Shown: one piece after another, positions 1-64,000 of the stretch | How the letters are laid out: the number at the start of each line of letters is the position of its first letter | How positions within the stretch are numbered: the first letter of the stretch is position 1 | From: Pseudochelatococcus lubricantis | GTDB taxonomy: Bacteria; Pseudomonadota; Alphaproteobacteria; Rhizobiales; Beijerinckiaceae | DNA: 64,000 nt | Direction of reading: 5' to 3' | Assembly (NCBI RefSeq): GCF_011762225.1 | Contig: NZ_JAASQI010000003.1 | Location: forward strand, 434,001-498,000 | Made by a program: the position numbers and the translations under genes | Notes under the pieces: generated by a model | Told to the model about the DNA's origin: nothing | What the model saw: the letters and a program-made list of their open reading frames with translations, nothing else | Database searches by the model: none

Positions 1-280
1 CATCATCGGCTTTCTGGAACCCGATTACGCCTTCTCCGGCGTGTGGAGCGTGCTGCCGATCATCGCGGCCATCTTCGGCGGCTACCGGACGACCTTCGGG
101 CCGATCGGCGGCGCGGTGATCATTTACCTGTTCGATCAGGTGGTCGCGAAATCCATCATTGCCGTCGGGCACCAGATCCTGCTCGGTTTCCTGCTCGCCG
201 CCATGATCCTGCTGGCGCCCAACGGGCTGCTGGGGCTGGCGGAACGTTTCCTGAAGGGGCGGCGCGATGCTGAAGCTTGA
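1..280 (+). CDS. livM: Branched-chain amino acid ABC transporter permease (LivM family), 3' part only
   Basis: The gene enters from the left edge, and only its last ~92 codons (reading from base 2) are visible. The peptide is hydrophobic with an IFGGYRTTFGPIGGAVIIYL stretch, which matches the conserved C-terminal part of LivM-type inner-membrane permeases (GG-x-GT-xx-GP-x-GA in the family), then one last membrane segment and a short basic tail. It overlaps the downstream ATPase gene by 14 bases, as expected for a liv operon. Substrate cannot be read from this fragment; Liv-type importers also carry aromatic acids, amides and urea. Confidence 0.9.
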   Translation, partial: IIGFLEPDYAFSGVWSVLPIIAAIFGGYRTTFGPIGGAVIIYLFDQVVAKSIIAVGHQILLGFLLAAMILLAPNGLLGLAERFLKGRRDAEA

Positions 281-977
281 AGGCGTTACCGTTCGTTTCG
301 GCGGTCTCACCGCCCTGCGCGACGTGTCGTTCTCCCTTGCGGAGGGGGAGATTCTCGGGCTGGTCGGACCTAACGGCGCCGGCAAGACGACACTGTTCAA
401 CACCATCTCCGGCCTCATTCAGCCGCAGGGACGCATCCTGCTGAAGGGTGTGGACGTCAACCGCCTGCCGTTGCACAAGCGCGCGCGGGCGGGCATCGGC
501 CGCACGTTCCAGATTCCGCAGCCGATGCACCATCTGACCGTGCGGGAGAATCTCGTCGTCGCGCAGGCGTTCGGCGCGGGGCGTCACGATCCCGGCCGGA
601 TCGACGAAATCCTCTCGTTCATGGAACTGGCCCGGCAGGCCGAGCGCAACGCTGCGACGGAACTCGCGCTGCAGGAGCTGAAGCGGCTTGAGATCGCCAA
701 GGCGCTGGCCATCGAGCCCAAGCTGCTGCTGCTCGACGAGGTGCTCGCCGGCCTCGAAAGCCAGGCCAAGCGCCAGTTCATGCTCAAGCTGAAAGAGCTT
801 CATTCGCACTTCGGCCTCACCATCGTGATCGTGGAACACGATATCGAGACGATCATGAACCTCTGCACGCGCGCGGTCGTGCTGAATTTCGGCCAGCTCA
901 TCGCCAACGGCACGCCGGAGGAAGTGTTCCGCGACCCGGCGGTGATCGAAAGTTACACGGGAGCCGCCCATGCTTGA
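267..977 (+). CDS. livG: ABC transporter ATP-binding protein, LivG family
   Basis: A 236-residue cytoplasmic ATPase of a Liv-type importer. Walker A is GPNGAGKTT near residue 32 and Walker B is LLLLDEVLAGL near residue 155, followed by the switch histidine in VIVEHD. The DEV-AGL variant of the usual DEP is common in this subfamily. The ABC signature is degenerate: LALQELKRLEI stands where LSxGxxRRLEI is expected. The start overlaps the end of the permease gene, and the 3' end overlaps livF by 8 bases, so translation is probably coupled. Confidence 0.93.
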   Translation: MLKLEGVTVRFGGLTALRDVSFSLAEGEILGLVGPNGAGKTTLFNTISGLIQPQGRILLKGVDVNRLPLHKRARAGIGRTFQIPQPMHHLTVRENLVVAQAFGAGRHDPGRIDEILSFMELARQAERNAATELALQELKRLEIAKALAIEPKLLLLDEVLAGLESQAKRQFMLKLKELHSHFGLTIVIVEHDIETIMNLCTRAVVLNFGQLIANGTPEEVFRDPAVIESYTGAAHA

Positions 978-1680
978 AATCAGACACCTGCGCTCCGGCT
1001 ACGGCCGCGTCACGGTGCTGTGGGACGTCTCGCTGACGTTCCGTGAAGGCACGTTGACCACGATCGTCGGGCCGAACGGAGCGGGCAAGACCACGCTGCT
1101 CAAGACGCTCGCCGGGCTCATCCCCTACGAGGGCGACATCCGGCTGGGCGGAGAGCCGCTGCGTGGCAAGGCCTGGGACCTCGCCGAACGCGGCATCATC
1201 CTCGTGCCGGAGGGGCGCATGGTTTTCCGCGACATGTCCGTGGAGGAAAACCTCAGCCTCGGCGCCTATCCGCGCCGCTGCCGGGCGGCGTTCGCCAGCA
1301 ATCTCGAACGGGTCTACTCGCTGTTTCCGCGCCTGAAGGAGCGCCACGGCCAGCTCGCCGGATCGCTTTCCGGCGGCGAGGCGCAGATGCTCGCCATCGG
1401 GCGGGGGTTGATGTCGATGCCACGCATCCTGCTGATCGACGAACCCTCCCTCGGCCTGGCGCCGGTGATCGTGAAGGAGGTGTTCGACATCATCCGCCGC
1501 CTGAAGGAGGAAGCGATCACCATCGTTCTCGTCGAGCAGAACACGCATATCGCGGTCGGCGTCGCCGACGACGTGCATCTGATGCGGTCGGGCCGCGTGC
1601 TGCTCAGCGAGCCGGCGGCGAACGTCGACCTCGACCGGCTGCACGATCTGTATCTGGCGCGGGAGGCTCAATCGGCATGA
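970..1680 (+). CDS. livF: ABC transporter ATP-binding protein, LivF family
   Basis: A 236-residue second ATPase of the same importer. It has Walker A GPNGAGKTTLLK (about residues 35-46), a canonical signature LSGGEAQMLAIGRGL, Walker B ILLIDEPSLGLAP and the switch histidine replaced by Gln in LVEQNTH, as is normal for LivF. It overlaps livG by 8 bases, and its stop overlaps the next start (ATGA), so the following enzyme gene belongs to the same transcript. Livs next to CoA-dependent catabolic genes usually import the substrate of those enzymes. Confidence 0.94.
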   Translation: MLEIRHLRSGYGRVTVLWDVSLTFREGTLTTIVGPNGAGKTTLLKTLAGLIPYEGDIRLGGEPLRGKAWDLAERGIILVPEGRMVFRDMSVEENLSLGAYPRRCRAAFASNLERVYSLFPRLKERHGQLAGSLSGGEAQMLAIGRGLMSMPRILLIDEPSLGLAPVIVKEVFDIIRRLKEEAITIVLVEQNTHIAVGVADDVHLMRSGRVLLSEPAANVDLDRLHDLYLAREAQSA

Positions 1681-2735
1681 CGGGGCCCTCTTCTCTTCCC
1701 CACGCCGCCGGCAGCCGGTTGCCCGCCGCGCTGCGCGGCCGCCTGTCGCTGCCCGTGATCGCCTCGCCCATGTTCATCGTGTCGAACCCGGACCTTGTGA
1801 TCGCCCAGTGCCTCGCCGGCATCGTCGGCTCGTTCCCGGCCCTCAACGCGCGGCCGACCGAGACGCTCGACGGCTGGATCGTCCGGATCACGGAGGCGCT
1901 GGAGGCGGCGCGGGCGGCCGATCCCGCCCGCCCGGTTGCCCCCTTCGCCGTCAACCAGATCGTGCACGGCTCGAACAGCCGTCTGGAGCACGATCTTGAG
2001 GTCTGCGTGCGCCGCCGGGTGCCGATCATCATCACCTCGTTGCGCCCGCCCGGCGACCTCGTGCGGCAGGTTCACGCCTACGGCGGTCTGGTTTTTCACG
2101 ACGTCACCACCGTCCGCCACGCCGAGAAGGCGCTTGAGGAAGGCGTCGACGGTCTCATCCTCGTCTGCGCGGGCGCGGGCGGTCATGCGGGCACGCTCAG
2201 CCCCTTCGCCCTCGTCGGCGAGGTGCGCCGCTTCTACGACGGGCCGCTCGCCCTGTCGGGGGCAATCACCTCCGGCGCGGCCATTCTGGCGGCGCAGGCC
2301 ATGGGCGCCGATCTCGCCTACATGGGTACGCGCTTCATCGCCACCCGCGAGGCCAACGCGGCCGATGACTACAAGGCGATGATCACCCGGTCGAGTGCGC
2401 AGGACATCGTCTACACGCCGTTCTTCACCGGCGTTCCGGGCAATTATCTGCGGCCCAGCATCGTCGCGCAGGGTCTCGACCCCGATGACCTGCCCGCTTC
2501 CGACAAGAGCCGGATGGACTTCGGTCCCGGCCGCAGCGCCAAGGCGTGGCGTGACATCTGGGGCGCGGGACAGGGTGTCGGCACGATAGACGACGTCCCG
2601 CCCGCCGCCGATGTCGTGGCGCGGCTGCGGCGCGAGTACGCGGCGGCGCTCCGGCAGGTGCACGGCGCCGCGGCCTCCTATGTCGATGCCGCCGATCATC
2701 CGGCCGGCAACGGAGAATTTCAGGAGCCTTCATGA
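1677..2735 (+). CDS. Nitronate monooxygenase-like FMN oxidoreductase (2-nitropropane dioxygenase family)
   Basis: A 352-residue TIM-barrel flavoprotein. The N-terminal LSLPVIASPMFIVS strand and the GAGGHAG motif (residues 166-172, catalytic-type His170) are hallmarks of the nitronate monooxygenase / NAD(P)H-dependent flavin oxidoreductase family, with a GALALSGAIT-like phosphate-binding region and MGADLAYMGTRFIAT later. The true substrate in many members is unknown, and here the CoA-transferase and crotonase nearby suggest a role in an acyl-CoA pathway rather than nitroalkane detoxification. It overlaps livF and the downstream crotonase gene by 4 bases each. Confidence 0.85.
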   Translation: MTGPSSLPHAAGSRLPAALRGRLSLPVIASPMFIVSNPDLVIAQCLAGIVGSFPALNARPTETLDGWIVRITEALEAARAADPARPVAPFAVNQIVHGSNSRLEHDLEVCVRRRVPIIITSLRPPGDLVRQVHAYGGLVFHDVTTVRHAEKALEEGVDGLILVCAGAGGHAGTLSPFALVGEVRRFYDGPLALSGAITSGAAILAAQAMGADLAYMGTRFIATREANAADDYKAMITRSSAQDIVYTPFFTGVPGNYLRPSIVAQGLDPDDLPASDKSRMDFGPGRSAKAWRDIWGAGQGVGTIDDVPPAADVVARLRREYAAALRQVHGAAASYVDAADHPAGNGEFQEPS

Positions 2736-3508
2736 CAGCTACCGTTCTCGCCAGCGCTCCCGCGAGCGGCGTCCGCCTGCTCACCATCTCCCGTCCGGAG
2801 CGCCGCAACGCGCTCGACCGCTCAACCTATGCCCTGCTCGGCGCGTCGCTGGCGGAGGCTGACCGTGATGCGTCGGTTGCCGCCATCGTCCTCACCGGAG
2901 CCGGCAATTGCTTCACCAGCGGCAACGACATCGCGGATTTCCGGACCGACGACACGCAGGACGCGGAAGCGCCGACGGAGCCGGCTGCCGCCGTTTCCAG
3001 TCCCGGCCTGTCGTTCCTGCGCGATCTCGTCGGCGTGTCGAAGCCGGTCATCGCGGCGGTAGAGGGTTTCGCTGTCGGAATCGGCACGACGTTGCTCCTG
3101 CATTGCGATCTCGCCTATGCGGGGCAAGGCGCGCGGTTCCGGCTGCCGTTCGTGCGCCTGGGCCTCTGCCCGGAAGGATCGTCCACCTATCTGCTGCCGT
3201 TGCTCGCCGGGCAGAAGCTGGCGTCGGAACTGCTGCTGATCGGGGACGAGTTCCCGGCCCGGGTCGCGGCGCAGGCGGGCATCGTCAACGCCGTCACCGA
3301 GGACGGGCAATCGCTGGAAACCGCCATCGAGAAAGCCGCACGCATCGCCGCACTCTCCCCGGAGGCTGTCCTGGCAACCAAGAAACTGTTGAGACGCGGA
3401 TACGCAACCGCTATCTCTGAAACGCTCGAAGAGGAAGCGCGCCATTTCCATGCCTTGCGGCGGAGCGAAGCGGCACAGCAAGCTTTCAGGGCATTTCTGT
3501 CACGATGA
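2732..3508 (+). CDS. Enoyl-CoA hydratase/isomerase family protein (crotonase)
   Basis: A 258-residue crotonase-fold enzyme. The first oxyanion-hole segment is GNCFTSGNDIADF (residues 58-70) and the second is EGFAVGIGTTLLLHCD (111-126). A glutamate is present in LCPEGSS (Glu148), the position used for catalysis in hydratases. The insert between residues 70 and 92 is Ala/Pro rich. It probably hydrates or isomerises a CoA thioester made by the CoA-transferase encoded at 4379. It overlaps its neighbours by 4 bases on both sides. Confidence 0.88.
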   Translation: MTATVLASAPASGVRLLTISRPERRNALDRSTYALLGASLAEADRDASVAAIVLTGAGNCFTSGNDIADFRTDDTQDAEAPTEPAAAVSSPGLSFLRDLVGVSKPVIAAVEGFAVGIGTTLLLHCDLAYAGQGARFRLPFVRLGLCPEGSSTYLLPLLAGQKLASELLLIGDEFPARVAAQAGIVNAVTEDGQSLETAIEKAARIAALSPEAVLATKKLLRRGYATAISETLEEEARHFHALRRSEAAQQAFRAFLSR

Positions 3509-4329
3509 GAACCTCTCTTTCCGCGACCAACATGACTGAACCCGACGACATCGACGCCCCGGAAACAAAGGGCGACAGGCATTTCGTCACCGCGCTGGCG
3601 CGCGGCCTCGACGTGATCGCGTGCTTTCGCCGCGGTGAGACGTTTCTGGGCAACAACGATATCGCCGAACGCTGCAAGCTGCCGCGCTCCACGGTCTCGC
3701 GGCTGACCTATACGCTGACGAAGCTCGGCTATCTGCATTACAAGGAGGATATCGGCAAGTACCGTCTGGGTACAGCGCTGATGGCCATCGGCTCGACGGC
3801 GCTCGGCGGCCTCGATGTGCGCCGCGTCGCCCGCGAATCGCTGACCGATCTCGCCAATTTCTCCAATGCCTCGGTCGGTCTGGGCGTGCGCGAGCGCCTG
3901 ACGATGCGCTACGTGGAAAGCATGCGCGGCCCCGCCGCCATCTCGTTGAACATCGACGTCGGCTACCGGCATTCGATCGCCCGCAGCTCGATGGGGCGCG
4001 CCTATATCGCGGTGTGCTCCGAGCGCGAGCGGCGGCAGATATTCGAGGAACTGCAGGATTACGATCCTGAAACATGGCCGCGCAAGCGGGAAGGCATTGA
4101 ACGGGCGCTGCAGGAGTACCAGGAACTCGGTTGCTGCTGCTCCTTCGGCGACTGGCTGAAGGAAGTCAGCGCCATCGCGGTCGGCTTTCGTCCGGGCGGC
4201 GGGTTGCCGCCGATGGCGATCAACTGCGGCGGCCCCACCATCCTGGTACCGCGCGAATTTCTGCTGAGCGAGGTGCGCCCGCGCCTGATCGAGGTTGCCC
4301 GCAACCTCGAAGGCGTAATGGGCGCCTGA
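3505..4329 (+). CDS. IclR family transcriptional regulator
   Basis: A 274-residue regulator with a winged HTH (about residues 28-90, including NNDIAERCKLPRSTVSRLTYTLTKLGYL) and a C-terminal IclR effector-binding domain. It is co-transcribed with the enzymes it most likely controls: its ATG overlaps the stop of the crotonase gene. A second in-frame ATG at 3532 is possible, but the ATGA overlap supports 3505. IclR proteins of the Pca/Pob type sense aromatic or carboxylic-acid intermediates; the ligand here is unknown. Confidence 0.9.
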   Translation: MRTSLSATNMTEPDDIDAPETKGDRHFVTALARGLDVIACFRRGETFLGNNDIAERCKLPRSTVSRLTYTLTKLGYLHYKEDIGKYRLGTALMAIGSTALGGLDVRRVARESLTDLANFSNASVGLGVRERLTMRYVESMRGPAAISLNIDVGYRHSIARSSMGRAYIAVCSERERRQIFEELQDYDPETWPRKREGIERALQEYQELGCCCSFGDWLKEVSAIAVGFRPGGGLPPMAINCGGPTILVPREFLLSEVRPRLIEVARNLEGVMGA

Positions 4330-4378
4330 CGGCAGCCCGAAAGCAGCGGCCACAACATATATTCAAGGAAACGCCACG

Positions 4379-5521
4379 ATGACGCATTCACCAGCCCTTC
4401 CGCTCAATGGCATCCGGGTGCTCGATATGTCGCGCGTGCTCGCCGGGCCCTGGTGCAGCATGATCCTCGGCGACCTTGGCGCGGACGTGACCAAGATCGA
4501 GCATCCCGTGCGCGGCGACGACACGCGCGACTGGGGCCTGCGGACGGGCGAGACGACGACGGCGTATTTCGACAGCGTGAACCGCAACAAGACGTCCATC
4601 AGCATCGATCTCGCCACGCCCGAAGGCCGCGACACGGTGCTGGCGCTCGCCGCGCAGGCCGACGTGGTCGTGCAGAACTTCAAGACAGGCGGCGCCGACA
4701 GGCTCGGACTGGGATACGAGGCGCTGCGCGCCGTCAACCCGCGCATCGTCTATTGCACCATCTCGGGCTATCCTTCGGACGGCCCCGAGGCGGAGCGCCC
4801 GGGCTACGATCTCGTCGTGCAGGGCGAAGCCGGACTGATGGCCATGAACGGGGAGCCGGATCAGGAACGCCTTAAGTTCGGCGTCGCCATCGTCGATATC
4901 ACGACCGGCCAATACGCGGCGCAGGCGGTTCTAGCCGCCCTGTACGAGCGCGAGAAAACCGGCCGCGGGCGGCATATCTCGCTCAACCTCTTCGATTGCG
5001 GCACGTCGCTGACGTCCTACTACGGACTTGAGGCGCTGGCCATGCAGAAGGACCCGCCCCGCTACGGCAACGCCCATCCCTCCATCATGCCCTACGGCGT
5101 CTTTTCCGCCGCCGACGGCCCGATCGTCATCACCGTCGGCAACAACGCCCAGTTCCAGCGGTTCTGCGATCACGTCATCCACCGGCCGGACATCGCCGCC
5201 GATCCGCGTTTCGCCACCAATCTCGACCGCGCCCGAAACCGCGAGGAACTCGCCCCGCTGCTCAAGGCGGAAATCGCCAGCCACACCCGTGGGGAACTGA
5301 CCGGGCGGCTGCGCGCGCAGGGCATCCCCTGCGGAGAGGTGCTCGGGCTTCTGGAGGCGTTGACGTCTCCCCGGGCCGAAAACGCCGGCGTTGTCGCCAG
5401 CCGGGACAATCCGGACGGCACGGTCTCCCGCGTGCTGGCGCCTCCCTTCCGCCTCGACGGCAAGCGGGTGCCCGTCAGACACATGCCGCCGCCGCTGTCG
5501 CGGGAAGATCACGGGATCTGA
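4379..5521 (+). CDS. CaiB/BaiF family CoA-transferase (class III)
   Basis: A 380-residue class III CoA-transferase. The N-terminal GIRVLDMSRVLAGPWCSMILGD segment, the VNRNKTSISIDL motif and the aspartate in AIVDITTG (Asp173, the residue that forms the acyl anhydride in this family) are all present. It would move CoA from a donor thioester to an organic acid, providing substrate for the crotonase upstream. An AAGGAAA ribosome site lies 7 bases before the ATG. It starts 49 bases after the IclR gene and ends at a clear terminator. Confidence 0.92.
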   Translation: MTHSPALPLNGIRVLDMSRVLAGPWCSMILGDLGADVTKIEHPVRGDDTRDWGLRTGETTTAYFDSVNRNKTSISIDLATPEGRDTVLALAAQADVVVQNFKTGGADRLGLGYEALRAVNPRIVYCTISGYPSDGPEAERPGYDLVVQGEAGLMAMNGEPDQERLKFGVAIVDITTGQYAAQAVLAALYEREKTGRGRHISLNLFDCGTSLTSYYGLEALAMQKDPPRYGNAHPSIMPYGVFSAADGPIVITVGNNAQFQRFCDHVIHRPDIAADPRFATNLDRARNREELAPLLKAEIASHTRGELTGRLRAQGIPCGEVLGLLEALTSPRAENAGVVASRDNPDGTVSRVLAPPFRLDGKRVPVRHMPPPLSREDHGI

Positions 5522-5525
5522 GAGA

Positions 5526-5564
5526 GCCGGGCGGATCAAGAGACGCGACGATCCGCCGGTTTTC
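5526..5564 (+). terminator. Rho-independent terminator after the liv/CoA-transferase operon
   Basis: Arms GGCGGATC (5530-5537) and GATCCGCC (5550-5557) form an 8-bp GC-rich stem with a 12-base loop, followed by GGTTTTC. It sits between convergent genes ending at 5521 (+) and 5569 (-), and its T-run is on the + strand. Confidence 0.75.
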
Positions 5565-5568
5565 GGCC

Positions 5569-6840
5569 TCAGCCTGCGATGAGGATCGCGCGCAGGTCGT
5601 TGACGTTCGTCAGTGTCGGCCCTGTCACGACGAGGTCGCCGACCGCCTCGAAAAGGCTGTAGCTGTCGTGCCGTGCCAGAACGGCGGCGGGGTCGAGCCC
5701 GGCGGCGAGCGCGCGCTGCCATGAATCGGGCGCAACGATCGCACCGGCGGCATCCTCCGTGCCATCGATGCCGTCGGTGTCGCCGGCAAGCGCCCAGATG
5801 CCGGGATCGCCCTTCAGGGCAATCAGCATACCCAGCAGAAACGCGGTGTTGCGGCCGCCCCGGCCCGCAGGCCCGTTGCCGATACTCACCGTCGTTTCCC
5901 CGCCCGAGAGCAGCACGGCGGGTGGCGCCGCCGGCTCGCCGTGGCGTCGCACGGACCGGGCGATGCCGGCCATGGCGGTCCCCAGTTCACGCGCTTCGCC
6001 CTCCAGCGCGTCGCCCAGAATGACCGGCGTCAGGCCCTCCGCGCGCGCTGCCTCCGCCGCCGCGCGCAACGCCAGAACGGGCGTTGCGATGAGCCGGTAA
6101 TCCAGCCGCCCGCCCTCCCGTGGCGTGCCGCCGCCGCTTCCGGCGAGCAAAGGCACCAGATGCGCCGGCAGATCGCCCGCCACACGCGCCACGAACGCGC
6201 CGATATCCGGCTCTTCTGCACCCACAGGCACTGTTGGCCCCGAGGCGATGGTGAGCGGATCGTCGCCGGGCACGTCGGAAATGGCGAGCGTCACCAACCG
6301 CGCCGGCGCAGCTGCCGCGGCAAGCTTGCCGCCCTTGATGGCGGAAAGGCGGCGGCGCACGGCATTCATCAGGCCGATATCGGCGCCGGAAGCCAGCAGC
6401 AGGCGGTTGACCGCGCGCTTGTCGGCGAGCGTCACGCCCTCCACCGGCAACGCCAGCAGGGACGAGCCGCCCCCCGAAATCAGCGCGAGGACGAGATCGT
6501 CCGGACCCAGACCCTGCACAGCCGCAAGAATACGCCGCGCGGCACGTTCGCTATTCTCGTCCGGCACCGGATGCGCGGCCTCGACAACCTCGACCTGCCG
6601 CGTCGCCGCGGCGTGGCCGTAGCGCGTCACCACGACGCCGCTCAACGGCACATCGGGCCATGCCTCCTCGACGGCCTGCGCCATCAGGGCAGACGCCTTG
6701 CCCGCGCCGACCACCACGCAACGGCCCTTCGGACGCTCCGGCAGATGCGCGGCCAGAACACGCCGCGGATCGGCGCTGGAGACACCGGCATCGAAAAGCC
6801 TGCGAAGGACGCGGCGCGCCCGTGTGTCGGTCCATTCCAT
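5569..6840 (-). CDS. Glycerate 2-kinase (MOFRL family; also annotated hydroxypyruvate reductase TtuD)
   Basis: A 423-residue protein of the glycerate 2-kinase/MOFRL family: DUF4147-like N-terminal half with GKASALMAQAVEE and LVLALISGGGSSLLALPVEG (phosphate-binding GGGSS), and C-terminal LLSGGETTVSI and ALAGDTDGIDGTEDAAGA. It phosphorylates D-glycerate to 2-phosphoglycerate, linking glyoxylate/tartronate metabolism to glycolysis. The ATG at 6840 is preceded by AGAGGGGGAG; an in-frame extension to 6930 lacks such a site. It fits with the D-glycerate dehydrogenase at 24280 and the GhrA-like reductase at 59486. Older databases mislabel the family as hydroxypyruvate reductase. Confidence 0.9.
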   Translation of the reverse strand: MEWTDTRARRVLRRLFDAGVSSADPRRVLAAHLPERPKGRCVVVGAGKASALMAQAVEEAWPDVPLSGVVVTRYGHAAATRQVEVVEAAHPVPDENSERAARRILAAVQGLGPDDLVLALISGGGSSLLALPVEGVTLADKRAVNRLLLASGADIGLMNAVRRRLSAIKGGKLAAAAAPARLVTLAISDVPGDDPLTIASGPTVPVGAEEPDIGAFVARVAGDLPAHLVPLLAGSGGGTPREGGRLDYRLIATPVLALRAAAEAARAEGLTPVILGDALEGEARELGTAMAGIARSVRRHGEPAAPPAVLLSGGETTVSIGNGPAGRGGRNTAFLLGMLIALKGDPGIWALAGDTDGIDGTEDAAGAIVAPDSWQRALAAGLDPAAVLARHDSYSLFEAVGDLVVTGPTLTNVNDLRAILIAG

Positions 6841-7512
6841 GAAAACTCCCCCTCTCTTGCCTGCATTTGCCGGCAGTATTCTCCGGTTCTCGATGTCCCA
6901 TTCGCCGGTATATGTGGCATCCATAATCAAAATCGATGCCGTCGGCCGACGTATTCTGCCCGCCCGCCAGAGAAACGGCTGGCCGCCAAGGTCCGCCGTT
7001 CACCCTCCACCTGCCTGCGCCAGGTCGGGATGCTGGCTACAGAATGGCCATTTCTTTCCCCGGCCAGGTGGCAGATACATCGAATCGCTCTTTGCGCACT
7101 GTATCGAACGGTGTAAGCGTTTGACAGAACAGCCGCAATGAGAACCGGCGCGACTATCGGCGGCAACCAGCAGATGGCGGACAGTTCCCGACGGAGATAA
7201 TCACGGCAAGATTTCCATAAGGTTTTGATATGCTTTCGGACTTTTGAGCCTTCTCGGCAATTGGTGGGTTCGGGCGTCCTTAGCGGGAGACTGGGGGCTA
7301 TCTCTGACTATAGAGTGCTGCTTTCGTGCGCATCGCGCCCGCAACCGCGAAGTTCATCTTGAAGCGAAGCGCGTCGGTTGCCGACGCACTTTGCTCACAA
7401 ATATTAATCCTTCACTGCGGTGCCTCGCCATCAGGTTCCAGGAACTAGCCGGAATCTTCGCCGCTGAGAACATACCGAACGGGAAGTCGCCGGCCCTCTT
7501 CGCGGGCATGAC
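6841..7512. other. Intergenic, left part of degraded island; no gene recognised
   Basis: About 670 bases between the start of the glycerate kinase gene and the first recognisable trb remnant. The first 60-100 bases should hold the kinase promoter. From about 7090 on, composition becomes irregular and short frames on both strands match nothing I recognise. It may be eroded mobile-element DNA. An open frame beginning at 7244 runs through here into the trbE-like remnant, but its first ~90 codons have no family features. Confidence 0.5.
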
Positions 7513-7884
7513 GCCATCTGGCTTGGCTCTCCCCGGACACGCCTATACGAACGCCCCACAATCGCCAGTCTCGACGCTCAATCTCACCCACCTGATTCCG
7601 CTTTCAGCGGTTTGGGCGGGACCGGAACAGGGTGAGCATTTCAGCGCGCTCCCGCTATTTTCGGCGAGATCGAAGGCTCGACCCGGTTCCGCTTTAGCCG
7701 CCACGTCGGCAACGTGGGCCAGACTCTCGTCGTCGGCCCGACGGTGGGGGCAAGTTGGTGCTGCTCGCCCTCATGGCACCGCAGAGCCGCCGCGCAGGTC
7801 TTAGCTTTCGATTTCGGCGGCAGTAATATCTCACCTACTATCATCGAAAACTGCCCGACGCGGCTCCCGCTGTCGAAGGAGTAG
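7513..7884 (+). pseudogene. trbE: Degraded trbE/virB4-like conjugation ATPase remnant
   Basis: Three blocks of a TrbE (VirB4-type type IV secretion ATPase) can be read across frameshifts. The first block, 7513-7660, reads SGLALPGHAYTN then STLNLTHLIPLSAVWAGPE. The second, from 7663 in another frame, reads GEIEGSTRFRFSRHVGNVGQ and TLVVGPT, the start of Walker A. A third, from 7749, gives GKLVLLALMAPQ, the rest of Walker A one frame away, then AQVLAFDFGGS. The frame ends with PTIIENCPTRLPLSKE and a TAG at 7882-7884. TIIENCPTR belongs far downstream in TrbE, so a large internal deletion joined it to the Walker A region. These assignments rest on remembered family motifs. Confidence 0.78.
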
Positions 7885-7958
7885 GCCATCAAACTGCAGC
7901 CCACCGCCGAATATTGACGGTTTTGCCAAATCCATACAGGCCAAACCGTGCTCTAAAC

Positions 7959-9353
7959 TCACTGCGAACTATGATTCATACCTCCTTTTTTTAAATTACA
8001 AAGACGGTGAACTAACTGTGCATTTTCAGGAATTGTACGTCCGCCTCTCCAATACGCTAAATCATGATCAAGAGCCGCGTCGTCAATCATCGATATCTTT
8101 TGATTACAAATTCTGCATGTTTGATCTGCATCAAACATTTCTTTCTTTAGTTGGCGGGAAAACAGCCGTTTATCTGTGGGAGTGACCTTTTCGGACATGA
8201 TTTCAGCGAGACGTTTATTCCAAGTATCAAAAGTATAAAATAAACGAGTTGTTTCACCAGTAGCTCGCCGAACTCTATCAACCCACAGTTCATCACTGCT
8301 TATCATGTCAAGATATTCTTCATATATTGCGTCTGAATTCTTCGTAATTGATGCCAAATCATACTTAGCAAAAGAAGTTGCGATGACTTGAAAAATTGCA
8401 GCATTTGGTCGAGTTGACCACTCACCCGAACTTTTTGAATTTAGTTTCGCAACATCGCTTTTAAGCCTGTATGATGCATCCCCGAATACAGTTAAACATG
8501 CTTTCATACATTTTGAAAAAATTTTTCTATACTCTTCTATCTTTTCTATGTTTGCATTCCGATATACATCTAAAAATTCATTTAAAAATTTCTTTAAGCC
8601 TTTTTCGCATTTATAGTGCGTTCTTTCATAAAAAGCAAGAAAACGCAAAACAAGCGCGCGATCTTGCATCCTGTCTTTACTTCCTTTCTGATTTAAACTT
8701 TTCTTCATATCTGAATTATCTGACAGTTCCTTTAGCAGATTGTTTAGAGGCCCCCTATATAAGCAATTGCGTATTTCCATATCGTTTAATTTCACACTGC
8801 CAGTATTAATCCTTTCGAATACAATAAAATGCATATCGCCGGATGTGCTTGCCATCTCAAACGATCTAAGAAGCGAGTCTTCTAATTTATTTTGATATTC
8901 ATATCCTATATCTCTAAAATACTTTCCTGATATATTTGGTATTAACTCCATTTCTTGTAGTTTAAATTCGTTATCGAGAAACTTAAAAACTGTAGTTAGG
9001 CGCTGCAAACCATCAATAACCTCATATTTACCATCTTCTCTCTTTGCAAGGTAAATTACTGGAACTGGAATATCTATCAAGAAAGATTCTATGAGTTTTG
9101 ATGCTCTGTTCTTGTCCCACACGTAATTTCTTTGCCACTCTGGGTCGACTATTATGCGTCCATTCTTATGCCATCTATGAAGTTCGGACAGGCTTCTGTC
9201 CGCTTTTTCAAGTATAAATTTTCTATCTCCTGAAATAACCAAACTTCCTTCATCTGAACCGTCGAATTCTTCTTTATCATTATCTATTTCATCAAGATAA
9301 TTTTCAGATTCAGTTAATGTCTTTTTCGTCATTTCTGAAGTTCCATCCTGCAT
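7959..9353 (-). CDS. DUF262 and HNH nuclease domain protein (candidate GmrSD/BrxU-like defence nuclease)
   Basis: About 464 residues, markedly AT-rich and Lys/Asn/Ile-rich against its GC-rich surroundings. The N-terminal DUF262 (ParB-like NTPase/nicking fold) has PEWQRNYVWD (about residues 71-80) and VIDGLQRLTT (about 113-122), where DGQQR is the usual motif. The C-terminus is an HNH module: Cys413-x2-Cys416, Asp-His near 429-430, and Asn453-x2-Lys456. DUF262 partnered with HNH is the architecture of modification-dependent restriction enzymes such as GmrSD and BrxU, though those use DUF1524. It stands alone, opposite in strand to the trb remnants. Start is uncertain: TTG 9371, ATG 9353 or ATG 9332, none with a good ribosome site. 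Confidence 0.85.
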   Translation of the reverse strand: MQDGTSEMTKKTLTESENYLDEIDNDKEEFDGSDEGSLVISGDRKFILEKADRSLSELHRWHKNGRIIVDPEWQRNYVWDKNRASKLIESFLIDIPVPVIYLAKREDGKYEVIDGLQRLTTVFKFLDNEFKLQEMELIPNISGKYFRDIGYEYQNKLEDSLLRSFEMASTSGDMHFIVFERINTGSVKLNDMEIRNCLYRGPLNNLLKELSDNSDMKKSLNQKGSKDRMQDRALVLRFLAFYERTHYKCEKGLKKFLNEFLDVYRNANIEKIEEYRKIFSKCMKACLTVFGDASYRLKSDVAKLNSKSSGEWSTRPNAAIFQVIATSFAKYDLASITKNSDAIYEEYLDMISSDELWVDRVRRATGETTRLFYTFDTWNKRLAEIMSEKVTPTDKRLFSRQLKKEMFDADQTCRICNQKISMIDDAALDHDLAYWRGGRTIPENAQLVHRLCNLKKGGMNHSSQ

Positions 9354-9373
9354 TTTCGCTTGCCCATTCAAAT

Positions 9374-9395
9374 TCTATAGAAAGTACTCTATAGA
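9374..9395. promoter_or_regulatory. Tandem TCTATAGA palindromes upstream of the DUF262-HNH gene
   Basis: Two identical 8-base palindromes, TCTATAGA at 9374-9381 and 9388-9395, lie centre-to-centre 14 bases apart just upstream of the nuclease gene, with AAGTAC between them. Paired palindromes in this position look like an operator for a dimeric regulator, or AT-rich promoter elements. No regulator gene is next to it, so function is inferred. Confidence 0.4.
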
Positions 9396-9614
9396 TTTTA
9401 CTTTTATCAAAAATAGAGGCTGTCTCTCTCGTTTTATTAAACTTGCCGACTCCAGAGTGAGGAAAATGTATCAGTTCTTATAAGCCTCTGACACAATTTT
9501 CCACACAGCTGACCTCATGCGTGCCGGCAAGGTGGTGTGGAGCGGCCTCGCCGCTGGCCGCCCACTGCTCGGCTCCATTTCCAACCTGTTAGGCGACTGC
9601 AACTTTTAGAGAAT

Positions 9615-9752
9615 TCCATCCAGATCGCTTATACTGAGGCGCCGGCCCGCGAGAGCGGCCAGCCTGCCGCCGATCCCGTCAGGCTCATCGTGCCGATGCC
9701 GGAACGGTTCATCGCCATGGACCGCGGCTTCGCCAAGGCGCGGCGGGGCGCA
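9615..9752 (+). pseudogene. DUF2274 remnant (gene that follows trbI in trb operons)
   Basis: The frame at 9615-9752 reads AYTEAPARESGQPAADPVRL then IVPMPERFIAMDRGFAKARR. This resembles the C-terminal two thirds of DUF2274 proteins, small proteins encoded after trbI in Trb-type conjugation operons (family pattern AYAExLxRExGQP.DPxxLIxPMxxRFxAxDRxFAKARR). The normal N-terminal LKLGPLxxDKPVK segment is missing, so the gene is truncated. It is on the same strand as the trbE remnant, in the order expected for trbE to trbI-DUF2274. Bases 9396-9614 hold no gene I recognise. Confidence 0.6.
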
Positions 9753-9803
9753 TCATATCCCGCAGTGTGTCGTGCTCCGCCGTTGCCCGAACGCTGACCC
9801 GCC

Positions 9804-10247
9804 TTACAATGCGCTTTCCTTACCCGTCAGCGCCTGATGCAAACGCCGAACCTCCCGGTTAAGGGCGATCATCTCTTCCGCCGCCATCCCGGCGTGGGCG
9901 AAAAGTGCTTCGCCAAGGCAGCGGCTTTCGGTCCGGAGATCGCGGCCGCGCGCTGTCAGCGCCACCAGAACCCCACGTTCATCATCCTGCCGCCGCGTCC
10001 TCGTGACCAGCCCGGCCGCCTCCAGCCGCTTGACCAGCGGTGTGATCGTGCTTGGCTCCAGATCCAGCCGGGTCGCGATCGCGCCGATACTGCGGCCGTC
10101 TTCCTCCCACAACACGTTCAGCACCAGATACTGCGGATAGGTGATCCCCAGCTGATCCAGCAGCGGCTTGTAGAGGCGGTTGATCGCCATGGAAGTCGCA
10201 TAGAGCGAGAAGCACAGCTGATCTTCAAGGGTCGGATTATAGCTCAT
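9804..10247 (-). CDS. ohrR: MarR family regulator, OhrR type (organic peroxide sensor)
   Basis: A 147-residue MarR-fold repressor with an N-terminal LEDQLCFSLYATSMAINRLY segment. Cys12 is the reactive-cysteine position of OhrR, and a second cysteine at 110 suggests the two-Cys (disulfide) type. The winged HTH spans IGAIATRLDLEPSTITPLVKRLEAAGLV. It is divergent from ohr, with an operator palindrome between them. In characterised OhrR proteins oxidation by organic hydroperoxides releases DNA and induces ohr. The ATG at 10247 gives the normal family N-terminus; a frame extending to 10304 would run through the operator. Confidence 0.92.
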   Translation of the reverse strand: MSYNPTLEDQLCFSLYATSMAINRLYKPLLDQLGITYPQYLVLNVLWEEDGRSIGAIATRLDLEPSTITPLVKRLEAAGLVTRTRRQDDERGVLVALTARGRDLRTESRCLGEALFAHAGMAAEEMIALNREVRRLHQALTGKESAL

Positions 10248-10266
10248 GGCTGTGCTTATCACGGAA

Positions 10267-10286
10267 TTTGTTATCGCGACAACAAA
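10267..10286. promoter_or_regulatory. Probable OhrR operator palindrome
   Basis: TTTGTTATCGCGACAACAAA is a 20-base inverted repeat with a single mismatched pair: the arms TTTGTT-(A/G)-TCG and CGA-(C/T)-AACAAA are centred on CGCG. It lies 19 bases from the ohrR start and just upstream of the ohr promoter, where a repressor could control both divergent genes. Assignment to OhrR is by position. Confidence 0.65.
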
Positions 10287-10290
10287 AAGC

Positions 10291-10317
10291 TGGACATGCC
10301 GCACCGATGCCTATACA
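10291..10317 (+). promoter_or_regulatory. Possible sigma-70-type promoter of ohr
   Basis: A -35-like TGGACA (10291-10296) and a -10-like TATACA (10312-10317), 15 bases apart, lie between the operator and the ohr start. The spacing is slightly short, so this is a tentative reading. Confidence 0.35.
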
Positions 10318-10365
10318 AAGAAAATTATCGCAGCAATGTTTATCCTGATAAATAAGGAAATGACC

Positions 10366-10791
10366 ATGTCAGTCCAGGTTCTCTACAGCACCAAGGCCAC
10401 AGCAGCCGGGGGCCGCGACGGCCAGGCCCGTAGTGAGGATGGCCGTCTTGAAGTCGGACTCTCCACCCCTCAGGAACTGGGTGGCGCCGGTGGCGCGGGC
10501 ACCAATCCCGAACAGCTCTTCGCAGCCGGTTACGCCGCCTGCTTTCTCGGCGCGCTCAAACTCGTGGCACAACGGCAGAAAGTGAAGATCCCTGCCGAGA
10601 CCGCAATCACAGCGACGGTGGGCATCGGGCCGCGCTCCGAGGGCGGTTTCGGCATCACAGCCGATCTTGAGATCAGCCTGCCAGGCATTGCGCGCGAGGA
10701 GGCGCAGAGGCTGGTCGAGGCGGCGCATCAGACCTGCCCTTATTCGAATGCCACCCGCAACAATGTCGCTGTCGGCCTGACCGTCCTGTGA
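10366..10791 (+). CDS. ohr: Organic hydroperoxide resistance protein Ohr (OsmC family)
   Basis: A 141-residue thiol peroxidase that reduces organic hydroperoxides. Both catalytic cysteines are present: Cys59 in AAGYAACFLGAL and Cys124 in HQTCPYSNATRNN. The SEDGRLEVGLSTPQELGGAG and TNPEQLFAAGY motifs are typical. The ATG at 10366 has AAGGAA at a proper distance; an ATG two codons upstream at 10360 abuts the ribosome site and is less likely. The gene is divergent from ohrR and followed by a hairpin at 10829. Confidence 0.96.
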   Translation: MSVQVLYSTKATAAGGRDGQARSEDGRLEVGLSTPQELGGAGGAGTNPEQLFAAGYAACFLGALKLVAQRQKVKIPAETAITATVGIGPRSEGGFGITADLEISLPGIAREEAQRLVEAAHQTCPYSNATRNNVAVGLTVL

Positions 10792-10828
10792 AGCCGATCT
10801 CGCAGGCGCAGTCTGAGAGAACCTGAGC

Positions 10829-10855
10829 TGCGATGGTCAGTAACGGGCCATCGCA
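10829..10855. terminator. Hairpin downstream of ohr
   Basis: TGCGATGG (10829-10836) and CCATCGCA (10848-10855) form an 8-bp stem with an 11-base loop. No T-run follows, so termination is only suggested by its place after ohr. Confidence 0.4.
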
Positions 10856-10928
10856 GGCGCCGGATACAGCCGGGGCCGCCTAGCAGGCCACAGTCAGCCA
10901 TTCATTGATAACAGTAAAGGAAGCAAAG

Positions 10929-11426
10929 ATGTTCGGGATCTCTCCCCTGGGCTGGGTGCATACGCTTGGAAGCCTGCCAGCCATCCCGCTCGCAATCTGG
11001 ATGCTGGCCCGCCATGGGCGGATCGTGCCCCGATCCACGGCAGGTGCGGCCTATTTCATTTCTATGCTGATCGGCGGACTTACCGTTTTCCTGGTTGCGA
11101 AGCAGCCGGCGAGTAACGTCGCTGCGGCTGTAACCCTGGTGTTGCTCGTTGCCGGTTTCACCGTTGGTCGCCTGTCGGGACTGGGGCGTGCGGCCCGCTA
11201 TCTGGAGACCATCCTCCTGACCGTGACCGTCTTTCTGCTGCTGGTGCCATCGGTGTCCGAAACGCTGAGGCGCGTGCCGGAGGGGAACCCGATCGCGGCT
11301 GCTCCCGGCTCGCCGATCCTGTTGGGGGCGCTCGGCACACTGTTCGCGATGCTGATCGTCGCGCTGGTTGCGCAGGTCATATATCTGCGCAGGACAGACC
11401 GGCGAGCCAACACCCTTACGGGCTGA
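10929..11426 (+). CDS. Small integral membrane protein of unknown function
   Basis: A 165-residue protein with four predicted hydrophobic helices: around residues 6-26 (WVHTLGSLPAIPLAIWMLA), 38-60, 66-84, and a pair near 94-110 and 130-155. Its length and layout recall DUF2306/DoxX-like small membrane proteins, but I cannot assign a family. AAAGGAAG precedes the ATG at a good distance. It lies on the same strand as ohr, 137 bases downstream and past a hairpin, so it may have its own promoter. Confidence 0.7.
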   Translation: MFGISPLGWVHTLGSLPAIPLAIWMLARHGRIVPRSTAGAAYFISMLIGGLTVFLVAKQPASNVAAAVTLVLLVAGFTVGRLSGLGRAARYLETILLTVTVFLLLVPSVSETLRRVPEGNPIAAAPGSPILLGALGTLFAMLIVALVAQVIYLRRTDRRANTLTG

Positions 11427-11654
11427 CTTGTGAAGCGGTCTTCGGTTCAGATAGTCCGGGTTGCCGCCAGCGCCCGGACGCGAGGGCTGCTCGACCCGGA
11501 GCGGATCGCGGGACCGACTGTGCTGCGGGACTACGCCCAGGCCATGCATCTCGAATCGAAGCCATGACCGCAAGTTGTACACATCAGCCCCTGACCGGCG
11601 GACGCTGATAGCTACGAAACGAGAGAAATCCGCGTTCCCGGTTTTATACCGAAA

Positions 11655-11744
11655 TGGCGGATGGGGTGGGATTCGAACCCACGGACGGCTTGCACCGTCG
11701 CCGGTTTTCAAGACCGGTGCCTTAAACCGCTCGGCCACCCATCC
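11655..11744 (-). tRNA. tRNA-Ser (anticodon UGA)
   Basis: On the minus strand the sequence starts GGATGGGTGG, with acceptor arms GGATGGG/CCCATCC. Anticodon stem CCGGT/ACCGG encloses loop CTTGAAA, with TGA at 11708-11710. A long variable arm (GCGACGGTGCAAGCCGTC) is typical of class II serine tRNA, the T-arm has GGTTCGAATCC, and CCA is encoded. Its 3' end faces the mobile remnants at 7.5-9.8 kb, but no matching attachment repeat was found there. Confidence 0.97.
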
Positions 11745-12007
11745 GCTGATTCATCAAACCCGGGAATGGGGTGCTTTTTTCCGGTTAGGTTTGATGCATA
11801 AACAAAGAGATAGAACAAAATGGCGATTCAGATGCAATGCATTTTGCTCCAGCGTCGCGACGGTAGTGGAGTGCTCTTCAGGAATCAAGAGAGGGAAGCC
11901 AGACGGCATCGCAGGAAGCAGGCTTTTCACCAGCCTGATCCGGCGCTGTCCGCGCAGCACCTGACTGAAGCAGCATCTGGCTGAAAAGACGTACCGCGCT
12001 GGCGGAA

Positions 12008-12523
12008 TTATGCCTTGCGGCGGAGCCGGACGATGACGTCGACGCGCGCGACTTCCATGCCTTCCGGAAGGTCGGGCAGATCCGCGACCGAAAGCCCGGA
12101 GTCCGGAATGTCCACGAGGTCGTCATCCCCTTCGATGAAGAAATGATGATGGTCCGAGACGTTGGTGTCGAAATATGTCTTCGAGCCGTCGACCGCCAGC
12201 TCGCGCAGCAGACCCGCCTCGGTGAACTGATGCAGTGTGTTGTAGACCGTCGCGAGCGACACCGGCACGCGCGCCCGCGTCGCCTCCTCATAGAGCATTT
12301 CCGCCGTCACGTGGCGGTCGCCCTTCGCGAACAGAAGCCAGCCGAGCGAGATGCGCTGGCGGGTGGGGCGAAGACCGACGCGACGCAGCTCCTCGCGAAG
12401 CTGATGGACCGGGCACCCTTTGTGCATGCCCTGCGGCACGTTCGCGGCAACGAGCACCTCCGGCACCGGCGCTTCCTTCTCCGCCTGCCTCACCGTGATC
12501 GCCCTCACCTGTACATTGGCCAT
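12008..12523 (-). CDS. irr: Iron response regulator Irr (Fur family)
   Basis: A 171-residue Fur-family protein of the Irr branch found in Hyphomicrobiales, which controls iron and heme genes according to heme status. A Cys-Pro heme regulatory motif is present in GCPVHQL (Cys37-Pro38), and the histidine cluster SDHHHFF (His125-127) is the second heme/metal site. The DNA-binding region includes RPTRQRISL and VPVSLATVYNTLHQFTEAGLL. The ATG at 12523 gives the usual MANVQ-like beginning; a 12-codon N-terminal extension to 12559 cannot be excluded. It is divergent from the nicotinamidase gene. Confidence 0.92.
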   Translation of the reverse strand: MANVQVRAITVRQAEKEAPVPEVLVAANVPQGMHKGCPVHQLREELRRVGLRPTRQRISLGWLLFAKGDRHVTAEMLYEEATRARVPVSLATVYNTLHQFTEAGLLRELAVDGSKTYFDTNVSDHHHFFIEGDDDLVDIPDSGLSVADLPDLPEGMEVARVDVIVRLRRKA

Positions 12524-12809
12524 TCTCGTCAACTTCCGCTCGTCATCCAACAGAAACATACTTTATCATAAGAATGGTTTGCAATCAGTGCAAGCCGTTG
12601 CGCGACAAGGCGACCCGTTTCCCGCCTGCATTGGCCGCATGGCTTCGCCGCGGTTCCAGACCGGAATCCGCCATCATTATCCCGGCAACGGCGCGCCAAC
12701 GCAAATCACGCTTTCGCCATAACGCTCCGGAAACCGCGCCACGTGCTTGATCGACCGTCCGGCTCGACATAAATATTGCGCGATGTCGTGGCACCTTACG
12801 GGAAGCATC

Positions 12810-13448
12810 ATGGCGGCGAACCGGTCTGAACCCCTGTTGCTCGTGGTAGACGTGCAGAACGACTTTACGGCCGGCGGCAGCCTCGCTGTCAGCGACGGCG
12901 AAGCCGTAATCCCCGTCATCAACCGCGTTGCCCGGCATTTTGCCCACGTCGTCCTGACGCAGGACTGGCATCCGGTGGGGCACATCTCCTTCGCCTCGTC
13001 CCATCCCGGCAGGATGCCCTTCGACCGAATCGACATGCCCTACGGGCCGCAGACCCTGTGGCCCGACCATTGCGTGCAGGGCACACCAGGCGCTGCCTTC
13101 CATCCGGACCTCGACATTCCCCACGCGCAGCTCATCATCCGCAAGGGCTACCAGCCGGATGTCGACAGCTATTCGACGTTCTTCGCCGCAGACCGCACCA
13201 CACCCACCGGGCTTGCCGGCTACCTGCACGAGCGCGGAATCAAGAAACTGATGCTGGCCGGCCTCGCCACGGATTTCTGCGTTGCCTGGAGCGCCATCGA
13301 CGCCCGCAGGCTCGGTTTCGAGGTCGACGTGCTGGAGGAAGGCTGCCGCGGCATCGACATCGGCGGCTCGCTCGAAAAGGCCTGGCGGGACATGGCCGCA
13401 GCAGGCGTCGCGCGGCTGCCACCCGGCTCCACCGTTCCCGCCGCATGA
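12810..13448 (+). CDS. pncA: Nicotinamidase (PncA family isochorismatase-like hydrolase)
   Basis: A 212-residue enzyme that deaminates nicotinamide to nicotinate for NAD salvage. The catalytic triad is visible: Asp14 in LLVVDVQNDF, Lys112 in IIRKGYQPD and Cys157 in GLATDFCVAW. Metal ligands are in QDWHP (Asp52, His54) and DHCVQG (His87). The ATG at 12810 follows GGGAAGC; upstream in-frame ATGs would add an unrelated N-terminus. Pyrazinamide activation is a family trait. Confidence 0.94.
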   Translation: MAANRSEPLLLVVDVQNDFTAGGSLAVSDGEAVIPVINRVARHFAHVVLTQDWHPVGHISFASSHPGRMPFDRIDMPYGPQTLWPDHCVQGTPGAAFHPDLDIPHAQLIIRKGYQPDVDSYSTFFAADRTTPTGLAGYLHERGIKKLMLAGLATDFCVAWSAIDARRLGFEVDVLEEGCRGIDIGGSLEKAWRDMAAAGVARLPPGSTVPAA

Positions 13449-13645
13449 GAGAATGCCGACGGATGACGACAAAGCGCGATCACACGGAAATATCCTGCAG
13501 TGGATGCGACATAATTTACATCTTGCCGCATGAAACGGAGAGCGGTTAACTGAATCGTCACTTCGTGCCGAAATACTGTACGCATTCGGCTTCGCCAGCC
13601 TTCGCCGCATCTACCCGCCCGCGCACACTGGATTGGTCCTGAAAC

Positions 13646-14173
13646 ATGTCCCGACGCCTCATTCTGCTTCGTCACACCAAATCGGACTGGCCGGATGGCA
13701 TCGCCGATCACGAGCGCCCGTTGGGGCGGCGCGGCCTTGCCGATGCCCCGCGTATCGGCAGCTATATCGAAACGCACGGGCTGATTCCCGATTTCGCGGT
13801 CGTCTCGACGGCGCGGCGTACACGCGAGACGTGGGATCTGGTGGAGCAGGAGTTCAGCCGCTCCGTGCCGACCCGTTTCGACCGCCGCATCTACGAGGCC
13901 AAGCCCGGGGCGCTGCTCTATGTCGCACGCGAGACCGAGCCGTCCGTCGGCACGCTGCTGCTCGTCGGCCATAATCCGGGCTTCGAGGACCTCGCGCGCT
14001 TCCTGATCGGCAGCGGCAGCGAGGAGGCACGCGAGCGGCTTGCGCAGAAATACCCGACGGGTGGGCTTGCGGTGATCGATTTCGACATCGGCGACTGGCG
14101 CGACATCGAGACACGTTCGGGCTCCCTCAACCGCTTCGTCACCCCGCGCAGCCTTGCGGATGAAGAAGACTGA
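13646..14173 (+). CDS. SixA-like histidine phosphatase family protein
   Basis: A 175-residue histidine phosphatase of the SixA type. The phospho-accepting motif is LLRHTKSDW (Arg9-His10), and the second histidine is in LLVGHNPGFEDL (His109). SixA removes phosphate from phosphohistidine, for example on HPt domains or PTS proteins; the partner here is unknown. It ends 80 bases before the YcjX gene on the same strand, so the three genes 13646-16771 may be one transcript. Confidence 0.88.
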   Translation: MSRRLILLRHTKSDWPDGIADHERPLGRRGLADAPRIGSYIETHGLIPDFAVVSTARRTRETWDLVEQEFSRSVPTRFDRRIYEAKPGALLYVARETEPSVGTLLLVGHNPGFEDLARFLIGSGSEEARERLAQKYPTGGLAVIDFDIGDWRDIETRSGSLNRFVTPRSLADEED

Positions 14174-14253
14174 GCTTATGTCTGCGGCCGACACCTGTTT
14201 CGCTTTGCGGGCGGGCTGACAGAGAGGCAACAGACAGACAAACCGCCGGGCGC

Positions 14254-15708
14254 ATGGCCGTGACAGTCACTTCGTCGTTCGACAGCGCGCTCGACATGCT
14301 GCGCAATCTAGGTGCGTTCGCGGCCAACGCCGTTGCGCCGCGCGTGCGTCTGGGCGTAACGGGGCTGTCGCGGTCCGGCAAGACCGTGTTCACCACCGCG
14401 CTGGTGCATCATCTCATCGGGGTGACGCCGATGCCGGTGTTTCGCGCCTCGGCCGAAGGCCGCATCCGGCGCGCAATCCTCGACGACCAGCCGGACGACG
14501 CCGTGCCGCGTTTCCCCTACGAGGAACATCTCGCCACGCTCGGCGAGCCGCTGCGCCGCTGGCCGGAATCGACGACCCGCATCGCCGAGCTGCGCGTCGC
14601 CATCGACTACGAGCGCCGCGCCGGCTGGCGCACCGGGCCGGCCAGCCTCGCCGTGGATATCGTGGACTATCCAGGTGAGTGGCTCGTCGACCTCGCGCTC
14701 ATCGACAAGAGCTTCGCGGAATGGTCGCGGGAAACGCTGGCCATGAGCCGGGCGGAGGACCGTGCCATGATTGCCGCGCCCTGGCACGTGGCGCTGGCAG
14801 CGGTCGACCCGCAAAAGCCCGCCAGCGAGACCGAGATCGCGCGGCTTGCCGATCTGTTCAAGGCCTATCTCTCGGCCCTGCGCGAGGGCCCGGAGCGCGT
14901 CGCCACCACGCCGCCGGGGCGGTTTCTCATGCCCGGCGATCTCGCGGGCTCACCCGCCCTCACCTTCTCCCCGCTCGATCTCGCACCGGGCGCCGCGCCG
15001 GCGCCGCGTAGCGTGCATGCGCAGATGGAACGGCGCTACGACGCCTACCGCACACATGTTGTGCGGCCGTTCTTCCGGGATCACTTCGCGCAGCTAGACC
15101 GGCAGATCGTGCTCGTCGACGTGCTTTCGGCGCTGGATTCGGGGCCGCGCGCCGTCGCCGAGCTGGAGGAGGCGCTCGATCAGGTGCTCATCGCCTTCCG
15201 CGCGGGCAGCAATACGTTGCTGAGCAGCCTGGTCGCGCCACGCATTGACAAGGTGCTGTTCGCCGCCACCAAGGCAGACCACCTGCACCGCAGCGACCAT
15301 ACGCGGCTGGAGGCGATCCTGCGGCTTCTCGTCGACCGCGCCTTGCGCCGCACCCGAGGCGCCGGCGCGCGCGTCGAGACCCTTGCGCTGGCCTCGGTGC
15401 GTGCCACGCGGGAGGCAAGCGTGCGCTCGGGCCGCGACACTCTCCCCGCCATCGTCGGCACGCCGGAAGCGGGTGAGCGAATCGGGGACGAGCTTTTCGA
15501 CGGTCAGACGGAGGCCGCAATTTTCCCGGGCGAACTGCCGGAGGATCCGCAGGCCGTGTTCAGCGGCGCCATCACGCCCGGCGCACTGCGCTTTCCGCGT
15601 TTTCGGCCGCCGCTCCGCATTCCCGATGCCGCCGGCCGGTTGCCGCCACTACCCCACATCCGCCTCGATCGCGCGCTGGAATTCCTGATCGGCGATCGGC
15701 TTTCGTAA
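14254..15708 (+). CDS. ycjX: YcjX family P-loop NTPase (DUF463)
   Basis: A 484-residue GTPase-like protein. The P-loop is GLSRSGKT (residues 37-44), and VDIVDYPGEWL is the conserved switch region of the YcjX family. KVLFAATKADHLHRSDH carries the TKAD-type base-specificity motif. YcjX and the DUF697 protein encoded next to it form a conserved pair, in E. coli part of the phage-shock regulon, but their biochemical role is not established. The next gene starts 22 bases downstream. Confidence 0.93.
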   Translation: MAVTVTSSFDSALDMLRNLGAFAANAVAPRVRLGVTGLSRSGKTVFTTALVHHLIGVTPMPVFRASAEGRIRRAILDDQPDDAVPRFPYEEHLATLGEPLRRWPESTTRIAELRVAIDYERRAGWRTGPASLAVDIVDYPGEWLVDLALIDKSFAEWSRETLAMSRAEDRAMIAAPWHVALAAVDPQKPASETEIARLADLFKAYLSALREGPERVATTPPGRFLMPGDLAGSPALTFSPLDLAPGAAPAPRSVHAQMERRYDAYRTHVVRPFFRDHFAQLDRQIVLVDVLSALDSGPRAVAELEEALDQVLIAFRAGSNTLLSSLVAPRIDKVLFAATKADHLHRSDHTRLEAILRLLVDRALRRTRGAGARVETLALASVRATREASVRSGRDTLPAIVGTPEAGERIGDELFDGQTEAAIFPGELPEDPQAVFSGAITPGALRFPRFRPPLRIPDAAGRLPPLPHIRLDRALEFLIGDRLS

Positions 15709-15730
15709 ATTCCTGCCCGGCTATGTTGCG

Positions 15731-16771
15731 ATGACCAAAGCACCCCGCGCCTTCCGCCTCGACGCTCACACCGGCCAGGAAACACCCGCGCCGGACGCCG
15801 GCGAAATCCGTGAAACGCTGCTGTCGCAGGGCGACGTGCTGATGGAGGAACCCGAGAAGCCCGAGGGGGCGGAACCGGTTGCGCCGCCGCCGGCGCGCGG
15901 ATGGCGCACGCCCTGGCTCGGCCTGCTGCTGTCGGCGCTGGGTGGGCTCGCGACCCTGTGGATCGTGCTCGGAATCGAGCAGATGGTGTCACGGCTTATC
16001 GTCTCCGCGCCGGCGCTGGGATGGTTCGCGCTGGCGCTGGCGCTCGTCGCGTTGATCGCCTTCGCCGCTGTCGTCATCCGGGAGGCGTGGGGCGTGTTCC
16101 GCGAGAGGCGAATCGAATCGCTACGCCGCAAGGCCGTGACAGCCCGTGAAACCGATGACGAGGCCGCCGCCGCCGCCGTGGTGCGGGATCTCGTTTCGCT
16201 CTACGATTCGCGCCCCGAGACAGCCCGCGCCCGCGCCAACCTCGCCGCGCCCGGCGCTGACGCGATCATCGATGCAGCAGACCGCCTGACCATCGCGGAA
16301 CAGGAACTGCTCGCGCCGCTGGACCGCGCCGCTCGGCGCATCGTCGCCAATCAGGCCAAACAGGTGTCGATGGTGACCGCCGTCAGCCCGCGCGCCATCG
16401 TTGACGTCGCCTTCGTCCTCTACGCCTCCGCGAAGATGGTGCGCCAGATCGCGGCGCTTTACGGCGGGCGACCTGGCCTGTTCGGCTTTGTGCGCCTGTC
16501 CGGCAACGTGCTGTCGCATCTTGCGGTGACGGGGGGAATCGCGGTCGGCGACGATGTCATTCAGCAGGTGGTGGGGCTCGGCCTCGCCGCACGCCTTTCC
16601 GCGAAGCTGGGCGAGGGCGTGCTGAACGGCCTGCTCACGGCCCGTGTGGGCCTTGCCGCCATCGAGGTTTGCCGCCCGCTGCCCTTCATGTCCGTGGAAC
16701 CGCCCCGCTTCGGCGACGTCGCATCCGGACTTTTCGACCGCAACAGGCCAAAAGAGGAACAGGCCGACTGA
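15731..16771 (+). CDS. YcjF-like TIGR01620/DUF697 membrane protein
   Basis: A 346-residue inner-membrane protein paired with YcjX. It has a Pro/Glu-rich cytoplasmic N-terminus (to about residue 56) and two adjacent membrane helices near 59-80 and 94-118. A soluble helical region follows, with WRAV-like acidic/basic stretches. The C-terminal DUF697 region has a hydrophobic GGRPGLFGFVRLSGNVLSHL segment and SAKLGEGVLNGLLTARVGLA. Position directly behind ycjX is the family's standard context. Confidence 0.9.
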   Translation: MTKAPRAFRLDAHTGQETPAPDAGEIRETLLSQGDVLMEEPEKPEGAEPVAPPPARGWRTPWLGLLLSALGGLATLWIVLGIEQMVSRLIVSAPALGWFALALALVALIAFAAVVIREAWGVFRERRIESLRRKAVTARETDDEAAAAAVVRDLVSLYDSRPETARARANLAAPGADAIIDAADRLTIAEQELLAPLDRAARRIVANQAKQVSMVTAVSPRAIVDVAFVLYASAKMVRQIAALYGGRPGLFGFVRLSGNVLSHLAVTGGIAVGDDVIQQVVGLGLAARLSAKLGEGVLNGLLTARVGLAAIEVCRPLPFMSVEPPRFGDVASGLFDRNRPKEEQAD

Positions 16772-16870
16772 AGCGTTTTCAAGCAAAGTGGATACCGGTT
16801 TGCGTGAAGAAAGCGCGTAATATCAAAAACTTATAGCATTTCGGCGTTTCAATGAAATGTCGAAATTCTA
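16772..16870. repeat. Dispersed Hyphomicrobiales-type intergenic repeat
   Basis: Directly after the DUF697 gene come a GCGTTTTCAAGCAAAGTGG segment and ACCGGTTTGCGTGAAGAAAG, then AGCATTTCGGCG. From memory, near-identical GCGTTTTC-AGCGAAGTGG-ACCGGTTCGCGTGAAGAAAACGCG units recur between genes in many Rhizobiales genomes. GCGTTTTC and GAAAGCGC can pair as hairpin arms. The rest of the gap to 17080 has no recognised gene. Only one copy lies in this window. Confidence 0.5.
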
Positions 16871-17080
16871 TAGACACTTTCAGCATCAAGCCACTGCTCT
16901 ATCCAATTGTTGACGCATCGGAGTTATGCAGAAGCGGCACCCAACTTCCGGCTTGATGCGACCAGAGCGCCTGGCGAAAACTCACGAAAATCGATTGGCC
17001 GATGATTTTGGCCTGCAGCAGGGGCCGATTCCCTGTTTTCTGCCCTGACCATTCGCCGGCACCTTCCCGGGGATTGAAGC

Positions 17081-17114
17081 CTCATGCGGCCGGAAGGAAC
17101 TCCGGCCGCATGAG
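17081..17114. terminator. Perfect 14-bp hairpin after the lipoprotein gene
   Basis: CTCATGCGGCCGGA (17081-17094) and TCCGGCCGCATGAG (17101-17114) pair perfectly around the loop AGGAAC, 12 bases beyond the stop of the minus-strand lipoprotein gene. No T-run follows, so it may act as a terminator or an mRNA 3'-end stabiliser. Confidence 0.55.
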
Positions 17115-17126
17115 CGGTAAGCCCGG

Positions 17127-17390
17127 TCAGTTGCAGCGCTGATAGCGACGGCCGCGATACCAGTATTCCTCGCAACGCGGCGCCGTCGCGGCACCGATGA
17201 TCGCACCGCCGGCCGCGCCGATCGCGCCGCCAGCCAGCGCGCCGCCTGCCCTGCCGGTGGCAAGGCCGCCAACGAGCGCGCCCGTGCCGCCGCCGATCAG
17301 CGCACCGCCAACCGCGCGATCCGTGGGGTTGGTCGTGTTGCAGGCCGCAAGCCCGAGCGCCATCATAGAAACGATCAGAATCTTTTTCAT
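17127..17390 (-). CDS. Small Gly-zipper lipoprotein
   Basis: An 87-residue protein starting MKKILIVSMMALGLAAC, a lipoprotein signal with lipobox LAAC (Cys17). The middle is a run of Gly/Ala helix-packing repeats (GGALIGGGTGALVGGLATG and GGALAGGAIGAAGGAIIGAA), a Gly-zipper as in the YMGG/17-kDa surface-antigen families. It ends in an aromatic/basic EYWYRGRRYQRCN tail. Such proteins sit in the outer membrane or periplasm; the exact role is unknown. A frame extension to 17459 adds nothing that looks like protein. Confidence 0.85.
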   Translation of the reverse strand: MKKILIVSMMALGLAACNTTNPTDRAVGGALIGGGTGALVGGLATGRAGGALAGGAIGAAGGAIIGAATAPRCEEYWYRGRRYQRCN

Positions 17391-17572
17391 GCTGCATCCT
17401 CCAAAAACAATTCTCAGCCCCTCACCATGCCATCGCCCGGGGCGTCCGGCGCCTGTCATACATCATGTGAACGACAGGCGCGAGACCAAGGGGCAAGGCA
17501 CCCCGGGGCATCATCAGGCCGGGCACGGCCGTCCTGCAGGACGCGCGACACCCGGTGCGCCACCGGCAAGCG

Positions 17573-17962
17573 TCACGCGCCGGGCGCGGGCCTCGCCGCG
17601 GGACCGGAAGTCGGCGCGGAAGGCGTGCCAGCGCGGTAACGCTTCGACAACAGGTTGACGTCCTGCCCGATGCTGTCGAGCAGATCGATCAACCAGACGT
17701 TGTCCTTGCCGACCGTGTCGGAGATGCTCTGGCGGATGATCTCGATCTTGGCCGCAACCTCGAATTCGTTGCGCGCGGCAAGGCCACCGACGGCACGTTC
17801 AATGGACTTCAGTTCGCGCAGCAGCTCGTCCCGGAGAGAACGCTGGTCGTCCGCATTGATGAGCGGGGAATCGAGCATGCCGCGCAGAGCCGCCCAGCGC
17901 AACCCGAAGGAAGACACCGAGTTCTGCTGTTCAGGCTCGGAATGCGAGGTAAGAGAAGTCAT
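17573..17962 (-). CDS. Hypothetical protein, about 129 residues
   Basis: The ATG at 17962 has GGAG eight bases upstream. The protein is soluble and mostly helical: LRDELLRELKSIERAVGGLA and FEVAAKIEIIRQSISDTVG look like a small coiled bundle. The C-terminal ~18 residues are a Pro/Ala/Gly-rich tail. It shows no enzymatic motif, and I do not recognise the family. It is on the same strand as the lipoprotein gene 180 bases downstream but probably separate. Confidence 0.6.
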   Translation of the reverse strand: MTSLTSHSEPEQQNSVSSFGLRWAALRGMLDSPLINADDQRSLRDELLRELKSIERAVGGLAARNEFEVAAKIEIIRQSISDTVGKDNVWLIDLLDSIGQDVNLLSKRYRAGTPSAPTSGPAARPAPGA

Positions 17963-18640
17963 TCTGATGCTCCGGTTTTCAATACAGCCCATAGGAAAAG
18001 GCGTATTCAGGTCGAATTATGTTCGGATAAGGTCAGACATTGGCATCATCGCGGCAATCGCACCACTTCCGAGTGAATGAACGGGAAATGACCTGAACAA
18101 ACTTTTAATGAAAGACCCTTGCACGACGATTTTCCACGCGCCGGCGACATGCGCCCATCTCATAACTGCCGTTTCACCGCAGCGTGCACCGCTGGCGCGA
18201 CGGGCTGAAAAGCCTGTTCATATCGCCGCTCCATGTTTCCCGTTTATATTCCAAAGCTATCAAAAACTGTTTTCTGGATTATCGCTCCAGATTGGGGACG
18301 TTTTGCTAAGGCACCACCGCGATTCAGTCATCCAAGCAGGCATAAGCTAGTTTATAGGCTGTATCCACTTTTCGAAACCATGCTTCGGAATTACCGCGCC
18401 GTGAAAACCGCTGAAAGGCACACATCGGCTGCAGGCGCGCAGCTCGTTCAGCATTCACGGCAGATGATTCGCATGCCGGATGCAACCGGAGGAAGCATAC
18501 CGTCACACAAACGCACGGGATCGACAGAAGTTCCCGTGCATCGAAAAAATGGAAACACGATTCGTCTTGTCGTCACGCGGCAATAACCGGACGCGCGCGT
18601 GAGACTGTATAGCGGCGATGGCGCGCCGCAGCCTGGATTG
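17963..18640. other. Intergenic, about 680 bases, no gene recognised
   Basis: Between the hypothetical gene's start (17962) and the mucR terminator. Short frames on both strands lack protein character. One feature stands out: GCACGGGA (18513-18520) and TCCCGTGC (18532-18539), an 8-bp inverted repeat with an 11-base loop. A non-coding RNA is possible but nothing identifies one. Confidence 0.45.
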
Positions 18641-18676
18641 AGAAAAAAGCCGCGCGGATGGGTGCACCCGCGCGGC
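18641..18676 (-). terminator. Rho-independent terminator of mucR
   Basis: Arms GCCGCGCGG (18649-18657) and CCGCGCGGC (18668-18676) form a 9-bp stem. Read on the minus strand, TTTTTTCTC follows directly (A-run at 18643-18648). It lies 55 bases beyond the mucR stop. Confidence 0.85.
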
Positions 18677-18730
18677 ATTACACTGCAGTCATCCGCATTC
18701 GCGGCGCATCGACCACCCCGATTTCCGACA

Positions 18731-19222
18731 TCAGTCGGCGGCAGCGGCCTTGCGGCGCGACCTCTTCGCGGGCGCTGCTGCAGTCGGCGCGGGCTGGACT
18801 GCATCACGCTTGCGCTGCTGCCCGAGCCCCATTTCCTTTGCAAGCTGGGAGCGGGCAAGAGCATAGTTGGGCGCAACCATAGGATAGTCAGGCGCAAGGC
18901 CCCACTTTTCCCTGTATTGCTCGGGCGTCAAGTCGTATTGCGTCCGCAGATGGCGCTTGAGCGACTTGAATTTCTTCCCGTCTTCCAGGCAAACAATATA
19001 GTCCGGCGTGATGGATTTCTTGATGGCAACCGCCGGCTTCGGCGGTTCTGCTGCTACCTCGCTGGCGCTCACCGACACGCGCCGCAGCGCCGAGTGCACT
19101 TCGTTGATGAGAGCCGGCAATTCCACCGCCGCGACAGAGTTGTTTGCGACATAGGCAGAAACAATGTCGGCAGCGAGCTCGACATAGTTCACCTTATCTG
19201 CTTGCTGTGCGTCGTCAGTCAC
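18731..19222 (-). CDS. mucR: MucR/Ros family zinc-finger-like transcriptional regulator
   Basis: A 163-residue regulator of the Ros/MucR family, which controls exopolysaccharide, motility and symbiosis or virulence genes in Hyphomicrobiales. The finger region is [28 protein letters not shown], followed by the conserved [15 protein letters not shown]. Zinc ligands expected at Cys-x2-Cys/Asp, His, His read Cys78, Asp81, His91, and Gln95 in place of the usual last histidine (RTHY). The C-terminus is an Ala/Lys-rich basic tail. The start is GTG at 19222 with GAGG seven bases before it. It ends at a strong terminator. Confidence 0.93.
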
Positions 19223-19868
19223 TTCTGAGCCTCAATAAAAAGAGAATAAATCACCCCGTTTCCAAGACTTCTTAGTTCATAAGTTTTAATCGTGCAACAC
19301 CAAAATATACCCATTTGAGGCAATTCGCGGAGGTTTTCGAACATTTTCCGCCTCCGCCGGTCTCTCCGCACGATTTTGCAACGCAGCGAAACGGCTCTAC
19401 GGTGGCATTTACTTTCATACCCGACAAAATTGTCACCTGATCCCCTTCATATCAGCCTGCCACATCGCTGTCGGCGCTGTCGATCGGGACTATCATTGTC
19501 CGACTGTTTCATGAACTCGCGTTAATGTATGAACGAACCATGGCGACATCAACCGTTATGGCTTAATTTTACTCTGTATTTTATGCTATTGCATCCGTCC
19601 CCATGAAACGGACGATGTCCCCCATACACGAATCTGTGAATAACTATGCCTTTACGGCACACATCTTGTATAGCAAGACGCTAAACTGAAGCTCAAGCGT
19701 AACCAAAACAGGCCTGGTTCTGTGCCAAGCCCCTGCCCAAACCGCTGATGACGGGGAACTTTTGTCATGGCGGCGCGGTTTCGATTGGAATACGCTGCGC
19801 GGGTCGCGTTTGCGCCCGGACGGGGCGGATATCTTAATCGCAGATGCTTCCGACATGGAGTTATGGTC
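19223..19868. other. Long divergent intergenic region upstream of mucR
   Basis: About 645 bases between mucR (-) and a GNAT gene (+). The part next to mucR is relatively AT-rich, with several T/A runs (19225-19310), consistent with the autoregulated AT-rich promoters bound by MucR proteins. No gene or RNA is recognised in it. Confidence 0.5.
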
Positions 19869-20168
19869 ATGACACAAGCCGTTGCTGATAATAAAGACGC
19901 CCGTCGCTTCGAACTGCCTGTCGACGGCCATGTCGCCTTCATCGATTACCGGATTGAAACTGCCGGAGACGACGCCGACAACCCGGTATACGTGCTCGAA
20001 CACACCGAGGTGCCGGAAGAGCTGGGCGGCCGGGGCGTGGGCAGCCAGCTCGCCGCCGGCGCGCTCGATATCATCCGCCAGTCGGGCGGGCGTGTGCGCT
20101 CTGAATGCTCGTTCATCTCGCGCTATCTCAGCCGCCACAGCGACTACAGCGATATCGTCGCCCCCTGA
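19869..20168 (+). CDS. Small GNAT-type N-acetyltransferase (COG2388/YjdJ-like)
   Basis: A 99-residue protein of the short GNAT class (human GTN10/NATD1, bacterial YjdJ). It shows the GHVAFIDYRIE strand, VLEHTEVPEELGGRGVGSQL (acetyl-CoA phosphate-binding loop RGVGSQL) and the C-terminal CSFISRYLSRHSDYSDIV motif with the conserved aromatic/His positions. GGAG lies eight bases before the ATG at 19869; a slightly earlier ATG at 19863 is too close to it. The substrate of this subfamily is not firmly known. Confidence 0.85.
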   Translation: MTQAVADNKDARRFELPVDGHVAFIDYRIETAGDDADNPVYVLEHTEVPEELGGRGVGSQLAAGALDIIRQSGGRVRSECSFISRYLSRHSDYSDIVAP

Positions 20169-20368
20169 ACGGGCCGGCATGAGATTGCGGAGGCGGCGTT
20201 TTTCACTCCCCGGCGCCGCCGGCCGGCAGATTTGAATCATTCCGGCGATCTGTACAGAAGCGCTGCAATTGGGTATGCAACACGCATTGTGTGGCAGGCG
20301 GGGACCATGGCTCCCGCCCATTTGTCAGTGGCGCCGCCGGCGGCCGGCGGAATTGCGGGAGAGGACCG

Positions 20369-21367
20369 ATGACAACCGGTACGGCTTTGCCTTCATCGCA
20401 ACTCGTGACGATCTTCGGAGGGTCCGGCTTCCTTGGCCGCCATGTGGTGCGGGCGCTGGCGCGCCGCGGATACCGTATCCGTGTCGCGGTACGCCGGCCG
20501 GACCTCGTCGGCCACCTCCAGCCACTCGGCGTGGTGGGGCAGATCACCGCAGTCCAGGCCAACGTCCGCTTCCGCGATTCCGTTACCCGGGCGGCGGCCG
20601 GCTCTGATGTGGTCATCAACCTCGTGGGCATCCTGCAGGAGACCGGGCGCCAGAATTTTTCGCCCGTCCAGCACCAGGGAGCGCAGGCCATCGCGGAGGC
20701 AGCCGTGGCCCAGGGCGCGCGGCTGATCCATGTCTCGGCCATCGGTGCTGACAAGGCATCGCCGTCTCTCTATGCGCGCACCAAGGCGCTGGGCGAGGAG
20801 GCGGTGCTCACCGCCGTGCCTGACGCCGTGATCTTCCGCCCATCCATCGTTTTCGGCCAGGAGGACGGCTTCTTCAACCGTTTCGCGGCGCTGGCGCGGG
20901 CTTTCCCGGTGTTGCCGCTCGTCGGCGCGGAAACGAAGTTCCAGCCGGTTTTCGTGGGTGACGTGGCCGAGGCCATCGCCCGGGCAGTCGACGGCACGGT
21001 GCGTGGCGGCGTCTACGAACTCGGCGGCCCCGAAGTGCGGACGCTCCGTCAGCTTGTGGACGAGGTGCAGGCGATCACCGGCCGCAACCGGCCCGTGATC
21101 GCGCTGCCTTTCGGCATTGCCCGCCTTCAGGCTGCGGTGATCGAAACTCTGGACAAGCTCACCTTCGGGCTGCTGCCGGATCTCATCGTCATCACGCGCG
21201 ATCAGGTGAAGCTGCTGGCGCTCGACAATGTCGTCTCCGGGGCGGCGAAGGCGGAAGGGCGCACGCTTGAGGGAATCGGCATCATCCCGACCGCCCATCA
21301 GGCGATCCTGCCCGGTTATCTGTGGCGTTTCCGCAAGTCAGGCCAGTTCGACGAGGTGCGGGTCTGA
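20369..21367 (+). CDS. Complex I NDUFA9-like protein (atypical SDR)
   Basis: A 332-residue NAD(P)-binding Rossmann protein related to the NDUFA9 accessory subunit of NADH:quinone oxidoreductase, typical of alphaproteobacteria. The cofactor motif is TIFGGSGFLGRHVV near residues 13-26. It is followed by INLVGIL, the KASPSLYARTKALGEEAV segment (Tyr-x3-Lys like) and VIFRPSIVFGQEDGF. GAGAGGA precedes the ATG at 20369. Its TGA directly abuts the TCA of the convergent next gene, the two sharing TGATCA with no bases between them. Confidence 0.9.
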   Translation: MTTGTALPSSQLVTIFGGSGFLGRHVVRALARRGYRIRVAVRRPDLVGHLQPLGVVGQITAVQANVRFRDSVTRAAAGSDVVINLVGILQETGRQNFSPVQHQGAQAIAEAAVAQGARLIHVSAIGADKASPSLYARTKALGEEAVLTAVPDAVIFRPSIVFGQEDGFFNRFAALARAFPVLPLVGAETKFQPVFVGDVAEAIARAVDGTVRGGVYELGGPEVRTLRQLVDEVQAITGRNRPVIALPFGIARLQAAVIETLDKLTFGLLPDLIVITRDQVKLLALDNVVSGAAKAEGRTLEGIGIIPTAHQAILPGYLWRFRKSGQFDEVRV

Positions 21368-22111
21368 TCAGCCCCGTGCCGCCGTGCCGCGGGCAACGGC
21401 CTTGTGGATCCGTACCATCAGCGCTGCACCGAAGAGGGGCGTGACAAGGTTCACCACCGGCACCATGACCACGAGCGCCGTCACCAGCCCGCCGAGCAGC
21501 ACCGTCCCGCTGTGCCGGCGGCGCAATTCCTTCGCCTCCGCCACGGGCAGATAGCGCGTGGCGGCGAGTTCAAAATACTCCCGGCCGAACAGATAGGCGT
21601 TCGCCCCCACAAAGGCGAACAGGTTGACGACGGGCACCAGCAGCAGCATCAGCGCGAGCAAGTTGACGCCAGCGGAAATCGCGGCGAAGCGCAGACCCGC
21701 GAGCAACGCCTGCCCCACCGGCATTGCCTTTCCCGGCGTGCCGTAAGGGTCGCAGCGCCTCTCGACGATCTCCGCCACATCGTCGAGGAAGTAGCTCGCG
21801 ACGATGGCCGAGACGGGCGGGATGAGGAACACGAGACCGACAAACACTCCCACCCCTGCGAGCACAACCGCAAGCGTGCCGACAAGCGGGTAGTTCGCCA
21901 GCCAGACCCATTGCTCCGAAAGCCACCGGATAAGCTGCGCGAGCCCTGTGCCTATCGCCAGCAGGAGCAGCAGCGTCAGCCCGAGCGAACGCCACAGCAC
22001 CCTGCGCAGCGGCGGCGAAAACACATCGCGCGCCGCCTCCACTGCCGCCTTCAGCACAAGGCCAATTTCGGGCGGCTCCCGCCGCTGTTCAGGAATAACG
22101 TCGTTCGCCAT
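21368..22111 (-). CDS. EI24/CysZ-like integral membrane protein (sulfate transporter family)
   Basis: A 247-residue polytopic membrane protein with hydrophobic stretches around residues 30-55, 67-95, 130-165 and 205-230. FVGANAYLFGREYFELAATR and the SYFLDDVAEIVERR loop are typical of the EI24/CysZ family (COG2981). CysZ helps sulfate uptake in enterobacteria, but most alphaproteobacterial members are untested and no sulfur gene is adjacent. The start at 22111 is favoured; a frame extension to 22144 is possible. Confidence 0.8.
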   Translation of the reverse strand: MANDVIPEQRREPPEIGLVLKAAVEAARDVFSPPLRRVLWRSLGLTLLLLLAIGTGLAQLIRWLSEQWVWLANYPLVGTLAVVLAGVGVFVGLVFLIPPVSAIVASYFLDDVAEIVERRCDPYGTPGKAMPVGQALLAGLRFAAISAGVNLLALMLLLVPVVNLFAFVGANAYLFGREYFELAATRYLPVAEAKELRRRHSGTVLLGGLVTALVVMVPVVNLVTPLFGAALMVRIHKAVARGTAARG

Positions 22112-22648
22112 TCGTCCAGAATCATTTGACCGACAGGGTTGCACTCAACGGACGATAACGGCGCAGGGCCAATCCTCGCAACGAGTCACACCCGTCAAGA
22201 GCCGGTATAAGCAGATTTTGCCCGTCCGATCAATGGACGCCTCGGGTTACTTCTTCGCAGGCCGTGCAGGCCGTCACGCCGGGCTCGACAAAATTGTCGC
22301 GCACTGTTTATTTATGACGCATAATGCCGTATGAAACGACACGGCGGGAAGCGCGGCTTGTCGTGTGACAATCCGAGGAAAATCTTCCCCTCCGGCATGG
22401 CGAGTTCTTGCATTTATGGGGCAACGGTGGATTTAAGCTATATGCATATAAAAATTACAGACAAGTTGAATATTTGCAATTGGCGACACACTGTTTCGCT
22501 TTATCGTTTAGTTAATTTTAATTTACCAAACAAATTCAGATATATTTCTACGGTAAATAAAAATTATTTGCAAAATAACATATTAAATTACTTATAAAAT
22601 TTATAATTAATGCTAGTAATAATTTACTATAATTATCTTTGATGAGCA
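22112..22648. other. Intergenic region upstream of the chemoreceptor, AT-rich second half
   Basis: About 540 bases. From about 22435 to 22640 it is strikingly AT-rich (for example AATTTTAATTTACC and runs of TTATAAAATTTATAATTAA) against a GC-rich background. No gene is recognised. It could be the promoter and silencer-binding region of the chemoreceptor gene, since MucR/Ros proteins prefer such DNA. Confidence 0.5.
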
Positions 22649-24181
22649 ATGTCTGAAATGAACACTTTAATCGGCAAGCACCCTCCCCCCAATCCTGGAA
22701 AAGCGGCCTTGACTGACACTATTCGCGCCATTCTCTCAGCGGAAACATCCCCCGAAGCCGCCCTCCAATCGCTGGTCGGAGCGGACGTTCCTGCTGAAAC
22801 GATAATCGAGGCGCTGCTTGAAGCGTCCGTGGCCTTGTCCCGGCATCATGGCCTGTGGTCCTCACTCCGGTCCGACGGGATATCCGGCGAAATGGCCGGA
22901 CGCCTTCAGGCGTCGCTTGCTGTCCTTCTGCATTTTGCATGCGCGCGAGCGGTGGAAATCGCGCTCGCGGGCTATGCGGAGGAGAACGATCTGAACAATC
23001 TGCGCCGGCTCGCAGCCACTGTCGTCGATATCAATGGCGTGGCAAGCGAAATCGTTTCGCTGACGCATAACTCGCACAGGGCCAGTCTTGGCGCGCGCTC
23101 CGTTGCGGCGGCGGCCACGGAACTCGTCGCGTCGATCAACGTTATCGAGCAATCCAGCAATCAGGTGCTGCAGGAGGTGCGCGATGTAAGCCGGACGGCG
23201 ACCGACGTCCGCGATAATGTCGACAACCTGCGCGCGGCCATGTCGGATATAACCGCCACGACGGACGAGACCCAGGCGACGGTGAAGGGCGTCGAAGGAG
23301 CGTTCGTGCAGATCGCCAATACGCTGGGCGCGATCGACGCCATCGCCCGGCAGACGAACCTGCTGGCGCTCAACGCGACCATCGAGGCGGCGCGCGCGGG
23401 CGAAGCCGGCCGCGGCTTCGCCGTCGTCGCTTCGGAGGTGAAAGCCCTCGCCGGGCAGACGGCCAACGCCACGAGGGATATCGGGCAGAGCATCGCCGGC
23501 ATGCGAGCCGTCATCGGCACGTTGACCGATACGCTTGCGCGGTCGCAAAAGGCAGTGCACTTCGGGCGGGCAGCCATCGATGGCGTCGCCGAGACGGTTG
23601 AGCGAACGTCGACAACGGTCGCGTCCGTCATCGATCATATGGGGGAGATCGCGCACGTCCTCTCGCAGCAGAGCGAAGCCAGCAGCGAGATCGCGACCAC
23701 CATCGAGGCCGAGGCGCGGCTTACGACGGAGAATGAGGCGTCGCTCGACCGCATGGCCGGCAAGCTGCAGCTCGGCAATGACCATCTCTCCGCCAGCGCG
23801 CAAAACTGGTTTCAGGCCTCGTCGACGCAGGCCCTTTGCGAGATGGCCAAGATCGACCACGTGCTGTTCAAGAAGCGTGTCATCGACAGCCTCACCGGCC
23901 GGCAGGCGTGGCGATCTGGCGACGTGCCCGATCACAACGGCTGCCGTCTCGGCAAATGGTACAACGGCTTGAACAACGATTGCATTTGCAGCCTGCCCGC
24001 GTTCAGAAACCTCGTGGAGCCGCACAGGCGCGTGCATGAGGCCGCCCGCACCGCACTGGCGTGCCATGAAACCGGCCGCACGGACGAAGCCATCCGCCAG
24101 CTTTCGGAAATGGATCAGGCCAGCCAGGAAGTCATCCAGCTGCTGGACGACTTGTCGGCAACCATCAAGGAACGCTGCTGA
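22649..24181 (+). CDS. Soluble methyl-accepting chemotaxis protein with C-terminal CZB domain
   Basis: A 510-residue chemoreceptor with no membrane segment, so it is cytoplasmic. An N-terminal helical domain of unknown type (to about 130) precedes the signalling domain; its hairpin tip reads [20 protein letters not shown] (229-248), then [20 protein letters not shown]. The C-terminal zinc-binding CZB domain (about 399-469) has His404 in KIDHVLFK, Cys432 in NGCRLGKW, and His459 and His463 in [12 protein letters not shown] receptors sense zinc or hypochlorous acid. No che genes are nearby, so it is an orphan receptor. Confidence 0.93.
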
Positions 24182-24230
24182 GGCGACTCGACGGCGGACT
24201 TTCCGGCGGGCTGGACAGGACGACCGGCCG

Positions 24231-24259
24231 GGGCCGGGAGCGGGCTCGACTTCCGGCCC
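24231..24259. terminator. Hairpin between convergent chemoreceptor and dehydrogenase genes
   Basis: GGGCCGGGA (24231-24239) and TTCCGGCCC (24251-24259) form a 9-bp stem with one G-T pair and an 11-base loop between genes ending at 24181 (+) and 24280 (-). No T-run. Confidence 0.4.
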
Positions 24260-24279
24260 GACGTACGAGCCGAAAGGCG

Positions 24280-25275
24280 CTACACCATGCTCGGCAGAAC
24301 GCGGTTCGGCGCGCGGTGACCGTCCAGGAACGCCTTGATGTTGACGATGACTTTCTCGCCCATCTCGGTGCGCCCTTCCAGCGTCGCGGAGCCCATGTGC
24401 GGCAGCAGGACGACGGCATTGTTGCGGGCGAGTTTCACGAGGCGCGGATCGATGGCGGGCTCTTCCTCGAACACGTCGAGCCCTGCCCCGCCCAGTTCCC
24501 GCGCCTCCAGCATCTGGATGAGCCCTTCCTCATCGATGATTTCGCCGCGCGCCGTGTTGATCAGGATGGCGTCGCGCTTGAGGAGCCGCAGCCGGCGCGC
24601 CGAAAGCAGATGATAGGTCGCGGGCGTGTGCGGGCAGTTGACGGACACGATGTCCATGCGTGCCAGCATCTGGTCGAGCGATTCCCAGTAGGTCGCCTCC
24701 AGCTCGGCCTCGATCTCGGGCGCCACGTGGCGGCGATTGTGATAGTGAATCGACAGCCCGAACGACTTCGCCCGACGCGCCAGCGCCTGCCCGATGCGCC
24801 CCATGCCGACGATACCCAGGCGCTTGCCGGTGATGCGCCGCCCCAGCATCCACGTGGGCGCCCAGCCGGCCCACTGCTCCGCGCCGATCAGCTTCTGCGC
24901 GCCTTCCGGCAGCCGCCGCGCCACGGCGAGGATCAGCGCCATGGTCATGTCGGCGGTGTCCTCGGTCAGCACGCCGGGCGTGTTGGTCACGGTGATTCCC
25001 TGTGCCAGCGCCGCGCCGACATCGATGTTGTCCACACCGTTGCCGAAATTGGCGATCAGCCGCAACTGCGGCCCCGCCTGCGCGATCAGTTCGGCGTCGA
25101 CCCTGTCCGTTATGGTCGGCACGAGCACGTCTGCGATCTTGACCGCCTCGACGAGTTGCTCGGCGGTCAGCGGCTTGTCATCCATATTGAGGCGGGCGTC
25201 GAACAACTCGCGCATGCGCGTTTCAACGCTTTCCGGCAGGGTGCGGGTAACGACGACAAGGGGCTTCTTCTTCAT
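24280..25275 (-). CDS. D-glycerate dehydrogenase / 2-hydroxyacid dehydrogenase (GyaR-like)
   Basis: A 331-residue D-isomer-specific 2-hydroxyacid dehydrogenase. The NAD motif is GIVGMGRIGQALA, with NANFGNG-like and NTARGEIIDEEGL (catalytic Arg), DVFEEEP (catalytic Glu) and LPHMGSATLEGR (catalytic His) segments. The sequence fits the glyoxylate/hydroxypyruvate reductase (GRHPR/GyaR) branch, converting hydroxypyruvate or glyoxylate to D-glycerate or glycolate. Together with the glycerate 2-kinase at 5569 it completes a D-glycerate route. The terminal SMV residues sit just inside a convergent hairpin. Confidence 0.88.
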   Translation of the reverse strand: MKKKPLVVVTRTLPESVETRMRELFDARLNMDDKPLTAEQLVEAVKIADVLVPTITDRVDAELIAQAGPQLRLIANFGNGVDNIDVGAALAQGITVTNTPGVLTEDTADMTMALILAVARRLPEGAQKLIGAEQWAGWAPTWMLGRRITGKRLGIVGMGRIGQALARRAKSFGLSIHYHNRRHVAPEIEAELEATYWESLDQMLARMDIVSVNCPHTPATYHLLSARRLRLLKRDAILINTARGEIIDEEGLIQMLEARELGGAGLDVFEEEPAIDPRLVKLARNNAVVLLPHMGSATLEGRTEMGEKVIVNIKAFLDGHRAPNRVLPSMV

Positions 25276-25587
25276 GGACGAAAGTTCCGATCCCGGCGCT
25301 CGATTTCACGCCACGTTAAGAACCAGGGAGGCACAACTGCAAGAGGTATCACACAATCCCGATGCAAGATCGACTCCGACGAACCCCGCTTCAACCGAAA
25401 ACATGATATCGCACCGTATCACAATACAGCCCGATCACGACTTTGCGCAGAAGCCGCATCCCGCATGCAGCAGCAGCCGGTTCTCTGTTAGAGCATGATG
25501 GCCGGCCAATGCAACAGCAGCCGGCGCCCGTCCCCGCCGAAGCCGCATCGTGAGTCCGATCAGAAAAGTCCGCACGGAAAGTCCGCC

Positions 25588-26139
25588 ATGTCCAAGACCG
25601 TCGCCCCGTCCGCCCTCGCAGCCCTTGTCGTCCTTGCCCTTTTACCGGGCGTGGCGGCCCATGCCCAGCAGCAGCCGGCTGCCGGGCAAACGATCGGCTC
25701 GAACAGCAAACTGCCGGTGCCACGCTATGTGAGCCTGAAATCGGACAGGGTCAATCTGCGCGCCGGCCCGGCCAAGGACCATCGCACGTTGTGGGTGTTC
25801 CAGCGCGCGGGACTGCCGGTGGAGATCACGGCGGAGTTCGCGACATGGCGACGCATCCGCGACTCGGAGGGCGCGGAAGGATGGGTTCTGCACAGCCTTC
25901 TCTCGGGCCGGCGCACCGCGCTCGTCACGCCCTGGGACAAGGACAAGGGTAAGGAGCCCACCCCGCTGCTCGCCCGCGCTTCCGACAGCGCCAACATGAA
26001 AGCCCGGCTGGAGCCGGGCGTGATCGTCAGCATAGAGACCTGCGACGGCACCTGGTGTCATGTCACCATCCGCAATCTGGACGGGTATATACAGCAGGGG
26101 CGCCTGTGGGGGGTCTACCCCGACGAGATCATCGAGTAG
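25588..26139 (+). CDS. Secreted SH3 domain protein
   Basis: A 183-residue protein with a signal peptide (MSKTVAPSALAALVVLALLP, cleavage near AHAQ). Two bacterial SH3-like repeats follow, the first around YVSLKSDRVNLRAGPAKDHR, the second around LLARASDSANMKARLEPGVI with CDGTWCHVTI and WGVYPDEIIE at the end. The layout is that of the COG3807 SH3 proteins of alphaproteobacteria, presumed to bind peptidoglycan in the periplasm. Its 3' end overlaps the convergent glycosyltransferase gene by 11 bases. Confidence 0.88.
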   Translation: MSKTVAPSALAALVVLALLPGVAAHAQQQPAAGQTIGSNSKLPVPRYVSLKSDRVNLRAGPAKDHRTLWVFQRAGLPVEITAEFATWRRIRDSEGAEGWVLHSLLSGRRTALVTPWDKDKGKEPTPLLARASDSANMKARLEPGVIVSIETCDGTWCHVTIRNLDGYIQQGRLWGVYPDEIIE

Positions 26140-28705
26140 GCTGCACCGTCTGCACGCTCTGCGCGCGCCGTTCCGCCGCCTCGTCCTCGCTGTCGAGGTG
26201 ATGGCCGACGGCGGCAAGAGCCGACGAGTGCTGGCGCAGTACGAGGCGCGCAGCGCGCAACACCTCCTCTGCCTCGGCCGACAGCGCCTCGCCGTTGGCC
26301 GCCCCCTGCGCGGGGCCGCGCGCCGGCACCTTGTCGAGCACCGCGCCGATGCGCGTATCAAGCGCCTCGATGCGCGCATCGATTTCCCGGAGGCGCTCGG
26401 TGGTTTCGTGCCGCAGATCGCTGAGCGCCTGATGGATGGCGTCCACCTTCTGATCGACAGGACGCACGCGCCCCTCGATCCGCGCCCAGATTCGCCGCCA
26501 GACAGGCCGCACGGTCCACGAGATCGAACGGCGCAGGCTGTTGCGCAGGCTCGCATCCCGCAGCTCGACATGCAGCGCGGGCGCGGGGGCATGGACGACC
26601 TGAGCCGATTCGACAGGGTGCGCCGGCGCATCCGCAGCACCGACGCCCGCGCCCAGCAGGCCGGTGTAGGTGATGCCGGCGTTGTCGTGCATGATCTGGC
26701 GCACGGGCTCGGGCACATTCACCCCGTGCAGCTCGACGCCCTTGAGGAAGTAGTCCCAGAAATGGGGGTTATGTACCCACTGTACCTCCCGCAGCAGCAG
26801 ATCGGCATATCTGTCCGGGTGCTTGCGCAGCAGGATGGCGTCATTGAGGAAGAATTTCGAGCGGACTTCAAGCGACTCGCGCTCGACGGAACGCGGATGT
26901 GGCGGATGATAAACCCACGCACCGCGCGAGAACGGAACCTCGCCGACCTCCTGAAGACGCCAGCCGAGATCGGTATCCTCGCGAAAGTGCGGCTTCTCCA
27001 GCGCGATGTCGAAGCCGTTGATGGCGTGGAAGACATCGGCACGGACGAACAGGTTCGCCGTCATGAAGCCGATGCCCTCGAAGCCGTCGTTGGTAACGCC
27101 TCGCCAGTTGGGATCGCCGGCGCGGCCGGACGTGATCAACCCTTCGAGCCCGACGATATCGGAGGTGGAGAAGCACTCGTGAGCGTTGGCGAGCCAGCCC
27201 TCATGCGGCTCGCAGTCGTCATCCGTGAACGCGATCACACGCCCGCGCGCGAGCGCCGCGCCGGTGTTGCGCGCCGTCACCGCACCCTTGCGGTCGGTGT
27301 GGATATAGAGCAGGTCAAAACCGAAATCCCTGTCGCGGTCCGGCCACGGCTCCGCGCTCTGGTCGACCATGATGACCTCGAAATCGCGCCATGTCTGCAG
27401 CGCGAGATAGCCCGCGAGCTTCGTCAGCAGCGTATGGCGCTCGTAGGTCGGCACGATCACGGAGAAAAACGGCGGCTCTCGCCCCTCCCGCTTGGGCACG
27501 GCCCAGCGGGCGAGCAGCGCGCCGAGGCTGTCGGATATACGTTCCCAGGAATAGAAGCGGTCAGCCTGCACCCGCGCCCCCTCGCCGAGCGCCGCCATGT
27601 CGGCGGGATTGTCGAGCAGGGTGCGGATGGTCTGGGCGAAATTCTCCGCGTGCGCGATGGCGAAGGCCCGCTCCGACGTCTCGATGCCGCGCGCGCCGAT
27701 TTCGGTGGAGACGATCGGCAGTCCGGCCGCCATGAAATCCAGCATCTTGATATTGGTGCCGGACCCGCTGAACATCGGGTTGACCGCGACGTTCGACGCC
27801 TGCAGCCACGCGATCTTGTCTTCCTCGGAAATCTGTCCCGTCACGCGGACGTTGGCGGGCAGAGTCATGTCCTCCAGCCCATCGCCGACACCGCCGGCGA
27901 TGACGAACAGCACGCCCGGCAACGCGGGCGCCAGCGCCTCGGCGATGAACCGCGCCGCGGCGACGTTGGGGCCATACTTGCTGCCGAGGAAGAACGCCAC
28001 CGGACGCCCTTCCGCGCCGAGCCGCTGGCGGACGGCGTGTTTTTCCTCGATCGACGGCGGCACGATCTGGCGCGTGAACGTGCCGTTGGGGACGACGCGG
28101 ATGCGTCCCGCGCTGACGCCATAGAGATTCGCGAAGGCTTCCCTGTCCTCGTGGGAGCAGGCCAGAATGAGATCCGCTGCGCGGCAGACCGCACTCTCCA
28201 CCTCGACAACGCCCCGCGCCACCGCCGACCCCGCGCCGCCGTCGTCGAGCAGTTCGGTGCGCAGCAGACCTTCGACGTTGTGCGCGTCATAGACGATGAG
28301 CTGCCTGTCAGGCTGCAGGACGTCGCGCACGAGGGGATAAATCCACGGGTGAGAAAAGACGACAACATCCGCCTCGCGTGCGGCGCGGCGCGCCGCCTCG
28401 ACATAATCGGGCGACAGATGCGCCATGGTGTGAAAGGCGGTGTCGATGACGCCCTTGCCGCCAAGGTCCTGCGCGCGCCTGTCGGAGGCGGTGAAATGCG
28501 CCTCTGTCAGCGGCACCAGCTCTTCAAGCAGGGTCGGTGTGAGTTGCTGCTTGCGCGCGCCGGGTCCACGCCAGTCATAAGTGCCGACGTAATGCGCCCG
28601 ATGACCGTGGCCAAGACCGTGGTAAAGACCGAGAAGGCGGAGCCGCCCTCCCCCGACCGGCGGATCGATGGGCTGCATATCCAGTACAGTCGTCCGCAAC
28701 GTCAT
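26129..28705 (-). CDS. Bifunctional glycosyltransferase, GT4 + GT2 with C-terminal coiled coil
   Basis: An 858-residue fusion. Residues about 1-405 form a GT4-like GT-B enzyme: PPVGGGRLRLLGLYHGL, VVPNGTF, VAFFLGSKYGPNVAAARFI and MFSGSGTNIKMLDFMAAGLP. From about 413 a GT2/GT-A domain starts with FFSVIVPTYERHTLL, carries AFTDDDCEPHEGW (the DDD metal motif near 493) and REDTDLGWRLQE. After about 700 comes a linker and a coiled coil (about 748-792, DQKVDAIHQALSDLRHETTE onward). It likely builds a surface polysaccharide. Two other glycosyltransferases lie upstream on the same strand. Confidence 0.9.
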   Translation of the reverse strand: MTLRTTVLDMQPIDPPVGGGRLRLLGLYHGLGHGHRAHYVGTYDWRGPGARKQQLTPTLLEELVPLTEAHFTASDRRAQDLGGKGVIDTAFHTMAHLSPDYVEAARRAAREADVVVFSHPWIYPLVRDVLQPDRQLIVYDAHNVEGLLRTELLDDGGAGSAVARGVVEVESAVCRAADLILACSHEDREAFANLYGVSAGRIRVVPNGTFTRQIVPPSIEEKHAVRQRLGAEGRPVAFFLGSKYGPNVAAARFIAEALAPALPGVLFVIAGGVGDGLEDMTLPANVRVTGQISEEDKIAWLQASNVAVNPMFSGSGTNIKMLDFMAAGLPIVSTEIGARGIETSERAFAIAHAENFAQTIRTLLDNPADMAALGEGARVQADRFYSWERISDSLGALLARWAVPKREGREPPFFSVIVPTYERHTLLTKLAGYLALQTWRDFEVIMVDQSAEPWPDRDRDFGFDLLYIHTDRKGAVTARNTGAALARGRVIAFTDDDCEPHEGWLANAHECFSTSDIVGLEGLITSGRAGDPNWRGVTNDGFEGIGFMTANLFVRADVFHAINGFDIALEKPHFREDTDLGWRLQEVGEVPFSRGAWVYHPPHPRSVERESLEVRSKFFLNDAILLRKHPDRYADLLLREVQWVHNPHFWDYFLKGVELHGVNVPEPVRQIMHDNAGITYTGLLGAGVGAADAPAHPVESAQVVHAPAPALHVELRDASLRNSLRRSISWTVRPVWRRIWARIEGRVRPVDQKVDAIHQALSDLRHETTERLREIDARIEALDTRIGAVLDKVPARGPAQGAANGEALSAEAEEVLRAARLVLRQHSSALAAVGHHLDSEDEAAERRAQSVQTVQPTR

Positions 28706-28926
28706 TGCCGCAGCCCTTTCGCTCGGTTACTCTCGCCGCTCCAACACACGAAAGGTTCTAATTTCCGCGCTTGTTCAAGGCCACGATAATAATAGTGCGT
28801 GACACTCATGGGGCGGTTTTTATTTTCTTTCACCCTTGCCGTCAACGGTGAGGACAGCATGGGTGTTAAGCGCTCATCACAGAAAAAAGACAGCTTTTCT
28901 GGCCGTTTGCCGCCATGGAGACTCGC

Positions 28927-30273
28927 TTACACTGAATCGATCAGGGCGGAAACCTGTTCGGCGAAATTGTGTTCGCTGAACCGGGCGGCGTTCCTGTAGC
29001 CGGCCCGCCTGAGCGTGTCGCACAGGTCGTCATCATCGAGCAGCTTGCGGATGCCCGTCGCGATCTCCTCGATATTATAGGGATCGTCGATAAGATAGGC
29101 GGAATCCGCCACCACCTCCGGCAGCGAGGCGACGTTGGACGTCAGCACGGGACAGCCGAAGGTCTGCGCCTCAAGCGGCGGGATGCCGAAGCCTTCGTTG
29201 AGAGACGGGAACAGCAGCGCGCGGGCGTTCCTGATGAGGCACAGCTTTTCAAGCTCGGTGATATAGCCCACGTAACGGACGGAATCGCGCCGCTGCGGAC
29301 GCCCGGCATCCTCACCGCTGTTCCGCTTTGCGAAATACTGTTCAAGATGCCGGTCCCGGACATACTCCTGATCGACAATGCCGCCGAGAACCAGCGGCAC
29401 GTCCAGCCCCTTCGCTGCGATCGTGTAGGCGGAGACGAGACGGTCGATATTCTTGCGTGCCTCTATGGCGCCGACATAGAAACAGTACTGGCCTGCCAGC
29501 AGCCCGAACTTCTCCAGCACAGACTGCTGGACGACAGGCAGTGCGCTGAGGCCGATCAGGTATTTGTCCGCCGGGACCGGCTGATACACCACCTTTACGC
29601 GGTCCGCAGCCGACGGAAAAAACTTGAGGAGCTGGTTCCGCGAGTACTCCGAAACAGCCAGGATGGCATCCGAATGGTCGTTGAGCGCTTTCAGGCGCTT
29701 GTAAAACAGGCCAGGGTCTTCCCGGTGCATGGACGCGGACAAGGGAATCAGATCGTGCAGCGTCTGCACGATCTTGATTTTTTTTCCGCGACTCTCGACG
29801 CTCATGGGAGACGTGGTGAAAAACACGCCGCCGTCCAGTTCAGCGGGAAGGTGCAGCGGAAACGGCCGCCTCAGGAGCGGTAGACGGTCGTGGACGGCCA
29901 TGAGCCGGTAGCCGTCGGGGATGTTGTAGAAAAAATCGACGTCATCGAGATATCTGATGGCTTCTTCCACCACGATATCCCGCGGATTCTCGACAAGGGC
30001 AGCCCTGGGGCGCCCAAGGAAGCGTCTCTCGATATATTTCCTGAGCCACTTGACCTTTGAAATAGGCCCCGATGCGTGGACCGGATTGTCGAATTCCTTG
30101 AATATGCTTGCGGTAAGCGCCTCGCAAGGACCGTTATGGGAGGCATTGCTTAATATACCGGTCTCGAAGCCCTTCGATTTGACAGCGTGGATCAGGGCCT
30201 TTGCAAACAGATATATGCCACGCTGTTCTTTATCCCGAAAACACTGCCCGGCGAAAAGGACTTTCCTTGTCAT
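28927..30273 (-). CDS. Glycosyltransferase family 4 protein
   Basis: A 448-residue GT-B enzyme. The N-terminal half holds the acceptor side (KVLFAGQCFRDKEQRGIYLF). The C-terminal GT4 donor domain has YCFYVGAIEARKNIDRLVSA and PSLNEGFGIPPLEAQTFGCP, the EGFGIPPLEA stretch providing the E-x7-E nucleotide-sugar site, plus VLTSNVASLPEV. This form resembles mannosyltransferases of O-antigen and exopolysaccharide pathways. About 220 non-coding bases separate it from the bifunctional enzyme downstream. Confidence 0.9.
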   Translation of the reverse strand: MTRKVLFAGQCFRDKEQRGIYLFAKALIHAVKSKGFETGILSNASHNGPCEALTASIFKEFDNPVHASGPISKVKWLRKYIERRFLGRPRAALVENPRDIVVEEAIRYLDDVDFFYNIPDGYRLMAVHDRLPLLRRPFPLHLPAELDGGVFFTTSPMSVESRGKKIKIVQTLHDLIPLSASMHREDPGLFYKRLKALNDHSDAILAVSEYSRNQLLKFFPSAADRVKVVYQPVPADKYLIGLSALPVVQQSVLEKFGLLAGQYCFYVGAIEARKNIDRLVSAYTIAAKGLDVPLVLGGIVDQEYVRDRHLEQYFAKRNSGEDAGRPQRRDSVRYVGYITELEKLCLIRNARALLFPSLNEGFGIPPLEAQTFGCPVLTSNVASLPEVVADSAYLIDDPYNIEEIATGIRKLLDDDDLCDTLRRAGYRNAARFSEHNFAEQVSALIDSV

Positions 30274-30314
30274 AAAAACTCTCGCGTGATCGGGCGCGCC
30301 CGAAAAAATGTGTT

Positions 30315-31415
30315 TCAGGCGGATGCAGCCGACGGGCGGGCGTCCGCTCCCGATCCATCCGTTTCCGGCGCGTCGCCCGACGGCCTCCGGAACGGCAGTC
30401 CGAGCGCCGTGGCCAGCGCCACGGCCACTTTTTCCCAGGTAACCTCGGCGGCAACCTGCTTGCCCTTCTGCCCCATGGTCCCGGCGAGCGCCGGGTTTGC
30501 CGCGAGCTGATCGATCCGCGCCGCGATCGCCGCCGGATCGGCCTCCGTGACGAAGCCGGTCACGCCGTCCTCGACCACACGCGAAGGCTCGCCGCTGTCG
30601 GCGCAGGTGAGGACGGGTTTGCCGCTCAGGAACGCCTCGTAAGTGATCAACCCCAGGTCCTCGTTGCGGGGCATGAACAGGACGGCCAGCGAGTCGCGAT
30701 AGTAGCCGATCAGATCCTCGTCGCTCACCCAGCCCGTGAAGCGAATGCGCGGATCGCCGGCCGCGCGCTCCTTGAAACGCTCCGCGTCCTCGCCCGTGCC
30801 GGAAATGATCAGTTCCACCGGCGCCTTGACGTGGCGCATCGCGTCGATGGCAAGATCGACCCGCTTCCAGCGGTGCAGGCGCCCCGGCATGAACAGATGG
30901 CGGAACGGCCCCTCGCGGAAACCCGACAGGCTGGTGGGATGCCGGATGACCTCGGCGTCCAGACCGTTGAACTGACGCAGGCGCTGCGCCACCTCCTCGC
31001 CGATGGCGAAGATCTTGCGCGTCCGCGGCGCGCGCAGCGCCGCCGTATCGAGCGTATGGATCAGCGCGCGCTGTTCGAACAGTTCCTCGGAACCCTTGCC
31101 GAACTCGACCTCGAACATGTCGTAGAACACGCGCATCGTGTGCTGCAGGTAGCAGACGTGATTCGGATGACGCACGAGGTAGGACGGCGCCTTCGACGTG
31201 ATCACACCGTCATACGCGCTCAGGTCGAGATCGTAGAAGCGCAGGTACGATTCCTTGACGGCGTCGAAGTCGGACTCGTTGGAGGGGGTGTAGAGCAGCG
31301 TGACGTCGAGATCGAGTGCCTGCAGCGCATCCCGCAGTCCCACGAAAAAGCGTTCCGCACCGCCCGTCTCGCCCGACCCCGATCCCGCCGCGACGATCGC
31401 TACTTTCGGCTTCAT
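30315..31415 (-). CDS. Glycosyltransferase family 4 protein
   Basis: A 366-residue GT-B enzyme starting MKPKVAIVAAGSGSGETGGA, with the glycine-rich GGAERF motif of GT4 N-domains. MPGRLHRWKRVDLAIDAM and MPRNEDLGLITYEAFLSGKP form the donor site. AGGAG lies six bases before the ATG at 31415; the frame stays open to 31622, but that extension has no protein character. It lies 41 bases upstream of the next glycosyltransferase gene and is probably co-transcribed with it. Confidence 0.9.
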   Translation of the reverse strand: MKPKVAIVAAGSGSGETGGAERFFVGLRDALQALDLDVTLLYTPSNESDFDAVKESYLRFYDLDLSAYDGVITSKAPSYLVRHPNHVCYLQHTMRVFYDMFEVEFGKGSEELFEQRALIHTLDTAALRAPRTRKIFAIGEEVAQRLRQFNGLDAEVIRHPTSLSGFREGPFRHLFMPGRLHRWKRVDLAIDAMRHVKAPVELIISGTGEDAERFKERAAGDPRIRFTGWVSDEDLIGYYRDSLAVLFMPRNEDLGLITYEAFLSGKPVLTCADSGEPSRVVEDGVTGFVTEADPAAIAARIDQLAANPALAGTMGQKGKQVAAEVTWEKVAVALATALGLPFRRPSGDAPETDGSGADARPSAASA

Positions 31416-31625
31416 GGCCGCTCCTGTCTCTTGTCTGCACCCGTCCGCCCCACGCTCCGGGTGCCGCCTCGCGCATGTCTTGCCGGCATGCGAGCGGCGA
31501 AGAAGGCTCCGACGGCGCTGTCCGCATGCCGGGGCAGCAGCGTCGGGGATGCCCGCAAAGTCATTCTCTGGCTGATCCGGATATAGTGCGGAAACGATGG
31601 AGGCCCATCCTCGCACTTGCACGCC

Positions 31626-32348
31626 TTACCTTGATGGGACATCTCCGCCCAAATGTCTTTCAAGTTCACTAATTTTCTGCGTCAGGACCTCGATCTGCCG
31701 GCTGAATTGCGCCTCGGACTCCGTCTTTGCCTTGTGCTCTTCTTCAAGACGGCGCTCCAGCTGCTGCGCCTTGCGCTCCGCCGTATCGACGCGCGCCGCC
31801 AGCCGCCGCACCTCGCTCGCAAGACGGGGAATGCTGCGCGCGAGACTTGCCAGCGCCACGATCTTGCGGCCGAGCCTGGAGCGGCGGATGCGGTCCAGAA
31901 AGCGCTCGCGCCGGAGGCCCGAGATGCGCGCGCCCCGCGCCTGCGCCTCATCGGTGGCGGCGAGAGCGTCGATAAGGTCTATCCGGCTGATCTGCCCGAG
32001 CCGCAACTGCTGCAGGAAGCGCGCCGCATCCTCGCCGGCCGGCTCACGCCCGAGCAGGGAGAGGTACGCGGCCCGCATGAACACCACATCATAATGCGCC
32101 AGGATTTCCGTCGCGGTGTAGCGAAGCTGGGCGGGATCGAGGGGCGGCGGAGCGACTTCCGCACCATTGCCTCCGACGATCCGGGCGTCGGCCCGCGCCT
32201 TGCGGGCCTCCACATCGGCACGCACCCGCTGCATCAGCGCATCGAGATCGTCCAGCCGCACCAATTCACTCACGTCGCCATATCTCCAGAACAACGAGGC
32301 CGCTCCTCTGGGAAGCAACCCTGGCCTCTTCAGACGCTGCACCAGCAA
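31626..32348 (-). CDS. DUF4214-like coiled-coil protein in glycan cluster
   Basis: About 240 residues. The middle segment, about 92-136 (AAYLSLLGREPAGEDAARFL followed by QQLRLGQISRIDLIDALAAT), matches the DUF4214 / phycobilisome-linker-like repeat often fused to secreted or glycan-associated proteins. The last 60 residues form a clear coiled coil (ERKAQQLERRLEEEHKAKTE). No signal peptide is visible. The start is uncertain: TTG 32348, TTG 32294 after AGGAG, or GTG 32273 after GGAG. It lies upstream of the three glycosyltransferase genes on the same strand, suggesting a scaffold or anchor role. Confidence 0.65.
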   Translation of the reverse strand: MLVQRLKRPGLLPRGAASLFWRYGDVSELVRLDDLDALMQRVRADVEARKARADARIVGGNGAEVAPPPLDPAQLRYTATEILAHYDVVFMRAAYLSLLGREPAGEDAARFLQQLRLGQISRIDLIDALAATDEAQARGARISGLRRERFLDRIRRSRLGRKIVALASLARSIPRLASEVRRLAARVDTAERKAQQLERRLEEEHKAKTESEAQFSRQIEVLTQKISELERHLGGDVPSR

Positions 32349-32884
32349 CGATGCATACCAATCATCGTCGGGACCACCGCAAGGTCTCCGGAGCGCGCGG
32401 CGATGCGGTGAACACCCGCAAGGCCGGCTAGCCCGACCCCCTGCAGGATAGCGCCTCTTACCCTACATCGAGAATCATAACAACCTGTCAATTCGACGAT
32501 CCGATGGCAGGATAGCCGGACGTTCGGCAACGTCTTCCCAAGGCCGGATTCGCCTGTCGCCACGGGCTCGTCAGGCGCGCGTCGTTCGCGGATACGAGAA
32601 CGCGCGCGGACCGATCCGCGTCAGTTTCCCGCTTACACGAGACAGGGCGGCGAGACAATACCTCTGTACAATCGCCCCAGTGATCCGCCGTCAGGGCCGC
32701 AGCTCTCCAATGTTTAGCAAAAGCTTAATTCACTAATTTCTACATGATAATTATCAGAATTTCTATGTGCAATTCCGTTGAATAAAACTCAATGATCATA
32801 TACGGCTGTTTTTGGATTTCATATTTTTCTACACATTCATTCATTTGCGTGAACGGCTTCGTCGTGCCGTTATCCTGCGCGTGG
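32349..32884. other. Intergenic, about 535 bases, AT-rich toward glpD
   Basis: Between the start of the DUF4214-like gene and the stop of glpD (both minus strand). It should carry the promoter of the glycan cluster. Bases 32715-32845 are AT-rich. A short inverted repeat AACGGC/GCCGTT (32852-32857, 32866-32871) just past the glpD stop may end that transcript. No gene is recognised. Confidence 0.45.
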
Positions 32885-34390
32885 TCAGGCGTTCGACGTG
32901 GCGCCTCCCGCCGTCCGCAGGAAGTCCTCCAAAGCTGCCGTCTCCTGCGCTGTGAAGCGCAGGCCGAGCTTCGTGCGACGCCACAGCACGTCCTCGGCCG
33001 TCAATGCCCATTCGTTTTCGACGAGATGGCGCACCTCGTTCTCACCGAGGTCCGCGCCGATGATGCGCCCCAGCGAGCCGCTCGCGACGATGGGCAGCGC
33101 CAGCATTCCGTAGTGGCGCGCCAACCGTTTCAGCGTGGTCTCCGCCACGGCGGGAGCGCGCGCCTTCAGCGTCTTCATCAGTGCCGGCAGGCCATCGACG
33201 GGGAAATTTCCGCCCGGCAGAGCGCTTGCCGCCGTCCAGGCCGGCGCGCGTTTGCCGAGCACCGCCTCCACCTTGTCCATCGCCGCCTCGGCCAGCCTGC
33301 GATAGGTGGTGATCTTGCCGCCGTAGACGTGGATTGCGACGCCCGATGTGCTGTCGCCTTCCTGCTCCAGCACATAGTCGCGGGTCGCCGCCTGCGCGGA
33401 GGAGGCATGGTCGTCGTAGAGGGGGCGCACGCCCGCGTAAGTCCACACCACGTCTGCCGGCGTCACGGCCTTGCGGAAATAGCCGCTCACCGCCTCGCAG
33501 AGATAGGCGGTCTCTTCCGGCGTGATGCGCACGGCGGCGGGGTTTCCGGCATAGTCGCGGTCCGTGGTGCCGATCAGCGTGAAGTCGCTTTCATAGGGAA
33601 TCGCGAAGACGATGCGGCCATCGGCATTCTGAAAGATGTAGCAACGGTCGTGGTCGAAGAGCTTCGGCACGACGATATGGCTGCCCTGCACCAGCCGCAC
33701 GTGCGGTGCGCCGGTGGCGCCGTCAAGCAGGCGCCGCACGCCTTCCACCCACGGCCCGGCCGCGTTGATCACCATGGCGGCCGACAGGTTCCTGTCCGCG
33801 CCCGTCGTCCCGTCGCGCAGGTCGACACGGAAACGGCCGCCCTCGCGCCGGATGCCCGTCACGCGCGTGCGCGTGTGGATGCGCGCGCCCCTGTTGCTGG
33901 CATCGCGGGCGTTAAGCGCGACGAGGCGGGCATCCTGCACCCAGGCGTCGGAATACTCGAACGCCCGGACGAATCCGTTCCGCAACGGCTTGCCTGCCTC
34001 GTCCTGCCGCAGGTCGAGCACGCGGGTCGGCGGCAGCAGTTTGCGGCCGCCGATGTGATCGTAGATGAACAGGCCGAGACGCAGCAGCCACGCCGGGCGC
34101 AGCGCGCCGTGGTGGGGCAGCACGAAGCGTAGCGGCCAGACGATGTGCGGCGCCATGCGCCACAATATCTCTCGCTCCGTGAGCGCCTCACGCACCAGGC
34201 GGAACTCGTAGTATTCCAGATACCGCAGCCCGCCATGAATCAGCTTGGTGGAGGCCGACGACGTACCGCTCGCCAGATCGGCCTGCTCCGCCAGCACGAC
34301 GTCGAAGCCCCGGCCGGCGGCGTCGCGCGCGATACCGCAGCCGTTGATGCCACCGCCGATGACGAGAATATCGCAATCGTTTCCGGACAT
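32885..34390 (-). CDS. glpD: Glycerol-3-phosphate dehydrogenase (FAD-dependent, GlpD)
   Basis: A 501-residue respiratory flavoenzyme oxidising sn-glycerol 3-phosphate to dihydroxyacetone phosphate at the membrane. The FAD motif is ILVIGGGINGCGIARDAAGRG near residues 8-28. Family signatures SGTSSASTKLIHGGLRYLE, INAAGPW and TDRDY are present, with VYGGKITTYRRLAE near residue 350 and a C-terminal DAO_C domain. No glpK, glpF or glpR is adjacent, so it stands alone here. Confidence 0.96.
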   Translation of the reverse strand: MSGNDCDILVIGGGINGCGIARDAAGRGFDVVLAEQADLASGTSSASTKLIHGGLRYLEYYEFRLVREALTEREILWRMAPHIVWPLRFVLPHHGALRPAWLLRLGLFIYDHIGGRKLLPPTRVLDLRQDEAGKPLRNGFVRAFEYSDAWVQDARLVALNARDASNRGARIHTRTRVTGIRREGGRFRVDLRDGTTGADRNLSAAMVINAAGPWVEGVRRLLDGATGAPHVRLVQGSHIVVPKLFDHDRCYIFQNADGRIVFAIPYESDFTLIGTTDRDYAGNPAAVRITPEETAYLCEAVSGYFRKAVTPADVVWTYAGVRPLYDDHASSAQAATRDYVLEQEGDSTSGVAIHVYGGKITTYRRLAEAAMDKVEAVLGKRAPAWTAASALPGGNFPVDGLPALMKTLKARAPAVAETTLKRLARHYGMLALPIVASGSLGRIIGADLGENEVRHLVENEWALTAEDVLWRRTKLGLRFTAQETAALEDFLRTAGGATSNA

Positions 34391-34732
34391 TTCTTACGCT
34401 CTCCGACCCTGCGCAGGTCGGACGCAGCCGCTCCCGCGCGCGAAACCCGCCACAAAGCGCCTCTGCGACGCAGAACATGGCGAGATTCTTACACCCTGGG
34501 CATGTAGCATCTTTGACAGACGGTGGCTTTGAAACATTACGAATACGACAGAATCCGTTGCATCGAATCCGCACCTATCCGGCACGGCAGGCTTTATGCC
34601 CCCTTATCGACGCGGCCGGGATGGAAACGATCACAATCTCATGCCAATGATCGCTCACGCAAATTTCATGCGGTTCGGCTTCCGGCGGCGTGCTGCACGG
34701 AAGAATGGCGTCTTGCAAAGGTACTTCTGGCC
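34391..34732. other. Divergent intergenic region glpD / outer-membrane lipoprotein gene
   Basis: About 340 bases between divergent genes, so both promoters should be here. No convincing operator palindrome or RNA gene is seen. The frame of the lipoprotein gene stays open upstream to 34523 but without protein character. Confidence 0.45.
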
Positions 34733-36289
34733 ATGGTCCGCAAACTGATATCCGGGAACGGCGGCCACGGCGCGCGGACGCATGCAGCCCCCCTTTTCCC
34801 GAGGCCCCTGCTGCGCCGACTCGCTTCGCGAGGTGGCATGGCGCTCATGCTTTGCGGCGCGCTCGGCGCCTGTTCCGTCGGGCCGGACTATGAAAAGCCG
34901 CCGCTGGCCGTGCCGGCGAAATGGAGCAATAACGCAGGCGCGACAACGGCGAAGCCCGCTGAGTTCGGGCAGTGGTGGAAGCGCCTGAACGACCCGACAC
35001 TGAACAACATCGTCGAGCAGGCGGCTTCCGGCAATCTCGACGTCGCCTCCGCCAAGGCCCGCATCCGCGAGGCGCGCGCGACCTACGACCAGGCGGTGGG
35101 CGGCTTGTTCCCCTCGGTCAGCGGCACCTCCTCCGCCACGCGCGGCAAGAGCGGCGGGGCGGGTTCCTCCGGCAGCGTGTCGAACACCCTGCGCGCGGGC
35201 CTCGACGCCAGCTGGGAGGTCGACCTCTTCGGCGCCAACCGTCGCACCGTCGAAGCGGCCCGCTATGGGCTCGACGCCGCGGAAGAGGACTTGCGCGCCA
35301 CGCTGGTGACGCTGGTCGGCGACATCGCCACCAACTATATCGATGTGCGCAGCTATCAGGCCCGGCTTGCGCTCGCGCGCAGAACGGCGGCCACGCAGAG
35401 CGAGACCGCCGCCCTCACGCGGGCGCAGTTCAACGCGGGCGCGGCTTCCGGCGTCGATCTCGCCAACGCCACCGGACAGGTCGCGACCACGGAGGCCGGC
35501 ATCCCGACGCTGGAGGCCTCGCTGGCGCAGTCCATGCACCGCCTCGGCGTGCTGACGGGACAGGCGCCGACGGCGCTCTCCGCCCTGTTGCGCAAGGGCG
35601 GCGCGGTGCCCGCACCCCGGCTGCCGCTGCCTGTCGGCGTGCCCGCCGACGTCCTGCTCTCCCGTCCGGACGTGCGCCTCGCAGAACGCCAGCTCGCGCA
35701 GGCGACGGCGCGCATCGGCGCGGCGGAGGCGGACCGCTATCCCGCCATCAGTCTCACCGGCAGCGTCTCGACATCCGGTGTGCGGCTCGGCGACCTCGCG
35801 AAGAATTCGTCGATAAGCTGGTCGTTCGGGCCCAGCCTGAGCGTGCCGGTGTTCAACGCCGGCCAGTTGCAGGCGGCGGTCGAGGCAGCTCAGGCGCAGC
35901 GCGACCAGCAGTTCCTCAACCTGCGCGCTACGGTGCTGACAGCGCTGGAGGAAGTGGAGAACGCCGTCGTCGCGCTGGCGCAGGAGCGCGTGCGCCATGA
36001 GAAGCTGGCGCAGTCGGTGGCAAGCTACCGCGAATCCGCGCGGCTCGCCCGCACCCTGTTCGAGAGCGGCTCGACGAGCTTCATCGAGGTGCTCGATGCC
36101 GAGCGTTCGCTGTATTCGGCGGAGGACTCCCTCATCCAGAGCCGTGTGAACATCACCACGCAGTACATCGCCCTCAACAAGGCGCTCGGCGGCGGGTGGA
36201 ACGGCGCGGTGAACGCCGGAAAGCCCGAGATCGTCGACAGGATGGGCCCACGTCCCGCCGCCTTCCTGCGCGGCGACGGCAAGAACTGA
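34733..36289 (+). CDS. NodT-type outer-membrane efflux lipoprotein (RND system)
   Basis: A TolC-like outer-membrane channel of the NodT family. The lipobox is LGACSVGPDYEKP (Cys47 if the ATG at 34733 is used; Cys12 if the ATG at 34838 is used). The two OEP repeats follow, with ASWEVDLFGANRRTVEAARY and the second-repeat WSFGPSLSVPVFNAGQLQAA motif, and VLDAERSLYSAEDSLIQSR near the end. It would complete a tripartite exporter, but no membrane-fusion or RND pump gene is in the flanking DNA, so it is an orphan component. Confidence 0.9.
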   Translation: MVRKLISGNGGHGARTHAAPLFPRPLLRRLASRGGMALMLCGALGACSVGPDYEKPPLAVPAKWSNNAGATTAKPAEFGQWWKRLNDPTLNNIVEQAASGNLDVASAKARIREARATYDQAVGGLFPSVSGTSSATRGKSGGAGSSGSVSNTLRAGLDASWEVDLFGANRRTVEAARYGLDAAEEDLRATLVTLVGDIATNYIDVRSYQARLALARRTAATQSETAALTRAQFNAGAASGVDLANATGQVATTEAGIPTLEASLAQSMHRLGVLTGQAPTALSALLRKGGAVPAPRLPLPVGVPADVLLSRPDVRLAERQLAQATARIGAAEADRYPAISLTGSVSTSGVRLGDLAKNSSISWSFGPSLSVPVFNAGQLQAAVEAAQAQRDQQFLNLRATVLTALEEVENAVVALAQERVRHEKLAQSVASYRESARLARTLFESGSTSFIEVLDAERSLYSAEDSLIQSRVNITTQYIALNKALGGGWNGAVNAGKPEIVDRMGPRPAAFLRGDGKN

Positions 36290-36312
36290 GGCGGGCGGGG
36301 TGAATTCGGTTT

Positions 36313-36324
36313 TGTATATATACA
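36313..36324. promoter_or_regulatory. AT palindrome TGTATATATACA before the aldo/keto reductase gene
   Basis: A perfect 12-base palindrome inside a 50-base AT-rich patch (36310-36350) between two GC-rich genes, about 105 bases upstream of the reductase start. It may be an operator or promoter element; nothing confirms this. Confidence 0.35.
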
Positions 36325-36429
36325 TATAGCCAATTCTATATATCATATCGGCTGAAGCCTCGGCGAGCCCCGCCCCGCGAACGTGCAACCGCGCGATGCA
36401 TTCTCGCGCCCAACCGGATGGAAGCCTTC

Positions 36430-37368
36430 ATGACCCGCCGCCTCGGACAAACCGACATCGAAATCGCGCCGCTCGTCTTCGGCGGCAATGTTCTCGGCTG
36501 GACGGCCGACGAGCCCACGTCCTTCACGCTGCTCGACGCCTTCGTCGCCGAGGGTTTCACCGCCATCGACACGGCGGACGTGTATTCGCGCTGGGCGCCA
36601 GGCAACGACAGCGAGAGTGAGCGCATCATCGGGCGCTGGCTGAAGGCGCGCGGCAATCGCGACAGGGTGCACATCTTCACCAAGGTGGGATCGGACGTCG
36701 GACAAGGCAAAAAAGACCTTTCAGCCAAATGGATAGAGCATGCAATTGAAGCGTCTCTTCAACGCTTGCAGACCGACTACATCGACCTCTACCAGAGCCA
36801 TTGGCCGGATCCCACCGTGTCGCAGGAGGAAACGCTCGCCGCCTACGACCGCCTGATCAAGGCTGGCAAGGTGCGCTTCATCGGCGCCTCGAACTACGAT
36901 GCCGCGCTGTTGTCGGAAGCCCTTACGACCTCGAAGGAAAAGGGTCTGCCGCGCTACCAGACCCTGCAGAACGAGTACAACCTTCACAAGCGGGACGCCT
37001 TCGAGGGTGAGGTGCAGGATCTCGTGCTGCGGGAAGGGCTTGGCGTTATTTCCTACTACGCGCTGGCAGCCGGCTTCCTCACGGGCAAGTATCGCACGGA
37101 GGCCGATCTCAAGGGCGCGCGCGGCGAAAGCGTCCGGCGCTATCTCAACGAGCGCGGCCTGCGCATCCTGGCGGCTCTCGACACCGTGGCGGAACGGACG
37201 GGCGCGGCCCATTCGGAAATCGCGGTGGCGTGGGTCATCGCCCAGCCGGGCATCACCGCCCCCATCTCCTCCGCCACATCGCTCGCGCAGCTCGCGAGCC
37301 TGATACGCGGTGCGCGGCTCACCCTGGCGCGGGAGGATATCGAGCTGCTGACCGACGCGGGGCGCTGA
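36430..37368 (+). CDS. Aldo/keto reductase
   Basis: A 312-residue TIM-barrel NADPH-dependent oxidoreductase. The catalytic tetrad is seen as Asp and Tyr in AIDTADVYSRW, Lys in HIFTKVG and His in LYQSHWPDP. The C-terminal HSEIAVAWVIAQPGITAPIS segment binds the cofactor phosphate. GGAAG lies five bases before the ATG at 36430, favouring it over the ATG at 36418. The family reduces aldehydes and ketones; its substrate is unknown. It precedes phaC by about 100 bases. Confidence 0.9.
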   Translation: MTRRLGQTDIEIAPLVFGGNVLGWTADEPTSFTLLDAFVAEGFTAIDTADVYSRWAPGNDSESERIIGRWLKARGNRDRVHIFTKVGSDVGQGKKDLSAKWIEHAIEASLQRLQTDYIDLYQSHWPDPTVSQEETLAAYDRLIKAGKVRFIGASNYDAALLSEALTTSKEKGLPRYQTLQNEYNLHKRDAFEGEVQDLVLREGLGVISYYALAAGFLTGKYRTEADLKGARGESVRRYLNERGLRILAALDTVAERTGAAHSEIAVAWVIAQPGITAPISSATSLAQLASLIRGARLTLAREDIELLTDAGR

Positions 37369-37469
37369 GACGCCTTCCGAAACGCTGCCTTGACCAAAAG
37401 AGGGCTAGTCGGCGCGCGGCATGCGATGTAAAAGGCGCACTTGCATGCCGCAGGAGGGTTTCAGTCACG

Positions 37470-39344
37470 ATGGCCAAGCCGACCGAAACGGAGACCAGCA
37501 CCGCTTCTCCTTCCAAACTGCCTGTTGCCGCAGACACCGGCCACGCGACAGCGGCGGCCTCTCCCGCGCCGAAGCCGGAGCTGGAGTTGTTCTCGCTGCC
37601 GAGTGCCGAGGAAGTGGTGGGACAGGAAGGCTTCAAGGCTTTCGACCGCATGCGGGAGGCGCTGACCGCGCAGTTTTCCGGTGGCCTGTCCCCGGCGGCG
37701 CTGTCGCTGGCTTATTACGACTGGGCGATTCACCTCTCGCACGCGCCGGGAAAGCGGACGGAACTGGCCTACAAGGCTGTCCGCAAGGGCGTGCGCTTCC
37801 TGAACTACCTGACGGCGAGTGTCGTCGAGCCGTCGACGCCCCCCTGCATCGCGCCATTGCCGGGCGACAACCGGTTTACCAGCGAGGCGTGGCAGCACGC
37901 GCCTTTCAATTTCATCGCGCAGGCCTTCCTGCTTCAGCAGCAGTGGTGGCACAATATCACCCACGAGGTGCCGGGCGTCACCCCGCACCACGAGGACGTC
38001 ATCAGCTTCTGCGCCCGCCAGATTCTCGATGTCGCCGCTCCCTCGAACAACCCGTTCACGAATCCGGAAGTGATCAACAAGGCGTTGGAAACCGGCGGCG
38101 CTAACTTTGTGGAAGGCTGGTGGAACTGGCTTGAGGACACGAGCCGCACCATCACCGGCCAGCCGCCTGTGGGTTCGGAGAATTTCGTCGTCGGCCGCGA
38201 TGTTGCGGTGACGCCGGGCAAGGTGGTCTATCGCAACCACCTGATCGAGCTGATCCAGTATTCGCCCACGACGGAAAACGTCCACGCCGAGCCGGTGCTG
38301 ATCGTGCCGGCGTGGATCATGAAGTATTACATTCTCGATCTGTCGCCGCACAATTCCCTGATCCGCTATCTGGTGGAGCAGGGATACACGGTCTTCTGCA
38401 TTTCGTGGCGCAACCCGAATGCCGACGACCGCAATCTTTCTCTCAACGATTACGGCAGGCTCGGCGTGAATGCCGCGCTCGACGCGGTGGCGGCCATCGT
38501 CCCCGGCCGCAAGGTGCATGCCACGGGCTATTGTCTCGGCGGCACGCTGCTTGCCCTCGTTGCCGCCGCCATGGCCCGCACGGGCGACGGTCGGCTCGCC
38601 ACCATGACGTTGCTCGCCGCGCAGACCGACTTCACGGAGCCGGGAGAACTCGCCCTCTTCATCGATCACAGCCAGGTGCATTTCCTGGAAAGTATCATGT
38701 GGAACCGCGGCTATCTCGACTCCAGCCAGATGGCCAGCGCCTTCCAGTTGCTGCGCTCGAACGACCTGATCTGGTCGCGGCTCGTGCGCGACTACATGCT
38801 CGGCGAGCGCACCTCGCTGATCGACCTGATGGCATGGAACGCCGACTCGACGCGCATGCCCTACCGGATGCATACCGAGTACCTCAAGCGGCTCTACCTC
38901 GACAACGAACTGGCCGCCGGCCGCCTTCTCGTCAACGGCCAGCCGGCCGCGCTGCAGAACATCCGCACGCCGCTCTTCGTCGTCGGCACGGAGCGCGATC
39001 ACGTTGCGCCGTGGCAGTCCGTCTACAAAATTCATTATATCACCGACACCGAAGTGACCTTCCTGCTCACCAGCGGCGGGCATAACGCCGGCATCGTCAG
39101 CGAGCCCGGCAAGGCACGGCGGCGCTACCGCATCGCCCGCAAAACGGCCGTCGACACCTGCCTCAGCCCGCAGGAATGGTTCGCGGCGGCGGCGCAGCGT
39201 CAGGGTTCGTGGTGGCCCGCGTGGGTGGAATGGCTCGACAGCCACTCGTCGCCGGAGCGCGTCGCCCCGCCCGCCATCGGCGCGCCGGAGCACGGCTTCC
39301 CCGTCCTTGAGGATGCCCCCGGCACCTATGTCCTGCAAAGGTGA
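37470..39344 (+). CDS. phaC: Class I poly(R)-hydroxyalkanoate synthase
   Basis: A 624-residue polymerase that joins 3-hydroxyacyl-CoA units into PHA granules. The lipase-like box is GYCLGG with the catalytic cysteine at about residue 355. The catalytic Asp is in GTERDHVAPW and the His in TSGGHNAGIVSEPG. An Ala/Pro/Thr-rich N-terminal tail (about 40 residues) precedes the domain; AWQHAPFNFIAQAFLLQQQW is typical of class I. AGGAGGG lies about 11 bases before the ATG. The next gene starts 6 bases after its stop, so the two are co-transcribed. No phaA, phaB or phasin gene is adjacent. Confidence 0.95.
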   Translation: MAKPTETETSTASPSKLPVAADTGHATAAASPAPKPELELFSLPSAEEVVGQEGFKAFDRMREALTAQFSGGLSPAALSLAYYDWAIHLSHAPGKRTELAYKAVRKGVRFLNYLTASVVEPSTPPCIAPLPGDNRFTSEAWQHAPFNFIAQAFLLQQQWWHNITHEVPGVTPHHEDVISFCARQILDVAAPSNNPFTNPEVINKALETGGANFVEGWWNWLEDTSRTITGQPPVGSENFVVGRDVAVTPGKVVYRNHLIELIQYSPTTENVHAEPVLIVPAWIMKYYILDLSPHNSLIRYLVEQGYTVFCISWRNPNADDRNLSLNDYGRLGVNAALDAVAAIVPGRKVHATGYCLGGTLLALVAAAMARTGDGRLATMTLLAAQTDFTEPGELALFIDHSQVHFLESIMWNRGYLDSSQMASAFQLLRSNDLIWSRLVRDYMLGERTSLIDLMAWNADSTRMPYRMHTEYLKRLYLDNELAAGRLLVNGQPAALQNIRTPLFVVGTERDHVAPWQSVYKIHYITDTEVTFLLTSGGHNAGIVSEPGKARRRYRIARKTAVDTCLSPQEWFAAAAQRQGSWWPAWVEWLDSHSSPERVAPPAIGAPEHGFPVLEDAPGTYVLQR

Positions 39345-39350
39345 GACCTC

Positions 39351-40775
39351 ATGACCAGCGCACAAGGGAACGGCCAGACGCCGCGGAACGGCCACGTTCT
39401 GCGTAACCGCACTTTCGACGAAATCGCGGTGGGTGATGAAGCATCGCTGACGCGCACCGTGGGGCGCGACGATATAGACCTGTTCGCCGCCGTTTCGGGA
39501 GACGTCAACCCCGCCCACCTCGACAGCGCCTTCGCAGCCACAGGGCTGTTCGGCCACGTGGTCGCGCACGGCATGTGGACGGCGGCGCTGATCTCGGCGC
39601 TGCTCGGCACGCGGCTCCCCGGCCCGGGCACGGTCTATCTCGGCCAGAACCTGCGGTTCGTGAAGCCGGTGAGCCTCGGCGACACCATCACCGCGACCGT
39701 GGTGGTGACCGAGAAGCGGCCCGACAAGCACTTCGTCATTCTCGACACGCGCTGCTTCAACCAGCATGGCGACGAGGTGCTGACCGGCACGGCGACGGTC
39801 ATCGCGCCCGACCGCAAGGTGGAATGGCCTCAGAAGCCGTTGCCGGAAATTTCGGTGCAGCGGCACGACCTGTTCGAGAGCTTCGTCGCGCGCGCGAAGC
39901 AGGGAACGGCGCTGCGCACCGCCATCGTGCATCCGTGCACGGCGGATTCGCTCGCCGCCGCGGTGGAGGTGCGCGCGGAAGGGATCATCGAGCCCGTGCT
40001 TGTCGGACCGGAGGCGCGCATCCGCCAGATCGCGGAAGCCGCCGGCATCGTGCTCGACGGCCTGCCGATCGAGTCCGCGCCCCACAGCCACGCCGCCGCC
40101 GCCCGGGCCGTGGAACTCGTGGCCGCCGGCAGGGTGGATGCGCTGATGAAGGGCAGCCTGCATACCGACGAGTTGCTTACCGTCGTGCTGGCGCACGGCA
40201 GCAACCTGCGGACGGAACGGCGCGTCAGCCACGTCTACGCCATGGACGTGCCCGCCTACGACAAGCCGCTGATCGTCACCGACGCCGCCATCAACATCCG
40301 GCCGACGCTCGCGCACAAGCGCGACATCTGCCAGAACGCCATCGACTTCCTGCATTCCGTCGGTGTGGAGGAACCGCTGGTGGCGGCACTGGCAGCCGTC
40401 GAGAAGGTCAACGACAAGATGCCGGCCACGCTGGAGGCGGCGGCGCTGACCGTGATGGCGCTGCGCGGGCAGATCGTCGGCGGCAAGGTTGACGGGCCGC
40501 TCGCGTTCGACAACGCCATCAACCGCGACGCCGCGAGCGCCAAGGGCATCGTCTCCCCCGTCGCAGGACAGGCGGACATTCTGCTGGTGCCCGATCTCGA
40601 AGCCGGCAACATGCTGGCGCGGCAACTCGTCTATTTCGCCCATGCGGACGCCGCCGGGCTCGTGCTCGGCGCGCGGGTGCCGATCATCCTGACAAGCCGC
40701 GCGGATTCGCTGCGCGCACGAATCGCCTCCGCGGCACTCGCCAAGCTGACATTCACGCATTCCATCGCGCGATAG
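39351..40775 (+). CDS. Bifunctional enoyl-CoA hydratase / phosphate acetyltransferase (MaoC-PTA fusion)
   Basis: A 474-residue two-domain protein. The N-terminal hot-dog MaoC hydratase (about 12-140) has SGDVNPAHLDSAFAATGLFG and HVVAHGM, the Asp/His hydratase motif. The C-terminal phosphotransacylase (about 165-474) has VDALMKGSLHTDELL, RVSHVYAMD, VTDAAINIRPTL and the LLVPDLEAGNML motif of PTA/PTB enzymes. (R)-specific hydration of enoyl-CoA can supply PhaC with monomer, while the transacylase half can divert acyl-CoA to acyl phosphate. The usual acetate or butyrate kinase partner gene is absent here. Confidence 0.93.
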   Translation: MTSAQGNGQTPRNGHVLRNRTFDEIAVGDEASLTRTVGRDDIDLFAAVSGDVNPAHLDSAFAATGLFGHVVAHGMWTAALISALLGTRLPGPGTVYLGQNLRFVKPVSLGDTITATVVVTEKRPDKHFVILDTRCFNQHGDEVLTGTATVIAPDRKVEWPQKPLPEISVQRHDLFESFVARAKQGTALRTAIVHPCTADSLAAAVEVRAEGIIEPVLVGPEARIRQIAEAAGIVLDGLPIESAPHSHAAAARAVELVAAGRVDALMKGSLHTDELLTVVLAHGSNLRTERRVSHVYAMDVPAYDKPLIVTDAAINIRPTLAHKRDICQNAIDFLHSVGVEEPLVAALAAVEKVNDKMPATLEAAALTVMALRGQIVGGKVDGPLAFDNAINRDAASAKGIVSPVAGQADILLVPDLEAGNMLARQLVYFAHADAAGLVLGARVPIILTSRADSLRARIASAALAKLTFTHSIAR

Positions 40776-40819
40776 AGCCTGTCAGCGCTTCACGGAAACG
40801 GTTTGCGTTTTCCGGTGCG

Positions 40820-40871
40820 ACGCCAGCGTGCCTCCGTTGAAAGCGGAAGCACGCCGGCGTTTACTTTTGGT
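40820..40871 (+). terminator. Strong hairpin terminator after phaC and MaoC-PTA genes
   Basis: A 17-bp stem, ACGCCAGCGTGCCTCCG (40820-40836) with CGGAAGCACGCCGGCGT (40844-40860), broken only by two G-T wobble pairs, a 7-base loop, and TTTACTTTTGG after it. It lies between convergent genes ending at 40775 (+) and 40889 (-). Confidence 0.8.
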
Positions 40872-40888
40872 GGAAGGGCTCAGCCGCG

Positions 40889-41329
40889 TCACGCAGGCGG
40901 CAGGAAATTCACCTCGTGCCGGGCGGCGATGCGCACGACTTCTTCGGGGTCGGCAACGTTGTGGATTTGCGTGAACAGTTCCCACAGCCGGGCCGTCGGT
41001 GAAACCCAGAACAGGGCCTTCGCCGTCTGCCCCGACTTGTTGAAGATGCCATGCGGAACGTTGCGGGGCAGCCGGATCAGGTCGCCGGCGGTCGCGGCCG
41101 CCGGTTGACCGTCGAGCACGATGTCGTAGCGGCCCTCCAGCACGTAGATGAACTCGTCCTGCGTGGTATGAATGTGCGGCGGCACGAAAGTGCCGGCCGG
41201 AAACGTCGCATGCCAGGAGAACGACTCGTCCGTCCGGGTCTTGGGCACGTAGGTCTGGCCCAGAATGTTCCACACGATATCGTCGATGGACTCGTCCGCC
41301 TTCGTCACGCCTGCTGTCAGTATCGTCAT
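40889..41329 (-). CDS. Cupin domain protein
   Basis: A 146-residue single-domain cupin. Metal-binding residues are in PPHIHTTQDEFIYVLEG (two His and Glu) and NVPHGIFN (last His). GGAG lies five bases before the ATG at 41329. As the last gene of the aromatic-acid operon it could be a small dioxygenase, isomerase or sensor. 3-hydroxyanthranilate dioxygenase is also a cupin but normally longer, so that identity is not claimed. Confidence 0.85.
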   Translation of the reverse strand: MTILTAGVTKADESIDDIVWNILGQTYVPKTRTDESFSWHATFPAGTFVPPHIHTTQDEFIYVLEGRYDIVLDGQPAAATAGDLIRLPRNVPHGIFNKSGQTAKALFWVSPTARLWELFTQIHNVADPEEVVRIAARHEVNFLPPA

Positions 41330-41378
41330 GTCTGTCTCCGTGCTGGGGTTGAGGTGAGGAAAACTTGTCCGGCGCCGC

Positions 41379-42617
41379 TCACTTGGCGCGGTTGACCTGC
41401 GTTCTGTCGAAGCCGGCCGTCGTCGCGTAGCCGCGCACGATGGCGCGCCGCTCCTCCAGGCTGATGAGGGTGTCGAGATCGTCGCAGCCCTCGGGCGCAC
41501 GGCGTTCCACCTCGTCGATGACACCCTCGGGGCCGCCCTGGCGGTTGAGCCGCACGATCTCCGCCGTCGCGGGCAGGCGCGCTTCGGCATATGACACCAG
41601 CGCCTCACGCGGATCGGTGGCCGCCGCCAGCGCATCCGCGAGCACGCGCGCGTCGATGATGGCCTGGCTCGCGCCGTTCGAACCCACGGGATACATGGGA
41701 TGGGCGGCGTCACCCAGCAGCGTCACGCGGCCCTGCGTCCAGAAGGGCAGCGGATCGCGGTCGCACATGGGATATTTATAGAAGGCAGGCGTCGCACGCA
41801 CGAGCGCCTCAAGGTCGGTGACCGCCACACCGAAACGGCGCACATGCGGCATCAGCTCCTCGTGGGTGCCCTGCTGGTTCCAGTCCTCGCGCGGCGGTGT
41901 CGGGGTGCCGTCGCTCGCAGTGCGGTAGTTGACGACCCAGTTGATGAGAACCTTGCCGGGCGTGGCGCTCCTCGCGATCGGATAGAGCACCAGCTTGTAG
42001 GTGAAGCCGCCGGCGATCAGCATCGTACGCCCGTCGAGGAAGGCGTCGCTCTCCACGGCACCGCGCCACATCAACACGCCGTTCCAGCGAATGCCGGCCT
42101 CACCCGGATGCAGTTGCCGGCGAATGGCCGAATGAATGCCATCTGCGGCGATCAACACGTCAGCGCGCGCCGAGGGAATGGCGGCAGAGGGCGCGAAATG
42201 GGCGGTAACCCCTTCCGCATCCTGCGAGAAGCCCGTGCAGGGCTGGCCGACATGCACAGCGTCCGCGCCCAGCCGCGCGACGACCGCATCATAAAGCAAC
42301 TTCTGCAGATGTCCCCGATGGATCGAGAACTGCGGCACGTCGTAGCCCGCATCGATGCCGCGCGGCTCGCGCCAGATCTCCTGTCCGGTCCGCGTGGTGT
42401 AGATCAGCTCGCGCGTGCGAATGCCTACGCTGTCGAGCGCAGGCAGAAGACCCAGTTCGGCAAGCTGGCTGATGGCATGCGGCAACACGTTGATGCCCAC
42501 GCCCAGTTCGCGTATCTGCGATGCGGCCTCGTGTACCTCGCACTCGATGCCGCGCGCGTGCAACATCAGGGCTGTCGTCAACCCGCCAATGCCGCCTCCG
42601 ATGATGAGAGCTTTCAT
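41379..42617 (-). CDS. Class A flavin-dependent monooxygenase
   Basis: A 412-residue FAD/NAD(P)H aromatic hydroxylase of the PHBH fold. The FAD motif is ALIIGGGIGGLTTALML, the DG motif ADGIHSAIRRQLHPG and the GD motif LLGDAAHPMYPVGSNGASQA. Relatives include salicylate, 6-hydroxynicotinate and kynurenine 3-monooxygenases and PhzS. The start overlaps the upstream hydrolase stop (ATGA). With the CoA ligase and arylformamidase-like hydrolase it points to ring hydroxylation of an aromatic acid or amine. Confidence 0.9.
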   Translation of the reverse strand: MKALIIGGGIGGLTTALMLHARGIECEVHEAASQIRELGVGINVLPHAISQLAELGLLPALDSVGIRTRELIYTTRTGQEIWREPRGIDAGYDVPQFSIHRGHLQKLLYDAVVARLGADAVHVGQPCTGFSQDAEGVTAHFAPSAAIPSARADVLIAADGIHSAIRRQLHPGEAGIRWNGVLMWRGAVESDAFLDGRTMLIAGGFTYKLVLYPIARSATPGKVLINWVVNYRTASDGTPTPPREDWNQQGTHEELMPHVRRFGVAVTDLEALVRATPAFYKYPMCDRDPLPFWTQGRVTLLGDAAHPMYPVGSNGASQAIIDARVLADALAAATDPREALVSYAEARLPATAEIVRLNRQGGPEGVIDEVERRAPEGCDDLDTLISLEERRAIVRGYATTAGFDRTQVNRAK

Positions 42618-43501
42618 GTCTGGTTCCCCGTTATTGAAGGCTGATCGTTTGCCGCCAGCCAGTTGAAGGGCGCGCCCGCCGGATCGAGCAGCGCCTCGAT
42701 AACGTCGAAGTGGTGCCGGCCCGCGATCTCGACGGCTTCCGTCCAGGCGCCGAGCCCGTGCCAGATATTGGCGAGCAGCAGGTTCTGGCGCCGGAACTCA
42801 GGCAGTTCGCCGCCACCCGCGCAGCACATCAGCCGCGCCCCCGGCCGGGGTGCGAGCAGCGCCGGGCTTTCGGTAGCAGCTTCGCCGGCGTCGAGCCGCA
42901 GGGCGGCATTCATGTGGGTGTTGACGAGCGGCCGCAAGTCGTGCACGCCGCTGATCGACAACACGCGCGTAATGCGCGCGGCCGTTGCGGGAGCAATCGG
43001 CGCATCCGCGCACAGCATGCGCGTGACGAGATGCCCGCCCGCCGAGTGGCCGCAAAGGCGGATAGGCCCTTCGCAAGTCCCGGCCAGATGATCGACGAAA
43101 CGGGCGATCTCGCGGGTGATGCCGGCGATGCGCGCCCCCGGGCAGAGCGTGTAGCTCGGCAAGGCGACACGGAAGCCCGCCGCGACGAGCGCCGCCGCGA
43201 GATGCGACCACACGGACTTGTCGAAGGCCCTCCAGTATCCGCCATGCACGAAAACGGCGGTGCCACGGGCCGTCCGCCCCTCGGGAAGGAAGAGATCGTA
43301 GCGGTGGCGGGGGCCGTCGGCATAGGCGATGTCGAGCTGCGCGCGCCCGCTCGCCGCCATGCCGGCGCGAAACGTTTCCGCCTGTTCCTGCCAGCGCGCC
43401 GCCCAACGCGGTGCGTCGCCGATGGCAAGCACATTGTCGTAGGCCGCATCGATATCCGCAAGGGGGCCGCCGCCCGGTTGCCAGAGCGGGGCGTTCGTCA
43501 T
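42614..43501 (-). CDS. Alpha/beta hydrolase, arylformamidase (kynurenine formamidase)-like
   Basis: A 295-residue alpha/beta hydrolase. The HGGYWRAFDKS oxyanion motif and GHSAGGHLV nucleophile elbow are those of the esterase/arylformamidase group (the HGGxW motif is typical of AFMID), with the catalytic His in GRHHFDVIEAL. It may deformylate N-formylkynurenine or cleave another amide or ester. It overlaps the CoA-ligase gene before it and the monooxygenase gene after it by 4 bases each, so all three are translated from one transcript. Confidence 0.85.
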   Translation of the reverse strand: MTNAPLWQPGGGPLADIDAAYDNVLAIGDAPRWAARWQEQAETFRAGMAASGRAQLDIAYADGPRHRYDLFLPEGRTARGTAVFVHGGYWRAFDKSVWSHLAAALVAAGFRVALPSYTLCPGARIAGITREIARFVDHLAGTCEGPIRLCGHSAGGHLVTRMLCADAPIAPATAARITRVLSISGVHDLRPLVNTHMNAALRLDAGEAATESPALLAPRPGARLMCCAGGGELPEFRRQNLLLANIWHGLGAWTEAVEIAGRHHFDVIEALLDPAGAPFNWLAANDQPSITGNQT

Positions 43502-45174
43502 TCCCGCGTATCCTTCGCGGTTTCGGCTGCAAGCTTGCGCAGCGAGAAACGTTGCAGCTTGCCCGATTCCGTTTTCGGCAGCGTGTCGACGAATTCGATG
43601 GCGCGCGGATACTTGTAGGGAGCGAGATCCTGTTTGACGTGGTCCTGCAGGGTCTTGCGCAGCGTGTCGTCGCCGACATGGCCCTCGCGCAGGACGACGT
43701 AGGCCTTGACGACGCTGCCGCGTTCGGGATCCGGCGCGGCGACGACGCCGCATTCCAGCACGGCCTCGTGTGCCAGCAGGCTCGCCTCGACTTCCGGCCC
43801 ACCGATATTGTAGCCGGCGGAGACGATCATGTCGTCGCTGCGCGCCTGGTACCGGAAGTAGCCGTCCTCGTCGCGAATGTAGGTATCCCCGGTAATGTTC
43901 CAGCCGTGCTGGACGTAGTTCACCTGGCGCGGATCGTCGAGATAGCGGCAGCCGATGGGGCCGCGCACCGCGAGGCGGCCGGGCGTACCGTTCGGCACGG
44001 GGCCGCCCGCGTCGTCGACCACCTGCGCCTCATAGCCCGGAACGGGCTTGCCGGTGCAGCCGGGGCGAACGCCCTCCTCGCGCGCGGAGATGAAGATGTG
44101 CAGCAGCTCGGTGCTGCCGATGCCGTCGAGCAGCGTCAGGCCGGTCGCTTCCTTCCATGCATTGAAGGTCGGCAGCGGCAACGCCTCACCGGCGGAGACA
44201 CACTTGCGCAGCGACGACAGGTCGTATTCCCCGATCCGGGCGAGGATCGCGCGGTAAGCGGTGGGCGCGGTGAAGCAGACGGTCGGCCGGTACTCGCCGA
44301 TCGCACGCGCCAGGTCGTCGGGCGCGGTCTTCGCCGGCAGCACGGTGGAGGCGCCGATGCGGAAGGGAAACAGCACCAGCCCGCCGAGGCCGAAGGTGAA
44401 CGCCAGCGGCGGGGAGCCGATGAAGCTGTCGTCCGGATCGGCGCGCAGGATCTCCTTCGCGTAGCAGTCGCAGATGACAAGCAGGTCGCGCTGGTAATGG
44501 ATGGTGGCCTTCGGCACGCCGGTGGTGCCGGAGGTGAAGCCGAGCAGGCAGGGATCGTCGGCGAAAGTGTTCACGGCCTCGAATGCATCCGGGACGCCAT
44601 CGAGCAGGCTGCCGAGTTCGCCGCCCAGGTTGCCCGACCACGTCACCACCCGCTTGAGAAAGGCATTGCCGCTCGCCGCCGCGGCCAGTTCCGTGATCAG
44701 CGTTTCGTCGGAGAACGCCAGCGCGATCTGCGCCTTGTCGATGATCGGCACGAGTTCCTTAGCGCGCAGCAGCGGCATGGTGGCGACGACGATGCCGCCC
44801 GCCTTGATGACGGCGAGGTAGAGCGCCACCATGGTAGGCGTGTTGGCCGCGCGCAGCAGCACCCGGTTGCCCGGCACGAGGCCGAGCTTGCCCACGAGCA
44901 CGTTGGCCAGACGGTTGATGATGCGCGCGAGGTCGTCGTAGCTCCAGTGGACGCCCGGCCCGCGGACGGCGAGCCGCCCTCCCCGGCCCTCGCGCACATG
45001 CTTGTCGACGATTTCGGCGACGGCATTGAGGCGCTCGGGATAGTTCAGCCGGTCGAGATTGATGAATGCCGGCTGCAGTTCCGGCGGCGGCAGACGGTCG
45101 AGAACGAAGGTATCGACATGAGACGTGGGGCGGGAAGTGGCGCGCCCGCCCGGCGCGGCATCGGCTTGTGACAT
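43498..45174 (-). CDS. AMP-dependent acyl-CoA synthetase, benzoate/2-aminobenzoate-CoA ligase type
   Basis: A 558-residue acyl-adenylate enzyme. The AMP motif is LGFTSGTTGVPKATIHYQRD (about 212-231), followed by LDGIGSTELLHIFIS (A5), GDTYIRDEDGYFRYQARSDD (A7/A8) and the catalytic Lys in LPKTESGKLQRFSL. ELQPAFINLDRLNYPERLNA and DSFIGSPPLAFTFGLGGLVL resemble 2-aminobenzoate- and benzoate-CoA ligases. It would activate the imported aromatic acid to its CoA thioester. It is 198 bases downstream of livF on the same strand. Confidence 0.88.
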   Translation of the reverse strand: MSQADAAPGGRATSRPTSHVDTFVLDRLPPPELQPAFINLDRLNYPERLNAVAEIVDKHVREGRGGRLAVRGPGVHWSYDDLARIINRLANVLVGKLGLVPGNRVLLRAANTPTMVALYLAVIKAGGIVVATMPLLRAKELVPIIDKAQIALAFSDETLITELAAAASGNAFLKRVVTWSGNLGGELGSLLDGVPDAFEAVNTFADDPCLLGFTSGTTGVPKATIHYQRDLLVICDCYAKEILRADPDDSFIGSPPLAFTFGLGGLVLFPFRIGASTVLPAKTAPDDLARAIGEYRPTVCFTAPTAYRAILARIGEYDLSSLRKCVSAGEALPLPTFNAWKEATGLTLLDGIGSTELLHIFISAREEGVRPGCTGKPVPGYEAQVVDDAGGPVPNGTPGRLAVRGPIGCRYLDDPRQVNYVQHGWNITGDTYIRDEDGYFRYQARSDDMIVSAGYNIGGPEVEASLLAHEAVLECGVVAAPDPERGSVVKAYVVLREGHVGDDTLRKTLQDHVKQDLAPYKYPRAIEFVDTLPKTESGKLQRFSLRKLAAETAKDTRE

Positions 45175-45372
45175 CTCAATCTCCTCTGGTATCTGTCGGC
45201 CATGCGGCCCGGGCGCCCGTCGCGCACCCCCTGCTCCGCATCGCTCCCCGTTTCACGCTTTCCCCGCTCCGTTCCACGATCTGCCGGGCAGTTGCGGTCA
45301 TCCCCTGCGTCGCCATTTTATTTTATAGTTGAAGCATTTCGACATGACTGTGCTCCGCTCTCCCGCCATGGG

Positions 45373-46086
45373 TCATACTTGCAGGAACTGCTCCTTGATC
45401 TTCGGTGTGCAGCGCAGCTCGTCGCTGGTGCCCGTCCAGACGATGCGGCCCTTCTCGATCACGACGTGGCGGTCGGCGAAGCGGCTCAACGCATCGACAT
45501 TCTTGTCGATGACGAGGATGGCCTCGCCCGCGTCCCGGATGGCGCGCAGGCAGGCCCAGATTTCATCCCGGATCAGCGGCGCGAGGCCCTCGGTCGCCTC
45601 GTCCAGCACAACGAGGCGCGGATTCGTCATCAATGCCCTGCCGATGGCGAGCATCTGCTGCTCGCCGCCGGAGAGCTGGTTGCCCATGTTGCGCCGCCGC
45701 TCCTTGAGGCGCGGGAACAGGGCGTAGACCTTCTCCAGCGTCCAGCGCGGCGCGCGCCCCGCGCCGCCATTGGCCGCGCCGCGCGCGGTCGCGACCAGGT
45801 TTTCCTCCACGCTGAGCGTGGGAAATATCTGCCGCCCCTCCGGCACCAGCCCGAGACCCCGCCGCGCGATCTGGAACGGCGGCTTGCCGGCGACGTCCTC
45901 ACCATCGATGAGGATGCGCCCCGCCTTCGGCGGCAGCAGGCCGAAGATCGACTTGATCGTCGTCGTCTTTCCCATGCCGTTGCGTCCGAGCAGCGTCACG
46001 ACCTCGCCCGCGTTGACGCTGAACGCGACGCCGAACAGGATGCGGGAATCGCCGTAGGCGTTTTCCAGCCCTTCGATTCTCAACAT
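45373..46086 (-). CDS. livF: ABC transporter ATP-binding protein, LivF family
   Basis: A 237-residue ATPase of the second Liv-type importer. Walker A is LGRNGMGKTTTIKSI, the signature LSGGEQQMLAIGRAL, and Walker B LVVLDEATEGLAP, with VIDKNVD at the switch position. The gene starts 3 bases after the livG stop. The LivKHMGF set here is complete and precedes aromatic-acid genes, so its substrate is probably an aromatic acid or related amide rather than leucine. Confidence 0.94.
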   Translation of the reverse strand: MLRIEGLENAYGDSRILFGVAFSVNAGEVVTLLGRNGMGKTTTIKSIFGLLPPKAGRILIDGEDVAGKPPFQIARRGLGLVPEGRQIFPTLSVEENLVATARGAANGGAGRAPRWTLEKVYALFPRLKERRRNMGNQLSGGEQQMLAIGRALMTNPRLVVLDEATEGLAPLIRDEIWACLRAIRDAGEAILVIDKNVDALSRFADRHVVIEKGRIVWTGTSDELRCTPKIKEQFLQV

Positions 46087-46089
46087 CGC

Positions 46090-46887
46090 CTATCTCCCCC
46101 CGCCTGCTGCAGCGGCTTCCGGTGCCTTGTCCGCCTGTTCGTCGCCAAGGTATGCGGCGCGCACCTCCGGATGCGCCCGCACCTCGGCGGGCGGCCCGGA
46201 AGCGATGACCTTGCCGTAAACCAGCACGCTGATACGATCCGCGAGCGAGAAGACGGCATCCATGTCGTGCTCGATGAGGATCAGCGTGTGCGTCTGTTTC
46301 AATGCGCGCATCAGCTCGACCAGTACCGCGGATTCCTCGTGGCTGGTGCCCGCAAGCGGTTCGTCGAGCAGCAGCATCCGCGCGCCGGTGGCAAGCGCCA
46401 CCGCGATTTCGAGCTGGCGCTTCTCGCCGTGCGACAGCGTGCCCGCCCGCCGATGGGCGCGGTCCTCCAGGCCGAGACGCGCGAGCACGGCCATGGCTTC
46501 GTCGTTCAGCTTCCGGTCGCGCGCGACGGGGGCGAAGAACCGGAAGCTCGATCCCGACCGCGCCTGCACGGCAATGGCGACGTTTTCCAGCGCCGTGAAG
46601 CCGTCGAGCAGCGCCGTGATCTGGAAGGAGCGTGCCAGCCCCCGCCGCACCCGCTGATGCATGGGCAGGCGCGTGATATCCTCCCCGGCGAAGACGACCT
46701 TGCCGCCGTTGCTCGGCAACCGGCCGGAAAGCTGGTGAATGAGCGTCGTCTTGCCGGCGCCATTGGGGCCGATGATGACGTGCAGCTCCCGCTCGGGAAT
46801 ATCGAGACTGACGTTGTCCGTCACGACGAGCGCGCCGTAGGTCTTCGACAGGTTGCGGACGGAAAGCAGGGCGCCGGTTTCAGCCAT
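46090..46887 (-). CDS. livG: ABC transporter ATP-binding protein, LivG family
   Basis: A 265-residue ATPase. Walker A is IIGPNGAGKTTLIHQLSG, the signature LSHGEKRQLEIAVAL, Walker B MLLLDEPLAGTSHEE, and the switch histidine is in LILIEHDMD. The C-terminal ~20 residues are an Ala/Gly-rich tail. It overlaps livM by 8 bases at its start. Unlike the livG at 267, its signature loop is canonical. Confidence 0.94.
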   Translation of the reverse strand: MAETGALLSVRNLSKTYGALVVTDNVSLDIPERELHVIIGPNGAGKTTLIHQLSGRLPSNGGKVVFAGEDITRLPMHQRVRRGLARSFQITALLDGFTALENVAIAVQARSGSSFRFFAPVARDRKLNDEAMAVLARLGLEDRAHRRAGTLSHGEKRQLEIAVALATGARMLLLDEPLAGTSHEESAVLVELMRALKQTHTLILIEHDMDAVFSLADRISVLVYGKVIASGPPAEVRAHPEVRAAYLGDEQADKAPEAAAAGGGR

Positions 46888-47884
46888 GATGCGCGCCCCC
46901 CAGCAGCCGCTTCACAAGCCCGCCCACGCCGCCCTTGCTGAACAGCACGACGAGCAGCAAAATCAGGCCGAAGCCGAGCTTCCAGTGCTGCGAGAACGAC
47001 GACAGCCATTCCTCCAGCAGGATGAAGGCGGCGGCGCCCGCGATCGGCCCGGCGAGCGTCCCCATGCCGCCGAGCACCACCATGACGATCAGCTCGCCCG
47101 AACGCTGCCAGCTCATGTAGGCGGGCGAGACGAACTCCACCTGGTTGGCAAGCAGCACGCCCGCCAGCGCCGCGATCGAGCCGGCGATGACATAGGCCGT
47201 GAGCTGATACGGAGAGGGCGAGAAGCCGATGGCCTGCATGCGGACCGCGTTATCGCGCGTGCCGCGCAGCACCCGCCCGAAGCGCGAGGCGATCAGCATG
47301 CGCGCCAGCAGGAACGCCCCCACCAGTACCGCGAGTACCGTATAGAACATCACGAGATTATTTTCGAGCAGCGGCATCCCCAGCACGGTCGAGCGGGCGG
47401 GAAGCGTATAGCCGTCGTCACCGCCAAAAGCCGACAGCGAGATCATCAGGAAGTACAGCATCTGCCCGAAGGCCAGCGTGATCATGATGAAATAGACCCC
47501 GCGCGTGCGCAGGCTGATCGCCCCCGTCACCAGCGCGAACAACGCGGCGACCGCTACCGCGACGAGGCTCTGCACCAGCAGATCGTTCACGCCATAGGCA
47601 TTCAGGATTGCGACCGCATAGGCGCCGATGCCGACGAACGCGGCGTGGCCGAAGGATACCAGCGCCCCGAAGCCCAGGATGAGATCGAGCGACAGCGCGG
47701 CCAAGGCGAAGATCATGATGCGCGTCGCGACCACCAGCACGAAGGCATCGCCCGTGACGAGGGTCAGCAGCGGCAACGCGGCAAGGATGGCGAACATGGC
47801 GAGCGCGGCGAAGCCCGCCGTGCGGAACGACACCCTGACTTCCGCGAGATGGGCCGGCGCGATGTTGGTCGTCGAGCTGTTCAT
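46880..47884 (-). CDS. livM: Branched-chain amino acid-type ABC permease, LivM family
   Basis: A 334-residue polytopic membrane protein. The conserved LDLILGFGALVSFGHAAFVG segment and the C-terminal VMVVLGGMGTLAGPIAGAA motif are LivM hallmarks. It forms the translocation pore with LivH. It overlaps livG by 8 bases and the livH stop by 4 bases. Confidence 0.94.
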   Translation of the reverse strand: MNSSTTNIAPAHLAEVRVSFRTAGFAALAMFAILAALPLLTLVTGDAFVLVVATRIMIFALAALSLDLILGFGALVSFGHAAFVGIGAYAVAILNAYGVNDLLVQSLVAVAVAALFALVTGAISLRTRGVYFIMITLAFGQMLYFLMISLSAFGGDDGYTLPARSTVLGMPLLENNLVMFYTVLAVLVGAFLLARMLIASRFGRVLRGTRDNAVRMQAIGFSPSPYQLTAYVIAGSIAALAGVLLANQVEFVSPAYMSWQRSGELIVMVVLGGMGTLAGPIAGAAAFILLEEWLSSFSQHWKLGFGLILLLVVLFSKGGVGGLVKRLLGGAHHG

Positions 47885-48828
47885 CGCACCGCCCCCCGCA
47901 CAGGAAACAGGCCCATGGGCCGGAAGAGCAGCACCGCCGCCATCAGGATGTAGATCAGCATCGGTGCCAGCGCGCGCCCGGTTTGCGAGGCCGCCGAGGG
48001 ATCGAGCATCGTGCGCAGCAGGATCGGCCCGAAGGTGCGCCCCACCGTATCGACCACACCGACGAGGATGGCGGCGATAAACGCCCCGCGCACAGACCCG
48101 ACGCCGCCGATGACGATGACGACGAAGGTGAGGATCAGCACGGAATCGCCCATACCCGGCTCAACGGACAGGATCGGCGCGACCAGCGCCCCCGCGAGCC
48201 CCGCCAGCATCGCACCGAGGCCAAAGACGACCGTGAACAGCCGGCGGATGTCGACACCCAGCGCCGAGACCATCGGCGCGTTGGACGCCCCCGCCCGCAG
48301 CAGCATGCCGACCCGGGTGAAGTTGACCAGTACATACAGGCCCGCCGCCGTCGCGAGCCCCGCCGCGATGATGACGAGGCGGTACAGCGGATAGCGCACG
48401 TTGCCGAACAACTGCACCGATCCGGTCAGCGCCTCCGGCACGGGCACGCTGAGGGGCGCCGCCCCCCAGATGACCTTGACGCTTTCGTTGAGGATGAGGA
48501 TCAGGCCGAACGTCGCCAGCACCTGATCGAGATGGTCGCGCTCGTACAGCCGGCGGAACACCAGCAGTTCCAGAACGATGCCAAGCAGAAGCGCGGCCGG
48601 CAGCGCCAGCAGCAGCCCGAGCACGAAGGAGCCGGTGAGCGCCACGAAGGTCGCGGCGAAATAGGCGCCGACCATGTAAAGAACGCCGTGCGACAGGTTG
48701 ATCAGATCCATGATGCCAAAGATCAGCGTCAACCCTGCTGCCACAAGGAACAGCATGATGCCGAACTGCACGCCGTTAAGCGCCTGAAGCAGAAAGAGAT
48801 TCAACATTTCGGATAACAGGCCTCTCAT
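47881..48828 (-). CDS. livH: Branched-chain amino acid-type ABC permease, LivH family
   Basis: About 315 residues. NLFLLQALNGVQFGIMLFLV near the start and GLTLIFGIMDLINLSHGVLY mark LivH, and ILTFVVIVIGGVGSVRGAFI is the conserved C-terminal loop. Start candidates are ATG 48831, 48828 and 48807; none has a strong ribosome site, and an open frame to 49038 would overlap the livK gene. It is 140 bases after the livK start-side stop, a normal gap after a highly expressed binding-protein gene. Confidence 0.92.
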   Translation of the reverse strand: MRGLLSEMLNLFLLQALNGVQFGIMLFLVAAGLTLIFGIMDLINLSHGVLYMVGAYFAATFVALTGSFVLGLLLALPAALLLGIVLELLVFRRLYERDHLDQVLATFGLILILNESVKVIWGAAPLSVPVPEALTGSVQLFGNVRYPLYRLVIIAAGLATAAGLYVLVNFTRVGMLLRAGASNAPMVSALGVDIRRLFTVVFGLGAMLAGLAGALVAPILSVEPGMGDSVLILTFVVIVIGGVGSVRGAFIAAILVGVVDTVGRTFGPILLRTMLDPSAASQTGRALAPMLIYILMAAVLLFRPMGLFPVRGAVR

Positions 48829-48967
48829 CATGGCCCTGCTGCCAGCGCAATCTGTGGGCTGGAAGGGCGAGACGCGAACGCCGGTTCGTCTGCAGCGCGC
48901 TGCGCGAATACAGGCAACCCGGCAGCCGGGGCACGGCATCAGCCGCAGCCCGGCACCCGAAATACCG

Positions 48968-50155
48968 TTACATCTTGCAGCGGGATGCGTAGTTATCCTG
49001 ATAATCGTCGAATATCTTCTCAACGACCTCGGTTGCATACTTTCCGTCCGGCCGCTTGACCACCTTCACCAGATAGAAATCCTGGATCGGGAAATGGTTG
49101 GGGCCGAACCGGAAATCGCCGCGCAGGGACTCGAACGGTGTTTTTTCGAGCGCCTCCCGCAGCTTGGCCTTGTCGGTTACGTTGCCGCCGGTGGCTTTCA
49201 CGGCCGCATCGATGAGCAGCGCGGCGTCGTAGGCCTGAATGGCGTAAGTCGCGGGAACGTTGCCGAACTTCGCCTCGTACGCCTTCACGAAGTCGCGCGA
49301 CTGCGCATTGTCGTAGTTCTGCGCCCAGTTCGCGCCGCCGAGGAAGCCGAGAGCGGCGTCCTGCTGGGCGGGCAGCGTGCTCTCATCCACGGTAAAGGCA
49401 GACAGGAACGGAATGCCTTCGAGGCCGGCCTGCCGGTACTGCTTCACGAGATTGACGCCCATGCCCCCCGGCATGAACGCATAGACGGCATCGGGCTGAT
49501 CGGCGGCGATCTGCGCCAGCTCCGCCGAAAAATCGAGCTGCCCCAGCGGTGTGAAGATCTCGTTTGTCACCTCACCCTTGTAGGAGTGCTTGAAGCCTGC
49601 GAGCGCATCCTTGCCGGCCTGATAGTTGGGCGCTATCAGGAACAGGCGCTTGTAGCCCTGGTTCTCGGCATACTTGCCAAGCACTTCGTGGATCTGGTCA
49701 TTCTGGTAGGAAGTGACGAAGAGATCGGGATTGCATTCGGCGCCCGCGAGGTTGGACGTGCCCGCATTGGTGCTGATGAGGAATGCGCCGCCTGCGGTGA
49801 CGGGTTTGACGATCGCGCCGAGGACGTTGGAAAAGATCGGCCCGACGACGAAATCCACCTTCTCCCGCTCGACAAGCTCGCGCGCCTTGCTGACCGCCAC
49901 GTCCGGCTTCTGCTCATCGTCGACGACGATGATCTCCGCATCGAGCCCGCCGAACTTGTTCCCCAGCTTCTCGGCCGCCAGCAGGAAGCCGTCGCGCGAT
50001 TGCTCGCCGAGCACGGCAGCAGGGCCGCTCAGCGTGTAGAGCAGGCCGATCTTGATCTTGCCCTCCGCTGCCCAGGCAGCCGGGGACACAATGCATGATG
50101 TGGCTACACAGGCGGAGGCAACCAGCCCCGCAGTCCTTTTCCGGATTGACAACAT
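48968..50155 (-). CDS. livK: ABC transporter substrate-binding protein (Liv/AmiC type)
   Basis: A 395-residue periplasmic binding protein with a Sec signal (MLSIRKRTAG then a hydrophobic core, cleavage after AWA). Type I fold motifs are IKIGLLYTLSGPAAVLGEQS, DFVVGPIFSNVLGAI, FLISTNAGTSNLAG, and DAVYAFMPGGMGVNLVKQYR. It determines the substrate of the LivHMGF importer and relates to Liv proteins linked to aromatic or amide substrates rather than to leucine. AGGGGAACGGGA precedes the ATG. First gene of the operon. Confidence 0.92.
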   Translation of the reverse strand: MLSIRKRTAGLVASACVATSCIVSPAAWAAEGKIKIGLLYTLSGPAAVLGEQSRDGFLLAAEKLGNKFGGLDAEIIVVDDEQKPDVAVSKARELVEREKVDFVVGPIFSNVLGAIVKPVTAGGAFLISTNAGTSNLAGAECNPDLFVTSYQNDQIHEVLGKYAENQGYKRLFLIAPNYQAGKDALAGFKHSYKGEVTNEIFTPLGQLDFSAELAQIAADQPDAVYAFMPGGMGVNLVKQYRQAGLEGIPFLSAFTVDESTLPAQQDAALGFLGGANWAQNYDNAQSRDFVKAYEAKFGNVPATYAIQAYDAALLIDAAVKATGGNVTDKAKLREALEKTPFESLRGDFRFGPNHFPIQDFYLVKVVKRPDGKYATEVVEKIFDDYQDNYASRCKM

Positions 50156-50690
50156 TCCCGTTCCCCTGACTGGGGACGACCTCCGGCTGAGACCGGAATA
50201 CCGTTGGCACCGCCCGGGTGCCGGAAAGCCGCCCTCGTTCTCTTCTGGCTTGGTGCGCACACCGTCCGGAAACCCCACCCGCGGCGGCGGCGCTGTTTTT
50301 TCGAGGCTCTCTTTGTGCCCTTAGAAATTATTTTACACATAAACCATTTGGCCGCAACAGCCCATTTCCTGCCATTGCGCGATTTCCGCCCAAAGCTGCG
50401 CCATACTGTGCACGATGTTGCTTCAACGGCCGCCGCCGACGCATGAGATGGTATGCAACCATATGGAATATCGACGTTTCCTGTTGCATAGCATAAATGC
50501 ATTGTCTCGTTCCGGCGGCGGATTTTCCGCTTCGTCGACACGGCCGACGGCCCGCGCCAGCAGCAGATTTGCATCATATGCGGCGGGGTACAAGCGCAGG
50601 GTTTCCAGCACCCCTCATCCGGAGGGACCGGGCGGCAGCGCTTATACCGCGACATCCACGCCTGCCGTCAGTTGAAGGTTCTCGCCGCCG
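50156..50690. promoter_or_regulatory. Promoter region of the livK operon, with ATGCAAC/GTTGCAT inverted repeat
   Basis: About 535 bases upstream of livK without a recognised gene. It carries ATGCAAC (50453-50459) and GTTGCAT (50483-50489), 7-base arms with a 23-base spacer, in an AT-richer patch, a possible operator about 300 bases from livK. The region next to 50690 is the 3' side of the acetyltransferase gene. No regulator gene is adjacent. Confidence 0.4.
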
Positions 50691-51200
50691 TCATTCCGGA
50701 CGGGTGATGGTGGAGGCAGGCGCGGTTCGTTGCCTGAACGGCGTTCGCGGCAACTTCAGCGTCATGTAGGATTGCGGTTCATCGGTGACGGTGAAGCCGA
50801 GACGGGCGTAGACGCCATGGGCATCCACAGTGCGCAGCAGCCAGTTGCCGACATTCGCGAGATCGGGATGGCCGACCGCCCGGCGCGCCAGTTCGACGCC
50901 CAGTCCCTGGCCGCGATGGCGCGATGTGATGAACACATCCCGCAGGTAGGCGAACATGGCGCCGTCCGTCACCACGCGGCAGAACCCCACCAGAGTGCCC
51001 GCGGCGTCATAGGCGCCGAAGGGAAGCGAACAGCGCACGGCCTGCGTGAGGCGCCCGATTTCGAGATCGCGCGCCCAGTAGGCCTCCTGCCGCATCGCCT
51101 CGTGCAGTATCTCTATATCCAGATACTGCCGGTCGGTGCTAATCCGGTAATCGCCGAAATTCCACGTATAGACGTCCGTTTCATAAGGCATGAGCTGCAT
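50691..51200 (-). CDS. GNAT family N-acetyltransferase
   Basis: A 169-residue acetyltransferase. Acetyl-CoA motif A is visible as LRDVFITSRHRGQGLGVELARRAV (RGQGLG pyrophosphate loop), followed by LLRTVDAHGVYARLGFTV. The ATG at 51200 has GGGGA five bases upstream, which favours it over the frame start at 51224. It lies beside another GNAT gene and two FAD amine oxidases, suggesting amine or amino-acid metabolism or detoxification. Confidence 0.85.
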   Translation of the reverse strand: MQLMPYETDVYTWNFGDYRISTDRQYLDIEILHEAMRQEAYWARDLEIGRLTQAVRCSLPFGAYDAAGTLVGFCRVVTDGAMFAYLRDVFITSRHRGQGLGVELARRAVGHPDLANVGNWLLRTVDAHGVYARLGFTVTDEPQSYMTLKLPRTPFRQRTAPASTITRPE

Positions 51201-51254
51201 TGTCGTCCCCGCGGTCTTGCGCACTCACGGCTTGTGGAAAGGAGTGCGCGGGCC

Positions 51255-52130
51255 TCACCCGAGCGCCTGGCTGGCGAGCGCGTAGGTGATCGCCTTTCCT
51301 GCCGCCACGCCCGGAGCCGGGTTGCGGCGCATGGCGAGGCCGCTGTCGACGCGGACAAGCCCCCAGCCCGCCAGTGCGGCGGAAAGGCCGCTCGTTTCGG
51401 GAACATCGAGGCGGATGAAATCACCGGGCGCGTCGTGGCATAGCCCCCCGATCAGCGCCAGCGCATCTTCATGTCGCGTTGCAACAACGGGGCCGACGAC
51501 GAGCCCCCGGCCGAACGCACGGCGCACGGCAAAGCCCGTGACGCTGCCATGGCGCTCCAAGACGTTCACCTGCCCGCATGCAAACAGGGCGCCGATCAGC
51601 GCCGCGCGCATGGCGCCGAACGCCTGCGCGTCGAGCGCCGCGATCGCCGCCATGTCGCCGGTGCAGGCCGGACGAAGCCCCTCGCCCACCGGCGCGAAAT
51701 CGTCCGGCGGCGATACGTTGCCCTGATGCTGGAAGATGGTGCCCGTAGCGGTGAAGCCCAGCTTCTCGTAGAGCGGGCGGCCATCCGGCGTGGCGACGAG
51801 GCGCAGTTCCCGCCCGGCCGCAAGGGCCATCGCCGCTTCCATGACCTTGCGGCCCACGCCGCGCCCGCGCATGGCGGCGTCGACGATGATCATGTTGACC
51901 GTGGCCACGCTCTCGCCGAACGGCGTCACGCAGGTCGTGCCGACAACCGCCTCGCCGGAAAGCGCCACCTTGCCCGATCCGAGTTGCAGGACGAAGCGCC
52001 AGTCCTCCAGCCGGTGCGGCCAGCCCGCCGCGCGAGAGAGCCGCAGCGCCTCCGGCAGGTGCGCTTCCGTCATATCGGCGATGCGAAGGAGGTCGGCAGT
52101 GGAATCGGCGGTCGTGGACATGGTGGCCAT
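51255..52130 (-). CDS. Double-domain GNAT acetyltransferase (Acetyltransf_18-like C-terminus)
   Basis: A 291-residue protein. The N-terminal GNAT domain (about 10-145) has VNMIIVDAAMRGRGVGRKVM with the RGRGVG loop and LVATPDGRPLYEKLGFTAT. The C-terminal half (about 160-285) is a second GNAT-like domain with RRAFGRGLVVGPVVATRHEDALALI. This two-part form is common near FAD-dependent oxidases, but its substrate is unknown. It sits 47 bases downstream of the DadA-like oxidase gene on the same strand. Confidence 0.85.
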   Translation of the reverse strand: MATMSTTADSTADLLRIADMTEAHLPEALRLSRAAGWPHRLEDWRFVLQLGSGKVALSGEAVVGTTCVTPFGESVATVNMIIVDAAMRGRGVGRKVMEAAMALAAGRELRLVATPDGRPLYEKLGFTATGTIFQHQGNVSPPDDFAPVGEGLRPACTGDMAAIAALDAQAFGAMRAALIGALFACGQVNVLERHGSVTGFAVRRAFGRGLVVGPVVATRHEDALALIGGLCHDAPGDFIRLDVPETSGLSAALAGWGLVRVDSGLAMRRNPAPGVAAGKAITYALASQALG

Positions 52131-52176
52131 CTGCTCGGGTTGCCTGTGTTCTCGGTCCGGATAAGAAATCGCCGGA

Positions 52177-53502
52177 TCAGAAATCGCCGGGTCTGGCGCG
52201 GCCGGCGGCGAATCGGTCGAGGCGGAACTGCATCGGGTCCTCGCTGGTCCGGCTGCCCGTCACCAGCTCGGCCATGAAGGCGCCCGCGCCCGTGCCGAGC
52301 CCGAAGCCGTGGCCGCTGAAGCCGGCGGCGACGTAGAAGCCGGGCAGCGCGTCAACCGCCGACATCACGGGAATGCCGTCCGGCGTACTGTCGACATACC
52401 CCGCCCAGGTGCTGCCGACTGGTACGTCCGCCAGCGGCGGCAACAGGCGGCGCGCCCGCTCCAGAATGGTCGCCACCGCGCGCCCGTCCGGCTTGGGGTC
52501 GAGAATGCGGGTATGCTCCATCGGCGTTGGCGCGTCCATGCGCCACAGACGGCGGCTTTCGTGACCCGCGCGCCAGCCCTGCAGCGACCCCAGCGACAAC
52601 ACGCGCCGGTTCTTGACGAACATCGGGATGAAGTGCCGCGCATAATGCAGCGCCTGCGGCGTCGGATCGACGGCGGCATAGCCTGATATCGCCAGCGTAC
52701 GGCCGCCGTCGCCGCGCTCCGTCAACGAGATCATGGACGTGTGCATGGCGGGTGGCAACGCGCCGCCGCCGGGTTCCAGCCGCACGATCGGCACCCGCAC
52801 CGTCGCCTGCGGCATGTCGATGCCGTGCTGCAGGCAGAAGGATGAGGCCCACGCGCCCCCGGCCAATACGACAGTGGAGGTGCGGATGACGCCCTTTTCC
52901 GTAATGACGCCGCTCACGCGCCCGGCCGTGCGCTCCAGCCCCCGCGCGGCGCAGCCCTGCACGACATGCCCGCCCAGCTTCATGACGCCGCGCGCGATGA
53001 CGGGCGCGGCCCGCGCCGTGTCGGCGATGCCGTCGTGGGGCGAGAACACGCCGCCCTTCCATGTCCGCCCGGTGGCGCTGCCGCGCGCGGTCGCCGCCGC
53101 GCTGTCGAGCATAAAGGTCTCGACATCGCGCGTGACGGCGAAGTCGCGCCACCGTGCCCACCTGTCCAGTTCTTCCTCGTCGTTGGACAGGTACAGCAGG
53201 CCGCAGCGGCGGAAGCCCACGCTTTCGCCGATATCTTCCGCCAGCGCGTCCCACAGCGCCAGGCTGCGGACCGCCATCGGCAGCTCGCGCGCATCGCGGT
53301 TCTGCTGGCGGCACCAGCCCCAGTTGCGGCTGGACTGCTCGGCGCCGACAAGGCCCTTTTCCAGCACGCAGACGGATATCCCGCGCCGTGCCAGATGATA
53401 GGCGGTGCAGACGCCGATGATGCCCCCGCCGATCACCACGACATCGGCCGTTTCGGGCAGGCGGTTCGGGGTGTCGACCCCGATCAGCGGCACGGACAGC
53501 AT
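52177..53502 (-). CDS. FAD-dependent amino acid/amine oxidase (DAO family)
   Basis: A 441-residue flavoenzyme. The FAD motif is DVVVIGGGIIGVCTAYHLAR (about 20-39), followed by EQSSRNWGWCRQQNRD and C-terminal TPDGIPVMSAVDALPGFYVA with GFSGHGFGLGTGAG. The DAO family oxidises glycine, sarcosine, D-amino acids or secondary amines, giving imines, H2O2 or reduced quinone. AGGAGGG lies before the ATG at 53502. It starts 22 bases after the end of a second FAD oxidase gene, so the two are co-transcribed. Confidence 0.9.
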   Translation of the reverse strand: MLSVPLIGVDTPNRLPETADVVVIGGGIIGVCTAYHLARRGISVCVLEKGLVGAEQSSRNWGWCRQQNRDARELPMAVRSLALWDALAEDIGESVGFRRCGLLYLSNDEEELDRWARWRDFAVTRDVETFMLDSAAATARGSATGRTWKGGVFSPHDGIADTARAAPVIARGVMKLGGHVVQGCAARGLERTAGRVSGVITEKGVIRTSTVVLAGGAWASSFCLQHGIDMPQATVRVPIVRLEPGGGALPPAMHTSMISLTERGDGGRTLAISGYAAVDPTPQALHYARHFIPMFVKNRRVLSLGSLQGWRAGHESRRLWRMDAPTPMEHTRILDPKPDGRAVATILERARRLLPPLADVPVGSTWAGYVDSTPDGIPVMSAVDALPGFYVAAGFSGHGFGLGTGAGAFMAELVTGSRTSEDPMQFRLDRFAAGRARPGDF

Positions 53503-53524
53503 GCTTTCCCTCCTGCCGCGCACG

Positions 53525-54799
53525 TCACTGGATGCGATCCAGAAAACGGTAATACGCCCCGACGATCGGCAGGAACCACGGCTTGCCGAAGTAGCCGGGA
53601 ATGGCGTTCCAGGGCAATCCCTTCATGGGGTTGCGGTCGCCCTGGCCGAGAATTGTCTCGGCGAGAATCGTGCCCATCAGCGACGACATCTGAGCCCCGT
53701 GACCGGAATAGCCCATCGCGAACAGCAGGCCTTCGGCCTCCCCGGCGCGCGGAAAGCGATCCTGCGTCATGTCGACGAGGCCGCCCCAGCAGTAGTCGAT
53801 GCCGACGTTCGCCAGATGGGGAAAGTAGCGCACCATGGATTCGCGCAGTATTTCGCCCGCCCGGGCATCCGCCTTCGCGTCGGAGCCGCTGAACTGCGCG
53901 CGGCCGCCGAAGATCAGCCGATTGTCGGGAGACAGGCGGAAATAGTTGCCGATGTTGAGCGAGGTGACATAGGTGCGCAGACCCGGCAGCGTCGCCGCCG
54001 CCTCCGCCTCGCTCAGCGGACGGGTGGCGACGATGAAGCTGCCCATGGGCACGATGCGCCGGCGGAACCAGCCGAACGGGCCGGAGGTGTAGGCCCCCGT
54101 CGCCAGAATGACCTTGTTCGCCGTTAGCTCGCCGCGCGGCGTCGTCAACGCCCAGCCTTCGCCCGCCCGCTTGCGCGCGGTGACGGGCGCCCGCTCGAAA
54201 ACCTGCGCGCCGTGGCGGGCGGCGGCATCGGCGAGCCCGTTGACGTAACGGCCCATGTGCACCATGGCGCTCTTCTTCTGCAGCATGCCGCCGAAGAAGG
54301 CGTCCGAGCCGATCTCGCGCGCCAGATCGCCGCGCGACAGCAGTTCGGTATCCGGATCGACGCTGCCGTGCAGCACTTCGTAGTTTCTGGCGATGCTCTC
54401 GTAATGGGCTGGCTTCGAGGCGAGCTTCAGCTTGCCGGAGCGCCGAAAGTCGCAGTCGATCCTCTCCTCCTGCACGATGTGCCCGATGAGATCGACGGAA
54501 GCGTCGAACGCTTTGTAGAGCGCCGCCGCCCGCTCCGCGCCCAGATGCTCCTTAGCGGCGATGAAGCTGTGTGCGATGCCGTTGTTGAGATGGCCGCCGT
54601 TGCGGCCGGAGCCGCCGTAACCCACGTGCTGCGCCTCCAGCACGGCGACGCTGCGGCCGGCCTTCGCCAGCACGCGAGCCGCCGCCAGCCCCGTGAAGCC
54701 ACCGCCTATGACGGCGACGTCGAACTGACCCGCGACCGGCCCCTTCGCTCCGGCGTCGAACGGCGGAGCGGTATCATGCCAGTACGATTTGAGCTGCAT
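53525..54799 (-). CDS. PuuB-like FAD-binding amine oxidoreductase
   Basis: A 424-residue DAO-family oxidase. The FAD motif is DVAVIGGGFTGLAAARVLAK, with HVGYGGSGRNGGHLNNG, as in gamma-glutamylputrescine oxidase (PuuB). C-terminal FAMGYSGHGAQMSSLMGTIL closes the FAD site. It probably oxidises a polyamine derivative or another secondary amine to an aldehyde, which one of the nearby aldehyde dehydrogenases could oxidise further. The ATG at 54799 gives the family's MQLKSYW-like start. Confidence 0.9.
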   Translation of the reverse strand: MQLKSYWHDTAPPFDAGAKGPVAGQFDVAVIGGGFTGLAAARVLAKAGRSVAVLEAQHVGYGGSGRNGGHLNNGIAHSFIAAKEHLGAERAAALYKAFDASVDLIGHIVQEERIDCDFRRSGKLKLASKPAHYESIARNYEVLHGSVDPDTELLSRGDLAREIGSDAFFGGMLQKKSAMVHMGRYVNGLADAAARHGAQVFERAPVTARKRAGEGWALTTPRGELTANKVILATGAYTSGPFGWFRRRIVPMGSFIVATRPLSEAEAAATLPGLRTYVTSLNIGNYFRLSPDNRLIFGGRAQFSGSDAKADARAGEILRESMVRYFPHLANVGIDYCWGGLVDMTQDRFPRAGEAEGLLFAMGYSGHGAQMSSLMGTILAETILGQGDRNPMKGLPWNAIPGYFGKPWFLPIVGAYYRFLDRIQ

Positions 54800-54961
54800 T
54801 GCGTTCAACCTTTCCTGCAACCGGCCCCGTCCGTGTCGGCTGCGGTCATTTCCTGCGCGAACCAGAGTACGCGCCCCGCATCGCGATGATTGCCGCAATG
54901 CCTCCCGGAATCGCAGAATGTTGTGTTTCGGGAGGCGGGTTCGGCATGGCGTTGCGGAAGG

Positions 54962-56005
54962 TCAATCCAGCGCGTTCAACACGGCGGCTGTGATCTCCTC
55001 CGTGCGGTGCCGGCCGGGAACCGCGCCGATGCCGGCGGCCGTCGTCCGCTCGATGGCGGCGATCACGCGCTCCGCCGCTTCCGTCTCGCCCAGATGCTCC
55101 AGCAACATCGCCCCGGACCAGATGGCCGCGACGGGATTGGCGATGCCGAGGTGGGCGATGTCCGGCGCGGAGCCGTGGACCGGCTCGAACATGGACGGCG
55201 CCGTGCGCGCGGGATTGATGTTGGCGGAGGCCGCAAAGCCGAGCCCGCCCTGGATGGCCGCGCCGAGATCGGTGAGGATGTCGCCAAACAGGTTCGATGC
55301 CACCACGACGTCCAGCGTTTCCGGCGCCATCACGAAACGGGCGGCGATGGCGTCGATGTGGTAGCTCGTGACCTCTACATCGGGATACTCCGCCGCGAGT
55401 TCCCGTGTCACCTCGTCCCAGAACACCATCGAGTATTTCTGCGCGTTCGACTTGGTGACGGACGCGAGCCTGCCGCGCCGCCGCCGCGCCTGCTCGAAGC
55501 CGAAGCGCAGGATGCGCTCGACGCCGCGGCGCGTGAAGATGGCGGTCTCCACGGCGACCTCGGCATCCGTGCCCTGATGCACGCGCCCGCCGGCGCCGCT
55601 GTACTCGCCCTCGGTGTTCTCGCGAATGCAGAGGATGTCGAAGCCTTCCTTGCGCAGCGGCCCCTCCACGCCCGGCAGCAGGCGGTGCGGGCGGATGTTG
55701 GCGTACTGGTCGAAGGCCTTGCGGATCGGCAACAGCAGCCCGTGCAGCGACACCGAGTCCGGCACCTTCGCCGGCCAGCCCACCGCCCCGAGCAGGATGG
55801 CGTCGAACCGGCGCAGGGTCTCTATGCCGTCCTCCGGCATCATGCGGCCGGTTTCGAGATACCTGTCGCACGACCAGTCGAAAATTTCGCTATCGAGCCC
55901 GAAACCGCCCTGTCCGGCGGCCCGCTGCAGCACCTGCCACGCGGCTTCGGTCACGGCCACGCCAATCCCGTCTCCGGGCACGAGTGCGACAGAATGGGTC
56001 TTCAT
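54962..56005 (-). CDS. Tartrate dehydrogenase / isopropylmalate dehydrogenase-family decarboxylating enzyme
   Basis: A 347-residue beta-decarboxylating dehydrogenase. Substrate and metal motifs are ILCIRENTEGEYSGAGG, VTKSNAQKYSMVFWDEVT (catalytic Lys), and VVASNLFGDILTDLGAAIQG with the metal-binding Asp residues. MFEPVHGSAPDIAHLGIANP carries the NAD site. The sequence form suits tartrate/D-malate dehydrogenase more than LeuB, since no leu genes are near. It is 162 bases upstream of... on the minus strand its start at 56005 faces the divergent aldehyde dehydrogenase gene. Confidence 0.87.
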   Translation of the reverse strand: MKTHSVALVPGDGIGVAVTEAAWQVLQRAAGQGGFGLDSEIFDWSCDRYLETGRMMPEDGIETLRRFDAILLGAVGWPAKVPDSVSLHGLLLPIRKAFDQYANIRPHRLLPGVEGPLRKEGFDILCIRENTEGEYSGAGGRVHQGTDAEVAVETAIFTRRGVERILRFGFEQARRRRGRLASVTKSNAQKYSMVFWDEVTRELAAEYPDVEVTSYHIDAIAARFVMAPETLDVVVASNLFGDILTDLGAAIQGGLGFAASANINPARTAPSMFEPVHGSAPDIAHLGIANPVAAIWSGAMLLEHLGETEAAERVIAAIERTTAAGIGAVPGRHRTEEITAAVLNALD

Positions 56006-56219
56006 CCGTTGTTTCCCTGTGGTTACGGCGGTTACGCGACCGCGGCGAGCGCCGCGGGAGGCGCTTTCGGTTGTGATTCCAGCATGGCACGCGCCATCGT
56101 GCGGAATCGTCCGAACATGCCGCGTTCTCGAAATAATGTGCGGCGGGAGGCCGTTAAAATGGCGTCATCTCTCCTCCCGCGCCGTTAACGTTGCAGGCAG
56201 CAGGATGAAGGGACAATCC

Positions 56220-57680
56220 ATGGACATGTTGAAAGACAAATCGTTGTTCGTCGAGGCCGCGCTGGTGGGCGGCCAGTGGATCGCCGCCGGCGAGGGAGAG
56301 ACGGTCGCGGTCTCGAACCCGGCGACCGGCCGGCAGCTCGGCGTCGTGCCCGCCCTTGGCACGGCGCAGACGCGCGCCGCCATCGCGGCCGCCGCCCGCG
56401 CCTTTCCGGCCTGGCGGCGTCGCACCAGTGCCGAGCGTGCCGCCGTCCTGGAGCGCTGGCACGCGCTCGTCGCGGAAAACGCCGACGACCTGGCCCGCAT
56501 CCTGACGCTGGAACAGGGCAAGCCGCTGGCGGAGGCGCGCGGGGAAATCGGCTATGGCAACAGCTTCATCAAGTGGTTCGCGGAGGAAGCGCGCCGCGTC
56601 GGCGGACAGACGATTCCCTCCCCCACCGCTGACCGGCGAATCGTGGTCACCAAAGAGCCGGTGGGCGTTTGCGCCATCATCACCCCGTGGAATTTCCCCA
56701 CCGCGATGATTACCCGCAAGGTGGCGCCCGCGCTCGCGGCGGGCTGCACGGTGGTGATCAAGCCGTCGGAGTTCACGCCCTACTCGGCGCTGGCGCTGGC
56801 CGTGCTGGCGGAACGCGCCGGCGTGCCCGCGGGCGTCATCAACGTCGTTACCGGCCTGCCGCAGGAGATCGGCTCGGAACTCACCGCGAGCCCGTTGGTG
56901 CGCAAGCTTTCCTTCACCGGCTCCACGCGGGTCGGCTCCTTCCTGATGCGCGAATGCGCCGGCACGGTGAAGCGGCTGAGCCTCGAACTCGGCGGCAACG
57001 CGCCCCTGATCGTGTTCGACGATGCCGATCTCGATCTGGCCGTCGAAGGGGCAATGGCCTCGAAGTTCCGCAATGGTGGCCAGACCTGCGTCTGCGCCAA
57101 CCGCATTCTGGTGCAGGCCGGCGTCTACGACGCCTTCAGCGAGAAGCTTGCCGCCCGCGCTTCCGCGCTGAAGGTCGGCGACGGCCTCGATGCCGCGACG
57201 GACATCGGCCCCATGATCAATACGGCGGCGGTCACCAAGATTCGCCAGCACATCGCCGATGCGCTGGAAAAGGGAGCCTCCATCGCCTCGAACGCAGCGG
57301 AACCGCCGCAGGGCGAGCAGTATGTCGTGCCCGTCGTGCTGCGCAACGCCACCACCGACATGCTGCTGGCGCAGGAGGAAACCTTCGGCCCCGTGGCGCC
57401 GCTTTTCCGCTTCGAGACCGAGGAGGAGGCCGTCGCCGTCGCCAACGGCACGCCCTTCGGCCTCGCCTCCTACTTCTTCACGCGCGATCTCGCCCGCGCG
57501 TGGCGGGTGTCGGAGGCGCTGGAGTTCGGTATGGTGGGGCTGAACACGGGCATGATATCGACCGAGGTCGCCCCCTTCGGCGGCGTGAAGCAGTCGGGTC
57601 TTGGCCGCGAGGGCGCACAGGTCGGCATCGAGGAATATCTGGAGCTGAAGACGCTGCACATCGGCGGGCTGTCGGCATAA
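56220..57680 (+). CDS. Succinate-semialdehyde dehydrogenase-like aldehyde dehydrogenase (GabD type)
   Basis: A 486-residue NAD(P)-dependent aldehyde dehydrogenase. Motifs are ITPWNFPTAMITRKVAPALA, KLSFTGSTRVGSFLM, catalytic Glu in LSLELGGNAPLIVFDDADL and the catalytic Cys in NGGQTCVCANRI (two cysteines, one apart, as in GabD). AAGGG lies about seven bases before the ATG at 56220; ATG 56226 is an alternative. In polyamine or GABA breakdown it would make succinate. It is divergent from the tartrate dehydrogenase-like gene. Confidence 0.92.
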   Translation: MDMLKDKSLFVEAALVGGQWIAAGEGETVAVSNPATGRQLGVVPALGTAQTRAAIAAAARAFPAWRRRTSAERAAVLERWHALVAENADDLARILTLEQGKPLAEARGEIGYGNSFIKWFAEEARRVGGQTIPSPTADRRIVVTKEPVGVCAIITPWNFPTAMITRKVAPALAAGCTVVIKPSEFTPYSALALAVLAERAGVPAGVINVVTGLPQEIGSELTASPLVRKLSFTGSTRVGSFLMRECAGTVKRLSLELGGNAPLIVFDDADLDLAVEGAMASKFRNGGQTCVCANRILVQAGVYDAFSEKLAARASALKVGDGLDAATDIGPMINTAAVTKIRQHIADALEKGASIASNAAEPPQGEQYVVPVVLRNATTDMLLAQEETFGPVAPLFRFETEEEAVAVANGTPFGLASYFFTRDLARAWRVSEALEFGMVGLNTGMISTEVAPFGGVKQSGLGREGAQVGIEEYLELKTLHIGGLSA

Positions 57681-57709
57681 GCCCACCCGCGCTCAAAACA
57701 AGCAAAGGA

Positions 57710-57745
57710 GAATCTGTCCTGTTTCACCGTAAACAGGACAGATTC
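57710..57745. terminator. Perfect 15-bp inverted repeat between convergent aldehyde dehydrogenase genes
   Basis: GAATCTGTCCTGTTT (57710-57724) pairs exactly with AAACAGGACAGATTC (57731-57745) around the 6-base loop CACCGT. Convergent genes end at 57680 (+) and 57765 (-), so it can end transcripts from both sides, each arm closing with a T-run inside the stem. It could also be a dispersed repeat. Confidence 0.6.
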
Positions 57746-57764
57746 CAGACCTTGCGCTGCGATA

Positions 57765-59228
57765 TCAAAGCGCGATCAGCACGCTTTTCTGACGGCGGTT
57801 CGCCTTGTAGGCCTCGCGGCCCAGATCCTTGCCGACACCGGAGTTCCTGTAGCCGCCCGTCGGCAGGATGTGGTCGCGGCTGCGTCCGTAGCGGTTGACC
57901 CACACGGTGCCCGCCTCGATCTGCTTCGTGATGCGCAGCGCGCGCGACAGATCGCGCGTGAACAGGCCCGAGGCCAGCCCGTAGGTGGGATGGTTGGCGA
58001 GCGCCAGCGCCTCCTCCTCGCTGTCGAAGATCTGCACGGTCAGCACCGGGCCGAAGATCTCCTCGGTCACGGCGGGGGATGTCTCCGTCACGCCGGTCAG
58101 CACCGTGGGCTGGAAATAGTAGCCGTCCCCGTCGAAGCGCCGTCCACCGACGATCACCTCGGCCCCCTGCGCGACGGCGGCGGCAACGATGCTCTCGATG
58201 CGGTTGAGCTGCCGTTCGGAGATGATCGGGGAATAGGTCGCCGCCTCGTCCCACGTCGCCTGCGGTTTGGCGTGGGCCATTGCGCGGCTTAGCGCCTCGG
58301 TCAGCGCGGGTGCCACGGAGCGCTCCACCAGCAGGCGGGAACCCGCGACGCAGACCTGCCCGGCGTTGTAGGTGATGCCGCGCGCGATGCAATCGGCGGC
58401 GAGCGCGAGGTCGGCGTCCGCGAAGACGATCTGCGGGCTCTTGCCGCCCAACTCCAGCGTCATGGGCTTGACGCCGCCCCGCGAGACGTTGGCCATGATC
58501 GCCTGCCCGGCGGCCGTGGAACCGGTGAAGCTGATCTTGGCGATGTCCGGGTGGCCTGTGATGGCGTTGCCGGTGGTCGGCCCGTCACCCAGCACCACGT
58601 TGACGACGCCCGCCGGCACCCCGGCCTGCTCGGCGAGTTCCACCAGCTGGAGCGTGGCGAATGGCGTCATTTCGGATGGCTTCAGCACCACGGCGTTGCC
58701 CGCCGCCAACGCCGGCGCGAGCTTCCACACCGCGATCGACAGTGGAAAGTTCCACGGCGTGATCGCGCCGACGACGCCGTAAGGCTCCGTCAGGATCATG
58801 CCGAGATGGTCGCTGGCGGTGGGGACGACGTCGCCCCCTTCCTTGTCAGCCAGTTCCGCGAAGAAACGGATCTGCTCCGCGCTGACGGCGACGTCCGCCG
58901 TCACGGCCTGCCCCACGGGGCGGGTGGAGGCGACGGCCTCCAGCCGGGCGAGCCGGGTGGCATGCTGCTCGACCAGCGCCGCCCAGCGATGCAGGACATT
59001 GACCCGGTCGCGCGGGCGCACATCGGCCCAGCCGCTTGCCTTCAGCGCCGCGCGGGCCGTCTGCACCGCCTCGTCCACCACCGTGGCGTCGGCGACGGGG
59101 CAGTCCGCGAAGGCGCGGCCGTCGCTGGGGCGGCGCAGCGCGAGCCCCCCTTCGGTTGCGCGGTAGCGGCCGCCGATGTAATGACCGTGAGGCAGGGCGA
59201 GGGCTGCGGGATCGAAACTCAGCGTCAT
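57765..59228 (-). CDS. NAD-dependent aldehyde dehydrogenase
   Basis: A 487-residue aldehyde dehydrogenase, distinct from its neighbour at 56220. Motifs are ITPWNFPLSIAVWKLAPALA, KISFTGSTAAGQAIM, catalytic Glu in LELGGKSPQIVFADADLAL and catalytic Cys in YNAGQVCVAGSRLL. It resembles betaine-aldehyde / aminoaldehyde dehydrogenases more than GabD. With the PuuB-like oxidase it could oxidise an aminoaldehyde; both steps of putrescine or GABA-type degradation would then be present. Confidence 0.9.
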   Translation of the reverse strand: MTLSFDPAALALPHGHYIGGRYRATEGGLALRRPSDGRAFADCPVADATVVDEAVQTARAALKASGWADVRPRDRVNVLHRWAALVEQHATRLARLEAVASTRPVGQAVTADVAVSAEQIRFFAELADKEGGDVVPTASDHLGMILTEPYGVVGAITPWNFPLSIAVWKLAPALAAGNAVVLKPSEMTPFATLQLVELAEQAGVPAGVVNVVLGDGPTTGNAITGHPDIAKISFTGSTAAGQAIMANVSRGGVKPMTLELGGKSPQIVFADADLALAADCIARGITYNAGQVCVAGSRLLVERSVAPALTEALSRAMAHAKPQATWDEAATYSPIISERQLNRIESIVAAAVAQGAEVIVGGRRFDGDGYYFQPTVLTGVTETSPAVTEEIFGPVLTVQIFDSEEEALALANHPTYGLASGLFTRDLSRALRITKQIEAGTVWVNRYGRSRDHILPTGGYRNSGVGKDLGREAYKANRRQKSVLIAL

Positions 59229-59485
59229 CGGGCGTCTTTCAGCATGGAGATGCGAGCGGGGCGGCGGCAGGCGCGCGGCCGGAAGGCGGGCTCTCTTTCG
59301 GCCCTTCCGTCATCGTAGATGCGGAAAGCAGCAAAATCTGCGCAAGCCAGCCCCCAAAACAAACGATCCGTGTGTTCTCGCCCCTCCTTTCAGCGGTTCT
59401 TTCCGGCACGGACGGACAAGTCTGTCCGCCAATGTCGGCACTGCCGCCGGGACGTCACCGTTCAGGCATCGACCGGAGAGGGACC

Positions 59486-60412
59486 ATGACCTTTTTCTGC
59501 AACACGGACGCCGGGCGCGGCGACCTTTTCCGCCGCCTGTTCGGCGAGGCCCTGCCCGACCTGCCCTTCGCCGTTCCTGGTGATGACGTCGATGCCGCCG
59601 AGGTGCGCTACCTGCTCACCTGGACGGCGCCTCCGAACCTGCGCGACGCCTATCCGGCGCTTGAGGTGCTGTTTTCGACGGGCGCGGGCGTCGACCAGTT
59701 CCGTTTCGACGACCTGCCGCCGCAGACGCAGCTCGTGCGCATGATCGAGCCGGGCATCACAGCCATGATGCAGGAATACGTGGTCATGGGGGTGCTGGCC
59801 CTGCACCGCGGCTTGCCGGCCTATCTGGGTCAGCAGGCGCGGGAGGAATGGAAGGTCCTGCCCGCCGTCCCTGCCGCCGGGCGGCGCGTGGGCGTCATGG
59901 GGCTCGGCGAACTCGGCAAGGCGGTGCTGGAGGCCCTGCGTCCGTTCGACTTTCCGCTGGCCGGCTGGAGCCGCTCGGCACGCGACATCCCGGGCGTCGT
60001 CTGCCACAGCGGCGCAAGCGGCTTGCAGGACTTTCTCGCCGCCACGGACATCCTCATCTGCCTGCTGCCGCTGACGGACGAGACTCGCGGCATCCTCTCG
60101 GCTGATCTCTTCGCCCGCCTGCCGCAGGGCGCGGGGCTGGTGCACGCGGGACGCGGACAGCAGCTCGACGCGGCGGCGCTGATCGCCGCGCTCGACAGCG
60201 GCCATCTGGAAGCTGCCGTGATCGACGTCTGCGATCCGGAACCCCTGCCGCCCGGCCATCCCCTCTGGCACCATCCGCGCATTCTGCTGACGCCGCACGT
60301 GGCGAGCCAGACCAACGCGGAAACCGCCGCGCAGGTCGTCATCGACAACATCCGCCGCCATCGCCGTGGCGAGCCCATGGTCGGGCTCGTCACGCGCGAG
60401 CGCGGCTACTGA
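59486..60412 (+). CDS. ghrA: Glyoxylate/hydroxypyruvate reductase A-like 2-hydroxyacid dehydrogenase
   Basis: A 308-residue D-2-hydroxyacid dehydrogenase of the GhrA branch. NAD motif RRVGVMGLGELGKAVLEALR, catalytic Arg in VHAGRGQQLD, catalytic Glu in DVCDPEPLPPGHPLWHHP and His in LTPHVASQTN. It reduces glyoxylate or hydroxypyruvate to glycolate or glycerate. GGAGAGGG lies before the ATG at 59486. It is upstream of a small cupin gene on the same strand (103 bases) and may share a transcript. Confidence 0.9.
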   Translation: MTFFCNTDAGRGDLFRRLFGEALPDLPFAVPGDDVDAAEVRYLLTWTAPPNLRDAYPALEVLFSTGAGVDQFRFDDLPPQTQLVRMIEPGITAMMQEYVVMGVLALHRGLPAYLGQQAREEWKVLPAVPAAGRRVGVMGLGELGKAVLEALRPFDFPLAGWSRSARDIPGVVCHSGASGLQDFLAATDILICLLPLTDETRGILSADLFARLPQGAGLVHAGRGQQLDAAALIAALDSGHLEAAVIDVCDPEPLPPGHPLWHHPRILLTPHVASQTNAETAAQVVIDNIRRHRRGEPMVGLVTRERGY

Positions 60413-60514
60413 TACCGGCGCCCCCGGTTTCCGACCGCCCGCGTGCGGGTTTTGCTTAAGCGCCGCAAGGGGTTGACCGCCACTCGGCATGACTTCTCAA
60501 CAAGGAACGACACC

Positions 60515-60868
60515 ATGAGCCTGCTTGTATCTATCGACCCTGACAACCTCGGCGAGGCGAAGGAAACGAAAGCCGCGCCGGACCGACTGCTCGCCGGCGA
60601 TCCGTCATTCAGAACGTGGGAGCTGGACGACTCGCGCAGCGGCGAAGTGTCCACCGGCATCTGGGAAGCAACGCCGGGGACGACGCGCTCCATCAAGGGT
60701 GAAACCTTCGAATTCTGCCATATCCTCAGCGGCGTCGTCGAGATCACGCCGGAAGGCGGGGCTCCCGTTGTCTACCGCGCCGGAGACAGCTTCGTGATGA
60801 AGCCCGGCCTCGTCAGCACCTGGCGCACGATCGAGACGGTGCGCAAGATTTTCGTCGTCGTCGGCTGA
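60515..60868 (+). CDS. Small cupin protein (DUF861/Cupin_3)
   Basis: A 117-residue single-domain cupin with GIWEATPGTTRSIKGETFEF, ILSGVVEITPEGGAPVVYRA and GDSFVMKPGLVSTWRTIETV, typical of Cupin_3 proteins such as the ureidoglycolate-lyase-like and EutQ-like groups. AAGGAACG precedes the ATG at 60515. The metal ligand set is incomplete, with no obvious second His pair, so a non-enzymatic or altered role is possible. A terminator follows directly. Confidence 0.85.
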   Translation: MSLLVSIDPDNLGEAKETKAAPDRLLAGDPSFRTWELDDSRSGEVSTGIWEATPGTTRSIKGETFEFCHILSGVVEITPEGGAPVVYRAGDSFVMKPGLVSTWRTIETVRKIFVVVG

Positions 60869-60880
60869 ACATCGCAGCAG

Positions 60881-60917
60881 AAAGGCGGCCTCGGGCAATC
60901 GCCGAAGGCCGCCTTTT
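60881..60917 (+). terminator. Rho-independent terminator after the cupin gene
   Basis: GGCGGCCT (60884-60891) and AGGCCGCC (60906-60913) form an 8-bp stem, with an inner CGG/CCG step in the 14-base loop, followed by TTTTC. It is 13 bases after the + strand cupin stop. Confidence 0.85.
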
Positions 60918-60984
60918 CGGCATCGCGCCGCGCGGGGTTGCGCAAAACCCGCACGCGAGCGGTCAAGTACCGGGAGCGCCGGTA

Positions 60985-61653
60985 TCAGAGGCCCACGACA
61001 CCCGGCAGGCCGCGAATGTCCCGAATCTCGGTATAGCCGTAATAGGGGTTTTCCGGCTCGTGCCGCCGGTTGACCCAGACCTTGTTCGTGATGCCGAGAT
61101 CGTGCGCCGACATCAGGTCATAGCGGAACGACGACGAAACGTGCAGGATGTCCTCCGGCGCGCAGCCAAGGGTGTCGAACATGTATTCGAACGCCTGGAA
61201 GCGCGGCTTGTAGGCGTTGGCCTGCTGCGCCGTCAGCACCTTGTGGAAGGGCGCGCCCAGCTTTTCGACGTTCGACATGATCTGCTCGTCCATCGCGTTG
61301 GAGAGGATCACCAGCGGGAACTCCCTCGCGACCCGCGCGAGCCCTTCCGGCACGTCCGCATGCGGCCCCCAGGTTGGCACGGCCCGATAGAACTGCGCCG
61401 CCTCTTCCTCGACGAATGGCACCTGATTGCGTTTGCAGGCGCGCTCCACCGCGTTGCGCAGAACCTGATCGTAAGGCTTCCAGTCTCCCAGTATCTCGTC
61501 CAGGCGATAGGCGGCGAAATTCCTGATGAAGGCCTGCATCCGCGGCTCTTCGAGGCGCGCACCGTAGATTTCGCGCGCCTTCTCGGCCATCTGGAAGTTG
61601 GTCAGGGTTCCATAACAATCGAAGGTAATATACTTCGGCCGAAAGACGGTCAT
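60985..61653 (-). CDS. HAD superfamily hydrolase (haloacid dehalogenase type II-like)
   Basis: A 222-residue HAD enzyme. Motif I is FDCYGTLTNF (nucleophile Asp), motif II FPLVILSNAMDE, motif III Lys in NAYKPRFQAFEYMFD and motif IV SSSFRYDLMSAHDLGI. The SSFRYD motif replaces the SSNxxD of true L-2-haloacid dehalogenases, so a dehalogenase function is doubtful; a phosphatase is likely. GAGGAGATG precedes the ATG at 61653. It is 170 bases downstream of the hydantoinase B gene on the same strand. Confidence 0.88.
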   Translation of the reverse strand: MTVFRPKYITFDCYGTLTNFQMAEKAREIYGARLEEPRMQAFIRNFAAYRLDEILGDWKPYDQVLRNAVERACKRNQVPFVEEEAAQFYRAVPTWGPHADVPEGLARVAREFPLVILSNAMDEQIMSNVEKLGAPFHKVLTAQQANAYKPRFQAFEYMFDTLGCAPEDILHVSSSFRYDLMSAHDLGITNKVWVNRRHEPENPYYGYTEIRDIRGLPGVVGL

Positions 61654-61823
61654 TGAAACATCTCCTCTGGTTTTGCGCCTGCAACTGGCTGGCGGTTCGC
61701 GACCAGCCGGCGGCGGCATCCTGTCATTCTAGGGGCATCCGGCTGCGCGGGTTGCTGCCGCCCGCCCCCGCGAACGCATGAAATTGCGTTTTGCCGCAGG
61801 CGGGACAGCAGGCTGTGCCGCCG

Positions 61824-63818
61824 TCAGGCGGAAGCCGCCGCCGGCAGGCCGTATTGCGCGCGCAGCCTCGCGAAGATTGCGGCCATCTGCTCCCGCACCG
61901 CGCCGTCCTGCCCCGCCTGCGCGACGGTGTCGAAGATGCGGTGCTTCAGGAAGAAGCGCCAGCCGACGGGCACGGAAGCCAGAAATTCCGTCAGCAAATC
62001 GTACCGCTCGCGCGTCCACACGCTTTCAAAAGCCACCCGCTCCCGGCCGAACGTGAACATGCCGCTGGCGGCGGTACCGGTTGCGGCACGCAGAGCCGCC
62101 GTCGCGGCCTCGTCCACCTGCGCCCGCACGCCCTCGCCGGCGATCGCCACACCGTAGTCGGCCCGTGCGCTCCCCGGCGAGACATAGCCGCAGCGCACGT
62201 CCGCCAGCACGGCCTCCGGCGCGCGCCGGAACGGATCGCCATAGCCGCCCGCGCCGGGACCGATAACGCGGATGACGTCGCCGGGGTCGCAATGCACCAC
62301 GTCGGTGTTGCCCAGTTCCGCCTCTCCCGCCGTGCCGGGGTTTCTGACGAAGTGCGACACGACGCCCGCGTGCGCCCCCTGCACACCCCACGAGGGCATC
62401 AGCGAACGGTTGCGGTTGCGCGCCGTCACCACCGTCTCGGGCGACGACACCCGGAATTCCATCACCGCAGACAGCCCGCCGCGATAGCGCCCCGGCGCGC
62501 CCGTATCGGGATGGAGGCCGTAGCGCAGGAAATGCACGGGCACCTCCGCCTCGCTGATTTCCACGGGCGTGTTGCGCAGGAAGCCCGTCGCACCGCCCGC
62601 GCCGTCGCTGCCGTCGCAGAACGGGGTGCCGCCGCCGCCGCCGCCGACCGGACCGATCGACGCCATCACGGGCCGCCCGGCGCGGTCGGCGGTCTTGACG
62701 TTCAGGATCGCGTTGCCGCCCGGCGACGCCGCCGGCATCAGGTGTGGCAACGCCTGCGCGAAGGCGCCCACGGTCACGATCTGCGTCATGGCGCAGGTCA
62801 GCGAGCGCATGCCCACAGCCGCCGGCCGTTGCGCGTTGACGACGGTGCCCTCCGGCAGAATGGCCCGCGCCGGGCGCAGGGTGCCCGCGTTCAGCAGGAT
62901 GTCGTTGTTCAGCGTGTAGAGCACATAGGTGAGCCCCACCATGACGAGCGGATGGCGCTCGCGCCCACCCGTCGGCATGTTCAGTGAGGAGGCGAGTTGC
63001 GGGTCGCTGCCGGTGTAGTCCAGCTCGGCCTCGTCGCCCCGGATGCGCAGCGTCAGCGCCACCCGGCAGGGCCTGCCGCCGACGGAGTCCTCGTCGGCAT
63101 AATCGGCGAAGAAGTAATCGCCGTCCGGCACCTTGCGCAGCACTGCCCGCGCCTGCCTGTCGGCGTAGTCCAGCAGCATGCCGACACCCTCGATGAAGGC
63201 ATCGAAACCGAAGCGGCGGATGATCTCCCGGATCTTGCGCTCGCCCACGTTGACGCAGGCAAGCTGGGCATGCAGGTCCCCGCCGTTCTGGTCCGGCGAG
63301 CGCACGTTGGCGCGCAGCACCTCCACGACGAAGTCGTTGAGCACCCCGCCCGCCACCAGCTTGACCGGGGGAATGCGCACCCCCTCCTGCTCGATCTCCG
63401 TCAGCGAGCGCGACAGCGACGCCGGCACCGCGCCGCCCACATCGGTGTTGTGAATGTGCCCGACGACGAAGCACGCGATGCGGCCCTCGTGGAACACCGG
63501 CTTCCAGATGTGGAGATCCGGCGAGTGCGTGGCGACGAAACCGCTGTAGGGATCGTTGGTGACGCAGATGTCGCCTTCCGCATAGCTGTCGAACATGTCG
63601 AGCAGCGGGCGATAGTCGATGCCGCTGTACCACGGCGCGCCAAAATGGCGCGGGCTCGTGAAGGCGAGGCCCTCCCGCGTGACGATCTGGCAGGAGAAAT
63701 CCTCGGTTTCCTTCACGAAGGCCGAATGCGCCGTGCGCATCAGCGTGAAGGCCATCGCATCGGCCGCCGCGGCACAGAAGTTTGCCAGAACCTGAAGGTT
63801 GCGCTCATCGACGGCCAT
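61824..63818 (-). CDS. hyuB: Hydantoinase B / oxoprolinase family protein
   Basis: A 664-residue subunit of an ATP-dependent hydantoinase/oxoprolinase. Family motifs are ETEDFSCQIVTREGLAFTSP, DICVTNDPYSGFVATHSPDL, and GGGGGTPFCDGSDGAGG with HPDTGAPGRYRGGLSAVMEF. Together with HyuA it would hydrolyse a cyclic amide such as N-methylhydantoin or 5-oxoproline, coupled to ATP. It is somewhat longer than many HyuB proteins (about 520-590). Its ATG is 3 bases after the hyuA stop, as usual for this pair. Confidence 0.92.
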   Translation of the reverse strand: MAVDERNLQVLANFCAAAADAMAFTLMRTAHSAFVKETEDFSCQIVTREGLAFTSPRHFGAPWYSGIDYRPLLDMFDSYAEGDICVTNDPYSGFVATHSPDLHIWKPVFHEGRIACFVVGHIHNTDVGGAVPASLSRSLTEIEQEGVRIPPVKLVAGGVLNDFVVEVLRANVRSPDQNGGDLHAQLACVNVGERKIREIIRRFGFDAFIEGVGMLLDYADRQARAVLRKVPDGDYFFADYADEDSVGGRPCRVALTLRIRGDEAELDYTGSDPQLASSLNMPTGGRERHPLVMVGLTYVLYTLNNDILLNAGTLRPARAILPEGTVVNAQRPAAVGMRSLTCAMTQIVTVGAFAQALPHLMPAASPGGNAILNVKTADRAGRPVMASIGPVGGGGGGTPFCDGSDGAGGATGFLRNTPVEISEAEVPVHFLRYGLHPDTGAPGRYRGGLSAVMEFRVSSPETVVTARNRNRSLMPSWGVQGAHAGVVSHFVRNPGTAGEAELGNTDVVHCDPGDVIRVIGPGAGGYGDPFRRAPEAVLADVRCGYVSPGSARADYGVAIAGEGVRAQVDEAATAALRAATGTAASGMFTFGRERVAFESVWTRERYDLLTEFLASVPVGWRFFLKHRIFDTVAQAGQDGAVREQMAAIFARLRAQYGLPAAASA

Positions 63819-63821
63819 GAC

Positions 63822-64000
63822 TCAAGCTTCCTTCCGCTGCGGCGTGATCAGGAGGTTGCCGAAGCCGTCGACGTTGACGCTGAACCCCGGCGGGATGACG
63901 GTGGTGGTGTCGTCCTGCGCCACGATGGCGGGCGCGCCGAAGCAATGGCCCGCGCGCAACTGCATCCGCGCATAGACAGGCGTCTCAAGCTGCACGCCGT
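63822..64000 (-). CDS. hyuA: Hydantoinase A / oxoprolinase family protein, C-terminal end only
   Basis: The gene runs off the right edge. The last 59 codons read GVQLETPVYARMQLRAGHCF, then GAPAIVAQDDTTTVIPPGFS and VNVDGFGNLLITPQRKEA before TGA. The GPAIVEQxDTTTxVPPG-type ending is the conserved C-terminus of HyuA/oxoprolinase A subunits. It lies just upstream of hyuB on the same strand. Confidence 0.88.
   Translation of the reverse strand, partial: GVQLETPVYARMQLRAGHCFGAPAIVAQDDTTTVIPPGFSVNVDGFGNLLITPQRKEA

Follow-up and report, generated by a model that had tools for sequence, protein, structure and literature searches.

Integrative conjugative elements (ICEs) of the Tn4371 family have a transfer region with the gene order trbBCDEJLFGI, carry a tyrosine integrase, which by the family's definition is more than 70% similar to intTn4371, and insert into an 8-bp target, TTTTTCAT (PMC2789088). 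A similar order of trb genes is found in the type of element described below. Intact elements of this type, present in other genomes of the same bacterial order, consist of trb genes followed by a DUF2274 gene, a large serine recombinase gene and a tRNA gene. The recombinases contain Resolvase, Recombinase and zinc-ribbon domains (Pfam), and the genes encoding them stop at the 3' end of a tRNA gene, which is tRNA-Ser in L088, L090 and L093 and tRNA-Arg in L089 and L091. Membership of the Tn4371 family was therefore rejected for the element studied here, because its relatives carry a serine recombinase with Resolvase and Recombinase domains and end at a tRNA. A second group of relevant systems comprises GmrSD, BrxU and SspE, in which the DUF262 domain is an NTPase joined to a His-Me-finger nuclease (PMC10952713, PMC4619093).

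The window, that is, the whole stretch of 64,000 nucleotides of Pseudochelatococcus lubricantis that was analysed, preserves the right end of a trb-DUF2274-type integrated conjugative element. The large serine recombinase gene of this element terminates at the 3' end of tRNA-Ser. Nothing more remains of the dead, eroded element than parts of trbE, trbL, the DUF2274 gene and the recombinase gene. An intact gene for a DUF262-HNH nuclease lies in the middle of the trb remnants, and a cassette of three further genes precedes the recombinase remnant. The explanation that we regard as very probable is that the right end of a dead ICE at tRNA-Ser stands here together with a stand-alone nuclease gene that arrived separately and with a MarR-OsmC cassette that was the element's original cargo. 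Deep erosion has left the element identifiable: less than 1 kb of its sequence remains, and the order of the pieces, combined with a 35-nt junction with the tRNA gene, gives both its type and its target. The case separates what the ICE brought from what came later. The relic is ordinary genome decay, and the clade of stand-alone DUF262-HNH proteins is the more interesting part.

Table 1. Features of the element relic and its insert, in window coordinates (., no strand)
Feature	Coordinates	Strand	Evidence
trbE pseudogene, piece 1	7519..7821	+	TrbE aa 375-481; blastn 74.5%, E 1e-54 against L005
trbE pseudogene, piece 2	7810..7923	+	TrbE aa 698-735; tblastn E 3e-7, blastn 79%, E 1e-17
AT-rich insert	7924..9480	.	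limits of trb homology, repeats, composition
DUF262 (GmrSD_N) + HNH nuclease gene (P0001), intact, 457 aa	7959..9332	-	Pfam, PADLOC, orthologues, Foldseek
trbL fragment	9484..9633	+	from TrbL aa 95; blastn 75-81%, E 1e-16 to 1e-17
DUF2274 gene fragment	9624..9752	+	aa 30-72; tblastn 81%, E 6e-19; blastn 90%, E 4e-36
MarR-family regulator gene	9804..10304	-	Pfam MarR 2e-16; 83% aa in Paracoccus aminovorans plasmid
OsmC/Ohr-type peroxide resistance gene	10366..10791	+	Pfam OsmC 4e-18; 87% aa in P. aminovorans plasmid
Small membrane protein gene	10929..11426	+	no Pfam match; 74% aa in P. aminovorans plasmid
3'-end remnant of large serine recombinase gene	11484..11654	+	tblastn; about aa 442-486 and 542-560, in pieces
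Right-end junction of the element, running into the tRNA 3' end (...CCGGTTTTATACCGAAATGGCGGA)	11627..11661	+	94% over 35 nt to L087
tRNA-Ser (TGA), inferred integration target	11655..11744	-	ARAGORN

Remnants of the conjugative element

The remnants of trbE, trbL and the DUF2274 gene, mating-pore genes of one operon, have kept their operon order and all lie on the forward strand. Each is short, and frameshifts, stops and two large deletions are found among them. The reference for blastn and tblastn was the complete trb operon on plasmid p2 of Paracoccus sp. TOH (L005); two complete trb operons of the organism's own genome (L006 and L007) were also used for comparison. The trbE remnant is far above chance and matches both of these resident operons as well. 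The first-pass annotation had described it as a TrbE-like ATPase gene broken by frameshifts and a large internal deletion, and had recognized a DUF2274-like fragment further downstream. Both identifications are borne out by homology searches (E 1e-54 by blastn for trbE; 81% amino acid identity over residues 30-72 and E 6e-19 by tblastn for DUF2274). In the trbE alignment, piece 1 is put out of frame by gaps of 2, 1, 1 and 11 nt, piece 2 has two in-frame stops, and about 650 nt, encoding TrbE residues 482-697, is deleted between the two. This deletion sits at an imperfect 12-bp repeat (GATTTCGGCGGC versus GACATCGACGGC, as read from the alignments).

Everything that a living operon has between trbE and DUF2274, namely trbJ, trbL, trbF, trbG and trbI, had been thought to be gone. 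This is correct for trbF, trbG and trbI, which are lost, and for trbJ, which has been replaced, but a fragment of trbL had been missed. TrbL residues 95-131 are matched by positions 9484-9594 (tblastn E 2e-7), and blastn prolongs the match to about 9630. Near that position lies the exact joint of a deletion of about 4 kb, which removed the rest of trbL, trbF, trbG and trbI and fused the trbL fragment to DUF2274. Other matches to TrbL and TrbK in the window were rejected as low-complexity noise.

Mismatches to the Paracoccus operon at codon positions 1, 2 and 3 amount to 14, 17 and 38% for trbE piece 1, compared to 8-9, 7-8 and 21-40% for intact copies, and to 26, 17 and 33% for piece 2, compared to 4-9, 2-9 and 19-40%. 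The corresponding values are 26, 39 and 44% for trbL in the window against 3-15, 1-9 and 20-33% in other copies, and 25, 33 and 43% for DUF2274 against 7-20, 4-17 and 30-61%, although for these two genes the contrast is inflated because the alignments take in some non-homologous flanking bases. Judged by these patterns, with their excess of changes at the first two codon positions, the pieces evolved free of coding constraint.

The DUF2274 fragment shares 90% nucleotide identity over 104 nt with the Paracoccus plasmid operon. Within its own genome, it is only 73% identical to the two complete operons, compared to 89% for the third operon, a truncated one on contig C7. The relic thus belongs to a lineage other than that of the two complete resident operons. 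The fragment recurs in many genomes and was for this reason considered as a possible separate repeat. This was rejected, because at the inspected loci it is the ordinary gene that ends trb operons, except for a second copy at the Paracoccus locus. There (positions 15671-16565 of L005), a partial DUF2274 lies downstream of the intact one, and a small putative immunity gene is positioned between them.

The relic extends to the right as far as 11661, well past the coordinates of the first-pass annotation. The recombinase remnant retains two stretches of the C-terminal coding region and reaches 67 bits in blastn, compared to at most 26.5 among 100 shuffled sequences. The junction at its end is 94% identical to that of another element of the organism's own genome (L087, contig C7; G000:C7), and aligns with the elements L088, L090 and L093 at their tRNA-Ser 3' end. 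The reading of the locus as a decayed integrative conjugative element, made when neither recombinase remnant nor tRNA junction had been seen, is supported by both. In trbE, trbL, DUF2274, the recombinase 3' end and the tRNA junction, the window has the same order and orientation as the trb-type ICEs of the order (L088, L089, L090, L091 and L093). Unlike them, it contains only fragments, has a trb operon interrupted by a nuclease gene and is missing the left half.

The anatomy suggests that site-specific recombination placed the element at tRNA-Ser. The transfer and excision genes would then have been lost, and the other half may have been deleted or moved. A search for other genes of the element, covering the first 13 kb of the window and 10 kb beyond its left edge, found only trbE, trbL, DUF2274, the recombinase and tRNA end and a weak MarR paralogy, but no left half; within 74 kb around the relic, none of traG, trbB, trbC and trbD was found. 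When a second att site was sought, the tRNA 3' end was not found repeated, and a core of only about 6-8 nt would escape recognition.

The AT-rich insert and its nuclease

The first-pass annotation had noted that a single DUF262-HNH gene of differing base composition occupies the opposite strand of the operon, and this description stands. The insert is about 1.56 kb long, contains one gene and replaces about 1.67 kb of the operon (the 3' end of trbE, trbJ, trbK and the 5' end of trbL). Its GC content falls to 34-36%, compared to 60% or more on both sides. No target-site duplication or terminal repeats were seen around it, and promoter-like sites within it are no commoner than in shuffled sequences. 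In all seven other trb loci compared (L005, L006, L007, L088, L089, L091 and L093), nothing is found between trbE and trbL beyond trbJ and trbK. By this comparison, the interval is not a usual site for cargo.

The encoded protein matches GmrSD_N/DUF262 (E 1.4e-27) and, with a CxxC pair, the PF01844 HNH domain (E 1.1e-4). Its best PADLOC matches are NsnA (residues 21-392, E 5e-83) and PD-T4-2_A. The first searches gave mostly relatives of 360-420 residues with about 30% identity, aligning over the DUF262 part only, and one full-length relative at 40% (G734). Scans with a single sequence found nothing, whereas the alignment of the nuclease with this relative, used as a query, retrieved eight orthologues that are 61-69% identical (L123-L130), or 61-68% when counted over the multiple alignment. 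They come from Gallionellaceae, Nitrosomonas, Zoogloea, Thiobaca, a planctomycete, an acidobacterium, a hydrogenedentote and Electronema, although some of these labels may be misbinned, because most of the genomes are assembled from metagenomes. Each orthologous gene has a GC content below that of its surrounding contig. The orthologue loci have no neighbour in common: most neighbours are metabolic or transport genes, and there are one IS1595-type transposase and one pair of FRG and SMC-ATPase genes. In the window, the only neighbours are the trb remnants.

Between the window copy and its orthologues, the mismatch fractions at codon positions 1, 2 and 3 are 0.31-0.35, 0.16-0.22 and 0.55-0.72. 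They resemble those between orthologues of similar identity, and the nuclease gene therefore looks alive; it is intact and evolves like its orthologues. No variation was seen among 13 sequences at D107, G108, Q110 and R111 or at the HNH residues C406, C409, D422, H423 and N437. Throughout the close clade, that is, in the window protein and the eight orthologues, the NTP-binding motif is IDGLQR; in the GmrS proteins and in the distant relative it is IDGQQR.

The AlphaFold2 model of the nuclease is moderate (pLDDT 71). In a Foldseek search with it, BrxU, a type IV restriction enzyme of the GmrSD family, was the only match in the Protein Data Bank below E 0.001 (E 3e-4, probability 1.00), with a poor overall superposition (TM 0.2); ParB and sulfiredoxin folds came next. 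Like GmrSD and BrxU, the protein begins with a DUF262 domain that has a DGxQR motif, continues with helices and ends in a nuclease of the His-Me-finger type. It differs from them in having the PF01844 HNH domain with its CxxC pair instead of DUF1524 (PF07510), and IDGLQR in place of the (I/V)DGQQR by which the GmrSD/BrxU proteins are recognized. It is not a strict member of the GmrSD group, since DUF1524 was not found by Pfam. NsnA, which we take to be the DUF262 protein of Menshen, matches the DUF262 part and the helices; this PADLOC name was not traced in open papers. In contrast to NsnA, the window protein has no partner gene alongside and carries its own HNH domain beyond the end of the profile.

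By analogy with these enzymes, the nuclease is most likely a type IV-like restriction enzyme that works alone. The DUF262 domain would bind a nucleotide and sense foreign, probably modified DNA, which the HNH domain would cut. The orthologues point to a compact, stand-alone DUF262-HNH family with a patchy distribution across phyla, which is a candidate one-gene restriction system.

Origin of the insert and the flanking genes

ICEs often carry defence genes, and the first-pass annotation had taken the locus for a decayed ICE whose cargo survived. The nuclease indeed lies between two element remnants and is intact while they are not. That it was the ICE's own cargo is nonetheless unlikely: the gene stands on the opposite strand inside an essential mating-pore operon and displaces the flanking trb sequence, which is missing; the seven other operons have no extra gene there; and its 61-69% identical orthologues are stand-alone, with no trb-type neighbours among the genes scanned at their loci. 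It is probably a separate arrival. The stand-alone gene would have landed in the trb operon with an accompanying deletion, either once decay was under way or earlier, its insertion then being what killed the element, and it may have been kept because it works alone. The latter timing, in which interruption of the trbE-trbL region abolished transfer and the rest then decayed, has a modest chance of being right. The insert lies exactly where the trbE 3' end, trbJ, trbK and the trbL 5' end are lost, but a single genome cannot separate this from insertion into an operon that was already dead, and the other deletions (within trbE, between trbL and DUF2274, and in the recombinase gene) would each inactivate the element too.

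A wider proposal, to which we give little credence, is that the clade as a whole is a mobile single-gene form of DUF262-HNH, with IDGLQR, its own HNH domain and no partner, which inserts alone, also into mobile elements. Here it would have disarmed an ICE by settling in the mating-pore operon and would have given the host a modification-dependent nuclease. The notion that no ICE is involved, and that the trb pieces came with an integrated plasmid or through a small stray recombination, could draw on the closest trbE matches in annotated collections, which are on plasmids, and on the second att site not being found. It is highly improbable, because the recombinase 3' remnant and the tRNA junction agree in sequence, arrangement and orientation with the chromosomal elements from the same bacterial order.

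In the preferred explanation, a dead ICE with a later nuclease insert, the MarR-OsmC cassette would be the original cargo, and it is a likelier candidate for ICE cargo than the nuclease. The cassette lies between DUF2274 and the recombinase remnant, and in the related element on contig C7 the same interval is taken up by accessory genes that encode a short-chain dehydrogenase and a TetR regulator. Its three genes stand together in the Paracoccus aminovorans plasmid too; no second element of the trb-DUF2274 type was found to carry the cassette.

The contig C7 element (positions 13669-16918 of L087, 279.7-282.9 kb of the contig) carries a second trb operon that is likewise incomplete. In it, trbG is truncated at its 5' end and lies immediately next to a LysR gene; then come trbI, DUF2274, the accessory genes and an apparently complete gene for a serine recombinase. 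The end of this recombinase gene matches the junction in the window, but no tRNA gene comes after it.

The tRNA-Ser (TGA) loci of two congeners are without the segment 11484-11661. Both genomes are rearranged here and gave no clean empty site, because neither has the tRNA-Ser gene or the left flank at that place. Core synteny with the congeners resumes at about 12.0 kb. The genus core at 12008-16740, with the genes for Fur, isochorismatase, a histidine phosphatase, YcjX and DUF697, is syntenic in both and stops just to the right of tRNA-Ser; to the left of tRNA-Ser, the gene order differs. A partly palindromic repeat of about 107 bp follows at 16768-16875. It has about 30 copies in the organism's own genome and dozens in each of the two congeners, and looks like a genus-wide element of the REP/MITE type.
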